This document shows, one piece after another, positions 1 through 64,000 of a DNA stretch of 64,000 bases. Source of the DNA: Nitrososphaerota archaeon (GTDB lineage: Archaea > Thermoproteota > Nitrososphaeria > Conexivisphaerales > DTJL01). The first letter of the stretch is position 1; each line of letters begins with the position of its first letter. Below the pieces are notes generated by a model. It saw nothing but the letters and a program-made list of their open reading frames with translations. It did no database searches and was not told the DNA's origin. The DNA is taken from contig JAJPJS010000027.1 in NCBI GenBank assembly GCA_021324115.1, positions 1 through 64,000 on the forward strand. Direction: 5' to 3'. The position numbers were made by a program, and so were the translations under genes.

Positions 1-297
1 ATTGCCAAGAAATTCGGACTCGAGCTTGACATATTGGAGAGAAGATATCACTGGATGGAAATACCGGGCATACTCTCCAACTACAACTACTATCTGGATA
101 TCAAGGAGGATCCGTTAACACATGAGGTCCTGAAGGCAGAATACGCTCTAAGTCTTACTGCGTTACAGGCATTATCTATCGGATTGAAGGTAATTGATGC
201 AAACGAAAGAATTTATGATGAATTTCCGGAAGAAAATGATTCAGAGCAAGTCGCCGAGCGCGTGTATCACGTTTACGAGGAGGTATCAAAGGGATGA
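1..297 (+). CDS. C-terminal part of an unrecognised protein (5' truncated)
   Basis: The frame is open from the first base and ends at TGA 295-297, so only the last 98 residues of a longer protein are present. The fragment is acidic and mostly helical in character, ending in a Glu/Val-rich helix. A TTG at 34 could start an 87-residue protein, but the frame continues upstream without a stop, so a truncated gene is more likely. I do not recognise the family. It converges with the E1 gene on the other strand across 268 bases that hold nothing I can support. Confidence 0.6.
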   Translation: MAKKFGLELDILERRYHWMEIPGILSNYNYYLDIKEDPLTHEVLKAEYALSLTALQALSIGLKVIDANERIYDEFPEENDSEQVAERVYHVYEEVSKG

Positions 298-565
298 CAA
301 GTGATCGTTAATGCTCATTTGGGGATATTCGACCTTGAAACAATCCATGTCAGGCTGCCAAAGTCATGCAACGTTGATCGCTTCACAACAAGACTTCATG
401 ATGTCCGCTAAAAGAGGACTGGTTTTCTGACCCATTCGTTATCGGATGACCCGAGTCGATTTCTTTCGAATTCAACATAAATATGAAGTTACATATTAGT
501 TTCACTTTGAAGCCCATCAGAGACAATGAAGCTAAATTTCGACGAATTTGATAAGCACGAGTCAA

Positions 566-2704
566 TCAATAAGATAGTAGTTGCTTTATCGAATTTGCTA
601 TCCTTTCGGGTGTAGGTATGTAGTATTTCTGAAGTAAAGATAAGGGATTGACGATGTCATAACCAGTAACTCTCTTCACGGGTGCTTTGAGCGAGAGGAG
701 ACATTCGTCGGTTATTCTCGCAGCGACTTCTGCTCCAACGCCCAAATTTCTGGGGGCTTCATGGACTACTACAGCCCTCCCTGTTCTCTCCACAGAAGTT
801 CTTACTGTTGAGAAATCCATCGGAGAAAGTGTTCTCAATTCAATAACTTCAGCTTTGCAATCTCCTCGTGAGCTTAAGGCATCCACAGCCTCAAGGGTTG
901 GCCATACCATTGCGCCATACGTAATAACCGTCACATCGACCCCAGTTCTAAGAACCTTCGCCTTCCCGATTGGTATTTTGTATCTTTCTTCTGGGACTGG
1001 AAGTCTAGGCGAGTCGTAATAACGCTTTGGTTCCATAAATATTACAGGGTTTTCCTCTTCAAGAGCCGAGGCGAGTAGTCCCTTCGCGTCGATGGGGTTG
1101 GAGGGAACAACCACTTTAAGACCTGGTGTGTGGCAAAATATTGCCTCATTCGAATCCAGATGAAGTTCGGGGGCGTGCAAACCTCCACCGTACGGGAACC
1201 GTATTACACCCCTTGCAAAGAAGCGGCCCCTGCTCCTGTTCCTTATTCTTGAGATATGGGTAACCAGCTGGTCATACGCGGGAGGGGTGAACCCCTCAAA
1301 CTGGAACTCCGCCACAGGAATCATTCCGCCCACAGATAGGCCGAAGAAGAGGCCTGCTATTCCAAGCTCTGAGAGTGGAGTGTCAAAAACCCTCTCAGAG
1401 CCAAACTCCTCCTGTAGCCCCTTTGTTACCTGGAACACTCCGCCGTTTCTTCCAACGTCTTCTCCGAACACCACTATTCTTTTGTCCCTCTCAAGCTCCT
1501 GCCGAAGTGCCATGTTGATGGCGTTTCTTATGTTGACGTTAGGCTTGCCCCCTTCTGGAATCGATTCATCAGGAATATCGGGTGTGGGTAGCCGGGTCTG
1601 GAAGTCTTCATTCATCTCTTTGATGATGTCTGGCGTGGGCTTATCATACGTGTAGTTGAACATCTCAAGGGCATCGGGAGGTTGCACCTTCCTGAAGGCA
1701 TCTACCGCGTCCCTGACCCTCTTTTCCATCTCCCCAAGAAGAGTAGACCTCTCCTGCTCGCTGAGCAGGTTCCTGCTCATCATGTACCTTTCCAGCCTCA
1801 GGATGGGATCCCTCTGCTGCCACTCCTCAATCTCCTCAGGAGGCTGAAGCTTGTGTGAAACCAGTTCAGCGGTGGTGTGCACGCCCATCCTGTAGGTGTA
1901 CAGCTCTAACAGCGTTGGTCCTTCCCCATTTCGAGCCTTTTGAAGTGCATAGTCGGTGGCTTCGTAAACCGCAATAGCATCATTCCCGTCTACGAGCAGT
2001 CCTTCAAACCCGTATGATACTGCCTTCTGCGCTATCGTCTTTGATGCCGTTTGTTTTGTCCTTGGCACAGAAATGGCATACTGATTGTTTTCGACGACTG
2101 CGACGAGTGGAAGATGAAATGTTCCTGCCATGTTCATCCCTTCATGAAAGTCTCCCTTCGACGTCCCTCCGTCACCTGTAGTTACCAGGACTGCGGACCC
2201 GGTTCCCTTGATCTTTTGAGCAAGAGCAAGGCCGCTGGCGTGAGGAATCTGGGTTCCTACGGCAATCGAAAAGGGTAGCATGTTGACACCCTCGGGTATC
2301 AACATACCCCTTTCATCTCCAGCCCAATAAAGAAGTATCTTTTCGGGTTCCAGCCCCCTCAGGGTTACCGCCATGGAATCCCTGTACATGGGAACGAACC
2401 AGTCGTCCTTACCAAGCGCCAGTGCAACACCAGCCTGGGCCGCTTCCTGACCTCTGTACGGCGCATAGGTTCCTATAACCCTGAATGTTGAAAGTTTGGA
2501 CGCCTGCTCATCGAAAATCCTCCCAAACATCATTTCAGCCCACATCGTCTTGAGCAAGGCGACAGGCAATTCGGGAGACTCGTCAATCGGGTTACCAGAA
2601 ATATCTAGCCTGCGGTACATCAGGTCATCAATGGTTGTGGTTTCTTCCAGACCGAACTGCTTTTCGCTGAATGGCTTGAATCTATGCGACTTCAATAACG
2701 CCAA
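566..2704 (-). CDS. 2-oxoacid dehydrogenase E1, alpha and beta subunits fused
   Basis: Thiamine-diphosphate-dependent E1 of a pyruvate or branched-chain 2-oxoacid dehydrogenase complex, which decarboxylates the oxoacid and acylates the lipoyl group of E2. Residues 1 to about 370 are the alpha subunit, with the ThDP motif GDG at 177-179 ending in ENN at 205-207. From about residue 390 the beta subunit follows (GEDVGRNGGVF, then FPYGGG and HTPGLKVVVPS). The subunits are separate genes in most archaea. The loop after HTT, normally rich in SDD/YR, reads AELVSHK. The start is TTG with a GGAG ribosome site about 9 bases upstream. No E2 or E3 gene lies in this window, so the substrate cannot be decided. 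Confidence 0.92.
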   Translation of the reverse strand: MALLKSHRFKPFSEKQFGLEETTTIDDLMYRRLDISGNPIDESPELPVALLKTMWAEMMFGRIFDEQASKLSTFRVIGTYAPYRGQEAAQAGVALALGKDDWFVPMYRDSMAVTLRGLEPEKILLYWAGDERGMLIPEGVNMLPFSIAVGTQIPHASGLALAQKIKGTGSAVLVTTGDGGTSKGDFHEGMNMAGTFHLPLVAVVENNQYAISVPRTKQTASKTIAQKAVSYGFEGLLVDGNDAIAVYEATDYALQKARNGEGPTLLELYTYRMGVHTTAELVSHKLQPPEEIEEWQQRDPILRLERYMMSRNLLSEQERSTLLGEMEKRVRDAVDAFRKVQPPDALEMFNYTYDKPTPDIIKEMNEDFQTRLPTPDIPDESIPEGGKPNVNIRNAINMALRQELERDKRIVVFGEDVGRNGGVFQVTKGLQEEFGSERVFDTPLSELGIAGLFFGLSVGGMIPVAEFQFEGFTPPAYDQLVTHISRIRNRSRGRFFARGVIRFPYGGGLHAPELHLDSNEAIFCHTPGLKVVVPSNPIDAKGLLASALEEENPVIFMEPKRYYDSPRLPVPEERYKIPIGKAKVLRTGVDVTVITYGAMVWPTLEAVDALSSRGDCKAEVIELRTLSPMDFSTVRTSVERTGRAVVVHEAPRNLGVGAEVAARITDECLLSLKAPVKRVTGYDIVNPLSLLQKYYIPTPERIANSIKQLLSY

Positions 2705-3126
2705 AGCACATCTCCTGTCCTTAGAAGCAGGATGTTAAAATAACTATTCACACTTTATCCTCACGATGTGGGATCTATAAATGGCGTACGTCAAAAGCAG
2801 AAGTGCATCGATTCCCGCCTATTGTTTTCAATTGAAGATTTGATTCATACGCCTTATCTGACTTCAAATCTGTGCGGCTCGAGTCAATCGCAAAATTCGC
2901 TGACAGTCAACCTGCATCTGTCCAAAAGGACGATGATTCGGGACAGGTGTTTGAGTTGAACAGAGATGGATGGAACTGGGCTACAACACTCATGCTGCTC
3001 CGTCCCATCTTCGGAGGCAGATACAGTAATATTACAAGCTAGCCACTCCTCCCACCACACATGGAGAGACCGCCCGCTCATTTGCTGGAATGACTTAAGT
3101 AACGAATGTGGCTCCCCATCTGTTCA
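2705..3126. other. Divergent intergenic region, no gene seen
   Basis: These 422 bases separate the leftward E1 gene from the rightward ABC transporter. The short frames inside look like chance: no ribosome site, odd composition, and they overlap each other on opposite strands. An AT-rich TTTATAG-like box on the minus strand near 2774 may serve E1. TTAAGTAA near 3092 on the plus strand lies about 30 bases before the ATG at 3127 and is a plausible promoter for the transporter. Confidence 0.4.
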
Positions 3127-3888
3127 ATGACAGCTTCCGGCGAAGCCATACGAGTCGACGACCTGGTTGTGCGGTATGGGCAGAAGACAGCCGTGAACCA
3201 TCTTTCATTTTCTGTTAAGAAAGGGGAGATCTATGGACTACTGGGTCCGAATGGGGCAGGAAAGACGTCCACGATAAAAGCTCTCATCGGTCTGACAGAG
3301 AGAGATTCCGGAACCGTGGAGGTTTTAGGCAGAGATATAGACAGCGATGCTGTCTGGATAAAGGGAAAGATTGGAGTCGTTCCTGAGAATCCGGTTCTTT
3401 TTGATTCACTGACTCCGAACGAATTTCTCGAGCTGGTTGCCTCCCTAAGAAAGCTACCCGACATGAAGAAAACTAGATCTCTTGTGACTGCGTTCGAATT
3501 TGATGAATTCATGGACACGCCTATCGCATCCCTTTCCATGGGAAACAAGCAGAAGGTGACGGTCATAGCCGCTCTGATGCATGGACCTGAGGTTCTGATA
3601 CTTGACGAACCATTCAACGGGTTAGACGTAAGGTCCGTCAGAATATTCAAGGACCTGCTCGTGAGGCATACCTCCGGAGGTGGTGCAGTCCTGTTTTCGA
3701 CTCATATAATGGATGTTGCGGAGAGAATATGCAACGAAGTGGGCATAATAGACCAGGGCGCCAAGGTGGCGGAGGGGACAATGGAGCAGTTGAAAGCCAG
3801 CATACATGGTTCTACACTTGAAGAAGTGTTCCTGAAGGCCACTAACATGGAGAAGGAGATAGACGAAGTGCTCAAGGCATTAGAGTGA
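3127..3888 (+). CDS. ABC-2 type transporter, ATP-binding subunit
   Basis: ATPase of an ABC exporter, acting at the inner face of the membrane with the permease encoded next. Walker A GPNGAGKT lies at about residues 40-47, the signature is LSMGNKQK (a variant of LSGGQ), Walker B is VLILDEPFNGLD and the switch is STH. The 253-residue length fits this class. I chose ATG 3127 over the upstream ATG 3106 because the region before it encodes no conserved sequence and a TATA-like box sits about 30 bases upstream. The stop overlaps the permease start by four bases, so the two are translated together. The exported substrate cannot be told. Confidence 0.88.
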   Translation: MTASGEAIRVDDLVVRYGQKTAVNHLSFSVKKGEIYGLLGPNGAGKTSTIKALIGLTERDSGTVEVLGRDIDSDAVWIKGKIGVVPENPVLFDSLTPNEFLELVASLRKLPDMKKTRSLVTAFEFDEFMDTPIASLSMGNKQKVTVIAALMHGPEVLILDEPFNGLDVRSVRIFKDLLVRHTSGGGAVLFSTHIMDVAERICNEVGIIDQGAKVAEGTMEQLKASIHGSTLEEVFLKATNMEKEIDEVLKALE

Positions 3889-5447
3889 CCTATTTGAAAG
3901 ATGCCAATGCGAATGAGGTCGAAGCTTCGGGGGCCGACCCATCCCCTTCTCCCAAAGTCAAACTCGTAGACTATGTGGCAAGGGAACTGCTCTACCAAGG
4001 GTATGTTGCAAGCCGATTAACAGGAATGACGCCGTCTAATATGAGAAGAGCGATAGGCTCTGCGACGAGGTCCAAGTATCTGATAGCCTTGCCCTTTGCG
4101 TTTCTGCTCTTGCTGATTATGGCCGAAGCAAGATTTCTACCGCTGAATGGATACCTTACGTATCCAATTGGGGTGTTGATCTGGACATTTATGCCTGTTT
4201 TTATCTCCGTTATGCAGATATCATATGGAGCATCGGCTGGTCCGCAGATAAGGGATACGTTGCTCACCCTGCCTCTCAGTGATGGTGATGTCAAAACCGT
4301 TGCATCTGGCGCGCTGATTTCATCACTCAAGATCCCACTATTGGTATCCGTCGCCATACTCCTCATAGCCGGATTGGTGCTGGGTCCCTGGTTGATGCTT
4401 GCCGGAATCCTTGCTGCGGTTCTTTCAACAGCCCTGGCGCTCATTGCAGTTTCCGCAATAGTTCGGGCCTACCGGAGACTTGGCACAAACAGCAGGTTAT
4501 CCACCCTGATAAGAATCATCACAGTGATACCCATACTCCTATTTTCACTCGTTCTAGGATATGTGCAGTCCAGCAAGGTTCAGATTTCTTTCTTTCAGGC
4601 GACATATGTACCCGTCTTGAATTTGGATGGAGTCGCACAGGGACATGGATTGGCATTGATAATCTCGCTAGTCTACACAGTACCTGTGGCCATCGTAGGA
4701 TATGTCGCCTTCAGGAGAACCTCTGTAGCCCTCCTTTCACCATTGACATTCTTTGCGAGCAGGAGAGGAAGCTTCAGGGCAATGGTCCGTCCACCAATAA
4801 CGGCACTCGTTCTTTCTGATTTTCGCCAGATGCTTCGATCACCTAGACTGGTGGGCTTTATCATCGTTCCTTTCATTTATGTCATAATAACAATATACTC
4901 GAGCGTAGTGTCCGCTCAGTCGGGCGCAGCAGAATCCTATCCTGCGCTTTTCATTTCAAGCGTGCTACCGGTGGCTGCAATTTCCTCCTTTCTTGCATAC
5001 GTTCTTTATCTTACAGAGCTCAGGGGATTATCCTACTTTATGACGCTGCCCCTGGGCAGGTTTACCAACGTAAAGAGTAAGCTCGCGGTGACTATACTCT
5101 TTTACGGAGTATCGGCGGCCCTTCTCGGAGTTACGTTCACGGCGGTTACAGGAAATGCTGACCTGTTCATACCAATCGTTGCATTCATGTTGACCGTGGT
5201 CGCATGCGTCCTTTACACCGCCCTTTACTTCCACTACACCGTAAAATCGATGGCACTGGGGGTGCTCGGCTTCGTCAACACGGTGGTGTACACGATAGTG
5301 AACCTGATCGTTTTTGGCATACCTGCAGCATCTTTCGTTGTAGCACTTTTTCTGTACGGTAACTTCGTGTACCCAACCCTGATACTGGCCGGCTCCTCGC
5401 TCATCGAGATAGCGATCCTTCTACTTCTACTCGTGAGGGCTAGCTGA
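3885..5447 (+). CDS. ABC-2 type transporter, membrane permease
   Basis: Integral membrane partner of the ATPase just upstream, starting at GTG inside that gene's stop (GTGA). The 520 residues contain a hydrophilic first 60 residues and then about twelve hydrophobic segments, arranged as two halves separated by a charged stretch near residues 290-310. This is the size of two fused six-helix ABC-2 units. I see no sequence motif that reveals the substrate. Antibiotic, lipid or peptide export would all be compatible. Confidence 0.8.
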   Translation: MTYLKDANANEVEASGADPSPSPKVKLVDYVARELLYQGYVASRLTGMTPSNMRRAIGSATRSKYLIALPFAFLLLLIMAEARFLPLNGYLTYPIGVLIWTFMPVFISVMQISYGASAGPQIRDTLLTLPLSDGDVKTVASGALISSLKIPLLVSVAILLIAGLVLGPWLMLAGILAAVLSTALALIAVSAIVRAYRRLGTNSRLSTLIRIITVIPILLFSLVLGYVQSSKVQISFFQATYVPVLNLDGVAQGHGLALIISLVYTVPVAIVGYVAFRRTSVALLSPLTFFASRRGSFRAMVRPPITALVLSDFRQMLRSPRLVGFIIVPFIYVIITIYSSVVSAQSGAAESYPALFISSVLPVAAISSFLAYVLYLTELRGLSYFMTLPLGRFTNVKSKLAVTILFYGVSAALLGVTFTAVTGNADLFIPIVAFMLTVVACVLYTALYFHYTVKSMALGVLGFVNTVVYTIVNLIVFGIPAASFVVALFLYGNFVYPTLILAGSSLIEIAILLLLLVRAS

Positions 5448-5474
5448 ACGGAGTGTAGTACCAATTCTCTTAGA

Positions 5475-8378
5475 GTGCACGGCAACTCTTTAAGCGACAG
5501 TACACCGGAGCAGAAGCGAGCCGGCTTGGCTGAAAGTGTTGATTTTAGCTACCTCGCGGAAGAGGTGAGACAGGCAGCATACAGCTCTGGTATTACAACG
5601 CCGACTCCGCCGCAGCTTCTTGCATCACCTCGTGTAGCAAGAGGAGAAAACCTACTCATAGTTGCGCCGACGGGTTCGGGGAAGACCGAAGCCGCGATAT
5701 TACCCATCTTGAGCAGAGTAATTCATTCACTGGGAAAGGGACGTTACATTTCCGTCCTGTATATCACTCCATTGAGAGCATTAAATCGCGATATGTTCAA
5801 GAGACTCAGCGAACTCTGCGCAAGACTGGGTCTTTCGATAGATGTCAGACATGGCGATACGCCCACTTCTCAGAGGTCCAGGCAGAGTAACAGACCTCCT
5901 GATCTGCTAGTTACCACTCCAGAGTCTCTGCAGGCGATACTCCCAGGATCGAGAATGAGGCAGAATCTAACTGGATTGCAGGCGGTCGTTGTGGACGAGC
6001 TCCACCAGCTGATAGAGAGTAAGAGGGGTGAACAGCTAGCAGTTGGCCTTGAAAGGCTCAGAAGAATTGCTCCAAATTTTCAGGTTGTGGCTCTTTCAGC
6101 GACGATAGGTTCACCAAAGACGGCGGCTGACTACATATTTTCGGCGATACCTCACGACCTAGTGGTTGCAAGTGCGACAAAGGAGTATGACTACAGGGTG
6201 ATCTATCCGACCCCTAACGAAGATGATTATTCCATATCCGAATCTACCTTTTCTTCGCTCGACCTGGCTAGCAGGCTTTCGACGATAGATTCCTTGATCG
6301 AAGCCCATGGCTCGACTTTGATATTCGTAAATAGCAGAACGATAGCCGAAATGCTGGGCGAAAAACTGTCCCGTCTTAGGAAAGATGTGGGGGTCCACCA
6401 CGGCTCACTCCCCAGGGAAGAAAGGGAGAGAGTCGAAGAGGAATTCAGAAGGGGCAGGATAAAAGCTCTGGTTTGTACGTCAACCCTTGAGCTGGGAATC
6501 GACATCGGGCTTGTCGACTTGGTGATAATGTACATGTCTCCAAGGCAGGTATCGGCGCTGGTGCAACGTGTTGGTAGAGCAGGTCACTCCCTTTCAAGAA
6601 TATCGAATGGAATCACCATATGTGTCTCCGCGGAGGATGTTCTCGAAGCCTGCGCAGCAATTCTGGAGGCCAGAAAAGGGAGACTCGAGAGGACAGAACC
6701 GTATTATGGCTCTCTTGATGTGCTCTCGCACCAGGTAGCTGGGCTTCTTCTAGAGAGAGATTCCATTCGGTTCGACGAGGCTCTGGATTTTCTGCGCCGA
6801 ACCTCACCATACAGGGAACTTGATTCAGCTACACTCAACCGCGTGGTCAGGTACATGGCTGAACTAAGGAAGCTGAAGATTGAGGGGGATGCAATGGTGA
6901 GAAACAGGGCCACCAGGGAATACTACTACCAGAACCTTTCCACGATACCGGATGAAACGAGGTACCTTGTCGTCGACCTTGCATCAAATCAGAGGATTGG
7001 TATACTTGGCGAAGAGTTTGTCTTGCTGCAGGTCAGAGTTGGCGTTCACATCATCCTGAAGGGCAGAGTATGGCAGGTAGAAAAGGTCTCGGATGACAGA
7101 AAAGTGTACGTGACTTCAGTCGAAGACCCCCTTGCCGCCGTCCCAGGCTGGGATGGAGAGATGATTCCCTTACCGATGGAACTTGCCAGGTGTGTAGGCA
7201 CACTCAGAAGAATGGTGGCAGATGCCATCAAGACATACGGAGGCGCCAATTCCGTACCTCTGTTGTGTTCATCGTTACCCGCGGATGCCGATGCGGTAAG
7301 GAAAGTAATCGAAGAGATAGATGAACACCTCAGCATGGGCGCTGCTCTTCCAACAGAGAAAACTGTACTGGTGGAAGGATTCGGAAATCATCTTGTGCTC
7401 CACCTCTGCTTCGGAGAAAGGGTGAACAGAACTTTCGGCTTTTCGTTCGAAGAACTGCTTTCGAGAAAGGGGCTCGTCCGCAGATGGTGGATGGATGGGT
7501 ACAGGATACTCTTCGAACTGACGGCGAATACGGAAGACATTGGCTTGGAACGGCTTGCAAATGAGCTGTTTTCAATATCAGGAGAAGAATTGGCAGAGCT
7601 TTACGCAACCGCCTCAAAGAGGAACTTTCCGTTCCCTGCAAGGGTCAAGGTTGTAGGCGAAAGATTCGGCGCGATTCCCAGAGGAAAATACATCTCGCAT
7701 CCGAACCTGTGCTCTCTTCCGACAAGATTCGAGACTACTCCCGTGTTCGAAGAAGCGATCAGGGAAACAGGAAGGGACCTCATCGACATGTCTTCTGCAC
7801 AAAACCTATTATCCTCGGTCCGGAATGGAAGCGTCACAGTCTCTGTGTTTCAGGCCAGAGAAAAACCTACACCTCTTGCCTATCACATTCTCTACAAGTA
7901 TCTGGACTTCCCCGAGGCCGTGGCTCCAGAAAATCTTAGAAGAAGTACAGTCCAGAGGATGAAACTGCTCACGTCAGGCACAGATGTCGAACTTATATGC
8001 ATGAAATGCGGTAATCAAGGTGACAGGACCACGATCGGTCAACTTGACGAGGAACCAGGCTGCGGAGTGTGCGGATCCAAATTGGTAGCTCCGCTATTCT
8101 GGCCGGATACAAAAAGTCCGGAACTGGTCAGAAGGAGGCTCTCTTCCTCCTTGCTTACCGACGAAGAAAGGAATGAACTTTCCAGGTTGAGAAGATGCGC
8201 TGACCTGGTTCTGTCTTACGGCAAGAAGGCGATCATTGCCCTTTCAGTTTACGGGATAGGACCCCAGACTGCATCGAGGATTCTTGCAAGAATGCATGAG
8301 AATGAAGGCGATTTCTATCGTTCCCTTCTTGATGCCAAGTTGAAGTTCATCACGACGAGACAGTTCTGGCAGGACTGA
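5475..8378 (+). CDS. lhr: Lhr-family superfamily 2 helicase (archaeal type, with C-terminal Cys4 motif)
   Basis: ATP-dependent 3'-5' DNA helicase of the Large-helicase-related family, involved in DNA repair or RNA metabolism. Walker A APTGSGKT is at 64-71, the DEAD-box equivalent is DELH at 174-177, motif III is SAT, and motif VI is QRVGRAGH. After the two RecA-like domains come the winged-helix and beta-barrel regions typical of Lhr. Near residues 842-866 there is CMKC and, about 20 residues later, CGVC, a likely zinc-binding tetrad. The 967-residue length is close to archaeal Lhr1-type proteins. The start is GTG 5475, 27 bases after the permease stop. No partner nuclease lies beside it. Confidence 0.92.
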   Translation: MHGNSLSDSTPEQKRAGLAESVDFSYLAEEVRQAAYSSGITTPTPPQLLASPRVARGENLLIVAPTGSGKTEAAILPILSRVIHSLGKGRYISVLYITPLRALNRDMFKRLSELCARLGLSIDVRHGDTPTSQRSRQSNRPPDLLVTTPESLQAILPGSRMRQNLTGLQAVVVDELHQLIESKRGEQLAVGLERLRRIAPNFQVVALSATIGSPKTAADYIFSAIPHDLVVASATKEYDYRVIYPTPNEDDYSISESTFSSLDLASRLSTIDSLIEAHGSTLIFVNSRTIAEMLGEKLSRLRKDVGVHHGSLPREERERVEEEFRRGRIKALVCTSTLELGIDIGLVDLVIMYMSPRQVSALVQRVGRAGHSLSRISNGITICVSAEDVLEACAAILEARKGRLERTEPYYGSLDVLSHQVAGLLLERDSIRFDEALDFLRRTSPYRELDSATLNRVVRYMAELRKLKIEGDAMVRNRATREYYYQNLSTIPDETRYLVVDLASNQRIGILGEEFVLLQVRVGVHIILKGRVWQVEKVSDDRKVYVTSVEDPLAAVPGWDGEMIPLPMELARCVGTLRRMVADAIKTYGGANSVPLLCSSLPADADAVRKVIEEIDEHLSMGAALPTEKTVLVEGFGNHLVLHLCFGERVNRTFGFSFEELLSRKGLVRRWWMDGYRILFELTANTEDIGLERLANELFSISGEELAELYATASKRNFPFPARVKVVGERFGAIPRGKYISHPNLCSLPTRFETTPVFEEAIRETGRDLIDMSSAQNLLSSVRNGSVTVSVFQAREKPTPLAYHILYKYLDFPEAVAPENLRRSTVQRMKLLTSGTDVELICMKCGNQGDRTTIGQLDEEPGCGVCGSKLVAPLFWPDTKSPELVRRRLSSSLLTDEERNELSRLRRCADLVLSYGKKAIIALSVYGIGPQTASRILARMHENEGDFYRSLLDAKLKFITTRQFWQD

Positions 8379-8525
8379 TATAGGGCGACGGCACAAGTCT
8401 TTTGCGATGTGTAGAAGAACCGAATGATGTACAATTGATTAATTGTCCGATGTGAAAGAGTGCAAGGTATGAACCTGTTATTCACGGAATCTTCTTTCAT
8501 TGAAAGGCATCATTAATCTCAAGGA

Positions 8526-8585
8526 CCATGGTGATGACAAAACAGCTAAATCTGGATTGTCGGAAGGGGCAGCTGGCTGAGATGG
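8526..8585 (+). ncRNA. Candidate box C/D guide RNA
   Basis: CCAT at 8526-8529 can pair with ATGG at 8582-8585. Just inside that stem are a perfect box C (GTGATGA, 8531-8537) and box D (CTGA, 8577-8580). A weak D' (CTGG, 8552-8555) and a weak C' (TGTCGGA-like, ending about 8564) leave a 12-base spacer before box D, the spacing usual in archaea. It ends immediately before the TTG start at 8587, so it could instead be plain 5' leader. I could not assign a methylation target. Confidence 0.3.
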
Positions 8586-8586
8586 G

Positions 8587-9573
8587 TTGCCTCAATGCAA
8601 GATATGCAATAAAAAATTCAGCACTCTTGACTCACTGGAACAGCATCATAGGACGGTACACCCGAAGATAAAATACACGGGCCCCAAAAAGGAAATGCCA
8701 AAACACTTCTACACCACCATATTCATCATAATTCTGGTCGCTGGAGGAGGAGTGGGGTACCTTGTATACTCCCAGCTACCGCACGGGAACAATAACCCCG
8801 GAATACTCGGGACCCCCATATCGTCAGACTTTTACGGGAACCTGACTTCTGTCACAGATGCCACGCTGAATTCGGTGGCAAACGTGAGTCTTTCTTACAT
8901 ACCAAGTACAATTTCGGGTCCTCCCTTGAATAAAAACGGTCTGCCAGAAGTGCTTTACATCGGCGGGGAGTTCTGCCCCTTTTGTGCCGGTCTTAGATGG
9001 AGCCTCTCAATAGCGCTCTCAAAATTCGGAAATCTCTCGGGTCTTGAGTACATGCTATCCGGCGTTAATGACGGTAACCTTTCCACTGTGACCTACAGCC
9101 ACGTAAACTTTACAAGTAGCTACATATCTTTCGTGGCAATAGAAGCCTTTGACAGGCAGAGAAACAACTATCAGCCTGTGCCGTCACAGGACCAGCAACT
9201 CTGGAGCCAGTATGACAGTAGCCTGGGCATACCCTTCCTTGATATTGGCAATCAGTACGTTCTCCTGAGTTCGCCATTTTCGCCTACGATTCTGACGGGT
9301 TTAAGTTGGGAGCAAATCTACTCACAACTCGATAACGTTAACAACTCGGTATCAAAGCAGATTGATGCTGGTGCAGCATCAATCATAGCGGCAATTTGCA
9401 AGGTGGATGGTGGAAAACCTGCGAATGTCTGCGGACAGCCTTACGCTCAGTTGGCACTCTTGTCTATGAATCCGAGTCCTGTAGTGGCCTATTCGACTGG
9501 GCAGAATACCTTATACGGAGTCGCGCAGGCGGAAGCTTATTCACCCAAATCGGGGGCAAGGGATGCTTTCTGA
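8587..9573 (+). CDS. C2H2 zinc finger - membrane anchor - thioredoxin-like (DUF929) protein
   Basis: Three parts are visible. Residues 4-25 form a textbook C2H2 finger: C4, C7, F11, L17, H20, H25. One transmembrane helix spans about 42-62. An extracytoplasmic part follows, with GGEFCPFC (C130-x2-C133) and the RWSL stretch typical of DUF929, a thioredoxin-fold family. The finger would lie in the cytoplasm and the CxxC domain outside. The VKOR-like gene starts inside its stop codon, so the two probably form an exported-protein disulfide system. The start is TTG; no in-frame ATG precedes the finger. What the finger binds is unknown; it could be nucleic acid, protein or only zinc. Confidence 0.85.
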   Translation: MPQCKICNKKFSTLDSLEQHHRTVHPKIKYTGPKKEMPKHFYTTIFIIILVAGGGVGYLVYSQLPHGNNNPGILGTPISSDFYGNLTSVTDATLNSVANVSLSYIPSTISGPPLNKNGLPEVLYIGGEFCPFCAGLRWSLSIALSKFGNLSGLEYMLSGVNDGNLSTVTYSHVNFTSSYISFVAIEAFDRQRNNYQPVPSQDQQLWSQYDSSLGIPFLDIGNQYVLLSSPFSPTILTGLSWEQIYSQLDNVNNSVSKQIDAGAASIIAAICKVDGGKPANVCGQPYAQLALLSMNPSPVVAYSTGQNTLYGVAQAEAYSPKSGARDAF

Positions 9574-9986
9574 ACAGACTTTCGCTTGCCTTCATATCTC
9601 TTAGTGTCGTTGGCATAGTAATAGCGATCCTGCTGACTTATGAATATGTGACTGCGAACTTCACATCGTGCAACATAAATAGCTTTTTCAGCTGCGGGTC
9701 GGTGGCGAGCAGCCCGTACAGCAAGTTCTTTGGCATCCCCATGTACATTTTCGGTCTGATATGGTTCCCGCTGCTGTTCATCATTTCTTCTGCTTACAGT
9801 GGGTTCGCTCGAAAGGAATTGAATGCCTATGTCCTGGTTCCGCTCCTTCTTCTAGGAGACATATTTACCATCTACCTCTGGTACGAGCAGCTTGTCCTGA
9901 TCGGCAAATTGTGTCCTTACTGTGTGAGTCTCTATTTCGTGAACTATATACTCACGGTCCTCGCGCTCCTTTCGCTAAGGGAGTAG
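9570..9986 (+). CDS. Vitamin K epoxide reductase (VKOR)-like membrane thiol oxidoreductase
   Basis: VKOR-family proteins reoxidise thioredoxin-like partners using quinone, the archaeal counterpart of DsbB. The translation has four or five membrane helices, the loop cysteines C34 and C42 followed by the family pattern SPYSKFFGIP, and the active CxxC C115-P-Y-C118. No ATG, GTG or TTG occurs in this frame between 9396 and the first helix. The best start is CTG 9570-9572, which overlaps the preceding TGA as CTGA, like the common ATGA coupling. A -1 frameshift joining it to the DUF929 protein, or a sequence error, is the alternative. Numbering here assumes the CTG start. Confidence 0.82.
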   Translation: MNRLSLAFISLSVVGIVIAILLTYEYVTANFTSCNINSFFSCGSVASSPYSKFFGIPMYIFGLIWFPLLFIISSAYSGFARKELNAYVLVPLLLLGDIFTIYLWYEQLVLIGKLCPYCVSLYFVNYILTVLALLSLRE

Positions 9987-9992
9987 ACCGAC

Positions 9993-10364
9993 CTATTTTG
10001 CTCTGAGCTCCTTTTCTATGAATTCCTTCAGAGCACTGGCGTTGTTGTAGACTTCTTCTCTAGAAGAAAAAAGCAGTGTCACGTTTCCGCCAGCCTTGGA
10101 ACTCTTCTCTCGGACGATTCCGACCAGTTTCTTGAATTCATCTTTTCCATTTATTTCTTTGAAGAATCGCTTCTTGAACTCCTCCCACTTCTCTGGGTCA
10201 TGGGAGAACCATTTGCGTAGGTCGTCCGAAGGTGCAATATCTCTGTACCAGGCTTCCATTCGCAGATCCTCCTTTCTGATTCCGCGGGGCCATATCCTGT
10301 CCACGAGGATACGAACACCGTCGTCAGGGGACGGGGGCACATATACACGCTTCGTTTTGAGCAT
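9993..10364 (-). CDS. DUF488 family protein
   Basis: Small soluble protein of the DUF488 (YeaO-like) family. The hallmark RILVDRIWPRG appears near the N-terminus, followed by WYRDIAPS and WFSHDP. The family is widespread and its biochemical role is not settled. The 123-residue length is normal. I chose ATG 10364 rather than 10373 because a minus-strand TATA-like box (CTTAAAAA read on the plus strand at 10387-10395) lies about 27 bases upstream, giving a leaderless mRNA. It converges with the VKOR gene, only six bases away. Confidence 0.85.
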   Translation of the reverse strand: MLKTKRVYVPPSPDDGVRILVDRIWPRGIRKEDLRMEAWYRDIAPSDDLRKWFSHDPEKWEEFKKRFFKEINGKDEFKKLVGIVREKSSKAGGNVTLLFSSREEVYNNASALKEFIEKELRAK

Positions 10365-10460
10365 GAAAAACAAAACCGCAAGGTTACTTAAAAAATCATC
10401 CTGAAATTCTCCAGTAATCGCGAGACAAGGTTAAATGAGTGAATGAGGGCGGCCGCTCTA

Positions 10461-11837
10461 ATGAAGAAGTATAGTCACCTGCTGCCCAATGACGCAGATC
10501 TGAAAAACATGTTGGCCAAGATAGGATGTAAAACAGTGGATGAACTGTTTGTCGATGTTCCGGAGGAAGTTCTTGAAAAACAGCCTCTGGATATCCCAGG
10601 CCCTCTCACTCAGATGGAAGTGGAGAGAAGTATTGGGAGGAAGTTATCGGTCGATAAGGCTGCCCAGGACAATCCACCATTTCTGGGCGGAGGCATATGG
10701 CCACACTACGTGCCACCAGCTGTAAAACATATTCTCTCGCGGTCGGAGTTCTACACCTCGTATACGCCATATCAACCGGAAATTAGTCAGGGTATGTTGC
10801 AGGCCCTTTTTGAATACCAGAGTATGATATGCGACCTGACAGGCATGGATGCGGCCAACGCGTCTATGTATGATTGGCCAAATTCTGCCGCCGAAGCCTG
10901 CAGGATGGCCGTAAGATACACCGGCAAAAGGAAGGTGCTCGTAGCGAAGAATTCCGGATACGATAGAAGAACAGTGATCCAAACCTACTTGGTGCCTGCC
11001 GGAATCGAAATACAGGAAGTACGATTTGATGATCAAAATGGTTTGATTGATGAAGCAGACCTTGAACGCAAAGTTGGAGATGACGTTGCGGCATTTTACT
11101 TAGAACAGCCGAATTTCTTTGGCGGAATAGAATCTGGTGTAAGAAGAATAGGCGAACTGCTGCATGAAAAGAGGTCCTTGCTGATCGTAGGGGTCGAGCC
11201 GACAAGCCTGGGCATTCTGTCTGCCCCTGGTGATTATGGAGCCGATATTGTGGTTGGGGAGGGACAGCCCCTGGGAATACCAATGAGCTACGGTGGACCT
11301 TCCCTTGGGATCTTCGCAGCAAAAGGGGAGCTTGGTTTCATCAGGCAGATGCCCGGTCGCATAATCGGAATGACATCGGAAAAGAAAGGGAGCGGACATG
11401 GGTTTGTTATGGTACTGCAAACACGGGAACAACACATAAGAAGAGAAAGGGCGACATCCAATATCTGCACAAACCAATCCTTAATGGCGGTCGCTGCCGC
11501 TGCCTATCTCGCTCTCCTTGGTAGAGAAGGGCTTCGGAAGCTGGCCAAGACTGTGACCTCCAATTCGCACTATGTGGCCAAACGAATCTCAGAGACGGGA
11601 AAATACACCGCCCCTGCGTTTGATGCAGAGTTCTATTCGGATTTCACAGTTCGAAATCTATCTCACAAACCTGGGACAGAAATTTACAGGAACCTGGCCG
11701 AAAGAAACATGTTCGGCGCAGTTCCACTGTCCTGGTACTACGATGGTTTTGATGAACTAACGCTATTTGGTGTAACAGAAGCACATACCAAAGAGGACGT
11801 CGACAGACTGGTAGATGTCATGCTGGAGGTGGCCTGA
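10461..11837 (+). CDS. gcvPA: Glycine dehydrogenase (decarboxylating), subunit 1
   Basis: N-terminal half of the split P-protein of the glycine cleavage system, a PLP-dependent enzyme that decarboxylates glycine and passes the aminomethyl group to lipoyl-H protein. Recognisable segments are GPLTQMEVER, YTPYQPEISQG, and the GMTSEKKGSGHGFV region. At 458 residues it is the usual size for the split form. ATG 10461 fits a leaderless start downstream of GGTTAAATG at about 10429; the upstream ATG 10443 adds an unconserved RAAAL tail. The second subunit follows after one base. GcvT and GcvH are not in the window. Confidence 0.95.
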   Translation: MKKYSHLLPNDADLKNMLAKIGCKTVDELFVDVPEEVLEKQPLDIPGPLTQMEVERSIGRKLSVDKAAQDNPPFLGGGIWPHYVPPAVKHILSRSEFYTSYTPYQPEISQGMLQALFEYQSMICDLTGMDAANASMYDWPNSAAEACRMAVRYTGKRKVLVAKNSGYDRRTVIQTYLVPAGIEIQEVRFDDQNGLIDEADLERKVGDDVAAFYLEQPNFFGGIESGVRRIGELLHEKRSLLIVGVEPTSLGILSAPGDYGADIVVGEGQPLGIPMSYGGPSLGIFAAKGELGFIRQMPGRIIGMTSEKKGSGHGFVMVLQTREQHIRRERATSNICTNQSLMAVAAAAYLALLGREGLRKLAKTVTSNSHYVAKRISETGKYTAPAFDAEFYSDFTVRNLSHKPGTEIYRNLAERNMFGAVPLSWYYDGFDELTLFGVTEAHTKEDVDRLVDVMLEVA

Positions 11838-11838
11838 T

Positions 11839-13380
11839 ATGGTTTTCAGGCAGGCAAAGTGGGACGAAAAACTTCTGTTCGAACTTGGACGTACCGGCAG
11901 GATTGGATACGTTCCTCCTGATCCAATCGATGGAGATGTTGAGCTGAAGATACCGAATTATCTCGAAAGAAAGGAAATCGACCTGCCTTCATTGACAGAA
12001 ATGCAAGTTGTAAGACACTTCGTACGTCTCTCGCAGATGAACTTTTCTGTTGACACAGGCATGTATCCTCTTGGCAGTTGTACAATGAAATATAATCCCA
12101 AGCTCAATGACAGGGTGGCTTCATTTGAGAAGGTCGAGTTCGCCCACCCACTGCAACATCACTCCACCGTTCAGGGTCTGCTTTCGATTCTCTACGACCT
12201 TTCAATGTTTCTTGCAGAGATCACAGGTATGGATGAGGTCAGCCTTCAACCTGCAGCTGGTGCTCAGGGCGAATTTACTGGCACTCTGATAATAAAGAAG
12301 TATCATGAGATAAGGGGTGAAGGTGACAAAAGGAAGGAGATAATCATACCCGACTCGGCCCATGGAACGAACCCAGCAAGCGCGGCTATGGCAGACTTCG
12401 ATGTCGTTACCGTTCCGAGCGATGACAGGGGGATCGTAGACTTTGAGAAACTGAAAACGATCGTAGGCAAGAGCACCGCTGGGATGATGATGACGGTGCC
12501 AAATACGCTTGGTCTTTTCGAAAGGGACGTCCTGAAAATAACCGAGCTGATACATCAAAATGGCGCTCTTATGTACTATGATGGGGCCAACATGAATGCT
12601 ATACTTGGAAGGGTTAAGCCTGGAAAACTTGGCTTCGACATAGTTCACATGAACCTGCACAAGACATTCTCGACACCCCACGGAGGCGGTGGACCAGGCG
12701 CGGGTCCGGTCGCGGTCAAATCTTACCTTAGTGATTTTCTACCGGTTCCCGTATTGAAGAAGACCGACAAGGGGTACGAATGGGTTCACTCTCTTCCGCA
12801 CTCTGTTGGGAGTGTGAAGGGCGGATATGGTAATGTTGGTGTACTTATAAGGGCCTATTCTTACATACTCTCGCTTGGTCCCGAAGGATTGAAAGACGTG
12901 TCGGAACAGGCAGTCGCCGCGTCCAATTATCTGCTCCGACGCCTCGATGCGAAATTCTTCAAGACCGACTTTGCAGAAGGGGTGCCAAGAAAGCATGAAT
13001 TTGTGGTATCTGCAAGACCTCTTGCAAAGACGGGATCCAGTGCGCTGCAGGTAGCCAAGGCCATTCTGGATACTGGTTTCCATGCCCCCACTGTGTACTT
13101 TCCCTTGATAGTGGACGAGGCACTTATGGTCGAACCGACCGAGTCCGAACCTGTTGAAGTGATAGACGAGTTCTCGGAGATATTGAACAAGATAGGCAAA
13201 GATGCGATGGAAAATCCGGCCATATACGCTTCGGCCCCTTACAATGCTTCGGTTGGTCCGCTCGATGAGGTTAAGGCTTCGCACCCACTGACGTTGATGC
13301 TGAACTGGAGAAAGTTGCGAGGCGTGGACAGAGAATTGGAGGGTGGAAAGGCCGACACCGCCAAATCTGGCCGAGTCTAA
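11839..13380 (+). CDS. gcvPB: Glycine dehydrogenase (decarboxylating), subunit 2
   Basis: C-terminal half of the P-protein and the subunit that carries PLP. The lysine that holds PLP is in HMNLHKTFSTPHGGGGPG, and SLQPAAGAQGE and DSAHGTNPASA are classic family segments. ATG 11839 begins one base after the stop of the first subunit, so the two are translationally coupled; a longer frame from 11815 would overlap that gene and adds nothing conserved. 513 residues is a normal length. The last 20 or so residues are charged and variable. Confidence 0.96.
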   Translation: MVFRQAKWDEKLLFELGRTGRIGYVPPDPIDGDVELKIPNYLERKEIDLPSLTEMQVVRHFVRLSQMNFSVDTGMYPLGSCTMKYNPKLNDRVASFEKVEFAHPLQHHSTVQGLLSILYDLSMFLAEITGMDEVSLQPAAGAQGEFTGTLIIKKYHEIRGEGDKRKEIIIPDSAHGTNPASAAMADFDVVTVPSDDRGIVDFEKLKTIVGKSTAGMMMTVPNTLGLFERDVLKITELIHQNGALMYYDGANMNAILGRVKPGKLGFDIVHMNLHKTFSTPHGGGGPGAGPVAVKSYLSDFLPVPVLKKTDKGYEWVHSLPHSVGSVKGGYGNVGVLIRAYSYILSLGPEGLKDVSEQAVAASNYLLRRLDAKFFKTDFAEGVPRKHEFVVSARPLAKTGSSALQVAKAILDTGFHAPTVYFPLIVDEALMVEPTESEPVEVIDEFSEILNKIGKDAMENPAIYASAPYNASVGPLDEVKASHPLTLMLNWRKLRGVDRELEGGKADTAKSGRV

Positions 13381-13499
13381 TCATATCGACAAGAATAAGC
13401 TCAAAATGGTCAACAAATTTAAAGCGTTTGTGAACCTCCTGTGATGACTTCTGCTTAAATCGGGAGTCGACGGAGGGTCGGGGTTGCAGAGGAATTTAG

Positions 13500-14432
13500 A
13501 TGACTAGTGGGGGCAAACCGCTTGTCGTGGGCGTCGGCACGGCTGGAAGTTCGATGGTGAGCTACATGCGTGAAATGGGTTTTTCGGCGGAGTACCTTTT
13601 TGCAAGTTTCAACAGAAAGGACGTTCCAGGAGAATATCGATTTTTTGACTGGAGGTCGGCAGACCAAAATGGGACGTCGGAATACGCGAGAAGCTTGGCG
13701 TCTAACGCGGAATTTGTTGTGATACTGGGTGGTCTAGGGGGTACTTCAGGTTCGTTTCTCATGCCGAAGCTGTGTGAAATCTCCGACAGTACGGGTGCGC
13801 CTACTTTGGCTATTGCGCTCTTACCGTTTAAAAAAGATGTATGGATGGAATTTCATGCAGCTACCTCAATCTCAAGAATAAAAAGAACTTCATCTGGCTT
13901 GATTGTAGTCGACAGAGAACAGTTTCTGGAGGAAAGGATGAACGAAATGCCGCTGGACCAGTTATACAAGAAGATAGATGAAAAGATTGCCTTCGCTTTG
14001 GTTAATCTTCTGACGGAAAGCGAAAAGGCGACGGAAGTCCTTTGCAGGGGACAGTCCGCCATGCAGGTGGGAGATGCCACTTCAGGGTTTATTTCTACAC
14101 TTGCGTCCGTTCTGCGAAGAACGGTGGCAGGGAATATGAGTGATGTCAGCGATATTTTTCTTATTTCAGGAGGGTCTAGACCGATGACATTTGATGACTC
14201 TTTCAAGAGTAGCTCTGGCATAAGGAACATCATCGCTCCAGAATCAAGGCTTCATTTCGTAAACGGAAATGTGAAGATGAAAGGAATGAACATGGTTGCC
14301 ATGGTGAGCCATGTCGAGGGTGATCTCAAGCTGAGAATTTCAGACCCACTTGAAAAACTCAATTGGAGCTGGATAGACCCTGAGCCAGAGTCTGGCATCA
14401 GGATTCCTATAGACATCGAAAGACTGGACTAA
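13500..14432 (+). CDS. Divergent FtsZ/tubulin-superfamily protein lacking the T7 catalytic loop
   Basis: A tubulin-like GTPase fold is suggested by VVGVGTAGSSMV at the N-terminus, GGLGGTSGS at 77-85 in place of the GGGTGTG signature, then APTLAIALLPF and a helix ending GLIVVDREQFLE, the same order as FtsZ. Where FtsZ has the T7 loop (NxDFAD), needed for GTP hydrolysis by the next subunit, this protein reads LLTESEKAT. The later GDATSG matches the FtsZ GxA.G region. It is 310 residues, without the long FtsZ tail. It is unlikely to be the main FtsZ and may be a regulator or a non-hydrolysing polymer. A TATA-like ATTTAAAGC lies near 13417. Confidence 0.65.
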   Translation: MTSGGKPLVVGVGTAGSSMVSYMREMGFSAEYLFASFNRKDVPGEYRFFDWRSADQNGTSEYARSLASNAEFVVILGGLGGTSGSFLMPKLCEISDSTGAPTLAIALLPFKKDVWMEFHAATSISRIKRTSSGLIVVDREQFLEERMNEMPLDQLYKKIDEKIAFALVNLLTESEKATEVLCRGQSAMQVGDATSGFISTLASVLRRTVAGNMSDVSDIFLISGGSRPMTFDDSFKSSSGIRNIIAPESRLHFVNGNVKMKGMNMVAMVSHVEGDLKLRISDPLEKLNWSWIDPEPESGIRIPIDIERLD

Positions 14433-14452
14433 GGAATCAATGCCGGGACCGT

Positions 14453-14782
14453 CTAATTAACCCTGGTCCCCGCCGGAACATCCTTTTCCGGCATAAGGTA
14501 GGATAGATTTGATCCATCGAAGGCTGCCAGAATCATGACTTCGGAGTCCAGACCGAATAGCCTCTTTGGCGGCAGGTTGGTTACAACGACCAGGTTCTTC
14601 CCCACAAGTGTTTCAGGTGGGTAGAACTCTGCTATCCCTGAAACAGACTGCTTCACCTGACCCCCGAGGTCGACCTTAAGTACCAGCAGCTTTTTTGAAC
14701 CTTCCACATTTTTTGCTTCCACAACCCTTCCCACCCTGATATCCAGCTTCGTGAATTCTTCAAATGGAAATGTTGTCGGCAA
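14453..14782 (-). CDS. CsaA/MetG C-terminal-type tRNA-binding OB-fold protein
   Basis: Free-standing EMAP-II-type tRNA-binding domain like CsaA. FTKLDIRVGRVVEAKNVEGSK opens the OB fold, and LVVVTNLPPKRLFGLDSEVM with the closing PEKDVPAGTRV are family hallmarks. Such proteins bind tRNA or act as export chaperones. The frame is open up to 14917, but TTG 14782 gives 109 residues, the usual CsaA length, has a GGTGG site nine bases upstream and leaves room for the divergent aIF2-beta promoter. GTG 14839 or TTG 14917 remain possible. Confidence 0.8.
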   Translation of the reverse strand: MPTTFPFEEFTKLDIRVGRVVEAKNVEGSKKLLVLKVDLGGQVKQSVSGIAEFYPPETLVGKNLVVVTNLPPKRLFGLDSEVMILAAFDGSNLSYLMPEKDVPAGTRVN

Positions 14783-14931
14783 TCCGATTCGCCACCACTG
14801 AATAATCCCCCTTTTTATGCTTGCAGCTGTAACTTGCACTTTTTCTATGTATGAGACCCCCAAATGCGGTGATCTGTGTCTAATCGCATATTTGGACAAA
14901 GGTTTTAAGGGCACCAATTAGAATACATTCC

Positions 14932-15348
14932 GTGTCAAATTCAGACTACAGGACCCTACTTGATCGCGTCAAGGAAGGTCTGCAGAAGGAGGGTATGAAG
15001 AAGGTAAGCAGACTTGTCTTGCCAACCCCTGAAGTGAACTTCGTAGGAAACCGAACCTACCTCAGGAACTTCAAAGAAATCGCGGACGTGATTCGCAGGG
15101 ATCCGAACAAACTGCTTATGTATCTGGCAAGGGAACTCGCAACCGCAGCTTCGTTGGACAAAGAAGGCAGGGCCATATTTATCGGAAGAAAGAGTAAAGA
15201 TTCCTTCCGTGTCCTGATCGAAAGATACGTGGCGGACAACGTGATTTGCCCCGTGTGTGGCAACCCAGATACGCACATAGAGAGACAGCGCAAAATATCA
15301 ATACTTGTGTGTGAAGCGTGCGGCGCCAAGTCTCCCCTCAAGGGTTAG
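14932..15348 (+). CDS. Translation initiation factor aIF2, beta subunit
   Basis: Beta subunit of the factor that brings initiator tRNA to the small ribosomal subunit. The core LPTPEVNFVGNRTYLRNF and the C-terminal zinc knuckle (CPVC, then CEAC about 20 residues later) are diagnostic. 138 residues is the archaeal norm. The start is GTG 14932, with TTTTAAGG about 28 bases upstream as the likely TATA box. It heads a translation operon with DUF424, aIF1A, RIO1 and KH genes. Confidence 0.96.
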   Translation: MSNSDYRTLLDRVKEGLQKEGMKKVSRLVLPTPEVNFVGNRTYLRNFKEIADVIRRDPNKLLMYLARELATAASLDKEGRAIFIGRKSKDSFRVLIERYVADNVICPVCGNPDTHIERQRKISILVCEACGAKSPLKG

Positions 15349-15355
15349 CAGCAAA

Positions 15356-15664
15356 ATGAAGGGTTCTTTCAGGCTGAGGTCCATGGGATTCCAGGGCTCA
15401 ACCATGGTTAACATATGTGATAATGATGTACTTGGCCGAAGCCTGCAAGAAGGGGAGCTGAGGATTGACATACATGATGGATATTTCGGGGGAGAACTAG
15501 TGGATAAGGAAAAGGCGATCGAGTCCCTGCGCAGTTGCGAAATCGCGAACCTGGTTGGAAAAAAGATAGTCGGCTTGGCGATTTCCGAAAAGCTCGCTGA
15601 CCCCAGGGCAATAAGGTTGATTGACGGCATACCTTTTTTGATGATATATAAATTCAAAGCCTGA
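15356..15664 (+). CDS. DUF424 family protein
   Basis: Archaeal DUF424 protein, found next to aIF2-beta in many archaea; its role is not established, though the location suggests translation. The core DNDVLGRSLQEGELRIDI, GYFGGELVD and ANLVGKKIVGLAI matches the family. ATG 15356 lies seven bases after the aIF2-beta stop; the earlier in-frame TTG at 15305 would overlap that gene. The first 15 residues are less conserved, so a start at a later ATG (about 15404) cannot be excluded. Confidence 0.85.
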   Translation: MKGSFRLRSMGFQGSTMVNICDNDVLGRSLQEGELRIDIHDGYFGGELVDKEKAIESLRSCEIANLVGKKIVGLAISEKLADPRAIRLIDGIPFLMIYKFKA

Positions 15665-15725
15665 ATGTAATATTTCATACGACACATTTATTACACATTC
15701 TTGCGAGCCGTCCCACTGACAGCAG

Positions 15726-16037
15726 ATGGGAAAGCGAAAGGTGCTCAGCGAAGAGGCACTCAAGGAGCTTGTCCTCCCTGAGAAAGGCGAGATGCTTGGC
15801 AGAGTGGTTAAACTTATGGGTAGTGATCATATAATGGTGCAGTGTGCCGACGGCAAGACGAGACTGGGCAGAATCAGGGGAAAGCTGAAGAGGAGAATCT
15901 GGATAAGAGAAGGGGACGTCGTGCTCGTAGCACCTTGGGACTTCAGTTCCGACCAGAGGTGCGACATCCTCTGGAGGTACACCGTTTCGCAGGTCGATTA
16001 TCTCAGGGATAAGGAATATCTACCGAAGGAGCTTTGA
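15726..16037 (+). CDS. Translation initiation factor aIF1A
   Basis: S1-type OB-fold factor that occupies the ribosomal A site during initiation. GEMLGRVVKLMGSDHIMVQC, then GRIRGKLKRRIWIREGD and the C-terminal DYLRDKEYLP are typical. 103 residues is the usual size. TTATTACACATTCTTG shortly upstream is AT-rich and may hold a second promoter inside the operon. Its stop overlaps the RIO kinase start as TTGA. Confidence 0.97.
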   Translation: MGKRKVLSEEALKELVLPEKGEMLGRVVKLMGSDHIMVQCADGKTRLGRIRGKLKRRIWIREGDVVLVAPWDFSSDQRCDILWRYTVSQVDYLRDKEYLPKEL

Positions 16038-16822
16038 GTGCTACGGATAACCTGCGTCGGATACAGGAAAGAATTGGCGCAGAGCTGTTCAGAAAAGACA
16101 GGCAAACCAGATACCTTGTGAAGAGATCCGAAGAGGAGCAGGCTCTCGAAGCAGTTTTTGACAGACGGACTCTCTTTACACTCTATTCGATGATCAACAG
16201 GGGGCTGCTCGATTATCTCAACGGCGTAGTGAGAAGCGGTAAAGAGGCAAGGGTCTACTGGGGGAGAAAGGACGAAAGGGATGTCGCCGTAAAGATATTT
16301 TATACGGTGACCACATCATTCAAAAACAGAACAATCTACATTACGGGTGATAGAAGATTTCAGGGAGTCCCGACGAGTGGGCGCACGATGGTGTACGAGT
16401 GGGCAAAAAAGGAATTCAAGAATCTCACGCTGGCACGCGACGCAGGCGTACCGGTTCCTGAACCCTTGCATGTGGAAAAAAACGTCATCATGATGGAATT
16501 CATCGGAGATTATGGAATACCTGCCCCCACCCTGGCTGAGCTTGGAAGCGGCACCCAGAAAGATTACAACGCAGTACTGGTATCAATGAAAAAGCTTTAC
16601 AGACATGCGGGTCTTGTGCACGGAGACCTTTCCGAGTTCAACATATTCAAGTACAAAGGTAAGATAATGCTCTTTGACTTCGCCTCTGCCGTTGAAAGGG
16701 CGCACCCGATGGCTGATGAACTTCTGGTAAGAGATATAAAAAACATAAACAGGTTTTTCTCGAAGGTAGGTGTAAGTACGCTGAAGGCGGAGCAGATTCT
16801 AAAAAGGGTGAAATCTACATGA
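16034..16822 (+). CDS. rio1: RIO1-type serine/threonine protein kinase
   Basis: Atypical kinase needed for late maturation of the small ribosomal subunit. GKEARVYWG and AVKIFY form the ATP site, the RIO-specific flexible insert follows (TSFKN...GDRRF), the catalytic loop is HGDLSEFN with H196 and D198, and the metal-binding segment is LFDFAS. 262 residues is normal for an archaeal RIO1. TTG 16034 overlaps the aIF1A stop. The KH gene, whose Dim2 homologues act in the same ribosome step, overlaps the 3' end. Confidence 0.96.
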   Translation: MSATDNLRRIQERIGAELFRKDRQTRYLVKRSEEEQALEAVFDRRTLFTLYSMINRGLLDYLNGVVRSGKEARVYWGRKDERDVAVKIFYTVTTSFKNRTIYITGDRRFQGVPTSGRTMVYEWAKKEFKNLTLARDAGVPVPEPLHVEKNVIMMEFIGDYGIPAPTLAELGSGTQKDYNAVLVSMKKLYRHAGLVHGDLSEFNIFKYKGKIMLFDFASAVERAHPMADELLVRDIKNINRFFSKVGVSTLKAEQILKRVKST

Positions 16823-17382
16823 AGTTTTCCCAGGTAGTCAGGGTGCCGAAGGAAAGGGTGGCAGTGGTGATAGGAAGAAATGGTGAAACAAAGAAGAAGC
16901 TGGAATCGGACTTCGGCGTCAAAGTTTCTGTGGACAGCGACAGTGGGGATGTGCTGATCTATACCACAGACGAGGGAAACGAGATGGGTTCTGACCCTTT
17001 CAAGGCAGTGGAAATGGTGGAAGCGATAGGAAGGGGATTCTCACCGGCGAGGTGTGAACGGCTGAAAAAGCCAGAAGTTTACATGAACGTAATTGACATC
17101 AGGGAATACGTTGGCAAATCAAGAAATTCGCTAGAAAGGGTAAGGGGGAGAATAATCGGCATAAACGGAAAGGCACGCAGGATAATGGAGGAACTGACCG
17201 GTGCCTACATAAGCGTATATGGCCATACGGTTTCGTCGATCGGGACTAAGGAGCAGAACGATCTACTTTCCGATGCAGTAAAGGAATTGGCAAGCGGAAG
17301 CGAACACAAAGTTGTGTATTCTGAACTGCAAAAGGCTAGGTCTCAGGCGAAACTTGACAGACTTAAGCTATGGGAAGATTGA
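16819..17382 (+). CDS. KH-domain ribosome-maturation protein (Dim2/Pno1/Krr1-like)
   Basis: Two KH domains: the first carries VIGRNGETKKKLE (GxxG loop RNGE), the second RIIGINGKARRIME followed by TGAYISVYG. Archaeal Dim2 binds the 3' end of 16S rRNA and works with RIO1. ATG 16819 overlaps the RIO1 stop by four bases, so the pair is coupled. 187 residues is the family size. Confidence 0.94.
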   Translation: MKFSQVVRVPKERVAVVIGRNGETKKKLESDFGVKVSVDSDSGDVLIYTTDEGNEMGSDPFKAVEMVEAIGRGFSPARCERLKKPEVYMNVIDIREYVGKSRNSLERVRGRIIGINGKARRIMEELTGAYISVYGHTVSSIGTKEQNDLLSDAVKELASGSEHKVVYSELQKARSQAKLDRLKLWED

Positions 17383-17512
17383 ATCAGAACCTCCTTCTCG
17401 TGAAAAGTTATATCCTGATTGTTTTAAAAGGAACCGCGCGTCTTTGTATTGCATTTCGAATTCCAGCCCATCTTCGAACGTTCCGGACCAGACAGGGGAG
17501 ACTCGATGACTA

Positions 17513-19057
17513 ATGAGCAAAACTGTTTTTACTGAAATTAGCCCGTCCGAATTTTTCTACCGGAATCGCGACCTTGCCGGGTTTAGCAACCCCTCGAGGG
17601 CACTCTATTCTACCGTTAGGGAGCTCGTCGAAAATTCATTGGACTCCTGTGAGCTGTATACAATTCTTCCCGAGGTCTACGTGAGAATAACCGCCGCCAG
17701 AGGCAGTGAAGATAAACCCGACCCAAAGCACTATGAGATCGTGGTAATGGACAATGGTTCTGGCATAGAGGGAGAGCAGGTGCCGAAAGCGTTCGGTAGA
17801 ATATTCTACGGTTCAAAATACAGGCTGAGGCAGGCCCGCGGCATGTTTGGAATGGGTGGAACCATGTCGATTCTATACGGTCAAATCACCACCAACAAAC
17901 CTGTAGAAATATCCAGCAGCGTCGACGGTGTGAAATTTGAAAAATTCTTGATGATGATAGATATCGAAAAGAACACGCCCATCATACTTGAACGTCAGAA
18001 AAGTGAGGCCAACGGATGGCGGGGGACAAGGGTGAGGCTAACTTTGGAAGGAGACTACTTTAGATCCTCAACCAAGATATTCGACTACTTCAAGAATACG
18101 GCTCTCGTAACCCCTTATGCGAATATTACATTTATCGACCCATTGGGAAAGCTTGTTCATTATACCCGGGGAACGAACGTTATGCCCGACCCGCCGAAGG
18201 AAACTCTTCCGCACCCACACGGGATAGATGTGGAAGCCGCAAAACGCATGATCAGGTTATGGAAGGGCGGGCCTATTTCAAAATTCATGGTGCAATCGTT
18301 TCATCGGGTCGGAGACAAGATCGCACTTGATTTCTTGAAGTACTCTGGCATACCCCCGGAAACAGACCCGAAGTCGCTTTCCAATGAGGACCTTGTGAAA
18401 TTCACCGAGGCTCTGCATGACTATGAAGGGTTCCTGCCGCCCGATGGTAAATGCCTTTCACCAATGGGGGAAGAGATCTTTTCCGCTGGGATAGTTAAAG
18501 AACTCTCTCCCGAATTCTTCACCGTAACCGCCAGGGAACCGGCTGCATACTCCGGTTTTCCCTTCATCGTAGAAGTGGGGCTCGCTTATGGCGGCAAGAT
18601 CAACCAGCAGGGAATCAAACTGTTAAGGTTCGCTAACAGGATACCGTTGTTGTACGATGAGGGAAGCGATGTTTCTTGGAAGGTTTTATCGGATGAGATA
18701 GATCTGAAAAGGTACAGGGTGGATCAGGACACTCCCCTGATCCTCATGACACATATCTGTTCAACCAAGGTACCGTTCAAAACTGTGGGGAAGGAATACA
18801 TCGCGGACAGACCAGAAGTTGAGAAGGAGCTCAGAAATGGTATACGCGAGGTGTTCAGGAAGCTGCAAATCTACCTGAGCAGGGTTGGTTCGATGGAAAA
18901 GCAGAGGAAGAAGATGAACATATACTCCAAGTACATGCCCCTCATTGCAAGGTTCTCAACTTCTCTGATTGGGGCAAAAAAGTATCCTCCGTATAACAAG
19001 CTGATCGGTCTAGATATGTTCCAGGATGATGGTGAAGAGGATGTCGAAGATTCCTAA
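17513..19057 (+). CDS. top6B: DNA topoisomerase VI, subunit B
   Basis: ATPase and strand-passage subunit of type IIB topoisomerase, which relaxes supercoils and decatenates DNA. GHKL motifs are clear: RELVENSLDSCE (Asn/Glu for Mg-ATP), VMDNGSGIE, RGMFGMGGT with the ATP lid, and the later transducer lysine region. 514 residues is usual. ATG 17513 is preceded by GACTAATG; there are about 130 bases after the KH gene, so it may have its own promoter. Subunit A starts 17 bases before its stop. Confidence 0.97.
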   Translation: MSKTVFTEISPSEFFYRNRDLAGFSNPSRALYSTVRELVENSLDSCELYTILPEVYVRITAARGSEDKPDPKHYEIVVMDNGSGIEGEQVPKAFGRIFYGSKYRLRQARGMFGMGGTMSILYGQITTNKPVEISSSVDGVKFEKFLMMIDIEKNTPIILERQKSEANGWRGTRVRLTLEGDYFRSSTKIFDYFKNTALVTPYANITFIDPLGKLVHYTRGTNVMPDPPKETLPHPHGIDVEAAKRMIRLWKGGPISKFMVQSFHRVGDKIALDFLKYSGIPPETDPKSLSNEDLVKFTEALHDYEGFLPPDGKCLSPMGEEIFSAGIVKELSPEFFTVTAREPAAYSGFPFIVEVGLAYGGKINQQGIKLLRFANRIPLLYDEGSDVSWKVLSDEIDLKRYRVDQDTPLILMTHICSTKVPFKTVGKEYIADRPEVEKELRNGIREVFRKLQIYLSRVGSMEKQRKKMNIYSKYMPLIARFSTSLIGAKKYPPYNKLIGLDMFQDDGEEDVEDS

Positions 19058-21614
19058 AGGGGTAGCGGAACAGAGGAAGAAAGAGATTCTGGAAGAATTC
19101 AGGAGGTTGGGCAAGGAGGCTTATGAAGCGATAGTGGCGGGACAGTTTCCGGAAATCACGCTTCCCAGTCGGTCTGTAAACAATCTTGTTTATGACGAGA
19201 AGCTGAAGCAGTACATCCTTGGGAGCAACTCCGTAAAGAGGTCATCGAGAAATGTGAAGCACATAAGACCGTACACCCAGCTGCTTTGGCTGGCGTTCTT
19301 TGCAAACCAACTTGTAAGCGAGGACCGAACTTCGACACTGAGGGACGTATTCTATTCGGCTCAGGCTTTCAACATGGAGTTCACAGACCAGAGTGAATCT
19401 GACGAGATAATCACAGACCTTGAGACCGCTCTCATGAAGGCGAGAGAAGATTTCAACGTCTATCCGGATGAGAGGAGTGCGATCTTCGGAAACATGACCA
19501 TTGAATACACGAAACCCGGCTATGAGGGGAAGAGGCAGGACCTGAGTTCTCACCCTGATGGACTGATGATTGGTCCAGCTCTTACTACAGCCGAATTCGT
19601 AGAAACCGATGCAGAAATGGTGATCGCCATAGAGAAGGGTGGTCTCTTCACAAGATTCGTCGAAGAAAAGGTTCATGACAGGTTCAAAGCTCTCCTTATA
19701 AACACCGCAGGTCAGCCGCCAAGAAGCACGAGGTACGTGATAAGAAGGCTGAATCAGGAGCTTGGTCTGCCAGTCTACCTTCTCGCCGATGCGGACCCGT
19801 GGGGCGCACATATCTGCATGGTTATCAAGAGTGGATCGGCCAACGCCGCCCATCTTAGAGAGCTTACGACACCCTCTGCCAAATGGCTGGGGGTGTATGC
19901 TAGTATAACGGGCGATGAGTCAGTTCTTGTCGAAATCGATGGGCTTGTCAGAAATGAACCGATACAGGAGTTATTCTCACGCTACAGAAAAGCGGGAGGC
20001 TCAATATTCGAGCCTCCTGTTGTGGAGCGTGTCGGCACCTTCTGCTGCGATGAGAATCTGCGGACCGGGGTCATGCCGGTTGCATCATTCTCAAAGCATA
20101 GATACAGTGGTGACTTGTTTGAGATTGTAACGGAGCATGGATTCCGCGTGAAGACAACGGGAAATCATTCTGTGCAGGTCTTCAACAGAGAAAGAAACAA
20201 GCTCGAATCTTGTGAAGTATCTTCGCTACGCGAAGGGGATTTGCTTGCAACTGCAGCCAACTTCCCTAACAACCAGAGTCTTCATGTCATTAATCTGGCA
20301 GAATTAATCCTAAAGGAATGCCCGGAAGATGCAAGAATGATCTACTGGGAAAAGGCCCTCGAGCCTTCGAGCAGAAGTGGGAGAAGCCCATATCATAGGG
20401 TTCGGAAGATCGTAAAACCGGTAACAGACTACATAAGTTCCGAGCCGCCGAATGTAGGATATCTGCGTTATGGGAGGTCTGAGGAAAGACTGCCCGTACT
20501 GGTGCCGGTTTCGGACAAACTGGTACGGATCCTTGGATACATGACTGTGAGAGCGGACCTTAGGTACCGGGGGGCATCGGTTAGATTGATGTTTCAGGCT
20601 GACGAAAAGGAAGAGGCGATTGATGCTATAGATTGCCTCCGGGATGTATTCAACGTGGAGGCCTCTTTTGATACGGCCGGAAGATCCATTGTCGTGGATT
20701 TCAGAAACCGAATACTGGCTCTAATATTAAGGAAGGTCTTCCGCATGTCAGATCAGGTCATGGGGAAGCGCGTGCCGTTCATACTCTTTAACGTGAACGA
20801 CAAGTTGAAGATGGAATATCTGGCCGCCTGCGGTTATAATGAGTTAGATGACAGTTCGATAAAGATGGTTTTTGGGGCTCAACAGACGAAATTGGCATCG
20901 GATGTTGTGGTACTTTTCAAACAATTAGGGTACGTTCCGAGAGTTGGCCTAACAGGGGATCGGCTGGTCATAAGGGCGAAACCGTTTGGTGCATTATTGC
21001 ATGTCGTGGGACAGGACGACAAAGCTGATCTATCGAATACTTCAGTGGCCGATGACTGTCAATCAGTAACAATATTCGACGGTGCTGCTGGCTTTCACAC
21101 CAAGTACAGTACGGCTTCGAGTTCTGTCGTTGATGACGACGGAAGATTCACCCAGGAAGGCTGCTTGACCTGGTCAGACATTACCGGACGAAAACCAGCC
21201 ATCACAGTCGAAGGGGACGGATTCGAAACCAACTACAGCTCGATTCTGCTGTCTGATGTCCTGCTTGTGCCTGTGTTGAAGATAACCAATTTAGGCAAAT
21301 GCGCAGATCCTGTTTATGACCTTGAGGTGGAAGATATACACACATTCACAGGAGGGCTTGGCGGTCTTGTTCTACATAATTCTGACATACAGAAGTATGA
21401 ATTACCTCATGACAAGCTTACAGACCTAGACATCAAGAGGGTGCATGAACTTCAGAAGGACCCGCGTTATGAAGAACAGCTCTGGAAGGATGAACTCGAG
21501 TGTTTCCTGAAGTACAAGAAGAAGGCAGAACAGGAAGCTTTCTCAAGGTACGGGTTGACGTACATAGTTGACAAGTACTTGGTTGATAAGCTGGAACAGG
21601 CAAAGAGCATGTGA
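19041..21614 (+). CDS. top6A: DNA topoisomerase VI, subunit A, interrupted by an intein
   Basis: Spo11-like DNA-cleaving subunit. The catalytic tyrosine is in STLRDVFYS, and the Toprim acidic residues are in IAIEKGG and LLADADPWG. After AKWLGVYA (residue 287) the sequence is interrupted by 493 residues and resumes with SDIQKYELPHD. Removing the insert leaves 364 residues, the normal length, and restores the family junction GVxxSDI. ATG 19041 is preferred; the longer frame from 19026 adds MMVKR with no support. The gene overlaps top6B by 17 bases. Function requires protein splicing. Confidence 0.96.
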   Translation: MSKIPKGVAEQRKKEILEEFRRLGKEAYEAIVAGQFPEITLPSRSVNNLVYDEKLKQYILGSNSVKRSSRNVKHIRPYTQLLWLAFFANQLVSEDRTSTLRDVFYSAQAFNMEFTDQSESDEIITDLETALMKAREDFNVYPDERSAIFGNMTIEYTKPGYEGKRQDLSSHPDGLMIGPALTTAEFVETDAEMVIAIEKGGLFTRFVEEKVHDRFKALLINTAGQPPRSTRYVIRRLNQELGLPVYLLADADPWGAHICMVIKSGSANAAHLRELTTPSAKWLGVYASITGDESVLVEIDGLVRNEPIQELFSRYRKAGGSIFEPPVVERVGTFCCDENLRTGVMPVASFSKHRYSGDLFEIVTEHGFRVKTTGNHSVQVFNRERNKLESCEVSSLREGDLLATAANFPNNQSLHVINLAELILKECPEDARMIYWEKALEPSSRSGRSPYHRVRKIVKPVTDYISSEPPNVGYLRYGRSEERLPVLVPVSDKLVRILGYMTVRADLRYRGASVRLMFQADEKEEAIDAIDCLRDVFNVEASFDTAGRSIVVDFRNRILALILRKVFRMSDQVMGKRVPFILFNVNDKLKMEYLAACGYNELDDSSIKMVFGAQQTKLASDVVVLFKQLGYVPRVGLTGDRLVIRAKPFGALLHVVGQDDKADLSNTSVADDCQSVTIFDGAAGFHTKYSTASSSVVDDDGRFTQEGCLTWSDITGRKPAITVEGDGFETNYSSILLSDVLLVPVLKITNLGKCADPVYDLEVEDIHTFTGGLGGLVLHNSDIQKYELPHDKLTDLDIKRVHELQKDPRYEEQLWKDELECFLKYKKKAEQEAFSRYGLTYIVDKYLVDKLEQAKSM
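19902..21380 (+). mobile_element. Intein in topoisomerase VI subunit A (degenerate homing endonuclease)
   Basis: In-frame, 493 residues. It begins with Ser1 (SITGDESVLVEIDG, block A), has TGNHSVQV as block B with its conserved His, and ends VYDLEVEDIHTFTG (block F) and LVLHN before a Ser +1 (block G). So splicing should use serine at both nucleophile positions. The middle has the layout of a LAGLIDADG endonuclease, but the first motif reads RILGYMTVRAD, with Arg where the catalytic acid should be. The second (LAACGYNEL) is also weak. Splicing looks intact; homing is probably lost. Confidence 0.92.
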
Positions 21615-21684
21615 GGGAATGCATATCCCACAAACCGGTAAAGGCTAATAAAGGCTGGCGGTTCGGGGGGTTGCTGAAGTTATC

Positions 21685-21879
21685 TTGGCCGATAATGTTG
21701 CCATTCTCCTGAGAATTACGGGGGGAATCACGCTCATCATAGGTCTGCTGCTCATCGCCTTCGCCGCCACCACATCCCCTTCACTTTACCCACCGATAGA
21801 GTTCTCATACATCCTCATTGGCGCGTTTCTGGGAGCTTCAGGCCTAGTTGCTCTGATCTCGAAGTATCGGGGCGGCTGA
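21685..21879 (+). CDS. Small membrane protein, two helices
   Basis: 64 residues starting at TTG 21685, with two hydrophobic segments (about 8-28 and 40-60) and a short positive tail KYRGG. No family is recognised. It ends one base before the inositol-phosphate-synthase-like gene, which supports a real, co-transcribed gene. It lies about 70 bases after top6A. Confidence 0.6.
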   Translation: MADNVAILLRITGGITLIIGLLLIAFAATTSPSLYPPIEFSYILIGAFLGASGLVALISKYRGG

Positions 21880-21880
21880 A

Positions 21881-22855
21881 ATGATACGTGTCGTATTTTT
21901 TGGTGCCGGAAACTCGGCCGAGGCGGTTATCAAGGTTCTGAAGTCGAAGCCCCCCGGGGCAAACGGGATCTGGCATCCGAAGGTAGGCGGATTTGGAATT
22001 GAAGATCTGAATGTAGTCGGAATGTTCGACCTGGACCCAAAGAAGGTGGGAAAGGTGGGCAGCATACAAATCCATCCTGGATTGGAGTTAGACGAACCAC
22101 CGGAGCACCTGCGCCCGGGTGGGATAGCAAAGAGTACGGAAACCGAGTTTCGCAAATTGCTTGAGAAGATGCAGCCTGACGTTGCGGTGAATCTATCCTC
22201 ATCAGGCCAAAGGGAAAGTGCTAAGGCTTATGCTCGAATATGTAGTGAACTGGGTATACCCTACGCAAATGCGACTTCGGCTCCAGTCGCGCAGGATGAG
22301 CAGATAAGAGTATTATTTGAAAAGTCAGGATTGCCACTGGCAGGCGATGACCTGATGAGCCAGCTGGGAGGCACGGTTCTTCATAGGGGTCTTATCGATT
22401 TCCTGCGAAGTAGGGGTGTATCTGTAACCAGGAGCTATCAGCTCGACGTCGGTGGTAGTTCGGATACGCTCAACACGATACGGGAAGATGTCAGAGCTCA
22501 AAAGAGGGAGATTAAAAGTCGAGCGATAGCCTCAGAGCTTGAAACGCCTGTGGAAACAGTTGCGGGAACCACTGATTTTGTGGAGTTTCTTGGAACTCGT
22601 AGGACCGTGTATCTTTGGCTCGAAGCAATGGGTCCGTTGAACGAGCCGTTCACACTTGATGTATTCTTCAAGAGTTCAGACCCCGCAAATGGAATGAACA
22701 TCGTGCTTGACGTGATAAGGGCATTGCATTTTGACAGAAAACGAGGAAAATCGGGACCGTCCGATACTCTCTGCTCTTATGCTTTCAAGAATCCACCGGG
22801 AATCAAGAGTTCAAGGTTGGCACTTGAACAGTTCGAATCGGAATACGTGTTATGA
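21881..22855 (+). CDS. Myo-inositol-1-phosphate synthase-like protein, catalytic lysine replaced
   Basis: NAD-dependent family that converts glucose-6-phosphate to inositol-1-phosphate, the precursor of archaeal inositol lipids. GAGNSAEAVIKVL is the nucleotide-binding start, and FDLDPKKVG, GDDLMSQLGGTVLHR, QLDVGGSSDTLN and the C-terminal PPG segment follow the family order. The family reads GDD-x-KSQ, but residue 159 here is Met instead of the catalytic Lys. The KxxSKT stretch is also altered (QKREIKS), and DRGIGG is DRKRGKSG. The protein may therefore have a changed reaction or be a non-catalytic paralogue. 324 residues, shorter than usual (about 360). Confidence 0.8.
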   Translation: MIRVVFFGAGNSAEAVIKVLKSKPPGANGIWHPKVGGFGIEDLNVVGMFDLDPKKVGKVGSIQIHPGLELDEPPEHLRPGGIAKSTETEFRKLLEKMQPDVAVNLSSSGQRESAKAYARICSELGIPYANATSAPVAQDEQIRVLFEKSGLPLAGDDLMSQLGGTVLHRGLIDFLRSRGVSVTRSYQLDVGGSSDTLNTIREDVRAQKREIKSRAIASELETPVETVAGTTDFVEFLGTRRTVYLWLEAMGPLNEPFTLDVFFKSSDPANGMNIVLDVIRALHFDRKRGKSGPSDTLCSYAFKNPPGIKSSRLALEQFESEYVL

Positions 22856-22939
22856 CCTGTCTGTCTCGTATCCCAATGATATTACGGACAAATGTGCTCG
22901 GGTTATCATCCGTGCCTTACCTTGCCGATTCAGGAAATG

Positions 22940-22948
22940 CTTATAATT
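22940..22948 (+). promoter_or_regulatory. TATA-like box for the tRNA gene
   Basis: CTTATAATT lies about 38 bases before the tRNA 5' end, the distance expected for an archaeal promoter with a short leader that RNase P removes. Confidence 0.5.
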
Positions 22949-22982
22949 CATACTTGAAGGCGACACACCTGCGCCGCCGAAT

Positions 22983-23102
22983 GCCGTCGTAGAAACATCG
23001 GCGATAGCTCAGCGTGGTAGAGCAGCTGACTCCACGAGGAGGCTGAAGCTGTTAATCCACGCAGTAACCAGCTGGTCGCAGGTTCGAGTCCTGCCGACGG
23101 CG
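22983..23102 (+). tRNA. tRNA-Asn (GTT)-like gene with extra internal segments
   Basis: The acceptor strands GCCGTCG (22983-22989) and CGACGGC (23095-23101) pair perfectly, followed by G73. The T arm GCAGG-TTCGAGT-CCTGC (23078-23094) and the D arm GCTC...GAGC (23007-23023) are canonical. The body matches archaeal tRNA-Asn as I remember it, and G73 fits Asn. The gene is 120 bases, 46 more than a standard tRNA. The surplus can be placed as 15 bases after the acceptor stem (22992-23006), 19 in the anticodon loop (23032-23050) and 12 in the 3' anticodon stem (23057-23068). Removing these leaves GCTGA-CTGTTAA-TCAGC, a perfect arm with anticodon GTT. No CCA is encoded. Confidence 0.72.
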
Positions 23103-23164
23103 CAAAGTAATCAACAGCCTAGCCCTACGCTTTTATCTAATATGACAGATGACATCCATGGGTA

Positions 23165-23310
23165 CTAGGCCAGACTCGATTACCAGTTGAAGAAGCTAAA
23201 GGAAGCTGGATTCAGCCGTCATGAGACAATACTCAGGTACCTTAAGGAGCTCAGGGCCAGGGGGCTGAACCCTGGCGGGGTGGCCAAGCTCAACTCTCAT
23301 TCTAATTGTA
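23165..23310 (+). pseudogene. Probable N-terminal fragment of a tyrosine recombinase (integrase scar)
   Basis: Directly after a TAG at 23165-23167 the frame reads ARLDYQLKKLKEAG, then ILRYLKELRARGLNPGG and VAKL, the pattern of the SAM-like N-terminal domain of archaeal integrases. The similarity stops after VAKL and no catalytic domain follows. It lies about 60 bases downstream of a tRNA gene, where integrases usually insert. The remaining bases to 23597 contain nothing else I can support apart from AT-rich stretches. Confidence 0.4.
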
Positions 23311-23597
23311 ATACAAAGTCGAATACGTCCGTCTCCTGCAACCCAGTTAACTCGACCAGACCGATCGTTCGAAATATTCTTTATTCATATATCCCACGGA
23401 CCGATAATGTACGATGGTTACTTTTTGATTGGCAGCAGACCTGAAACGATAGGCTTCACTATCAACGCAGGTCAGAGTAGTAAGATACAAGGCTTGGGGC
23501 AGGGATGACACCCCCAAGATTCCAGATACATTAACCACAGTTCGAAGAGTAGAATGGAAACGTGGCTAACGTTATATTGTACCGTTGAAAGAAGGCA

Positions 23598-25145
23598 ATG
23601 TACATGGTTGAAGAAGCAGACCTCGAGCTGTTGAAAGATTTTACGGCGCAGATCTACTCGAGGATGCCATCCATCGAGCACGGTCAATCGGGTACAAGTA
23701 CGATTCGCGCATCCCCATTAGTGGATATTACCAATACACTCATCGAGTGCGCGAAACTGGAATATGGAATTACTCTGGATGCATCAAGGTTGAAAGTACT
23801 GGGAAAGATGGACTCCGTGTTGATAGGGGGATCTGTCAAGGCAAGGGCCGCGGTGAAAATCGTTGAAAGAGCGATCAGGTCCGGAAAGCTGAAAAGAGGT
23901 CAACCCATCTTTGAAGCTACTTCCGGAAATTTTGGCATCGCACTCGGTCTCCTCACAGGGCTGGGTTTTAAGGTTGTGGTGCTCGTCTCCAGACGAATAA
24001 AGGAGGGAGTGGTCAGGGCTTTGGAAAGCAGTGGGGTCGAGATGGTGAATCTAGACGTCGATATCTGCCCGGCCCCGGCTTTTGGGATAAATTCAGATGC
24101 TACTACTGCAAAAGGTCTTGCGGAGAACCTAGTGTCCCAATTGAAGGTGATCGGGTTTGATGATTCGCCCTTTGAAAGTGCGAGAGGAGAAATCGAAAAT
24201 CTCCTCATGAGGCAGGACGTGATCAATCTCGCAAAAGTTCTCGCCCGCATCTATGATGGTTTTTGCCCAGAACAGTACGATAACGAGATCAATGTGCTTA
24301 CGCATGAAGAGCTGACAGGTCCAGAAATTGAGGCCCAGCTTAGATCGTTGGGCGAAAAGGTTTCAGATTTCAGGTTTGTATGCACGTTCGGCACCGGAGG
24401 CACTTCGACCGGGATCAGCAGATATCTTCTCAAAAAGTATGGTAGGAAGCAGGTACATGTGATATTCCCCCTTTCCAACCAAGACGTTGCAGGAATCCGT
24501 AGCAAGGAAAAAGCGACAGGATTGAAGTTCTACCAACCGTCCATTTATTCAGGCGAACATGAAGTCGACTTCAACATAGCGAAGAGGCTTCTGCGTTTCT
24601 TCGTTGCGAAAGGATATGATATCGGTGAAAGTAGCGCCCTCGCGCTATGGGGAGTGGTAAACCTCGCTAACTTCGGCATCGGCGATCGCTTTATTGTGAT
24701 GCTTGCAGACGACTCATCAAAATACCTTGATGAAACTGGCGGCTTGGAAAGCCTGCAACGAATCAACATATCTCTTGATGAAGCCTCAAAGGCTGGCACA
24801 GAATTCAGCCAGATTATCTGGACACACCCCTCCTACGTTCCAAAGCCTGAAGCGCTGGACCTTATCGCATCTAGTCTGGGAGTATCACAGGCAAAGGTTA
24901 GGGTTCTGCACCCAGCCGAGGTGCGCGAAATACTGTATTCGGGTGAGCTCGACCATTCGACGTTCAAGGAGGATGAAATCAAGAAAGGAAAGATGCTCCT
25001 AGTGTGCATAGGCGGGGGTAACTCTCTTCGAATGGCTGAATTGCTTACGAAGAAAGGAGCAAAGGCGTTCAGCCTAGAAGGGGGACTTGTTTCAATATCG
25101 AACTCAAAGGGTGTAGATCCGCGGGTCCTTTTAAATGTACCCTGA
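23598..25145 (+). CDS. Cysteine synthase-like PLP enzyme fused to a rhodanese-like domain
   Basis: Residues about 30-415 are a fold-type II PLP enzyme of the cysteine synthase/CBS group: PLP lysine K81 in GGSVKARAA, EATSGNFGIALG for the cofactor, and FGTGGTSTGISRYL for the phosphate. About 60-90 extra residues sit between the usual INSDATT and ELTGPEI parts. The last hundred residues look like a rhodanese, with C470 in LLVCIGGGNS and the closing FSLEGGLVSI. That suggests sulfur made or released by the PLP part is passed as persulfide. ATG 23598. Substrate (O-phosphoserine, O-acetylserine or cysteine) is not visible. Confidence 0.82.
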   Translation: MYMVEEADLELLKDFTAQIYSRMPSIEHGQSGTSTIRASPLVDITNTLIECAKLEYGITLDASRLKVLGKMDSVLIGGSVKARAAVKIVERAIRSGKLKRGQPIFEATSGNFGIALGLLTGLGFKVVVLVSRRIKEGVVRALESSGVEMVNLDVDICPAPAFGINSDATTAKGLAENLVSQLKVIGFDDSPFESARGEIENLLMRQDVINLAKVLARIYDGFCPEQYDNEINVLTHEELTGPEIEAQLRSLGEKVSDFRFVCTFGTGGTSTGISRYLLKKYGRKQVHVIFPLSNQDVAGIRSKEKATGLKFYQPSIYSGEHEVDFNIAKRLLRFFVAKGYDIGESSALALWGVVNLANFGIGDRFIVMLADDSSKYLDETGGLESLQRINISLDEASKAGTEFSQIIWTHPSYVPKPEALDLIASSLGVSQAKVRVLHPAEVREILYSGELDHSTFKEDEIKKGKMLLVCIGGGNSLRMAELLTKKGAKAFSLEGGLVSISNSKGVDPRVLLNVP

Positions 25146-25238
25146 ACGTGATTCTGACTTCGAATAGCCGGTGCATTTTGCTCCAAACAGTCAGACCGCG
25201 CCGGTGCGTTGCATCTGCCAGGCTCAACCCAAGTGCAT

Positions 25239-25862
25239 CTAGTCAGACAGCCCAGCCACACTGCCTGAGGTGATATCCACCATTTGTGGATGAACAGTTG
25301 AAATCCTTTTGGACCAGTCGACGAGATTCACCAGGAGTTCTGCAATCAGCTTCCTGGCTGTAGCATCGGTCAGCCGACCATCGGCAGAGAATTTTTGGGG
25401 AGCGAACGTGACGATCACTTCTGGCTTATTGACAGGATGCATGTTAAGGAAGACACAGGTCTGTCTCAGATGGTATTGTGCGCGCGCACCCCCCAGCATG
25501 GAGGTGGAAGCACTCATAAGGGCAACTGGCTTACCATCGAAGGAGTTGTCCGGATACGGCCTCGATGCCCAGTCTATCGCGTTTTTAAGGACTCCCGGAA
25601 CAGAGTAATTGTATTCAGGCGTTGCTATAAGGAGTGCGTCCGCTGACCTGATCTTCGACTTGAACTCCACCACCCTTGGGGGTGGTTCCCGTTCCTTGTC
25701 TTGGTTGTACAGTGGTATGCCTTCAAGGTCGAATATTTCCAATTCAGACCCCTCGGGAATCAGTTCTGCGGCCGCATTGAGGAGGTGCTTGTTGTATGAG
25801 TTCGCTCTCAGACTCCCAGCAAAGCCGAGTATATTGAATCTCGATTTTCCTCCACTATTCAT
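25239..25862 (-). CDS. NAD(P)H-dependent FMN reductase
   Basis: Flavodoxin-like reductase of the azoreductase/chromate reductase group. GFAGSLRANSYNKHLL binds the FMN phosphate, ATPEYNYSVPGVLKNAIDWASRP is the family hallmark, and GGARAQYHLRQ follows. 207 residues, slightly longer than the usual 180-190 at the C-terminus. ATG 25862 sits about 30 bases from a minus-strand TATA-like box, so the mRNA is probably leaderless. It converges on the cysteine-synthase-like gene. Confidence 0.9.
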   Translation of the reverse strand: MNSGGKSRFNILGFAGSLRANSYNKHLLNAAAELIPEGSELEIFDLEGIPLYNQDKEREPPPRVVEFKSKIRSADALLIATPEYNYSVPGVLKNAIDWASRPYPDNSFDGKPVALMSASTSMLGGARAQYHLRQTCVFLNMHPVNKPEVIVTFAPQKFSADGRLTDATARKLIAELLVNLVDWSKRISTVHPQMVDITSGSVAGLSD

Positions 25863-25889
25863 TTTCTTGCAGGGCGCCCTGTAAGCGAT

Positions 25890-25899
25890 GGTATTTATG
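25890..25899 (-). promoter_or_regulatory. TATA-like box for the FMN reductase gene
   Basis: Read on the minus strand the element is GCATAAATAC. Its centre is about 32 bases from the ATG at 25862, matching a leaderless archaeal transcript. Confidence 0.45.
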
Positions 25900-26065
25900 C
25901 ATCGTCTAGAAATTTTTGCAAATCAAAATAGAGCCATCCCCATTTTCAAGCTGTGGAATAATCTTCGCAAAGGACACTCTTGTAACCGATCATTGGTGTT
26001 GGCATTAACTGTATCGGTGTGAAGCATGATATTCAATTACAAACCTCAAATACTCGGGGTTGGGC

Positions 26066-27742
26066 ATGAAGGGACAGGTGTTCACATTGAGAGAAGAAGC
26101 GCCTTCTGATGACGAGTTGATTGATATCTGGAAGGAAGTTTACCCATCACAAGCCTATCTTCAAGGCTGGAATGATTGTGCGGGCAGGTTCTTCGTTCCA
26201 TCTCGCTCAAATGTCAAAAGAATGTTGAAAAAGATCAAAGCTCTGAAAGCAAGGTCGACAGATGGGGTTCGTCGGAAAATACTTGAAGCTATAGAAGCGG
26301 ATGTTTCCTTCGAAGAGCCGCAGCCGGTTCTCGATGGGATCCTATCCTCGATATACGCCCATCTTGTGAAGGAAGGAGTTAATGAAGAACATCTGAAAAG
26401 CCTGCTCAAGGAGTCGGTGGAGGCTCTTGATGAAACGCTCAACCATTTCAAGTCAAGGAAGGTCACGATTCCTGTGAGGGTGCTTACGATGTACAGGCTC
26501 GACGGCCTTGTTATGATACTAAAAACTGTAAAAGAGCATACAAAATCGAACACACTCAAGCAGGAATGCGACACGGCCGCTGATTCGGTTAAGCGATTCG
26601 TATCAACTTTTGAAGTAAAGGGCTTTGGGCACGGCACTTTCGAAGAGGTCGAGCGACTGTTCAAGGCTCATGGCTTCGATATGGGACGAAAATCCTTCTA
26701 CTCCGGAATTATCAGGAAGGCTTTCGACTACTCTGAAACGCCCAAACAGCTCGAATCAAAGGCGATCATGTGGATAGATCGTGAACTGCCCTTCTTCAGA
26801 TCAGTAATCATGAAGCTCTCCAAGCATTATGGATGCGAACAATCGGTCGAAGCTGTTGACAGAGCGATCGGAGAGAGGTACGGGTTCAAGCCTGCCGATA
26901 TAGTCGACTTAACCAAAGAGGTACGCAGTATCATCCAAGAATTCGTCGATCAGGATGTGGGAGGAATTCACCCTGACTATCGTACTTCAGTTGTCGAAAC
27001 ACCGGATTATCTGTCAGGTGTGATACCCACTGCCGCAGCCCAGTTCTTCGACACCTTCACCACCAGGCCATACCAGCACTATTTTGTCACAACGGACCCA
27101 AAAAGGGATCCAATAACCAACGTCCCTCAAATGATAGACACGCTGGTACATGAGGAGTATGGTCATTGTGTGCATCATTTTAACAGCGCTATGAGATTTG
27201 CAGCGAAGCCTAAGAACATAGAGCTCATCTTTACCCCACTAGCCGGAGCCATCACAGAAGGGATAGCTTTCAACCGTGAGCTCGAATTTCTTGAAGCCAC
27301 AAAGGCAGTTGAAGATAAGAAACCAATATCAAACGCTGAGAAGAGATACGTTAGCATGCTGGAGAGATTTGGTGGAGTCCATCTGCTCAACATGGAAATA
27401 GAATTCGAAGTAAGAAAGTGGAGATTAATTAGATTTCTACGCGTCGTGGGTGACGTAAGAGTAAACACCGGAAAGCAGAGCCTATCAGAATTCCTGACAT
27501 GGGCTCACAGAAAAACTGGGGTGTCGAGGAGTTCGATGTACTATCAACTGTTTCCAGCCCATGAAGGATCGTTCCCTGGCTATGCTACGACTTACGCAAT
27601 CGTTGGAGAAGAGATCAGAGAAATCGAGAAGAAAATCAGGGACCGGAATAAAAGAATCAGGTTTTCTACATATGTAACAAGCCTTGGTTTTCCGCCGCGT
27701 ACGGCTTTCAAGCAGCGGCTCCTCAATTTTCTAAAGGAATAA
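26066..27742 (+). CDS. Zinc-peptidase-like protein with HEEYGH motif (M3/DUF885-like layout)
   Basis: A largely helical protein of about 558 residues. Near residue 367 it has TLVHEEYGHCVHH and, about 40 residues later, ITEGIAFNRELEF. This order resembles gluzincin carboxy- or oligopeptidases, where HExxH supplies two zinc ligands and a downstream Glu the third. Here the spacing is HExxxH, or EEYGH with the first His replaced by Glu, so metal binding must differ from the standard. No signal peptide, so cytoplasmic. ATG 26066 has GGGGTTGGG before it; TTG 26060 is an alternative. The exact family is not certain. Confidence 0.65.
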   Translation: MKGQVFTLREEAPSDDELIDIWKEVYPSQAYLQGWNDCAGRFFVPSRSNVKRMLKKIKALKARSTDGVRRKILEAIEADVSFEEPQPVLDGILSSIYAHLVKEGVNEEHLKSLLKESVEALDETLNHFKSRKVTIPVRVLTMYRLDGLVMILKTVKEHTKSNTLKQECDTAADSVKRFVSTFEVKGFGHGTFEEVERLFKAHGFDMGRKSFYSGIIRKAFDYSETPKQLESKAIMWIDRELPFFRSVIMKLSKHYGCEQSVEAVDRAIGERYGFKPADIVDLTKEVRSIIQEFVDQDVGGIHPDYRTSVVETPDYLSGVIPTAAAQFFDTFTTRPYQHYFVTTDPKRDPITNVPQMIDTLVHEEYGHCVHHFNSAMRFAAKPKNIELIFTPLAGAITEGIAFNRELEFLEATKAVEDKKPISNAEKRYVSMLERFGGVHLLNMEIEFEVRKWRLIRFLRVVGDVRVNTGKQSLSEFLTWAHRKTGVSRSSMYYQLFPAHEGSFPGYATTYAIVGEEIREIEKKIRDRNKRIRFSTYVTSLGFPPRTAFKQRLLNFLKE

Positions 27743-27765
27743 TGAATCCAGGGTACCGGTACAGG

Positions 27766-28233
27766 CTAGGCATACGAAGGCGGCAGCTCGCTGGATTTGA
27801 TTCTTGCGATTGCGTTCAGCCTCGAATCGGCGTAGTCCTTCTCCTTTGCTGCATGTTTAGCGATGTCAGTCGCGGTCACTATTCCTTCGAGCCTTCCGTC
27901 ATCGACCACAGGGAGACGTCTGATGCCATATGTGATCATGGCCTTCGAAGCTTCTTCGACACTGGCTTCCTGGGAAACCGTTATCAGCGGGGTGGTCATT
28001 ATGTTTTCGAGCAGAACTTCTTCTGGCTTGAACTGCTCGGCTACAATCTTTCTCACTATATCTCTCTCAGTGACTATACCAACAATTGTGTCGTCCTCTG
28101 AGACTATCACACACGAAACATTTTTTTGAGCCATCATCTTTGAGGCCTCCAATACCGACATTCCACTATCCATGACAACAACCTGCTTTGTCATGATTTC
28201 TTTAACGAGAGTCAAAACAATCAGTGCGTTCAT
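27766..28233 (-). CDS. Two-CBS-domain protein
   Basis: 155 residues consisting of a tandem pair of CBS domains: VKEIMTKQVVVMDSGMSV with GIVTERDIVRK, then ENIMTTPLITVSQEASV with GIVTATDIAKHA. Such stand-alone pairs bind adenine nucleotides and regulate a partner protein. The partner is not evident from the neighbours. The start is uncertain; the first CBS could begin at the GTG just before KEIMTK. It converges with the peptidase-like gene. Confidence 0.9.
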   Translation of the reverse strand: MNALIVLTLVKEIMTKQVVVMDSGMSVLEASKMMAQKNVSCVIVSEDDTIVGIVTERDIVRKIVAEQFKPEEVLLENIMTTPLITVSQEASVEEASKAMITYGIRRLPVVDDGRLEGIVTATDIAKHAAKEKDYADSRLNAIARIKSSELPPSYA

Positions 28234-28481
28234 AGAGGAAATGAATTAAATGTTTCTGACAAAGCAATTCAGACTCCGCAAAGGAGGGTCTATTTCTGAA
28301 GTGACCGGCAGCGGCGAGTGGATACAAAGGATATCTTCCCTTATCACAGGCTGAAAGAGAAGTTTTGATTTCAAACGCAGCGTCTTGGTTGGTTCTATTC
28401 CATGTTGCTGGTCCTGTTTAAGACTCCATCATTCCGGAGTTCTTATAATCCTCCTCCCGCGGCGGATTACTGGCGGGAAAG

Positions 28482-30065
28482 ATGAAGGGAATCCTTACTT
28501 TGTTATTTGTACTGTTGATGCTTCTTCCTTCGGCTGGTGGTACTCTTGCCCAGCAGGGAAGTTTCAGCAACCTGAGCTCCACCCCCGATCAGACCATCTT
28601 TTCTTATTCTCTTAACTCCACATACGTTGTCAACCAATTTGGCTGGACATCTTCTGTAGTTTCCCTTGATATCCACAATACCGGTGCAGTGGCTTCTCAG
28701 CCCGTTCCCGTTTCGGTGGCGTTTCCGAGGTTTTACTATATGACACTCTGGGATTACAATGTAAGTGGCCTTTCTGCCACCCCAGTTCTTTCGCTGAATA
28801 CAACATTTTACAACTCAACACTGCCTTCTATCCCTGCTGGTGGAAACCTCAACGTAACCATAGGGATGGAATTTTACGGATTGGTGAGGTCCACAGGAGG
28901 TGGGAATTACCTGTTTCCTATCACACCTGTCCCAATTGTGACATTGCCTGAATCGCGGGTGACGAATGCGACATTGTACTTCACCCTTCCCAACACGGTG
29001 CAGGTGGTAAATGCACTCAACCTTCTCCAGACGAATTTCACACAGATTGCAGGCAAACCATACTCCTACAGATATTCCTACACCAATCTGACGAATGTGT
29101 ACCCTTTTCCAGTTAACGTACAATTTAATTCGACGAATACCGCAACCTTTGCCATATTCAGGATATCCAACCTGGATAGAATCATAAAGTACGGTCTTGA
29201 TGGTTCCATTCAGGTGACGGACGAGTTAACCATCATGAATAACGATAGCATCGAACTTACAAGCATCCAACTGACTGAACCCGTAACGGGTACGTATCAG
29301 ATCGCGGAGGGACAAATACACGCATCCACTTACAAGCTCTCCAGCGGCGTTCTGAATCTGCCCGCTCCGATACCCTATCAGGGCGTATCTGTTCTTGATA
29401 TATCATACCCGCTCAACAGAAGCTCGATAACGCAGGGCAGCGGTGGGCTCGAGATAAATCTCTCCCGGCAGGGCCTGATTTATCCTTCGCTCGTCGGCAA
29501 TTACGAGGTAACCACGGATCTGCCTTCGGGCTCATCTGTGAGATTCCTTGGTCCTAGTTCATTTGCCAACGTTACGAGCACTCCTTCCGTCGTATTGATA
29601 GCAAACGTTCCTTCGGAATTCCTCCTGAGAGCTACATTTCCAGTTGCTGTGGCTGGCCTTGTAGTGATCCTCGCTGTATATGCAGTCTATGCCAGAGGAG
29701 AAAAATCTGGTGCTGAAGGCGAAGTGGATTCAGTTATGGAACGCAAAAAACGGATAATCCTCGGTCTTCTGGAGGACATAAGGCTTAGGGGAGAGGGATT
29801 CACACCCTACGCATATTTCACAGATGAAAGAAAGGAGTTTGAAGCAGAACGCAACCGGTTGAATGCCCAGATAAATGACCTCCGGGCAAAGGCGAAGAAA
29901 GACAAAGCATATCGATCCCCCGTTGACAGACTGGCATCCTTCGACTCGAAGTTCGAACAGGCCTACAAGGAGGCCAAGCAGGTACTCGAAGACAAATTAT
30001 CAGGAAAGGTAAACGAGAAGCAATTCGTTGAGAAGTTGGATTCCCTAAGAAAGAGCCTTGAGTGA
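28482..30065 (+). CDS. Secreted, C-terminally anchored surface protein with cytoplasmic coiled coil
   Basis: Signal peptide at residues 1-23 (ends GGTLAQ), then about 360 extracytoplasmic residues rich in Ser, Thr and N-x-S/T glycosylation sites, beta-rich in character. One transmembrane helix lies near 388-408 (FPVAVAGLVVILAVYAVYA). The last 110 residues are highly charged and helical, probably a coiled coil inside the cell. I do not recognise the family; the layout recalls cell-surface sensors or ribophorin-like proteins, but this is only layout. TCTTATAAT at 28441-28449 is a probable TATA box. Confidence 0.75.
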   Translation: MKGILTLLFVLLMLLPSAGGTLAQQGSFSNLSSTPDQTIFSYSLNSTYVVNQFGWTSSVVSLDIHNTGAVASQPVPVSVAFPRFYYMTLWDYNVSGLSATPVLSLNTTFYNSTLPSIPAGGNLNVTIGMEFYGLVRSTGGGNYLFPITPVPIVTLPESRVTNATLYFTLPNTVQVVNALNLLQTNFTQIAGKPYSYRYSYTNLTNVYPFPVNVQFNSTNTATFAIFRISNLDRIIKYGLDGSIQVTDELTIMNNDSIELTSIQLTEPVTGTYQIAEGQIHASTYKLSSGVLNLPAPIPYQGVSVLDISYPLNRSSITQGSGGLEINLSRQGLIYPSLVGNYEVTTDLPSGSSVRFLGPSSFANVTSTPSVVLIANVPSEFLLRATFPVAVAGLVVILAVYAVYARGEKSGAEGEVDSVMERKKRIILGLLEDIRLRGEGFTPYAYFTDERKEFEAERNRLNAQINDLRAKAKKDKAYRSPVDRLASFDSKFEQAYKEAKQVLEDKLSGKVNEKQFVEKLDSLRKSLE

Positions 30066-30169
30066 TGCTAAAGGTTACACCTGAACTTGCAGGTAACACT
30101 GTGCTTATGCTATAGAACCCGAACATTTCATGGCTGCCCCGACGAAAGTGCGCCATGAAGGTCCGAAAT

Positions 30170-30177
30170 CATAAATA
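30170..30177 (+). promoter_or_regulatory. TATA-like box for the first Lrp/AsnC gene
   Basis: CATAAATA is centred about 29 bases before the ATG at 30202. That spacing predicts a transcript that starts at or next to the start codon. Confidence 0.5.
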
Positions 30178-30201
30178 CCGCAAGGTCCATATTGAGTAAT
30201 C

Positions 30202-30663
30202 ATGCAGCCAGCTACCACCGAAGATCTTGACGAAACCGACCTTAAGATTCTGAGGGAGTATAATCTCGACTCGAGACAGAGTTATCATAAAATTTCTGAA
30301 AAGCTGGGAGTTTCAGTCGGCACTGTCCGGGCAAGAACTCAGAAGCTCGAATCGAGCGGAGTAATAAAATCCTACACCGTCATGCTTGACTATGAGAAGC
30401 TGGGTTATTCGCTCACTGCAATCACAGAAGTCACAGTTTCCAAGGGAAAACTGATTGAGACTGAAGCTGAGATTGCCAAATGGCCCGAGGTCTGCGCGGT
30501 CTACGATATAACCGGTCTAACGGATGTTTTGGTCATAGCAAAGTTCAGAGGAAGAGATGAACTTAGTGCATTTACGAAGAAGGTGCTGGGATTACCCAAC
30601 GTGGAGAGAACTAACACCCATCTTGTCTTGAATTCGACCAAGGAAGATTTTCGAATGCTGTGA
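30202..30663 (+). CDS. Lrp/AsnC-family transcription regulator
   Basis: 153 residues: an N-terminal winged helix-turn-helix (LDETDLKILREY, then YHKISEKLGVSVGTVRARTQKLE) and a C-terminal ligand-binding RAM domain (AVYDITGLTDVLVIAKF). The glutamine synthetase gene follows on the same strand after a separate promoter, and P5C dehydrogenase comes next. A role in controlling glutamine/glutamate metabolism is therefore a reasonable inference. Confidence 0.92.
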   Translation: MQPATTEDLDETDLKILREYNLDSRQSYHKISEKLGVSVGTVRARTQKLESSGVIKSYTVMLDYEKLGYSLTAITEVTVSKGKLIETEAEIAKWPEVCAVYDITGLTDVLVIAKFRGRDELSAFTKKVLGLPNVERTNTHLVLNSTKEDFRML

Positions 30664-30752
30664 TGCTAGCCCGGATATATGCTCAGATGTGCGAAACGGG
30701 CTCCGCCACAGCCGCATAAAGTGTACAAACGTGCAATATTTAGAGCCCAAGC

Positions 30753-30762
30753 TTTATAAATT
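30753..30762 (+). promoter_or_regulatory. TATA-like box for glutamine synthetase
   Basis: TTTATAAATT lies about 45 bases before the TTG start at 30803. A GGTGAT ribosome site at 30793-30798 decides that start, so this mRNA has a short leader. Confidence 0.5.
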
Positions 30763-30802
30763 ACCCTTATACAGGTTCGATTCTATAAATGCGGTGATTT
30801 AA

Positions 30803-32293
30803 TTGCCCTATGTATTGAACGGAAAAGAGTTTGAACCATTCAGAATGTCCGAGGAGGAGGTCCTGCAGCAGATCGAGCGGAATCGGGTGGAATACGTAGA
30901 CCTTCAGATGGTGGATGTTCCCGGGAAGCTGAATCATGTTACAGTGCCGTCCTACCAGGTAACGGAAGACGATATGAAGGATGGATTCGACAAAGTGGAT
31001 GGTTCGAGTCTCCGTGGATTTACAGATATTCAGGATTCGGATATGGTGATCAAGCCAGACCCGAACACATTCGCAATGATTCCGTGGACACTGGGAAAGA
31101 GGCCCATGGCAAGGATGATCGGCGATATCTACCTGAGTATGGGCAGAGGCAGGTTTTCTAGAGATCCGAGGAGAATAGCCCAGGCGGCCGAGGAGTACGT
31201 GAAGGAGAAGGGATATGCCATGTCTCTCTGGGGGCCAGAGGTCGAATTCTTCGTTTTTGATTCACTGAGCTATGATGTTCTCGAACCGTACCGCGGTCAG
31301 TCTTATTCGATCACATCAAGGGAGGCACCATGGGGAAGGGAGGGAAAGTATCCGATACGTTTCAAGGAGGGTTACTATCCGGCCACCCCCCAGGATACTC
31401 TTCTGGACTACAGGAATGACGTCGCATCCATACTCTTCAACTCTTTCCACCTACCGGTAGAAGCCCATCATCATGAGGTTGCTACAGGAGGACAGGTGGA
31501 GGTCAACATAAGGCGGGACAGCCTTACGAACACTGCTGATGCGGTTGCTACACTGAAGTATGTGGCAAAGAATGTCGCTGTAGAACATGGGAGAGTCGCA
31601 ACGATGATGCCCAAACCGCTCGCGATGGACAATGGGTCTGGCATGCACATACACATAAGCCTCTGGTCGGGCAGTGACCCACCCGGGATGTCGCAGCTGT
31701 TGAAGTATGAAAACCTCTTTTACGACCCGGACGATGAATACGCAGAGCTGAGTCAGGAAGCAAGATACTTCGTGGGAGGTCTTTTGGAACACGGCAGGGG
31801 CCTCTGTGCAATTGTAGCGCCTACCGTCAATTCTTACAGGAGGCTTGTTCCGGGTTTCGAGGCGCCGACCTACGTTGCCTGGAGCAAGGGAAACAGGAGT
31901 GCTATCGTAAGAGTTCCTGTGTATAGAAGAGGAGTCCCCAGTGCGAAAAGGGTCGAGTTCAGGGCTCCTGATCCGAGTTGCAATCCCTACATTGCATTTG
32001 CAGCCATGCTGATGGCAGGGCTGGACGGAATTGCAAAGAAGATTGACCCTGGTGATCCTGTAGATGAAAACATATACCATGTCAGCGAATCCAGGAGGAA
32101 GGATCTGGGGATATCCCAGTTGCCTTCAAGCCTTGAGGAATCCGTGCAGGAGCTGCTTTCGGACAGGAGCTATCTTAGACCAGTTTTCGAGGAGGATATA
32201 ATACAAACCCTGGTTGAAAAGGCGGTCTCGGATATAAAATCAGTTCAGATGAGGCCCCATCCGTACGAATTTTACCTGTACTCCGATTGCTGA
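30803..32293 (+). CDS. glnA: Glutamine synthetase, type I
   Basis: Forms glutamine from glutamate, ammonia and ATP. Catalytic segments include WGPEVEFFVFD, HHEVATGGQVEVN, MDNGSGMHIHISLW, NSYRRLVPGFEAP and VEFRAPDPSCNPYIAF. 496 residues, slightly longer than the usual 440-470. The extra length is mainly an insert after FFVFDS that is common in archaeal enzymes. The start is TTG 30803, supported by GGTGAT five bases upstream. It probably works with the neighbouring P5C dehydrogenase, which makes glutamate. Confidence 0.95.
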   Translation: MPYVLNGKEFEPFRMSEEEVLQQIERNRVEYVDLQMVDVPGKLNHVTVPSYQVTEDDMKDGFDKVDGSSLRGFTDIQDSDMVIKPDPNTFAMIPWTLGKRPMARMIGDIYLSMGRGRFSRDPRRIAQAAEEYVKEKGYAMSLWGPEVEFFVFDSLSYDVLEPYRGQSYSITSREAPWGREGKYPIRFKEGYYPATPQDTLLDYRNDVASILFNSFHLPVEAHHHEVATGGQVEVNIRRDSLTNTADAVATLKYVAKNVAVEHGRVATMMPKPLAMDNGSGMHIHISLWSGSDPPGMSQLLKYENLFYDPDDEYAELSQEARYFVGGLLEHGRGLCAIVAPTVNSYRRLVPGFEAPTYVAWSKGNRSAIVRVPVYRRGVPSAKRVEFRAPDPSCNPYIAFAAMLMAGLDGIAKKIDPGDPVDENIYHVSESRRKDLGISQLPSSLEESVQELLSDRSYLRPVFEEDIIQTLVEKAVSDIKSVQMRPHPYEFYLYSDC

Positions 32294-32307
32294 TATTAAA
32301 AGAATGG

Positions 32308-32318
32308 ATATATTTATT
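32308..32318 (+). promoter_or_regulatory. TATA-like box for the P5C dehydrogenase gene
   Basis: ATATATTTATT is centred about 36 bases before the ATG at 32349, in the 55-base gap after glnA. It suggests a separate promoter rather than read-through alone. Confidence 0.4.
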
Positions 32319-32348
32319 CGGTGCACTCCCTAAAGGATATAGCTGCTG

Positions 32349-33926
32349 ATGGGTTTGAATTTCGAAAATGAAAAGACGTATCTTAGGATGAAGCTTGAAG
32401 GGAAGGAAGATGAATTTCACGAGGAATTTGAAAAGGCGCTGAAGAGAACCGCGAAGAAGATTGGAAGGCGCCTCCCGATGTATATAGAAGGAAAGGAGGT
32501 CTGGTCCAGGAAAGAGTTCGAGAAGAGATCGCCTATCGACAACCGGCTCGTACTGGCTCACCTTCAGCTAGGGGATGCCTCTCATGTCAATTCTGCCGTT
32601 TCTGCTGCAAAGAAAGAGTTCGAGTCGTGGAGTCATAAAACGTATGAAGAAAGGGCGAAAATTGTGGAAAAAGCAGCGGATGTCATGTCGAAGAGAAAGT
32701 TCGACCTGGCCGCGATGATGACGCTTGACAATGGCAAGAATAGGATGGAATCTGTCGGGGACGTTGATGAAGCAATAGATTACTTGAGGTACTATGCCTA
32801 CGAAATTATGAGAAACAAGGGATACAAGAGAAAGATTTCCGGAGCCCTGAAGGGTGAGGACGTGGTTTCGGTTATGAAACCTTACGGGGTATGGGGTGTT
32901 ATTCCACCATTCAACTTCCCACTCGCGATTACATGCGGCATGACAACCGGAGCAATAGTTACAGGTAATACAGTTGTGCTAAAACCCGCATCTGATTCCC
33001 CTCTATCTTCGTTCGATCTGTACGAAGTCTACAAGGAGGCCGGACTCCCCGCGGGCGTGCTGAATCTCATAACCGGACCGGGCGCTTCCACTGGGCAACC
33101 GTTAATCGAACATCAGGACGTGATGGGGATAGCGTTTACCGGCTCCTACGCCGTTGGGTCAAAAGGCTACCTTGATTTTAGCAGAAACGGACCTAAACCG
33201 TTTATATCAGAAATGGGGGGGAAGAATGCTGCTATCGTGACCGCGAAAGCCGACCTCGATAAGGCCGCGGAAGGGGTGGCAAGGGGTGCTTTCGGGTTCG
33301 GTGGGCAGAAGTGCAGCGCAACCTCAAGGGCGATAGTGCTGAAGGAGGTCAAAAAGGATTTCGTGAACAAGTTGCTTGATTTCACTGCCAAGCTGAAGGT
33401 TGGTGACCCGAGGGACAAGGATGTATTCGTAGGACCGATAATTAATGAAGCCGCTTGGCTCAAGTTTTCCAGGGCTGTGCAGGACGCAAGAAAGGATGGC
33501 AGGTTGCTTGCTGGAGGCAAGAGGATCGAAAAGGGTTCGCTCAAGTATGGATTTTACGTGGAGCCGACCATAGTCGAAGGGCTTCCGAAGCGACACAGGG
33601 TGACGATCGAGGAACTCTTTGTCCCTCTTCTGACTATTATAGAAGCAAAAGACCTGAAGGAGGCGATAGGAATTGCAAATGAGGTGGAGTATGGCCTGAC
33701 GGGGGCAATATTCAGCGAGGATGAAAGAGAAATCGAAACCTACTTTGACCATGTGGAGGCAGGTGTGGTCTATGCAAACAGAACTGTGGGAGCTACTACC
33801 GGGGCGATGGTGGGTGTCCAGCCGTTCGTCGGGTGGAAGCACAGTGGTTCGACGGGCAAGGGTGCAGGCGGGGAGTTCTACCTTCCACTCTTTCTCAGAG
33901 AGCAGGCGCAATCAAGATACAGTTGA
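32349..33926 (+). CDS. 1-pyrroline-5-carboxylate dehydrogenase
   Basis: NAD(P)-dependent aldehyde dehydrogenase that oxidises P5C to glutamate in proline and arginine breakdown. IPPFNFPLAI, ISEMGGKNAAIV (general base Glu) and GFGGQKCSATSRA (catalytic Cys) are visible. The ending ANRTVGATTGAMVGVQPF with GWKHSGSTGKGAGG is specific to P5C dehydrogenases among ALDHs. 525 residues is normal. No proline dehydrogenase gene is seen in the window. Confidence 0.93.
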   Translation: MGLNFENEKTYLRMKLEGKEDEFHEEFEKALKRTAKKIGRRLPMYIEGKEVWSRKEFEKRSPIDNRLVLAHLQLGDASHVNSAVSAAKKEFESWSHKTYEERAKIVEKAADVMSKRKFDLAAMMTLDNGKNRMESVGDVDEAIDYLRYYAYEIMRNKGYKRKISGALKGEDVVSVMKPYGVWGVIPPFNFPLAITCGMTTGAIVTGNTVVLKPASDSPLSSFDLYEVYKEAGLPAGVLNLITGPGASTGQPLIEHQDVMGIAFTGSYAVGSKGYLDFSRNGPKPFISEMGGKNAAIVTAKADLDKAAEGVARGAFGFGGQKCSATSRAIVLKEVKKDFVNKLLDFTAKLKVGDPRDKDVFVGPIINEAAWLKFSRAVQDARKDGRLLAGGKRIEKGSLKYGFYVEPTIVEGLPKRHRVTIEELFVPLLTIIEAKDLKEAIGIANEVEYGLTGAIFSEDEREIETYFDHVEAGVVYANRTVGATTGAMVGVQPFVGWKHSGSTGKGAGGEFYLPLFLREQAQSRYS

Positions 33927-33958
33927 CATGCCCGAACAGGCGATGAATTGAAGTGAGT

Positions 33959-35260
33959 TTATCTGGCTTTGGCTTTGGTGTCTGACTTGTCAGGATGAGT
34001 TTCTGTTTTTTCATGTGTTTCAAGGAGTTCCCTTGAAAGTACAGACTTCATTACGTTCTGCGCGCCCTCTGCGCCTATCACGTATGAGAGAAGGCCCAGG
34101 AAAACCCTGTGCACAGGATGCTCCTTTACAAAGCTCAGCGCCCCATGCCACCTCATCACTTCCTGGGCTATCTCCACCGCCGTCTCCGGGCCCCACATTT
34201 TAGCCAGCGCGACGGGCGCGTTCAGGTCTCTGGGTGAATAGCCCGGCCTTTTTTCCAGATATATTCTGTCGTGCAGCCTGGCGGCCCTGTAAACCATCAT
34301 CCTGGCAGCCTCCAATTTGCCGTATAGTTCTGCGAATCTGAAGCTCACGCTCTGATATTCCGAAAGTCTGTGCCCGAATGCCTCTCTTGATTTTACCCAT
34401 TCGGCGCCACGCTCGAGCAACCACCTGCCGGCACCGATGCAGGCTGCGGCCACGAGGATCCTCGCGCTGTTGAAACCCTCCATAGCCACATAAAAGCCCC
34501 TTCCTTCTTCGCCTATGAGGTTTCTGCGGTCTACTTCAAATCCATCAAACGTCACTGAACCTGTGCTGAGCCCATGCCTTCCCATCCCGTTGAAGACAGA
34601 ATGAGTTGTGTTTGAAGATGTTACTCCTTTCCATTTCGGCAGAACCGCTAGCGCACTGAGTCCTTTGTGACCTGCACCCCCGCTTCTTCCAAGCAGAAAC
34701 CATCCTCCCCCAAAGGGAAGGCCGAATACTTCGTTTACACCGCTTATGTATATCTTGGTGCCCGATACGAGATAGTTCTCGCCACTTCTTGCCAGTCTCG
34801 TTCTAAGATTTGAAAGGTCTGAACCACCCTGGGCTTCAGTCGAAGCTATGCCGAAAAATGCATCACCCTTGACAACCCTTTCTATGATTTCCGACGAAAC
34901 TGAAGGGTCACCATACCTGTCAAGCATATATGGCCACCCTATGTTGAGTAGCGTGTAAACAGCCGTGGCCACGGATGGATCGCCATATCCGAGCTCCTCC
35001 ACCGCGATTGCCGCCATCGTTTGAGAACCCCCCTGACCACCACTCTCAGGCCTGCAGGTCAGCGCGAGTATCCCCTGCCTGCCAAGCGACGAGAACAGCT
35101 CTGGCCTCAGAACGGGAGAGCGGCTCGATTCCTCATCATATTTTTCCCAGTTCGGCGCGAGATTTTTCAAGCAGAACTCTGCTACTGAATCCCTGAAAAG
35201 CCTCTCCTCTTCTGAAAATTCCGTAAGCGGGTTCTTGAAGTACTTAAATTGAGTGCCCAT
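33959..35260 (-). CDS. Acyl-CoA dehydrogenase
   Basis: FAD enzyme that introduces the alpha-beta double bond into acyl-CoA and hands electrons to ETF. Family segments: PESGGQGGSQTMAAIAVEELG, STEAQGGSDL, SREAFGHRLSEYQSV and MRWHGALSFVKEHPVHR. The usual catalytic Glu region reads WHGALSFVKEH, so the base cannot be assigned safely. 433 residues. The last 20 are a charged Lys/Thr/Asp-rich tail that is unlikely to be part of the fold. ETF and its quinone oxidoreductase are encoded 6 kb away. Confidence 0.92.
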   Translation of the reverse strand: MGTQFKYFKNPLTEFSEEERLFRDSVAEFCLKNLAPNWEKYDEESSRSPVLRPELFSSLGRQGILALTCRPESGGQGGSQTMAAIAVEELGYGDPSVATAVYTLLNIGWPYMLDRYGDPSVSSEIIERVVKGDAFFGIASTEAQGGSDLSNLRTRLARSGENYLVSGTKIYISGVNEVFGLPFGGGWFLLGRSGGAGHKGLSALAVLPKWKGVTSSNTTHSVFNGMGRHGLSTGSVTFDGFEVDRRNLIGEEGRGFYVAMEGFNSARILVAAACIGAGRWLLERGAEWVKSREAFGHRLSEYQSVSFRFAELYGKLEAARMMVYRAARLHDRIYLEKRPGYSPRDLNAPVALAKMWGPETAVEIAQEVMRWHGALSFVKEHPVHRVFLGLLSYVIGAEGAQNVMKSVLSRELLETHEKTETHPDKSDTKAKAR

Positions 35261-35329
35261 GACTTTGGTGATGGCGGGGCCAGATATAAGAAAAGCTGCA
35301 TTAAGAGAAGAGATGTAACTTGTATCGTT

Positions 35330-38219
<2,890 letters not shown>

Positions 38220-38248
38220 TTCTAAAATGCCGCGACTTCGATGATTAT

Positions 38249-38629
38249 TTATACATATTGCGAAGTTTTATTCTGTTCGCCATGCTGAATTTCCTGCGGT
38301 GTGGTTATTCTGAATGATGTCTCGGGGTAGGAGATCGTGATCTTATATCCAAATTCGGTTTCGGCCGAGAAGCTGTCATCAATCTTTTTGAGCGCATGGA
38401 GTGTTATGTTGGTATCGTGATAAAGCGGAGCTATCGTATTCCTGATGTAGACATGAAAGCCGTCCACATCCGCTAGTTTCGTAAAGTTATTGTCGGGTTC
38501 GTCGAGACGGACGAACACGTTGCTGAACTGGCAGCAGCCATCCTCCACGATTGTAATATATGGCTCTCCCTTCTTTTTCCGTACCAATTCAAGAACTCTT
38601 CGAGCAGAGTCATCCACGCTCAACTGCAT
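38249..38629 (-). CDS. DUF779-like protein
   Basis: 126 residues. The N-terminal third is helix then VEDGCCQFSNVFV, where the vicinal CC is a DUF779 hallmark. VDGFHVYIRNTIAPLYHDTNIT and SAETEFGYKITI match the rest of that fold. DUF779 members often accompany aldehyde dehydrogenases, and their role is not established. Here the gene lies 29 bases upstream of the OFOR pair on the same strand. The resemblance is moderate and the CxGS part is changed. Confidence 0.6.
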   Translation of the reverse strand: MQLSVDDSARRVLELVRKKKGEPYITIVEDGCCQFSNVFVRLDEPDNNFTKLADVDGFHVYIRNTIAPLYHDTNITLHALKKIDDSFSAETEFGYKITISYPETSFRITTPQEIQHGEQNKTSQYV

Positions 38630-38703
38630 GAATCTTGTTTAGGGAGGGGAAGCTATAAGCTCTGCTGATTTATCGAATCCAGATGCTTCTAATTTCACAA
38701 GTG

Positions 38704-38713
38704 TTTTTATATT
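38704..38713 (+). promoter_or_regulatory. TATA-like box for malate dehydrogenase
   Basis: TTTTTATATT is centred about 28 bases before the ATG at 38736, with no ribosome site in between. A leaderless mRNA is likely. Confidence 0.5.
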
Positions 38714-38735
38714 CTACACATTCGAATCCCATTAC

Positions 38736-39650
38736 ATGATCACGATAGTGGGAACAGGAAGGGTTGGGGGGTCAATAGCCTTCCATCTCGCACTGAGAGA
38801 ACTGGACGACATAATGCTGCTGGATATCGTGCCCAACCTGCCTCAGGGGGAGGCACTCGACTTCGCGCACATGTGCGCCACGCTAGGAATAGACGTCGAC
38901 GTGAGAGGCTCAAATGACTACAAGGACATGAATGGCTCGGATATCGTGGTGGTCCCTGCGGGTTTTGCAAGGAAGGCGGACATGACCAGGCTCGACCTGT
39001 TGAGGAAGAACGCAGATGTTATCAGGGCGGTTGGAAAAAATATAGCAGAGTATGCGCCTAACGCAAAGGTGATACTTACTACGAACCCCCTTGACGTCAT
39101 GACATACCTGATGGTCAAGGCAACAGGGTTTGACAGACACAGGGTGATGGGTTTCAGCGGTCCGCTTGATACTGGGAGGTTCAAGTACATGATTGCGAAG
39201 GAATTGGGCGTTTCGACATCGAGCATTCAGACGATGGTGATAGGGGAACATGGGGATTCCATGGTGCTGATGCCTCGGCTCACTACTGTTGGCGGGAAAC
39301 CTCTCACCGAACTCCTATCTCAGCAGCGTATAGGTGAGCTGATGGATGCCTCCAAGAAAGGAGGCGCCGAGATAATAAGGCTGAGGGGATGGTCTTCTTC
39401 CTACGCACCGGGTGCTGGGGTTGCCCAGATGGTGGAGTCCGTCATGAAGGACAGAAACCAGGTGATACCGACATCCGTTTATCTCCAGGGCGAATACGGA
39501 GTAAATGATCTGGCGATCGTGGTTCCAGCCGTTCTTGGCCGCAACGGAGTCGAAAAGGTGATAGAACTGCAACTGACAGAGGAAGAAAGAAACGCATTTG
39601 ATAAAAGCGTTCAGGTTCTGAAAGGAGCTGTTTCGCAGCTTCAACAGTAA
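38736..39650 (+). CDS. mdh: Malate dehydrogenase (LDH-like fold)
   Basis: NAD(P)-dependent malate/oxaloacetate interconversion in the citric acid cycle. Nucleotide site VGTGRVGGSIAFHL with Asp in MLLDIV (NAD preference), substrate loop FARKADMTRLDLL with the malate-selecting Arg, VILTTNPLDVMTYL, and the catalytic His in VIGEHGDSMV. 304 residues is usual. The neighbouring malic enzyme gene on the other strand can draw malate off to pyruvate. Confidence 0.95.
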   Translation: MITIVGTGRVGGSIAFHLALRELDDIMLLDIVPNLPQGEALDFAHMCATLGIDVDVRGSNDYKDMNGSDIVVVPAGFARKADMTRLDLLRKNADVIRAVGKNIAEYAPNAKVILTTNPLDVMTYLMVKATGFDRHRVMGFSGPLDTGRFKYMIAKELGVSTSSIQTMVIGEHGDSMVLMPRLTTVGGKPLTELLSQQRIGELMDASKKGGAEIIRLRGWSSSYAPGAGVAQMVESVMKDRNQVIPTSVYLQGEYGVNDLAIVVPAVLGRNGVEKVIELQLTEEERNAFDKSVQVLKGAVSQLQQ

Positions 39651-39675
39651 CTCGAACTTTGCAGCAATTAATCAG

Positions 39676-40167
39676 TCATTCGACAGGATGGCGGACGTAT
39701 GTATTCAGAATCGGTCTGAAACCCAGCTTTTCGTAAAAATCTGTGGATATCTTGTTCGCTGAGGGGAACTCGACCGTTACTATTCCACCATGGTCCTTTG
39801 CCTCCTTCATGACATAGTCAATCAGTTTCTGGCCATACTTATTTCGTCTGTACTCGGGCATCACGTAAAGGTCGACGATGTGTGCGTCTGACCTCGGTTC
39901 ATAGAATATGCGTTTTCTGAAATCCACTTTGATCACTCCAACAATCTTTGTTCCGTGCTGGGCCACAACCACGAGGCAATCGTCGGAATTTATTGCGTCC
40001 CTCACGTACTTTATGCCCACTGTGCTCGCATCTTCTGCCACCTTGTAAAGCGGGTCGAACTCTTCATTCAACCTCTTCAGCCGGAGTAGCAGATCCAGAA
40101 TCTTCTCGGCATCGGACTCCTTCGCCCTTCTCAGAATGACTTCCTGTTTTGACAATTTTCCAATCAA
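39676..40167 (-). CDS. GNAT-family N-acetyltransferase
   Basis: Acetyl-CoA-dependent acetyltransferase fold: VILRRAKESDAEKIL at the start, VDLYVMPEYRRNKYGQKLIDYV as the acetyl-CoA loop (a variant of R/Q-x-x-G-x-G/A with RRNKYG), then FYEKLGFRP at the end. 163 residues. The TTG start at 40167 lies three bases after the malic enzyme stop, so the two are one operon. The substrate is unknown. Confidence 0.87.
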   Translation of the reverse strand: MIGKLSKQEVILRRAKESDAEKILDLLLRLKRLNEEFDPLYKVAEDASTVGIKYVRDAINSDDCLVVVAQHGTKIVGVIKVDFRKRIFYEPRSDAHIVDLYVMPEYRRNKYGQKLIDYVMKEAKDHGGIVTVEFPSANKISTDFYEKLGFRPILNTYVRHPVE

Positions 40168-40170
40168 CTC

Positions 40171-41514
40171 CTACCCTGGAACATTCGGTATAAGGCCTTC
40201 CTTCATAAGTACTTTGACCTTATTTCTTGCAGATGAAATCTTTCTGTAGGCCATGTCCCTTAGCTCGGATTCACTCTTCGTCCTTCTCGCCAGATTCTGG
40301 GCAATAGCCTTCGTCCCAACCGCAGCTGCTTCATATGTGTAAAGCTCCCACTCATCCATCGTTGGAAGTATGTGCGTGTCTGTAAGTCCCCTAACCTCGG
40401 CGTAACTAGCAAGAGAATCGGCCGCAGCCAGACACATCTCGTCTGTGATAGAGCGTGCCCTCACATCAAGGGCGCCCCTGAACACCGCTGGGAACACGAG
40501 CGAATTATTGACCTGGTTCGGGAAGTCGGACCTGCCGGTGGCGACGGTGGCTGCGCCAGCGTTTTTGGCTTCACGAGGCCAGATTTCGGGTACAGGATTA
40601 GCAAGAGCGAACACAATCGACATCTTTGACATCTTTGAAACCCAATCGGGTTTTATGACCCCCGGACCCGGTGCAGCCGCTGAGATGCAGATGTCGGCCC
40701 CCTCTAGAGCTTCCTTGATACCTCCCTTCTTTCTTTCACCATTTGTCTCTATCGCGAGACTGTACTTCCAGGGGTTCCTGAGCTGCAGCTTATCGAGATC
40801 CTCTCTTTCAGGATGTAGTATGCCATGGGAATCGCACACGATCAGGGATTCCTTAGGAAGCCCCGAGAGAAACAGGAGCCGTGCCGTGGCCACGCTCGCC
40901 GCACCTGCTCCAACAAGCGCCACCTTGGATTCCTTCAGTTTTCGGGAAGTCAGATTCAACGCATTCTTCAGAGCGGCAATTGTCACAGTCGCCGTTCCCT
41001 GCTGGTCATCATGCCATACGGGAATAGTCGAGTCCTTCCTCAGCTGTTCGAGTACAGAAAAGCACTTTGGAGCTTCTATATCCTCAAGATTTATTCCTCC
41101 GAATGATGGCGAAAGGTAAAGCGCCGTTCTAACCAGCTCCTCCGCCGTCTCCGTTCCCACAACAATAGGGTATGCGTCCACCCCACCAAGATACTTGTAG
41201 AGAAGCGATTTTCCCTCCATGACGGGCAGTGCTGCGTAGGGACCCACCTTCCCCAGACCGAGCACCCTGCTGCCATCGGAAAGGATTGCGATCAGGTTAC
41301 CCCTGTTTGTGTATTCATAAGACAGGTCTGCGTCGTCGGCGATCGCGAGTGAGGGTTTTGCCACGCCTGGGGTGTACCAGACGGAAAAATCCTGAAACGA
41401 AGAAACGGGACATTTCAGCTCGACCTCTATCTTTCCCTTGTAGTATTCATGAAGCCTGAGAGACAGTTCTGAGGTTTTTTTGGTCTCAGCCTCCTCCTGG
41501 CTAACACTACTCAT
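40171..41514 (-). CDS. Malic enzyme (NAD(P)-dependent, short form)
   Basis: Oxidative decarboxylation of malate to pyruvate. VWYTPGVAKPS has the active-site Tyr, GLGKVGPYAALPVMEGK the catalytic Lys, EDIEAPKCF and HDDQQGTATV the metal ligands, and VALVGAGAASVATARLL the nucleotide site. About 447 residues, near the bacterial/archaeal short form with an extended C-terminus. I chose ATG 41514 rather than TTG 41535 because GGAG ends six bases before it. Confidence 0.94.
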   Translation of the reverse strand: MSSVSQEEAETKKTSELSLRLHEYYKGKIEVELKCPVSSFQDFSVWYTPGVAKPSLAIADDADLSYEYTNRGNLIAILSDGSRVLGLGKVGPYAALPVMEGKSLLYKYLGGVDAYPIVVGTETAEELVRTALYLSPSFGGINLEDIEAPKCFSVLEQLRKDSTIPVWHDDQQGTATVTIAALKNALNLTSRKLKESKVALVGAGAASVATARLLFLSGLPKESLIVCDSHGILHPEREDLDKLQLRNPWKYSLAIETNGERKKGGIKEALEGADICISAAAPGPGVIKPDWVSKMSKMSIVFALANPVPEIWPREAKNAGAATVATGRSDFPNQVNNSLVFPAVFRGALDVRARSITDEMCLAAADSLASYAEVRGLTDTHILPTMDEWELYTYEAAAVGTKAIAQNLARRTKSESELRDMAYRKISSARNKVKVLMKEGLIPNVPG

Positions 41515-41631
41515 GCTTACTCCTTCGAAGGACAAGCTCTTAACCCTACTTGCTGAATTTGAGTCGGATTCCGCGTAAATGCTGCAATATCCTTAAAATC
41601 ACTTCGAGTGGACGGCCGTAGATGGCCGGCC

Positions 41632-42807
41632 ATGCTCATATTCACTCTAGTGAAGGGTGTTCCTGCGAGGACAACAAATGTGGTCAGTGTGGGTGGCGTC
41701 CTGCGGAGAGAAGAAATGGACCTGGTCATGAACCCTCATGATTGGAAGGCCGTTGAAGCTGCAGATTATGTTCGAAGGGTGGTTGGTGGAAAGACTATCG
41801 CACTTACTATGGGACCGGATGCCAAGCTGGCCCCCATCTTGTCCAGACTTTATGATGCTGAGGTTTTTGGAGCAGATGAAGTGTACATACTGAGTGATAG
41901 GCTTATGGCGGGCGCGGATACTCTTGCCACTTCATACACAATAGGAAGAGGAATTCTAACGATCGTAGAAAAGCACACCAAAGCGCTCGAACAGTTGCTG
42001 GGTCTGGCTGAATCAGGCTCTCCGGATGAATGTCGAGCTCTGGCATCAAGATTGTATTCCGAGAATCTGTTGCCGAACAAGGTTTTCTCCACACTTCCTA
42101 CCGTCAGGGACAGTCTGATCGAGAAGTTTGTGTCCGGCAGGATTGGTAGACAGGATCTGCTTTCGGGTCTTCGCGAGGCCATCCAGGTAACGAATAATTT
42201 TGTCGTTGTATCGGGAATAAAGAGTACGGATGGTGAAACCGGTAGTGTTGGACCCCAGGTTGCTGAAGCACTTTCCGAGTCTCTTGGATTCGAGCTACCC
42301 CATGCCACATATGTCGATGATTTCGCGATCGTTCCGTCTAGCCTTACTATAACCTGTGAGAGAAAACTCGGTCGTCTGGTGCAGAAAATGGAGATGAAGG
42401 CTCCAGCAGTGCTGACCGTTTCCGCCGACTACTCGGCCAGGAGAAGTGACATTTCGAATCTACTTACTGTGAGGCTCATGAGTTTTAGAGGCAAGATGAG
42501 GGAGCCGAAAAAGCTGAATGCACAGGAAATAGGAGCAGAGACAGGAAGAATCGGTCTTGCTGGTTCCCCCACGATTGTGGGGCCAGGAATTGACATAGGA
42601 AAGCCGCCCGTGCAGAAAATAGTCAACAAATCTCTTGTCTTCTATGATGACGTTGATTCCATCACTTGGAACGATAGAACCTTTGGCCCGTTCCAAAAGG
42701 GGGATCTGGCGGAATCTCTTCCCAGCCAGCTGATCGAGGACCTGAAAAGTAAGGCAAAGGTCGGCGTTTTCACTCTGGATATGCTTGCAGAGGAGTTGTT
42801 CGTATGA
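41632..42807 (+). CDS. Electron transfer flavoprotein, beta subunit (FixA-like) with internal insert
   Basis: Subunit that binds AMP or an extra FAD and docks acyl-CoA dehydrogenases. FTLVKGVPART, NPHDWKAVEAADYVR, GADEVYILSDR and GADTLATSY are followed, after an insert of about 75 residues, by SGIKSTDGETGSVGPQVAEAL. Normal FixA/EtfB proteins have about 260 residues with no such insert; this one has 391. ATG 41632 follows a TTAAAAT box by about 37 bases. The alpha subunit start overlaps its stop, and fixCX completes the operon. Confidence 0.92.
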   Translation: MLIFTLVKGVPARTTNVVSVGGVLRREEMDLVMNPHDWKAVEAADYVRRVVGGKTIALTMGPDAKLAPILSRLYDAEVFGADEVYILSDRLMAGADTLATSYTIGRGILTIVEKHTKALEQLLGLAESGSPDECRALASRLYSENLLPNKVFSTLPTVRDSLIEKFVSGRIGRQDLLSGLREAIQVTNNFVVVSGIKSTDGETGSVGPQVAEALSESLGFELPHATYVDDFAIVPSSLTITCERKLGRLVQKMEMKAPAVLTVSADYSARRSDISNLLTVRLMSFRGKMREPKKLNAQEIGAETGRIGLAGSPTIVGPGIDIGKPPVQKIVNKSLVFYDDVDSITWNDRTFGPFQKGDLAESLPSQLIEDLKSKAKVGVFTLDMLAEELFV

Positions 42808-43901
42808 ATCAGACCGAGGAATACAGAGATGTCTGGGTGTACACTGCCACAGAAAAAGATGGTCTGCCAAAAAATTCGCAGGAAGTGATTGCTGCGGGAA
42901 GGATAGTCGCAGATAAGCTCGGTCAAAAGTTGGTTGCTGTGATGCTGGGTCCTTCTCTTGGCAGCTCGCCAAGGGAGGCCATTGAATTTGGAGCAGACAG
43001 GGTGCTCGCAATAGAAAATGAAGACCTAGAGGACATGCTGAATCTAAAGTATGTGGACCTGCTTCACCGACTTGCAGTTGAAAGAAGGCCGTACGCTTTC
43101 CTTTTTGTTGCGGATGAGTTGGGAAAGGATATAGCACCCAGGCTTGCTTATCGACTGAAAACGGGGCTTGCAACCGACAACATAGAACTGGACGTCGGAA
43201 GCTTCACCAATCCGAGAGCAAACGAAACATACAAAGATCTGGTGATTCAGATCAGACCGGATTTCGGGACACGGGTTGCGAAGATATTTACGCCCAAGAA
43301 CAGGCCACAGATGGCTACAATAAGGCCGGGAAATTTCAAGCCACTTACACGTGACTCTTCAAGGAAAGGAGAAATAGAACAACTTCGGCTTCAGGTGAAT
43401 GATGATTATGGTGCTAGGGTGACGGCACTTGCAGAGATGCCTCCTCCGAAAGTAGACCTGAGAGGAGCAAATGTGGTGATAAGCCTGGGTCTGGGGATCC
43501 TGAAGGACGGGAAGGGTCAGCCCAGAGATCCCAGAACTGCATTGCAAATGGCGGAAGAGCTCAAAAGGGAAATCGAAAGAAGATACGGCATAAAGGCCGA
43601 GATAGGAGTCTCCAGGGCGCTTCTGTACGCCGAGCTCAAGGAGCTGGAAGGATTAATCTCGGTCGAGAACCAAGTGGGTCAGACCGGTGCAACAGTGAGT
43701 CCGGATGTATACATCGCCCTTGGAATAAGCGGTGCGGTGCAGCATGTGGTTGGAATGCGCAGGTCGAAGAAGATAGTGGCGGTCAACACGGACCCCAGGG
43801 CACCAATATTTCAGATTGCCCACTACCCGATAGTCGGGGACCTCTACGAAGTTCTTCCGGAAATTCTGGAGAGGGTGAGGAGCATTGGAAGGAAGAATTG
43901 A
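42804..43901 (+). CDS. Electron transfer flavoprotein, alpha subunit (FixB-like)
   Basis: FAD-binding ETF subunit. The C-terminal half has the FAD domain: VISLGLGILKD, GVSRALLYAEL, NQVGQTGATVSPDVYIALGISGAVQH and the final AVNTDPRAPIFQIAHYPIVGD. 365 residues. The usual GGRGV stretch reads SLGLG here. ATG overlaps the beta stop by four bases; the Fix oxidoreductase starts inside its 3' end. Confidence 0.94.
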   Translation: MNQTEEYRDVWVYTATEKDGLPKNSQEVIAAGRIVADKLGQKLVAVMLGPSLGSSPREAIEFGADRVLAIENEDLEDMLNLKYVDLLHRLAVERRPYAFLFVADELGKDIAPRLAYRLKTGLATDNIELDVGSFTNPRANETYKDLVIQIRPDFGTRVAKIFTPKNRPQMATIRPGNFKPLTRDSSRKGEIEQLRLQVNDDYGARVTALAEMPPPKVDLRGANVVISLGLGILKDGKGQPRDPRTALQMAEELKREIERRYGIKAEIGVSRALLYAELKELEGLISVENQVGQTGATVSPDVYIALGISGAVQHVVGMRRSKKIVAVNTDPRAPIFQIAHYPIVGDLYEVLPEILERVRSIGRKN

Positions 43902-45579
43902 CTCGGAAGTAATAGTGGTGGGAGCGGGTCCCGCAGGTTCGGCCTGCGCTATCTCATTGGCCCGGAAGGGGGTCGACGTCCTCCTTCTCGAAAAAGCAAG
44001 AATCCCTGGAGAAAGGAATGTAACAGGGGGGGTGCTCTACGGAGAATATCTGAAGGGTTACGGGCTGGTCGACCTTGTGCCAGAGTTCGAAAAGGAAGCG
44101 CCATTGCAAAGAAAAGTTAGCAGGCACGATCTCTACGTTCTCTCAAATCAATCTTCAACCGGTCAATACAAGTACTACAAAATGACGAAAGATTCGCTCC
44201 CGTCGCGGATGGGGTTGTTCAACCTAGACTTTGGAACGGACCACGACTACACTGTTCTCAAAAGAGACTTTGATAGATGGCTTGCTCTGAAGGCTGCTGA
44301 AGAGGGGGCGATGCTGGCCACCTCCACGACTGTTGAAGACCTTATTCTTGAGGATGGAAGGGTGGTGGGAGTCAGGACCACTCACGAGGACCTGCGCTCG
44401 AAACTGGTTGTGGATTGCTCGGGGGTAACATCCACACTGGTCGATAGGGCATCCCTCAGGAAACCGCTGCGCCCCTTTCAGGTGTACCATGGTATCAAGC
44501 ATGTGTATAAAATGACGGGGGAAGTGATAGAGAAGAGGTTTGGCCTCAAACCGGGTGAGGGTGAAGCTAGGTTCTACCTTGGCGATTTTATGAAGGGAAT
44601 ATCAGGGGGCGCCTTCCTATACACCAATAAGGATACAATTTCGATAGGACTTGTTCTGACGCTCAGCTCATTCGTCAAGGGAGCCACTACGAAGTTCGAT
44701 AGGGTAGGGAAACCACTAAACATCCTCGAAGATTTCGAGAGGCACCCAATGCTGGCCGAACTGCTTGAATCTGCGGAACTCGTGGAATATTCTGCCCATA
44801 ACATACCCAGAAGTCACACATGCATACTCGAAACTCCGTACATGCCCGGCCTGCTTGTTGCGGGTGATGCGCTAGGCTCATTTGTCAAGATCGGGGCGCT
44901 AATCGATGGCATGAGGAGGGCAATTGCCAGCGGGATAATGGCCTCCGAAACCTATATTCATGCTAATGAAAAGGGGAATTTCGGCCTTACTGAACTTGAA
45001 GATTACAGGGAAAGGCTTTCGCCCATATATGGTGATGTGAATCGTGCCTCAAGTGATAGTCAGATATCCGAGAGCTCTCTTGCCTACAGGTACCTTCCAC
45101 GCTTACTTTTCAGTACGGGTCTCCTGTGCAAGACCGGGACGGCCAAGGTGGTCCATATAGTCGAAAGGTCGGACTCGATTCAGCAGGTGCAACTCAGGAC
45201 AGGTCTGCTTCAGTATGATGAGGACGAAAATTACAGTCACATAAAAGTGGACGAAGAAAAATGTTCGAGGGCCGCGATGAAGCCCTGGGTGCCCGCATGC
45301 CCCGTCAACTGCTATACGTTGCTGACGAAGAAGGGAGTATTCGCTTCTTTCCATGACCTCTACATCTACAACAAGAAAAGTCTGGGAGGCGACCCTGACT
45401 CCTCTGAATTCGACAGAGCTGCTTACAATCAGACTTTAAGAGACATAGCTGAAGGCAGCCTGAGATTTGATCATGTAGCCTGCGTTGCCTGCGGGACGTG
45501 CGGAGTCATAGGACCCAAGGACATGGTTGAATTCGGTCATGAAAGGGATGGTCATGGGGTAAGGTACAGGTACGGATGA
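43885..45579 (+). CDS. FixC-FixX fusion: ETF-quinone oxidoreductase with ferredoxin-like domain
   Basis: Residues 1 to about 450 are the FixC flavoprotein (VVGAGPAGSACAISLARKG for FAD, GERNVTGGVLYG, and LVAGDALG). From about 465 the FixX part follows, with KCSRAAMKPWVPACPVNCY and, near the end, CVACGTCG, cysteines for an iron-sulfur cluster. FixC and FixX are separate genes in most organisms. The protein would take electrons from the ETF and pass them to quinone at the membrane. It starts at TTG 43885, 17 bases inside the alpha gene. Confidence 0.93.
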   Translation: MEGRIDSEVIVVGAGPAGSACAISLARKGVDVLLLEKARIPGERNVTGGVLYGEYLKGYGLVDLVPEFEKEAPLQRKVSRHDLYVLSNQSSTGQYKYYKMTKDSLPSRMGLFNLDFGTDHDYTVLKRDFDRWLALKAAEEGAMLATSTTVEDLILEDGRVVGVRTTHEDLRSKLVVDCSGVTSTLVDRASLRKPLRPFQVYHGIKHVYKMTGEVIEKRFGLKPGEGEARFYLGDFMKGISGGAFLYTNKDTISIGLVLTLSSFVKGATTKFDRVGKPLNILEDFERHPMLAELLESAELVEYSAHNIPRSHTCILETPYMPGLLVAGDALGSFVKIGALIDGMRRAIASGIMASETYIHANEKGNFGLTELEDYRERLSPIYGDVNRASSDSQISESSLAYRYLPRLLFSTGLLCKTGTAKVVHIVERSDSIQQVQLRTGLLQYDEDENYSHIKVDEEKCSRAAMKPWVPACPVNCYTLLTKKGVFASFHDLYIYNKKSLGGDPDSSEFDRAAYNQTLRDIAEGSLRFDHVACVACGTCGVIGPKDMVEFGHERDGHGVRYRYG

Positions 45580-45835
45580 TATAATTACGTCCGTCCGCGA
45601 TATTCTTGCCCTAGTGCGGAACTAAGTCACTAAGAGTATTGATTCTCTGATCCCCCGGTCTGAAGTTAAGGAGGGTCTGGACAGAATGCATACTGCCATG
45701 AATCTGCTTCTATATCTAGACCAAGTATAATCATCTCGAGATAGACAGCATTTTGAAATTTAGAATGTGGGGTGCTAACTAGACAGGTAAAGACAAAGAA
45801 AGCGAGCTAACGCCTTTTCGGAGTAATAATATAGT

Positions 45836-46444
45836 TTAGACCCTGGCCTTGGAAAGTCTGGAGTCAACATCTGACCAGTTCACCACATTCCACCAGTTGT
45901 CCACGTATTTTCCTCTATCATTCATGTAGTCAAGATAGTACGCATGCTCCCAGACATCCAAGCCAAGAAGTATCGTCATCTGGGCCAGATGCATAAAGTT
46001 CTGCTTTTCGACCTGAGTGAGTACAAGTTGCCCTGTTTCTCTATCGTATAGGAGAAGTGCCCACCCGCTGCCCTCCACAGTCTTTGCCGCATCGCTGAAT
46101 TGGGCCTTGAATTTGTCGAATCCACCGAAATCCCTGGTTATGAGATCTCCGAGGGACCCGCCGGGGTTGCCGCCTCCCTTCCCGGCTGGCGCCATGTTTG
46201 GCCAGAATATACTGTGGAGGATGTGGCCGTCGACGTTAAAACTGAAGTCTCTCAATACCGCCCTTACATCTATTTGAATCTCGCCCTTCCTTGCCTTTTC
46301 GAGCTTATCCAGCGCCGCGTTGGCACCATTAACGTACGCAGCATGATGCTTGTCGTGGTGAAGCATCATGATCTTTTCGGAAATGTATGGCTGGAGAGCA
46401 TCGTATTTGTAGGGCAGAGGTGGAAGTGAATAATGATTCGCCAT
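45836..46444 (-). CDS. sod: Superoxide dismutase, Fe/Mn type
   Basis: 202 residues starting at ATG 46444 (MANHYSLPPLPYKYDALQPY). Metal ligands are visible: the His in MMLHHDKHHAAYV, the His in GHILHSIFW, and Asp and His in DVWEHAYYLDY. A longer open frame reaches 46669 but those 75 residues are unlike any SOD. Gln in TVEGSGWALL is replaced at the position used to tell Fe from Mn forms, so I do not assign the metal. The divergent Nudix gene lies 130 bases away. Confidence 0.96.
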   Translation of the reverse strand: MANHYSLPPLPYKYDALQPYISEKIMMLHHDKHHAAYVNGANAALDKLEKARKGEIQIDVRAVLRDFSFNVDGHILHSIFWPNMAPAGKGGGNPGGSLGDLITRDFGGFDKFKAQFSDAAKTVEGSGWALLLYDRETGQLVLTQVEKQNFMHLAQMTILLGLDVWEHAYYLDYMNDRGKYVDNWWNVVNWSDVDSRLSKARV

Positions 46445-46574
46445 GGTCGGGCTATTACTCCAATCACTTAAAAAATTTCCCCACGTTTCAACCGTTTGAG
46501 AAGTTGCTGCGTAGAACAGGCTTTTATCTTCGGCGGACCGCGCCTCGCTGGTGGAAACGCAGCTGAGCTTCATT

Positions 46575-47135
46575 ATGACAGAAAATGAGCTTAAACGCAG
46601 GCTGAGGTTTCTCCATCCGATGAACGATGTCGAGAAAGGTAGAGGTCCCGAAGATGCAGCCGTAATCATGCTACTGAAAATCGAGGGGGGAAAACTATTC
46701 GTCCTCTTTGAGAAGAGGGCACGGAAGGCTGGCGACAGATGGTCTGGTCAGATCGCGTTTCCCGGTGGCAGATTCAAGCAGGTAGACGGAACGCTTGACA
46801 AAACTGCTTGCCGAGAATTCAGGGAAGAGACGGGAGCTGACGTATGTTCATCGGAAGAGCTGATAGGGTTTATGGATAAGGTTTCTCCGATGAATGTGCC
46901 CATGATTTCGGTGACACCATTCATCTGTCTAACTACACATCAATTACATTTTACACCAAACGAAGAGGTCGAATCACTTTTCTGGGCTGACATATTGAAT
47001 GTTCATTATGAGGAAGCCGATGTCAGGTCGGGTGTGAATACCCTCAGGTGGCGGGCGCTTGTGTATGAGGGTAATGTGGTCTGGGGAATGACGCAGCGGA
47101 TCATAGAGGGCTTCATTCAAAAACTGATCACTTGA
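46575..47135 (+). CDS. Nudix hydrolase (CoA pyrophosphatase-like)
   Basis: 186 residues. RWSGQIAFPGGRF is the CoA pyrophosphatase (NudL-type) lead-in, and the Nudix box continues with TACREFREETGAD, giving the metal-binding RE..EE.G. The first Glu of the box is missing, but an Asp lies close by (VDGTLD). Probably cleaves CoA or a related dinucleotide. ATG 46575 follows ACTT-rich sequence; an upstream ATG at 46551 adds eight residues and is less likely. Confidence 0.87.
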   Translation: MTENELKRRLRFLHPMNDVEKGRGPEDAAVIMLLKIEGGKLFVLFEKRARKAGDRWSGQIAFPGGRFKQVDGTLDKTACREFREETGADVCSSEELIGFMDKVSPMNVPMISVTPFICLTTHQLHFTPNEEVESLFWADILNVHYEEADVRSGVNTLRWRALVYEGNVVWGMTQRIIEGFIQKLIT

Positions 47136-47298
47136 GATTCACTTTCATGCAGAGGCGAATGTGTCAAGACTAAACACATTGGACCAATTCATGCACAACA
47201 TCGTAGGAGGGCAAACACCTGATGGTCTGCCAACCTCTATCTGATACAATGCTCCGCAAACCGTATTAGACCCGTTAGGGGCGAGCCATCGAGCGGCA

Positions 47299-48927
47299 GT
47301 GTTCATTCCAAACTTGAACCTACTGTCACAACTAATCGTCGACACCGCTTACTCCTGGGTGAGAATGGGCCTTGCCCTGTTTATGTCGATACTTTTCAGC
47401 TGGGCAATTGGTATTACTGCAGCTCGGAACAGAACTGCCGAGAGGATAATCCTTCCAGTTTTGGATGTTCTGCAGTCCATTCCGATTCTGGGCTTCTTTC
47501 CTGTGGTGCTCGTGATTTTCGTGAGGTTACTCCCGGGAATGGCTGGCATCAACCTCGCAGTGATATTTCTCATCTTCACCAGCATGTCATGGAACATAGC
47601 GTTTGGTGTCTACGAATCAGTCAAATCCATTCCTGAATACTACCTGGACCTTGCGAACTTGGAAAGAATCGGGACGTGGAGGAGAATTACAACGCTTTAC
47701 ATCCCGGCTTCCTGGGCGAGGGTGGCTTACAACTCAGTAACCTCGTGGTCCGTCGGATTGTTCTACCTTGTATCCAGTGAAATATTCACCCTAGGCAGTC
47801 AGTCAGACCACGTCGATCATGGCATAGGGGTAGATATTGCCACATTTGCGGGCAACGGCCTCTGGAACCAGTACGTGACGGCGATTCTTGTTCTGATCGT
47901 GGCTGTGCTGCTGACCAGGCTGTTTTTCCTTTCACAGTTCACCACCTGGAGCGAAAAATTCAAGCTGGGCGAAGAAAGCAGGCCCATAAAGAGAGACCCC
48001 ATTTACAAGCTCTACTCCTGGTTCAACGTAACTGCCAGGCTCAGGCTGTTCGCTGTGCTTGCCAAAAGGACCAGACGGATTCCCAGGCTCAACATATCAC
48101 CCCCATACAGACCACAGAACTCTTGGGACAAAATTTCAAGGGCCGTAAAGTATGTTATTGCGGGTGTACTCATAATCGCGCTTGGATTAGCCCTTGCAAG
48201 CGCCATACCGCAATTGGTGGGCGGTAACTTGGGGCTTAAACTGGCTTCTGCCGTTAAGGACGAAGGCATTGTGCTGGAGGCTCTCGCCTTTTCATTCGTG
48301 AGGGTTTGGTACGTGTACCTGATTGCGGTCGGGATATCACTTCCACTTGGAATAATGATCGCCACGAGCAGGAAGCTGTTTGAAATCGCCACGCCACTCC
48401 TGCAGGTGATTTCTGCGATTCCAGCTCCTGCTTTGCTTCCTCCCCTCGCCATAGCATTTAGCGCACTTTCATTTGGAGGTGAGTTAACAGCGATGATTGT
48501 GATACTTCTTGGTATGCTTTGGTACCTGCTTTTCAACATCATATCTGGCGTGAGGTCGATCCCTTCTGAGGTGATGGAAATGGCCACGCTTTCAAGACTT
48601 TCCAGATGGGAATCCTGGAAACATGTATACATCCCGGCAGCCCTCCCTGCCTTCATAACAGGCTCCATTACTGCCGTAGGAGGAGCATGGAACACCCTGA
48701 TTGTGGCAGAATACTTCAACATATCTCTTTCCGGGGCGAGTGGTGTGCCACTGACTCAGGTTTCGATCGGAATCGGAAAGCTCATCGATATAGCCGACCT
48801 GCAGGGAAATCTGCTTCTGCTCGGTCTTAGCATACTTACGATGTCGACTCTTGTGGTGATGTTTAATATAATCGTGTGGAGGAGACTCTACAACCGGACG
48901 ACAAAGAGGTACGTATACAACAGGTAG
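47299..48927 (+). CDS. NitT/TauT-type ABC permease, two permease domains fused
   Basis: 542 residues with two copies of the binding-protein-dependent permease domain. Each copy has a coupling motif: YESVKSIPEYYLDLANLERIG in the first and GVRSIPSEVMEMATLSRLS in the second. About ten to twelve membrane segments in total, joined by a hydrophilic stretch near 230-270. Such fusions serve as both halves of the pore. With the ATPase just downstream it forms an importer of the nitrate/sulfonate/taurine/bicarbonate class. No substrate-binding protein gene is present. GTG 47299. Confidence 0.88.
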   Translation: MFIPNLNLLSQLIVDTAYSWVRMGLALFMSILFSWAIGITAARNRTAERIILPVLDVLQSIPILGFFPVVLVIFVRLLPGMAGINLAVIFLIFTSMSWNIAFGVYESVKSIPEYYLDLANLERIGTWRRITTLYIPASWARVAYNSVTSWSVGLFYLVSSEIFTLGSQSDHVDHGIGVDIATFAGNGLWNQYVTAILVLIVAVLLTRLFFLSQFTTWSEKFKLGEESRPIKRDPIYKLYSWFNVTARLRLFAVLAKRTRRIPRLNISPPYRPQNSWDKISRAVKYVIAGVLIIALGLALASAIPQLVGGNLGLKLASAVKDEGIVLEALAFSFVRVWYVYLIAVGISLPLGIMIATSRKLFEIATPLLQVISAIPAPALLPPLAIAFSALSFGGELTAMIVILLGMLWYLLFNIISGVRSIPSEVMEMATLSRLSRWESWKHVYIPAALPAFITGSITAVGGAWNTLIVAEYFNISLSGASGVPLTQVSIGIGKLIDIADLQGNLLLLGLSILTMSTLVVMFNIIVWRRLYNRTTKRYVYNR

Positions 48928-48938
48928 AGCGATAAACA

Positions 48939-49745
48939 ATGACATTGACCCAGGATGTGAGCAGAAATGTGGCGTCTGGTTCGGCCGGTGAACCTCAACT
49001 TCTCGAAGTAGATCATGTTGGATTGAGTTATGTCACGGAAAACAGGAAACTCGAGGTGATTGATGACGTCTCGTTTAATGCGAACATCAACGAATTCATG
49101 GGTATACTGGCTCCGTCCGGCGCCGGCAAATCATCGCTTCTAAGGATAATCGCAGGGCTTCAGGAACCAACCAAAGGCGAGGTGAGGATAAAGGGAAAGA
49201 GGGTGGTTGGACCGGCCAAGGAGGTGTTCATGATCTTCCAGAACTTTGCCCTTCTCCCATGGAAGAATGTTCAGGAGAATGTTGAACTTGCCCTCATGCC
49301 CATGAAGGAGCTGACACCAGATGAAAGAGCCCAGAAGGCTCTCAAAGCAATATCTGATGTTAATCTTGCGGGTTTTGAAAAGGCATTTCCAGGTGAGCTG
49401 AGCGGAGGGATGAAACAGAGGGTGGGGATTGCAAGGGCTCTTGCTCTTGAGCCGGAAATCCTGTTGATGGATGAGCCATTCAGTTCGCTTGATGAGTTGA
49501 CTGCAGAGCACCTAAGGGGAGAGGTTTATTCTCTTCTCATCAGTAAGGATTCGCCGATTCACACTGTAATAATGGTCAGCCACAATGTTGAGGAAGTAGT
49601 CGAATTGGTCGACAGGGTGCTTGTTCTTTCAAACAGACCAAGCAGGATACTCGCCGATATACATATCGACCTTCCGAGGCCGAGGAACAAGAAATCCGAT
49701 GAGTTTTACAGGTACACCGATAAAATATACTCCCTGCTCGTCTGA
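48939..49745 (+). CDS. NitT/TauT-type ABC transporter, ATP-binding subunit
   Basis: 268 residues. Walker A APSGAGKS (the usual Gly replaced by Ala), signature [15 protein letters not shown], Walker [12 protein letters not shown], switch VSHNVEEV. The pattern PWKNVQENV is typical of SsuB/TauB-type ATPases. ATG 48939, 11 bases after the permease stop. Many relatives carry a C-terminal AAA-associated domain; this one ends without it, and a separate gene for that domain lies at 50260-50709 on the other strand. Confidence 0.92.
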
Positions 49746-50259
49746 CAATCATGTAGAATTTTCGAGCTGCTGGTCGGTTCAAAATCTGGGGCTCTGTCGG
49801 GCTGTCAGTGTATTCCTTCGGTCTAGGTCACAAGGCCTTATGGCATACCTTTGCTCATTCCTTTGATGATAACATCAGATGAAAAAGACGGTTTTGATGC
49901 CGCTGTGCGGCGAATATGTCGAACAGTCATCACAGCTGTTGTAGTCGGACACCAAGCAGAAACAATTTCGACTTGAATATGCCAAGATTCAGGGGGCCGA
50001 AGAAATATGTCAACAAGCCCCAGGACGAAGCAAGAATACTAATCTTCTGACAGGGTATTCAATTTGTTTCGTCTGACGTGCCTATCATAAACTAATTCGG
50101 ATCTCTATTTCATATAAATTACAGCTATCTCCTTATGGTAAATGCCAACTGTTCCCAATCTGATCTCGAGGATTCTCGTAGGGGGAGGGGTGAGAGAACC
50201 AAACTTCCTGGCTTTATGCCACATTCGGGCCAACAATGGCGGGGGTTTACTTTATCTTA
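49746..50259. other. Convergent intergenic region with one promoter-like element
   Basis: 514 bases between the ABC ATPase and the leftward AAA-associated protein. I see no supported gene. CATATAAATT at 50111-50120 is a good TATA match on the plus strand; an ATG at 50135 follows and opens 80 codons, most of them antisense to the neighbouring gene, with unusual Ser-rich composition. A short RNA or nothing at all are both possible. Confidence 0.35.
50111..50120 (+). promoter_or_regulatory. TATA-like box pointing into the convergent region
   Basis: CATATAAATT with T-rich and purine-flanked surroundings. A transcript would start near 50140-50145 and run antisense to the 3' end of the AAA-associated gene. 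Confidence 0.3.
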
Positions 50260-50709
50260 TCAGACCTGCTTGACTAAAAACGAAGAGTCCGACCCGTCGT
50301 ACTCGAGTATGTCGGCGTATATTCCCCATATAATAAGCATCTTTTCAATGATCGATTTGTTTACTTCATCTTCGTGATGCCACCGGATGCCTTTGGCTGA
50401 AAGTACGTCCGCTATCTCGGCTGCCGTAAACCTCCCATTGCATTGAAGTGCCGTCGCGAATGGTTCAAGCTTTTTCAGGGCGTCACGGACGACGAGAGCC
50501 CTTCTGTTTCCGGCTTTGAGCATTGATTCCCCAAGCTTCGTGAGTTTGATGTCCCCTTTTTCGACTACAATTATGCCCAGCATTTCTGCAGCATCAAGGA
50601 GGGGGAGCAGCTGGGTCAGGTCGGTATCCAGTTCCTTTGATACCTTCGCAACATCTGCTATGCCCCCGGATAGGTTAACCGCCCTCAGAAGTGCATTGAC
50701 CTGGGTCAT
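50260..50709 (-). CDS. Stand-alone AAA-associated C-terminal domain protein
   Basis: 149 residues from ATG 50709. VNALLRAVNLSGGIADVAKVSKEL, LTQLLPLLDAAEMLGIIVVEKGDIKLTKLGE, then LVVRDALKKLEPFA, and IWGIYADILEYDG match the helical AAA_assoc_C domain normally fused behind NitT/TauT-type ATPases. Here it is a separate gene facing the ABC operon, whose ATPase lacks the domain. It may act as a regulatory partner in trans. An extended frame from 50736 is less likely, as the first nine residues are not conserved. Confidence 0.8.
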   Translation of the reverse strand: MTQVNALLRAVNLSGGIADVAKVSKELDTDLTQLLPLLDAAEMLGIIVVEKGDIKLTKLGESMLKAGNRRALVVRDALKKLEPFATALQCNGRFTAAEIADVLSAKGIRWHHEDEVNKSIIEKMLIIWGIYADILEYDGSDSSFLVKQV

Positions 50710-50800
50710 CCTTACGTCGGCCGGAAACAGCAACACTCTATTCTTCGGTAGTCGACAAATATAACCATGTCTGTTCGCGTGGGCTTATGTTACATCTCAA

Positions 50801-52177
50801 TTATTTCACTTCAACGACATCCGTGGCGAAGTTGTGAACGGTCTGTGCCACCCACTTGGTGCCAGTTATGAAAGTATCGAGCCTCTTGCTTTCGTTGGGA
50901 GAATGCTGGGAATCGTCCGGATGGCCAGTTCCTATTGCCGCGCATGGTGTGCCAAGGTTTTTGGTGAGCACGTAGAGGGGACCCGTGGCCGGCGAACTCA
51001 GCTCAACAAGGGCATCCATGCCGTACACCTTTCGCGCCGCAGCTCTGGCGGCCAGTGCAATAGGTTGCTCAGGGCTAACCCGGGCCGCAGGTTCACCCTC
51101 CATGATTGCAAGCTGCGCGTCTCCGAACCCCTCTCTGTCAAGATGTTCGCGCAACAGTCGGGCGAGCTCCTCCGGATCCTGCTCCGGGACCAGCCTGAAA
51201 TCGAGTTTTACTCTGATCTCATTAGGAAGCACAGTCTTGGAACCCGGCCCCTGGTAACCTGCCTGAATTCCGCAGATATTGCATGTCGGTTTGGTAAAGA
51301 GTTTTTCCTTCAACTCGTAACCCGTGAGTCCGTTTATGAACTGCTTCAAACCGTAATTTTCTAGGCTGCCCGCTTCGTCGAAGGGATACTCCTCAAGAAG
51401 TTTTTTCTCCCAATCCTTAAGGGGCACGACCCTGTCCTCCCAACCCTTGATGGTTATTCTGTCATCCTGAGATTTCAGACTGTTAAGTAAACGAATCATT
51501 TCCCACGCCGGGCTAGGTACGACTGCCGCAAGAGAGGAATGAAGGTCTCTCTTTGCACCCCTGATTGTTATCTCAACGTAAAGCAGTCCTTTCATCCCGA
51601 GTCGCAGCAGGGGACGGCCCCGTGTGTCGACACCCCCGAACTCCCAAATACCTGCGTCCGCGCTGAAAAGCTCCCTGTATTTTTCTGCATACCTGTGAAG
51701 GTTCCCACTTCCCACCTCTTCTTCACCCTCAATTACAAATTTGAAGCTACACGGGGGGTCCCGGCCGGTTCTAAGATAGGAATCGACCACGGCAATTCTT
51801 GACATTATCTCACCCTTGTCGTCTGCCGCCCCCCTTCCGAACACGCGTCCGTCAATTAGTTCACCCGAAAAAGGAGGCGCTTTCCAAAGGTCAAACGGCT
51901 CCGCGGGTTGTACATCATAGTGGTTGTAAAAGAGAACTGTCTTCTTGGCCCCCTTCACGATCACTTCCCCGTAGACTACAGGATTTGCACCTTCCAACTC
52001 CAGTATTCTGGCATTTATTCCTCTCTTCTCTAGCAGTTCCTTCACAAGTGATGCGCACTCCCTTATTCCCTCCCCTTTGGCGGATACACTGGGCTGGCGA
52101 ACGAGCTTCTGAAGATCCGTTATGTACTCCATATGGTTTGATTGTATATTCTGTAGTACCGATTCTATTTGCTCCAT
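50801..52177 (-). CDS. M20-family metallopeptidase (dipeptidase/deacylase)
   Basis: 458 residues. YNHYDVQP (His and Asp, the first zinc ligands), GRGAADDKGEI (bridging Asp), IEGEEEVGSGN (catalytic Glu and ligand), GHPDDSQHSPNESKR (last His). The central lid domain follows the CNDP/DapE-like pattern, including CNICGIQAGYQGPGSKTVLP. Cytoplasmic hydrolysis of dipeptides or N-acyl amino acids. ATG 52177 is preferred; the frame extends to 52264 with an unconserved hydrophobic stretch. Confidence 0.93.
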   Translation of the reverse strand: MEQIESVLQNIQSNHMEYITDLQKLVRQPSVSAKGEGIRECASLVKELLEKRGINARILELEGANPVVYGEVIVKGAKKTVLFYNHYDVQPAEPFDLWKAPPFSGELIDGRVFGRGAADDKGEIMSRIAVVDSYLRTGRDPPCSFKFVIEGEEEVGSGNLHRYAEKYRELFSADAGIWEFGGVDTRGRPLLRLGMKGLLYVEITIRGAKRDLHSSLAAVVPSPAWEMIRLLNSLKSQDDRITIKGWEDRVVPLKDWEKKLLEEYPFDEAGSLENYGLKQFINGLTGYELKEKLFTKPTCNICGIQAGYQGPGSKTVLPNEIRVKLDFRLVPEQDPEELARLLREHLDREGFGDAQLAIMEGEPAARVSPEQPIALAARAAARKVYGMDALVELSSPATGPLYVLTKNLGTPCAAIGTGHPDDSQHSPNESKRLDTFITGTKWVAQTVHNFATDVVEVK

Positions 52178-52322
52178 GTCACCATGTTTTACCTTGTCTG
52201 ACAAAAACATTTCCAGATATGATGATAAAAATAAGGAAACGGTCAACGGGGCTCGGATTCTCATGGAGAAAAAGGAACGAATTGAAGGTCTATTTTTTTA
52301 AAGGTCAGTTTTGCGCCATGAG

Positions 52323-54152
52323 ATGGGAAACCGTTTGATGCCTCGCATCGGCCAGCTCGTAACAAGAAATTACTTCGGGAAATGGGTGCTGGCTGGCGTC
52401 CTGATCGGGGTCGTAGCAGGTTCAGGCGCGTTGTTGTTTTACTATTTGATACAGGCCGTAACTATCAATTTGCTTGGTGGCTTGACCGGATTTTATCTTC
52501 CAAATCCCGCTGGCGAGCCTGCCGCTCCACCCACACTTAGTCCTCATATGCTGCTCATACCCATCTCAACTACCATAGGCGGGCTTGTAGCCGGAGGCTT
52601 GATCTTCAGGTTTGCGCCCGAGGCAGAAGGTCACGGAACCGATGCTGCAATAGAAGCCTTTCATAAGAAAAATGGCTTCATAAGAAAGAGGGTACCCCTG
52701 GTGAAGATGCTCGCCTCTGCTTTCACAATAGGTTCGGGTGGATCAGGTGGCAGGGAGGGTCCTTCGGCCCAGATCGGGGCCGGATTCGGCTACTTCATAG
52801 CGGACATGCTTGGGATGTCGGCTAAGGACAGGAGGCTGGCTGAGGCGGCCGGCATAGGCGCGGGAATAGGTGCTATATTCAAGTCCCCGTTCGGCGGAGC
52901 GATTCTTAGCGCAGAGATACTTTACAGTGGAGGGGATATGGAAGTGGAGGCCCTCGTTCCCGCCTTCATTTCTACCCTCGTAGGGTATCTTGTATTCGCG
53001 ACCTTTGCCGGTTTCGGCCCTCTGTTCGGAAACGGTATCCAGTACACGTTTACAAAGCCCCAAAATCTGTTGATCTATGCGGCCCTTGGGTTACTTTGTG
53101 GCCTTGCAGGGAAGTTGTACACAAAGACGTTTTACTTCTTCAAGCAAATCTTCTCCTCGATTAGGCTGCCATCATACGTAAAGCCGGCGATTGGTGGCGG
53201 CATCGTTGGACTCATCGGAATTTTCTTTCCTTCTGTTCTTGGGTTGGGGTATGGATTCGTCCAGTACCTCATAAATGGGAATCTCGATTATTTCACGTCG
53301 GTGAACGGCCCATCCCTGATCCTTATTCTGTTAGCTATCGCCCTGTTCAAAATAATAGCAACTTCCCTGTCCGTAGGGTCAGGCGGAAGCGGTGGAGTTT
53401 TTGGTCCCTCCCTTGTCATAGGAGGCTTCCTGGGTGCGGCTGTGTGGGTAATTACTTCAATAGCCCTGCCCGGCTGGATAACGATACCGGCACCGCTGGT
53501 GATAGTCGGTATGATGTCTCTGTTTGCGGGTGTTGGTAGAACACCTATTGCGGTGATCCTGATGGTAAGCGAAATGACAGGGACCCTGGCACTGCTTGCG
53601 CCTTCTATGGTTGCGGTTGTTATTGCATATATCGTCACCGGCTCGGAAAATACAATCTATAAGAGCCAGGTGCGAACACGTGCAGATTCCGAAGCACACA
53701 GGGGGGAATACAGCATTCCCCTTATGCAACGGATCTACGTAATGGACGCCATGAAAAACCAGGTCATTTCCCTCAGCCCCTCCGACACCGTCCAGAACGC
53801 GTACCAAACGATGCTTTCGAAGAACTTCAGAGGAATTCCGGTCACGGACACAGGCAAGGTGGTCGGTATGGTTACCATCAGCGACCTTCTTCAGGTTCCC
53901 CGGGGCGACATGGCGACTACAAAGGTGGGACAGGTAATGACGAAGAATGTTGTGAGTGTTTATCCCGATGAAACCCTTCTTGCGGCGATGGACAAAATGG
54001 TGAACAATGGGATCGGGCGGCTACCTGTTTTGTCAAGAAGCGATGGCAGACTCGTCGGGATAGTGACAAGGACTGACATAATGAAGGCGTATGATAGAGT
54101 TCTTGGCACGATCTCCAAATCTGATGCCGTGGAGGAAGCCAGACAAGATTGA
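52323..54152 (+). CDS. ClC-family chloride channel/transporter with paired CBS domains
   Basis: Membrane part (about residues 15-430) has the ClC selectivity sequences GSGGSGGREGPSAQ, with the gating Glu present, and GSGGSGGVFGPSLVIGG. Residues from about 470 form two CBS domains (VMDAMKNQVISLSP, VGQVMTKNVVSVYP), likely binding adenine nucleotides and controlling gating. With the gating Glu kept, a Cl/H antiporter is plausible. 609 residues. ATG 52323 is near the position expected for a leaderless start after TTTTTTTAAAG; TTG 52311 and ATG 52338 are alternatives. Confidence 0.93.
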   Translation: MGNRLMPRIGQLVTRNYFGKWVLAGVLIGVVAGSGALLFYYLIQAVTINLLGGLTGFYLPNPAGEPAAPPTLSPHMLLIPISTTIGGLVAGGLIFRFAPEAEGHGTDAAIEAFHKKNGFIRKRVPLVKMLASAFTIGSGGSGGREGPSAQIGAGFGYFIADMLGMSAKDRRLAEAAGIGAGIGAIFKSPFGGAILSAEILYSGGDMEVEALVPAFISTLVGYLVFATFAGFGPLFGNGIQYTFTKPQNLLIYAALGLLCGLAGKLYTKTFYFFKQIFSSIRLPSYVKPAIGGGIVGLIGIFFPSVLGLGYGFVQYLINGNLDYFTSVNGPSLILILLAIALFKIIATSLSVGSGGSGGVFGPSLVIGGFLGAAVWVITSIALPGWITIPAPLVIVGMMSLFAGVGRTPIAVILMVSEMTGTLALLAPSMVAVVIAYIVTGSENTIYKSQVRTRADSEAHRGEYSIPLMQRIYVMDAMKNQVISLSPSDTVQNAYQTMLSKNFRGIPVTDTGKVVGMVTISDLLQVPRGDMATTKVGQVMTKNVVSVYPDETLLAAMDKMVNNGIGRLPVLSRSDGRLVGIVTRTDIMKAYDRVLGTISKSDAVEEARQD

Positions 54153-54257
54153 AATGATGCTGTACCTTCTGCTGGATGCAACAGTCTTGCAGAATGACCA
54201 CCAATACCATTTTATCCACTAACCTATTTCAAGCCGGAACACAAAACCCCAGACGCG

Positions 54258-55361
54258 ATGCCTGAAATCTGGCTGCCCTATGGAACAAACGAGGTCGTAA
54301 TAAATATTAAAGCAGAGAACCTGGCAGAAACAGCCGATGTAAACGACAAGCCGCTCCAGGAGGAGGAGGTTCTGAATAGTCTCAAGCAGGTTGAGCGACC
54401 TCAGGCGGTAGTTACAGACGGTACTTCAGCATCAAGAGCCATTCTGGAGAAGCTGAGCCGTGTGTGGGGGGATTCAACAGGTATCCTGAACGTTGTTGAA
54501 CTCAAGAGCTGGCAGAATGGTGAACAGGACACGAACCGACCGGCCGATAAGACGTCCGAATTGGGAATAGTGGACGGAGTCCTTGTAAGGGCACCTGTAT
54601 CCATGCTTGAAGCCAAGCCTCTCTTGATTTCTGCCTGCGTATTTGACCCGGTTTTCGGCTTCAGGGGACCGGAAGTACTTCTGACGAAGATGACTTCGCT
54701 TGAGGTAGAGGCGCTGAAAAGATGGAATGGGACAATGGTCCCGGCCGGGGACACCGATCCCTTCTGGTTCGCTTCAAAGGTTGCAGATTTATTCTCAGGG
54801 CTGAAGGCTCTCACAATGGTCCCAACCGCGGGTGGCCCCGCGATGCTTTCGTATGGTGAGGTAAAGGCGTCGTCGGAAGGAGCCAGAGGATACCTCAGGA
54901 CTTCCGGAAAAAGAGAGCTCAGGGGGTCGAGACTCACGATGCTGGGGTGCGGGGGGTCGGACTATGATTCGACCCTCGCAGACGCGCTTGTCATGCTGGG
55001 GAACCATCTGAACATAATACCGGACGAAGCCGAAGTCATAATCGCTGCTGAATGCGCTGATGGACTGGGCTCACGGAGGCTTCGGAATATCGCAGATGGC
55101 GTCCAGGGTGGACGACCTGGAGAATCGGTGGAGGAGCGAATACTGAAGGAGCTTTCCGAAAAGGCTACCGTCCATCTTGTTAGCACACTTCCAAAGTCGA
55201 TCGTTGAGAAAAGGTTCAAGCTGGATGCACACTCCTCCTTAAGGGAAGCTTTTGAGAAGGTTGAGGCCAGGCACTCCTGGCGTCTCAAGGCGAACATTAT
55301 TCCGAGGGCACCACTCATCTGGTCTGTTCCTTACAATGAGCAGCCCAATGTGGCGAAGTGA
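54258..55361 (+). CDS. LarA-like (DUF2088) protein lacking the usual nickel-pincer histidines
   Basis: 367 residues. LPYGTNEVVINI at the start resembles LarA; CVFDPVFGFRGPEVLL resembles the FFAGFTGGRKS region, and GCGGSDYDSTLADAL with IIAAECADGLGS matches the C-terminal half of LarA. LarA racemases use His pairs and a Lys to hold a nickel-pincer cofactor. I cannot find those histidines at the expected places. So it may be a structural relative with other chemistry. No larB, larC or larE neighbours. Assignment moderate. Confidence 0.55.
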   Translation: MPEIWLPYGTNEVVINIKAENLAETADVNDKPLQEEEVLNSLKQVERPQAVVTDGTSASRAILEKLSRVWGDSTGILNVVELKSWQNGEQDTNRPADKTSELGIVDGVLVRAPVSMLEAKPLLISACVFDPVFGFRGPEVLLTKMTSLEVEALKRWNGTMVPAGDTDPFWFASKVADLFSGLKALTMVPTAGGPAMLSYGEVKASSEGARGYLRTSGKRELRGSRLTMLGCGGSDYDSTLADALVMLGNHLNIIPDEAEVIIAAECADGLGSRRLRNIADGVQGGRPGESVEERILKELSEKATVHLVSTLPKSIVEKRFKLDAHSSLREAFEKVEARHSWRLKANIIPRAPLIWSVPYNEQPNVAK

Positions 55362-55413
55362 CGACTAAGCTTAAAGCGTACTCCAGACAACGATAGGCCG
55401 CAGGCCCTGCGTG

Positions 55414-55914
55414 ATGCAGACCACAACCCTGAGAACCGTAAATGGATACGCTATATCCAGATGTGTGCCACAGGATATTCCAAGTGTTATAGATATAAAT
55501 TACAAAACCCTGCCAGAGCATTATTCCGATGAATTTTATTATGAAATACTGAATTCATTCCCCGAGGGTTTCTTGGTGGCCCGAGGCGATGACAGGGTGG
55601 TAGGTTACATAATGAACAGGGTGGAATTCGGATTCTCTAACGTTAAGGGCTTCAGTCTTTCAAGGAAGGGACATGTGGTGTCGGTTGCTGTACTGGAGGA
55701 GGACCGTGGGAAGGGGCTCGGCAGGGCGCTCGTCGAAGAAGGGATAAGAGCTATTCAGGAGAAGGGATGCAGGGAAGTATTTCTGGAAGTGAGAATCACC
55801 AATTCTGTCGCGATAAAGCTGTATGGTGATCTGGGCTTTCAAACCACACAGACGCTGCATCACTACTACAGAGACGGGGAAGACGCATATTTAATGGCAA
55901 AAAGTCTGGCCTGA
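55414..55914 (+). CDS. N-acetyltransferase, RimI/NatA-like
   Basis: GNAT fold of 166 residues. RCVPQDIPSVIDINYKTLPEHYSD and GHVVSVAVLEEDRGKGLGRALVEEGI (acetyl-CoA loop RGKGLG), then FLEVRITNSVAIKLYGDLGF, are close to archaeal RimI/Nat enzymes that acetylate protein N-termini. GTG 55411 and ATG 55414 are adjacent; I use the ATG. The DNA ligase starts one base after its stop. Confidence 0.9.
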   Translation: MQTTTLRTVNGYAISRCVPQDIPSVIDINYKTLPEHYSDEFYYEILNSFPEGFLVARGDDRVVGYIMNRVEFGFSNVKGFSLSRKGHVVSVAVLEEDRGKGLGRALVEEGIRAIQEKGCREVFLEVRITNSVAIKLYGDLGFQTTQTLHHYYRDGEDAYLMAKSLA

Positions 55915-55915
55915 C

Positions 55916-57556
55916 TTGAAAGACGAAAGTTTCGAAAGGTTCGCACTGACGCTAGACCAAGTAGGTCAGACGAGCAGCAAGCTCGAGAAGGTCAGGTTTC
56001 TCGCTGAATATTTTTCGACGCTTTCCCCTGCTGCACTCGCATCAGCTTGCAGATTCATTCTAGGAAAGGAGAGTGACAAGGGAGACGTGGGGGTGGGCTG
56101 GTCCACAACGATGAGGGCTATTCGAGAGTTAAGGGGGATAAGGGGCGATGAAATGAGAAGGTTGTACCTCGAGTTCGGCGATGTCGGTTCCAGTGTGGAG
56201 AAGATCTTTTCGTCGAAAATCCAAATCCAACTGGGCAAACCAGAGCCCCTGACAATCACTGATGTGCAGCAGGTATTTGACAAAATGGCTGAGAGCACCG
56301 GACCCGGTTCTTCTGAGGTAAAGAAAAAGTTCCTGGTCGGACTCTACGCTAGAATGGACGGTAAACAGGCGAAGTATCTCACCCGGATACTCAACGGGGA
56401 GCTTAGGATAGGAGCGACAGAGGGAATCGTACTCGATGCATTGGGGAAAGCGTTCAATAATGAAGAAGTTAGGAACTGGTATCTCATTGTTGGCGATGTC
56501 GGCGCACTCGCGGCGAAGCTGAGCAGGCGGGATACTTCACCCCCCGAACCTGACTATTTCAGGCCGGTCGCCTTCATGCTGGCTCTGCCGCTTCAGGATT
56601 CGGCCGAGGTTGCCAAGCATTTTGGAAAGCCAGTTTTCGCCGAATACAAGTATGATGGAGTCAGACTGCAGGCGCATGTCAAAGACGGCCAAGTGCATCT
56701 GTATTCCAGACGCATGGAAGATGTCACACGTTCGATGCCGGATGTAACCGCATCTCTTTCGGCTGCCAAGGTGAACATGATCCTTGATGGGGAAGCACTG
56801 GCGTTCGATGAAGGAAAACCAATTTCGTTTATGATGCTTCAAAGGAGGCTGCACAGGAAGAATCTGAGTCAGGACGTTCTTCGGGCGATCCCTGTACATT
56901 ATTTCGTATTTGATCTGCTCAAACTGGGTGACAGCAGCCTACTTGGCAGCTCGCTGTCTCAACGGAAAAACCGTATGAAATCACTGAATCTGGAGGGAAA
57001 CGTCAGAATGGCGTACCACTGGACGGTGGCCTCGCCTGAGGAGATTGAAAAGTTGTTCAGGCGAAGCAGGGATGAGGGGTACGAGGGACTCGTGCTGAAA
57101 GACCCGATTTCAGCTTACACGCCGGGACGAAGGGGCGGTTCGTGGGCCAAGCTGAAGGAGGAGCTTGATACACTCGATGTGGTCGTGGTGGGTGCAGAGT
57201 ACGGAAACGGGAAGCGGGCGGGACTCCTCTCGGACCTCACGTTTGCGGTGTGGGATGATGATGAACTGAAGACCATAGGTAAGGCTTACAGTGGATTGAC
57301 CGATGACGAGATCAAGAACATGACAGAACTTCTGCAACGAATCAAGATTAGGGAAACCTGGAATGGTGTCATTGTGCCGCCGTCAATCGTGCTGGAGGTC
57401 GCGTTCGACTCCATACAGAAAAGTACGAGACACGAAAGTGGTTTTGCACTCAGGTTTCCTCGCATAAAGAGGGTGAGAGACGATAAGAAGCCGGAAGATG
57501 CTGATACGGTTGAAAGGGTCAGGCAGATATTCGGGCATCAGTTTTCGAACCGATGA
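55916..57556 (+). CDS. lig: ATP-dependent DNA ligase
   Basis: Seals Okazaki fragments and repair nicks. The adenylated lysine is in EYKYDGVRLQAH (KYDG), followed by YSRRMEDVT, DGEALAF, FDLLKLG, EGLVLKDP and AKLKEE of the nucleotidyltransferase superfamily. The N-terminal half is the DNA-binding domain (LRIGATEGIVLDAL). 546 residues is the archaeal norm. The start is TTG 55916, right behind the acetyltransferase gene. Confidence 0.97.
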   Translation: MKDESFERFALTLDQVGQTSSKLEKVRFLAEYFSTLSPAALASACRFILGKESDKGDVGVGWSTTMRAIRELRGIRGDEMRRLYLEFGDVGSSVEKIFSSKIQIQLGKPEPLTITDVQQVFDKMAESTGPGSSEVKKKFLVGLYARMDGKQAKYLTRILNGELRIGATEGIVLDALGKAFNNEEVRNWYLIVGDVGALAAKLSRRDTSPPEPDYFRPVAFMLALPLQDSAEVAKHFGKPVFAEYKYDGVRLQAHVKDGQVHLYSRRMEDVTRSMPDVTASLSAAKVNMILDGEALAFDEGKPISFMMLQRRLHRKNLSQDVLRAIPVHYFVFDLLKLGDSSLLGSSLSQRKNRMKSLNLEGNVRMAYHWTVASPEEIEKLFRRSRDEGYEGLVLKDPISAYTPGRRGGSWAKLKEELDTLDVVVVGAEYGNGKRAGLLSDLTFAVWDDDELKTIGKAYSGLTDDEIKNMTELLQRIKIRETWNGVIVPPSIVLEVAFDSIQKSTRHESGFALRFPRIKRVRDDKKPEDADTVERVRQIFGHQFSNR

Positions 57557-57558
57557 CT

Positions 57559-57702
57559 TCAGGGACTCGCGAGGCTACCGGTTAGAATTGGATCCATTCC
57601 CTGGATTTGCAGGGGGTGAAGGAAGAGTCCTGTCAGGTAGAGGAATCCGGCCACCGATGCGACTGAAACGATCACCAGCAGTGCTGATATCCTGGCCTCC
57701 AT
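57559..57702 (-). CDS. Possible small membrane protein
   Basis: 47 residues from ATG 57702, with one hydrophobic helix (ISALLVIVSVASVAGFLYLTG). The TATATAT at 57730-57736 lies about 30 bases upstream and would give a leaderless start. It converges with the ligase, whose stop is only two bases away. It may also be chance, because the same box can serve the prepilin peptidase. Confidence 0.3.
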   Translation of the reverse strand: MEARISALLVIVSVASVAGFLYLTGLFLHPLQIQGMDPILTGSLASP

Positions 57703-57742
57703 ATTACAACGGGGATCAGCTTCCAAGGGTATATATCGGCAG

Positions 57743-58591
57743 ATGGCCATTAACGTTTTATCATATGATGTAATGACCAGCGAAGGAGATAAGTTGTACG
57801 CTGAGGCAATAGCCTCGATAACCTTTGCAATAGTCTGCTACCAGGATTTCAGGGAAAGGATGGTCTCGGATATTGCCTGGATCCCCGCCATCGTAGCGAT
57901 ACCTGTTGCTTTCTGGGAAGCCGGTACTCTCTGGTGGTTGGTTGCCGCCAAAATAGGAATACTGGCGCTGGTGGCGATGCTGGGACTCTTGTTCCAGGCG
58001 TTCGGCGAAGGCGACTCCATCGGACTGACACTTATGGGTGTGGGGGTAAGCCTACTGTCTCCCCTTCCGCAGCTCATGGCCATGGCAGTTTTTGCGCTTG
58101 CGTCCATATCGTTCATAATGATAAAGCACGGAGGGATCAGAATAGAAAAGGTGCTCCCACTGGAAGAGGCGAGCAGTCAAAACATCTGGATTCCCGTGGA
58201 GATAATGCTCGACGGAAGGTCGATTGAACCCAGAGGCACAGTTCACAAACGCTCCCTGCTTTACAGCCTGATTTTGGTATCTTTTGGGGTGGGGGTCGGT
58301 GCCGTCAACTCTTTCACGCTGGTGAAGGTGCTCGGTATGGTCGGACAGGACCCTCTAAGATCCCTGATCATAATTTTGCTTGGGTGCGTCGCCGGGGGCG
58401 TGCTCGGATACTTCGTGCAGAGGAATGGTTCGAAGTATGAAGACGCTTGGGAGTCGTTGAACGAATACAAGAACATGGGTGCGAGTGTTAAGGTCGCCTA
58501 CGGAGTCCCGCTGGTGGGCTACATGGCAGTGGGTTACATCGCATACTTCATCTATCTTGTTCTGCCTGTACTTTCTGCCGCTCACCTTTAG
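57743..58591 (+). CDS. Prepilin/preflagellin peptidase (A24, GxGD aspartic protease)
   Basis: Membrane protease that removes the class III signal peptide from archaellins and pilins. The first Asp is in CYQDFRERMVSDIAWIP, the second in FGEGDSIGL (GxGD). About seven membrane helices; 282 residues, with a hydrophilic loop near residues 130-165. ATG 57743 or ATG 57773 could be the start; the latter is nearer the spacing expected from the TATATAT box. No archaellum genes are nearby. Confidence 0.88.
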   Translation: MAINVLSYDVMTSEGDKLYAEAIASITFAIVCYQDFRERMVSDIAWIPAIVAIPVAFWEAGTLWWLVAAKIGILALVAMLGLLFQAFGEGDSIGLTLMGVGVSLLSPLPQLMAMAVFALASISFIMIKHGGIRIEKVLPLEEASSQNIWIPVEIMLDGRSIEPRGTVHKRSLLYSLILVSFGVGVGAVNSFTLVKVLGMVGQDPLRSLIIILLGCVAGGVLGYFVQRNGSKYEDAWESLNEYKNMGASVKVAYGVPLVGYMAVGYIAYFIYLVLPVLSAAHL

Positions 58592-58812
58592 CTTCTCTGA
58601 GTGTAGCTCCAGGTTATTACCATCGCAAGGGTGAGAAATGATGTGGCCAGGCCGACCATTGCGGCGTCGACCAACTGAGCATTACCAAAGATTGTCAGAA
58701 GCGCAAGATAGAGGCCTTGCAGGAAGTTAGTCTTGTACAGCAGAAGGAACCCCATGAAACCCAGAGCGTAACCTATGATCCAGAAGCCAAACAGGATACT
58801 CATTCTTCCCAA
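58588..58812 (-). CDS. Small membrane protein, two helices
   Basis: 74 residues with helices at about 5-27 and 48-68, and a short polar end. It overlaps the prepilin peptidase stop by four bases in convergent orientation. No family recognised. The clean hydrophobic pattern suggests a real gene. Confidence 0.55.
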   Translation of the reverse strand: MGRMSILFGFWIIGYALGFMGFLLLYKTNFLQGLYLALLTIFGNAQLVDAAMVGLATSFLTLAMVITWSYTQRS

Positions 58813-58919
58813 TCTAATCCGCCCCTAATGATGAGCAGTTCTTTACCGATATTTAGTTTGGAGGTAAAAGAATAGTTGACTCTAAGGTTGAATCGTTGTA
58901 CTGTTTTTGGTGCCTGAAA

Positions 58920-59534
58920 TCAGGCGTCTCTGGTTATGAGACTCAGGAAATATCTGTGTAGCCTCGTATCGCCCGAAAGTTCAGGGTGGAAGCATGTGCC
59001 GATTATATTCCCCTGCTGCACCGCGACCACACCTTCCTGGATTCTGGAAAGAACATCGACCTTCCTGCCAACGGACGTGATGAGTGGTGCCCGGATGAAG
59101 ATTCCTCTGAATGGCTCATTACCCAGCTTGGGAACTGAAAGTTGTGCCTCGAAGGATTCCCTCTGCCGACCGAATGCATTTCTGCTTATCTCTATGTCCA
59201 GCGAGCCTGTAAGCGGCTGGTCAGTGGGTCCGACCACGCGGTCCTGAGACCTCTTCGCAAGAAGAATAAGGCCGGCGCAAGTACCTAGAGCTGGCAGACC
59301 TTCGCTCAGCCTCTTAGACAGCTTTGACAGGGTGCCGTTGGTACTCGCCAGAACTCCCATCGTGGTACTCTCTCCACCAGGAATGATGATACCGTCCACC
59401 GCTTCTACGTCGTGTGGCGTCTTCACAATCAGCAAGTCACCCTTCAGCCTTTCATCCTCAATTGCTTTTTTCGCTGCACTTACGTGCTCTTCGAGGTCCC
59501 CCTGTATGCCTAGAATGCCAACCTTAAGAGTCAA
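58920..59534 (-). CDS. pdxT: Pyridoxal 5'-phosphate synthase, glutaminase subunit PdxT
   Basis: Releases ammonia from glutamine for Pdx[26 protein letters not shown], the nucleophile in [11 protein letters not shown], and the His-Glu pair in [13 protein letters not shown] are all present. 204 residues. It overlaps the 3' end of pdxS by four bases. Confidence 0.97.
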
Positions 59535-60499
59535 GATTCTACACCTCTTTCCTGCATTCTTAGATCAAGCGTCTTGATATCCATGCCGAGCATTGATTTT
59601 CTTTCGTCGACCATCCTCTGAGCCTCCGAAACGACCTTCGGGTCGTCGAAATAGGTTGTGGCCAAAACTATGGAACGGGCTCGCTCTGAGGGGTCATCAC
59701 TCTTGAATATGCCTGAGCCGACGAAAATTCCATCACATCCGAGCTGCATCATCAGCGCCGCATCAGCAGGTGTGGCGATCCCCCCCGCAGCGAAATTAAC
59801 GACCGGAAGTCTGCCCAGCCGAGCCGTCTCGTACACCAGGTCATAGGAAACTTTGAATTCTGTAGCAGCCTTGACCAGCTCCTGTTCATCACCACTGAGG
59901 TAGTATGACCTTAACCTGGAAATTTCATTGTTCACCACCTTTACGTGTCTGACGGCTTCGGCGACGTTGCCAGTTCCGGGCTCACCCTTTGTTCTCATCA
60001 TGGAAGCACCCTCTGAGATCCTTCTGAGAGCTTCGCCCAGGTCTCTTGCGCCATTGACAAAGGGTGTGGTGAAATTCCATTTCCAAATATGCCTCTCTTC
60101 GTCCGCCGGCGTCAGCACCTCCGATTCATCGATCATGTCCACCCCTGCCTCCTCCAGCACCTTTGCCTCATATGTGTGGCCTATGCGGCACTTTGCCATG
60201 ACGGGTATTGTCACAGAACTCATTATCTCATCGATCGCCTTGAGACTTGCTGTTCTTGCAACGCCCCCGGCCTTCCTGACGTCATAGGGCAGCTTGTCAA
60301 GCACCATTACCGACACCGCTCCTGCATCCTCGGCGATCTGTGCCTGTTCGACATTTGTTACGTCCATTATCACGCCATGTTTCAGCATGTGGGCAAAACC
60401 GCGCTTGACCAGCACCGTACCGCGGGTGGAAAGAGAACTGTCACGGGCGCTCACTTCTTCGAGCGTGTATCTAGCCGGAATACCAACGAGCGATATCAT
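59531..60499 (-). CDS. pdxS: Pyridoxal 5'-phosphate synthase, PdxS subunit
   Basis: Makes PLP from ribose 5-phosphate, glyceraldehyde 3-phosphate and ammonia. [19 protein letters not shown] with the first lysine, [30 protein letters not shown], and [14 protein letters not shown] are hallmarks. About 322 residues, slightly long at the N-terminus. ATG 60499 fits a leaderless transcript from the TATA-like box at 60523-60531; the frame extends to 60517. This gives the PLP that GcvP and the cysteine-synthase-like enzyme need. Confidence 0.97.
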
Positions 60500-60522
60500 T
60501 CTATAATTAATCACCACACTGG

Positions 60523-60531
60523 CTATTTATC
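60523..60531 (-). promoter_or_regulatory. TATA-like box for pdxS-pdxT
   Basis: Minus-strand GATAAATAG centred about 28 bases before the ATG at 60499. It supports that start codon and a leaderless mRNA. Confidence 0.5.
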
Positions 60532-60598
60532 ATTTGCTTCAAGTTTGCGGCTGAGCGAATCGTCCCGAGTAGCAGATCAGGGTACGTACCTTCCAAGC

Positions 60599-61579
60599 TC
60601 ATATGGCGTTGGGCGCTCCGACTATTGTAAGGGTTCGTAAGGACTCGTAACCTGTTATAGTAACCACACTGAACTGAAGTGTTAGACCATTCACCATCGG
60701 AAGGTAAATCGCCGAACTGTATCCATCAGAAAATGCTCCATAACTGTAGCTGTAGTTCAGAGCCGTCGAGTTGACGTAAAGTCCCCTTATCAACTGACTA
60801 CTGGGTAGGGGGGTAAGCTTGGAGATTGTGACCTGAACAGGTGCTGGGCCTTCTGTGAATATACCGACGTCATCCAGATAACAGTTTATGTTGTAGGGTC
60901 TTATCAGAAGGCCGGTCAGGAAGTAATCCGAGGGCTGACTTCCGGTTGCATTGATCCCGTAAAGCCGATAAATTGACTGCTCATACAGTTTGAGCATCCT
61001 TGGAGTGGAAAGCTGGAGGACGTACTGCTGCCATGATGGGCCGGGCAGCATATTCCTGTACATTTCTATCCCTATGCCGGATTCTGTGGTAAGTGTGGTC
61101 CCGGAAGGGATGGAAAGATTGCCCAGGGCTATAACCAGCACCACCGGATGAATGTCCTGGTATGATATGAACAGCGCAACGTCCAGCCTGCTGAGCTGTC
61201 CGCTCGGCGCTCCCCCTGTATATTTGACAGTCATGTAAAATACGGTGGACTGGTTCAGGTCTATAGGAAGTGTTTGATTATTTGCATAGATCAGTTGTGT
61301 GCTTGTATCATTCGGACCCGCGTTGATGTACAGAGAATGAGTGCCGGTGAAGGATGAACTTGTCACTATATTCATCGCAGACCCCGAGCCAACGGAATAC
61401 TGCCACGAGCTGTAGCCTGACTCAAAGCTGGGATTGGTGGTAAGGGGCGACATGGGATTGGAGCCCACAGTTACACCGGAAACGGAGACCGCATAGGGGG
61501 TAAGCACGGGTATACCCAGCACTAGCAGCGCCGCAAGGGCCACTATCAACACCACGACGTAAATCTTCCTAGGTGCCAC
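60599..61579 (-). CDS. Exported protein with N-terminal anchor and carbohydrate-binding-like domain
   Basis: 326 residues. One hydrophobic helix at about 6-30 (VVVLIVALAALLVLGIPVL) is a signal or anchor. The rest is extracellular, with NPSFESGYSSWQYS and later FYMTVKY, a pattern seen in carbohydrate-binding beta-sandwich modules (CBM4/9-like). Several N-x-S/T sites. No catalytic domain is seen, and no family can be named firmly. It sits just upstream of pdxS on the same strand but is separated from it by 81 bases. Confidence 0.7.
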   Translation of the reverse strand: MAPRKIYVVVLIVALAALLVLGIPVLTPYAVSVSGVTVGSNPMSPLTTNPSFESGYSSWQYSVGSGSAMNIVTSSSFTGTHSLYINAGPNDTSTQLIYANNQTLPIDLNQSTVFYMTVKYTGGAPSGQLSRLDVALFISYQDIHPVVLVIALGNLSIPSGTTLTTESGIGIEMYRNMLPGPSWQQYVLQLSTPRMLKLYEQSIYRLYGINATGSQPSDYFLTGLLIRPYNINCYLDDVGIFTEGPAPVQVTISKLTPLPSSQLIRGLYVNSTALNYSYSYGAFSDGYSSAIYLPMVNGLTLQFSVVTITGYESLRTLTIVGAPNAI

Positions 61580-61727
61580 GTAACACGCAGAATACCGGGG
61601 GCTGAAATACCTTTCTCGGGGCTGTATAAATGTGCTATAAAATGTTCACTAATATCAGCCGAACTAAGTAATTAAATCATATTTATAAGCGAGGAAACAA
61701 TAGACTCGAACGTGGAGAGGACTAAGC

Positions 61728-62189
61728 ATGAATAAATTTGATGATACTGACATGAAGATCTTGAAGGAACTGGTTGAAAATGCCGGTCAATCTATACCCA
61801 AATTGAGCAGAAAAATCCAGGTGAATCCTTCCGTCACGTACAGCAGGATCAAAAGACTTGTGAGGAGAGGACTGATCAAAAAGTTCACGGTGGAGGTGAA
61901 CGAAGAATTGCTGGGTCTCAAGGTACAGGCCTACGTAGGAGTCAACGCGGACGCCAAGTATCGGGATAGTGTGTTGAAGTCACTGCTCGACCTCGAAGAA
62001 GCCAGAAACGTCTCCGAAGTAACCGGTAGATTCGATTTTCTGGTAACCGTCAAGTCCAAAACGCTGGAGGAACTTCACAACATAGTGTCCGGGCAGATAG
62101 GAAACATACAGGGTGTCGTTCACACGGAAACCTTCATCGCTATGAGAACAGGTAGCAGAAGCCCGGCTTACACAGTGGCCCCTGCCTGA
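61728..62189 (+). CDS. Lrp/AsnC-family transcription regulator (second copy)
   Basis: 153 residues: winged helix DDTDMKILKELVENAGQS with VNPSVTYSRIKRLVRRG, then a RAM domain (VTGRFDFLVTVKSKTLEELHN). ATG 61728 follows GGAGAGG by about ten bases. CATATTTATAAG near 61680 is a TATA candidate. Carbamate kinase lies convergently 26 bases on, and the exported-protein gene is divergent. The targets cannot be deduced from position. Confidence 0.92.
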   Translation: MNKFDDTDMKILKELVENAGQSIPKLSRKIQVNPSVTYSRIKRLVRRGLIKKFTVEVNEELLGLKVQAYVGVNADAKYRDSVLKSLLDLEEARNVSEVTGRFDFLVTVKSKTLEELHNIVSGQIGNIQGVVHTETFIAMRTGSRSPAYTVAPA

Positions 62190-62215
62190 CTGACACGATG
62201 GAGAAGAGGGTCTAG

Positions 62216-63166
62216 TCACCTGCTAATACGTGTACCTTTATTGCCGGCCACTGCCTCAAGCAAATCTTCTAGCGAAGCAATTATAGAGAGTTCCCCCCCG
62301 TCATCGATGAATCTAAGGGCAGCCTTTACTTTGGGTTCCATGCTTCCGGAAGAAAACTGCCCCAGCTCAAGATGATGCTTTAGTTCGCCGTAAGATGTTT
62401 GTGCCAGTTTCCTCTGCTTCTCCGTGCCATAGTTCAGATAAACCCCATCCACGTCTGTTAGTATGACAAGGCTCCCCGCGCCTATGAGTGCAGCAAGCCT
62501 CTCTGCTGCCAAATCCTTGTCTATGACCGCATCGACTCCGACAATGCTGCCGTCTGACGTTACGGGTATACCACCACCCCCCGCGGAAATCACCACATAG
62601 CCTGCACCTACAAGTGACCTGATCGCGTCTGCCTCGAGTATCTTCTTGGGTTCTGGTGAAGGTACCATGCGTCTCCATCCTCTACCAGCATCTTCAGAGA
62701 AGAAAAATGTAGGGTTTGACTTCGCAAGTTCAGCCGCCTGCTCGCGTGTATAAAAAGGTCCCACGGGTTTTGTCGGTTTCTTGAATGCGGGGTCTTCGGC
62801 GGAAACAAGTGTACGAGTCAGGACGGTGACAACCTCACGACGCAGATTCCTTCCATTTAACTCATTTTGGAGAGCCTGTTGAATCATGTATCCGATGAAT
62901 CCCTGTGTTTCAGCACCGCACGCATGCATCGGGAAGGCGGGTATCCCTGCCAGTCTGGCACCGGCGTCATGCCTGATTATTGTGGCACCAACCTGTGGTC
63001 CGTTTCCGTGGGTTATTGCAATGCTATAACCTGCTTCGATGAGGTCTGCAACCCTCTTGGTGGCTCTTCGAACGTTTTCATATTGCTCTTCGAAGGTGCC
63101 ACGCTGTCCCCTTTGGAGCAGCGCGTTCCCCCCCAAAGCGATGACTACTGGCTTTTCGCGATTCAT
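62216..63166 (-). CDS. arcC: Carbamate kinase
   Basis: Amino-acid kinase fold: VIALGGNALLQRGQRG, THGNGPQVG, ISAGGGGIPV and DKDLAAERLAALIGA are diagnostic. Makes ATP from carbamoyl phosphate and ADP, or the reverse. 316 residues is typical. No arginine deiminase or ornithine transcarbamylase is seen nearby, so its pathway (arginine fermentation or agmatine, purine or urea breakdown) stays open. Confidence 0.96.
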   Translation of the reverse strand: MNREKPVVIALGGNALLQRGQRGTFEEQYENVRRATKRVADLIEAGYSIAITHGNGPQVGATIIRHDAGARLAGIPAFPMHACGAETQGFIGYMIQQALQNELNGRNLRREVVTVLTRTLVSAEDPAFKKPTKPVGPFYTREQAAELAKSNPTFFFSEDAGRGWRRMVPSPEPKKILEADAIRSLVGAGYVVISAGGGGIPVTSDGSIVGVDAVIDKDLAAERLAALIGAGSLVILTDVDGVYLNYGTEKQRKLAQTSYGELKHHLELGQFSSGSMEPKVKAALRFIDDGGELSIIASLEDLLEAVAGNKGTRISR

Positions 63167-63400
63167 GAGGTGTGTTGCCTCCTTACAATGTGATTATAAA
63201 CATTAAATTTCCATGAAGTGTGTATGGCCAAGATCGCATGATGTCTCCGAAGACCGTGTTTGATGAATGATAACACTGCTTCATGCTCTAGCTTTGTTCA
63301 CGTTGTGAAATGAACTCTAGATTTTCGGGTCAGACTGCCGCGACTCACCGGAAGGTAGCTACGGAAACGCTTTTCTCGGGGAAAGATTGCTAGCCTCTCG

Positions 63401-64000
63401 ATGGAACGATTAAGGGTGGATCCCCTTGGCAAAGTCAACGAAGCAAGCAGAATGGGGAAGCTGCCGCCCGATATAACCGAGAAGATATTCTCAAGGATGC
63501 CGGAGCTTGCAAGCATGGTGAGCAAGGTAGAGGCTGCGGCAAGACTCACCTATCCACCCTACTACGTTCAGCCAGTCATGATTCTCGTAAAGAGCCAGGC
63601 GGAAGTTGGGGCCACCGGCGTATACTACGCAAGAAATGTTCCAGCAGTCCTTAACAATAAGCTGAATCTGTTGATCGAGTTTACGGCTCCCCTGTTACTG
63701 TATTCGTCCAAACAGACATTGCAGGCGGTTGTCGCACATGAATTCACTCACTACCTGGAACTCGTGAGAAGGTTCGCTACCTCTCCATTTTCATCACCTT
63801 CCCCCTCGACGATGTTTGAAGCCACCTACAAGGATATGCAGGAAGCCGTTCCCCCGGAACTTATATTCGGCAGGCGGAAGGGGCTTGTGAGCGCGATAGA
63901 CAAGAAATTCTCAGAAGGGTTTTCTGACGAACCGATGAATCGAAGGGCCATCAAGAACTGGTTAGAGAGGAAACTGCCCTACGTTGTCGTTAGCCCGGAC
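63401..64000 (+). CDS. Zinc-peptidase-like protein with HEFTH motif (3' truncated)
   Basis: Open from ATG 63401 to the last base (200 codons) with no stop. The motif HEFTH at residues 113-117, inside AVVAHEFTHYLELVRRF, is a classic HExxH zinc site. The sequence before it has a hydrophobic stretch LLIEFTAPLLLYSS. The C-terminus, where a third zinc ligand would be, lies beyond the window. I cannot name the peptidase family. Confidence 0.65.
   Translation, partial: MERLRVDPLGKVNEASRMGKLPPDITEKIFSRMPELASMVSKVEAAARLTYPPYYVQPVMILVKSQAEVGATGVYYARNVPAVLNNKLNLLIEFTAPLLLYSSKQTLQAVVAHEFTHYLELVRRFATSPFSSPSPSTMFEATYKDMQEAVPPELIFGRRKGLVSAIDKKFSEGFSDEPMNRRAIKNWLERKLPYVVVSPD

Follow-up and report, generated by a model that had tools for sequence, protein, structure and literature searches.

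A single-pass membrane protein encoded in the window (the 64,000-nucleotide stretch of Nitrososphaerota DNA analysed here) carries a classical C2H2 zinc finger at its N terminus, then a basic linker, a single membrane helix and a DUF929 domain, and its gene overlaps that of a VKOR protein (Table 1). This layout, the conservation of the finger, the adjacency of VKOR and the recurrence of the same tail on other membrane proteins can be read directly from the sequences. The novelty is the finger and not the pairing of DUF929 with VKOR, and the finger is not specific to that pair.

Table 1. Coordinates of the finger-DUF929 gene, its parts and the adjoining VKOR gene in the window
Feature	Position	Strand	Evidence
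Whole gene: finger, linker, membrane helix and DUF929 (328 aa, TTG start)	8587..9573	+	ORF list, Pfam
C2H2 zinc finger, residues 1-26, putative ligands C4, C7, H20, H25	8587..8664	+	Pfam, AF2, Foldseek
Basic juxtamembrane linker, residues 27-42, KIKYTGPKKEMPKHFY	8665..8712	+	Sequence
Single membrane helix, ~residues 43-66, predicted N-inside	8713..8784	+	Hydropathy, AF2, charges
DUF929 thioredoxin-like domain, residues 109-272	8911..9402	+	Pfam, whole-genome search, AF2
Active-site motif C130-P-F-C133 inside GGEFCPFC	8974..8985	+	Alignment of 15 sequences
Second cysteine pair, C271 and C282	9397..9432	+	Nearly invariant alignment columns
VKOR gene, cysteines C34, C42 and CPYC C115/C118	9570..9986	+	Pfam VKOR, cysteine positions

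The finger-DUF929 protein and its VKOR neighbour

The proposed TTG start holds. TTG 8587 is the sole ATG, GTG or TTG ahead of the finger (the next ATG encodes M37), an in-frame stop (TGA, 8578-8580) lies two codons upstream, and the start is supported because two other genera have ATG at the same residue, followed by the reading MPKC in the start alignment: G004, from the window's own family (67% identity to the window protein), and G246, from another family of the class. The finger itself matches Pfam zf-C2H2 (E 7.5e-6; 26.6 bits, with a cut-off of 25.2), likewise exceeds the cut-off of zf-C2H2_6, and reaches an E-value of 1.2e-5 when searched against the whole genome and is, therefore, not a chance match. 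It follows the classical pattern C-x2-C-x12-H-x3-5-H with the conserved F and L, and the residue numbers given for a perfect finger in the sequence-only reading (C4, C7, F11, L17, H20 and H25) are exact. An AF2 model of residues 1 to 40 shows a hairpin and a helix (14-23) at a pLDDT of ~90; most of its Foldseek matches are C2H2 fingers, often with an rmsd of ~1 Å, the E-values being weak and the model very short. In the full-length AF2 model the finger is left unresolved, because no other row of the alignment carries it.

The sequence-only reading had staked its case on relatives keeping the finger, and all six residues are retained in G004 and G246. Identity to the window protein in these two is 19/26 and 15/26 in the finger, 120/164 and 86/163 in the DUF929 domain, 10/16 and 2/16 in the linker, and 20/51 and 14/55 in the tail, respectively. 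Since finger and DUF929 domain have similar identities, above those of the tail and of the linker in G246, selection has kept the finger about as firmly as it has the catalytic domain. Because two other genera conserve the finger and begin with ATG at that very position, a chance finger or a wrong start is ruled out. A viral or mobile origin of the segment was also considered, but the first 70 residues of the protein had no relative in the viral contigs scanned.

Hydropathy and AF2 (helix at 39-63) bear out the single membrane helix. Positive charges flank it on the N side only, and the positive-inside rule predicts a cytoplasmic finger and a DUF929 domain that lies outside, as had been suggested earlier. 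N-glycosylation sequons are uninformative for an outside location (6 sites versus 3.5 by shuffling, P 0.11).

The outer domain matches Pfam PF06053 with an E-value of 2e-20 (73.8 bits, cut-off 24.6) and scores 7.1e-21 in the whole-genome search. Its CPFC motif, correctly numbered from the start, belongs to a GGEFCPFC stretch that is invariant in 15 aligned archaeal and bacterial sequences, and C271 and C282 are likely to form a structural or shuttle disulfide. In the AF2 model the pLDDT of the domain is mostly 85 to 96; Foldseek matches of the full model to GST, DsbA and thioredoxin lean toward a thioredoxin-like fold, none being significant (E >0.06). DUF929 was assigned that fold in an earlier profile comparison (PMC3091736).

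The neighbouring gene encodes a VKOR by Pfam (PF07884; E 9.3e-26, 91 bits, cut-off 27.5), with the four cysteines expected of a catalytic VKOR (C34 and C42 in the loop, and the CPYC motif), the conserved Ser and an SPYSKFFGIP loop, and matches 4nv2, a VKOR/thioredoxin-domain structure, weakly. It does sit at the DUF929 stop, as had been noted, but its start has to be corrected: the overlap reads CTGA in the VKOR frame, so that translation would begin at CTG 9570 unless an upstream TTG or GTG is used. G004 has ATG in place of this CTG. Genome searches found one DUF929 and one VKOR in the window genome, and a search of the same genome for a Thioredoxin_4-type DsbA found none.

Distribution of the pair and of the finger

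VKOR adjoins DUF929 in ~20 loci that range from this archaeal class to the Actinomycetota and Chloroflexota, nearly all of them without a finger. Because the adjacency is common without a finger in both archaea and bacteria, the pair is best read as an envelope disulfide system of the DsbA/VKOR type. That DUF929 and VKOR form a redox pair is, in our judgment, very probable, and VKOR adjacency together with the predicted thioredoxin-like fold supports the earlier reading of DUF929 as a partner reoxidised by VKOR. In the DsbA/VKOR systems of Actinobacteria, cyanobacteria and archaea, a thioredoxin-fold CxxC protein is combined with a VKOR that has two cysteine pairs, much as the putatively thioredoxin-like CxxC domain is in the window; in contrast, the partner in the window is DUF929 instead of a classical DsbA and has a predicted cytoplasmic C2H2 finger in addition. 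The same DUF929 domain (PF06053) is found in secreted and membrane proteins of Sulfolobus-type archaea and Thermoplasmatales, and the secretome of Picrophilus torridus contains several (PMC8345856).

The finger is far rarer than the pair. Of the two things to be expected in related genomes, VKOR next door proved common, but a finger was present in only 3 of the 67 distinct DUF929 ORFs sampled; it is absent from the other 64 and thus dispensable for the core reaction of DUF929. Most relatives have a plain basic N terminus. No finger was found among the DUF929 proteins sampled from other Thermoproteota; outside the class, in family f40, the sampled copies begin with only a short N terminus and a helix, unlike the window protein; and two genomes of the window's own family (G023 and G026) encode DUF929 without it. 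In a tree of the outer domain calculated without the finger, the three fingered proteins form one group (support 93/91), so the fusion probably had a single origin within DUF929. The G246 contig ends ~374 bp past the finger-DUF929 gene, and VKOR adjacency is out of view there.

According to Pfam, the pair in the window is flanked by an Lhr-type helicase and a DUF488 gene, the latter (9993-10373, minus strand) facing VKOR; G004 (L115) keeps the order Lhr-type helicase, DUF929, VKOR, DUF488. Elsewhere in the window, a topoisomerase VI subunit A-like ORF (19026-21614, plus strand) has an apparent intein, judged by eye, with the junctions ...WLGVYA/SITGDESV... and ...GLVLHN/SDIQKYELP.... A DUF929 protein of the Actinomycetes (L044:2362-3711) may parallel the finger fusion: N-terminal to its membrane segments it gives a weak zinc-ribbon match that stays below the Pfam cut-off.

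The same tail on other membrane proteins

A non-exhaustive profile search of the window genome (G000) revealed at least two more proteins composed of an N-terminal finger, a basic linker, a helix and an outer domain. One has a redoxin with a WCPGC motif (C24:21778-22485, L119), and its locus also encodes MerA (557 bits, cut-off 454), small cysteine-containing membrane proteins and an Lrp regulator that bears a TRASH domain. G246 has this form as well (C11, L117:7271-8053), in a similar locus with a MerA-type oxidoreductase and Lrp regulators, and the two loci possibly represent an archaeal mercury resistance cluster. The finger-redoxin layout is present in these two genomes, four close redoxin relatives (family f11) lacking the finger; G000 and G246 are distant from each other, and both have finger-DUF929 together with finger-redoxin.

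The second protein (C2:280170-280904, L118) carries a domain with the motifs HIHPYL and HTH (HIHPYL...HTHDSSGIIHVES), termed the HxH domain here, for which Pfam and NCBIfam gave no matching family. Its gene adjoins genes for an Lrp regulator with a TRASH domain and for a P-type ATPase with a YHS domain. Among 300 genomes of the class, 114 encode the HxH domain, a finger is present on 11 of the 22 distinct sequences examined, across several families of the class, and well-supported branches of the HxH tree force at least two changes of finger state. No VKOR was seen beside the finger-redoxin or finger-HxH gene in the window genome. The complete genome of another member of the class (G108) had 49 hits with the finger profile at E up to 1, most of them in short ORFs, and one of its loci (L126) encodes a finger and a helix with no outer domain.

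Since finger-helix proteins recur with other outer domains, it seems that envelope redox and metal proteins repeatedly carry the finger as a cytoplasmic tail. A finger specific to VKOR pairing is ruled out, as it is missing from most DUF929-VKOR pairs and the tail occurs elsewhere; for the same reasons, the proposal that finger and VKOR form one signalling design is not supported.

Possible roles of the finger

We propose that the membrane-tethered DUF929 domain faces outside, where exported proteins would exchange disulfides with its CPFC motif, and that VKOR would reoxidise CPFC, as expected from the family, passing the electrons on to quinone. The N-terminal finger would fold around zinc in the cytoplasm and may dock a cytoplasmic partner, through which the enzyme would be placed or coordinated at the membrane; a tail of this type may serve further envelope proteins with redox or metal functions in these archaea. 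Topology, zinc binding, redox activity and docking are what we infer from the sequences and models, and we give the explanation as a whole about an even chance of being right, with docking as the role of the finger a little below that.

C2H2 fingers are mostly eukaryotic and usually discussed as nucleic acid binders. Helix positions −1, 3 and 6 of the present finger are mostly S/T, A/S and Q, which is not the typical base-reading set. These small or polar residues weakly disfavour specific DNA recognition; a DNA-reading finger is not supported by them, so that protein docking is the favoured role. A single finger and basic linker could bind nucleic acid instead.

The finger might also be a small folded cap that needs no partner and fixes the N-inside orientation or shields the N terminus. 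The plain basic N terminus that suffices in most relatives, the patchy presence of the finger in the HxH family and the weak zinc-ribbon match that takes its place in the actinobacterial DUF929 protein would fit such a tail, but a neutral cap needs no conservation of non-ligand positions, and these are conserved between genera about as well as the catalytic domain. We regard it as unlikely.

Less probable still is signalling across the membrane, in which the redox state outside would alter the binding of the finger to DNA or a transcription factor and thus gene expression. The build is that of a sensor, with a zinc module inside, a single helix and a redox domain outside; the finger-redoxin and finger-HxH genes of the window genome are near Lrp/AsnC regulators with TRASH metal-binding domains; and AFV1p06, an archaeal viral protein with one classical-type finger, binds DNA (PMC3541406). 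However, AFV1p06 is a small soluble protein without the fourth His (PMC3541406) and, unlike the window protein, has no membrane helix or enzyme domain. Furthermore, the residues at −1, 3 and 6, the presence of only one finger, the lack of a regulator beside the DUF929-VKOR pair with its helicase and DUF488 neighbours, and a single helix that offers no obvious path for a redox signal all argue against it, and signalling via the finger is possible but unsupported. Membrane-bound ZAS anti-sigma factors such as RsiW also combine a cytoplasmic zinc module, one helix and an outside domain, but their zinc fold and motif differ; the H-x3-C-x2-C motif is absent from the window protein, which gave no match to Pfam zf-HC2, and to our knowledge archaea do not use sigma factors. 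A Pfam scan of the protein gave no HTH match that would indicate a ToxR/CadC-type cytoplasmic winged-helix domain.

The least probable role is that of a metal sentinel, gaining or losing Zn, Cu or Hg and so governing how stable or active its membrane protein is: the MerA locus of the finger-redoxin gene, its counterpart in G246 and the P-type ATPase and TRASH-Lrp regulator beside the finger-HxH gene speak for it, but no metal genes were seen next to the DUF929-VKOR pair, and classical C2H2 sites tend to have a high affinity for zinc.

Our searches of the open-access literature on archaeal membrane-anchored C2H2 fingers, finger-thioredoxin fusions, DUF929 and archaeal VKOR partners found no description of this layout, in agreement with the sequence-only reading. 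In sum, DUF929 joins the likely partners of VKOR, and the C2H2 finger recurs as a predicted cytoplasmic tail of archaeal single-pass envelope proteins. With one tail on three unrelated outer domains, which are thiol-redox domains in two cases and encoded in metal-handling loci in two, a shared partner or sensing role becomes testable. More speculatively, and with perhaps one chance in a few, Nitrososphaeria may have a class of membrane proteins whose cytoplasmic finger is combined with swappable outer redox or metal domains, all docking one cytoplasmic partner and thereby coupling the thiol or metal state of the envelope to the cell interior.
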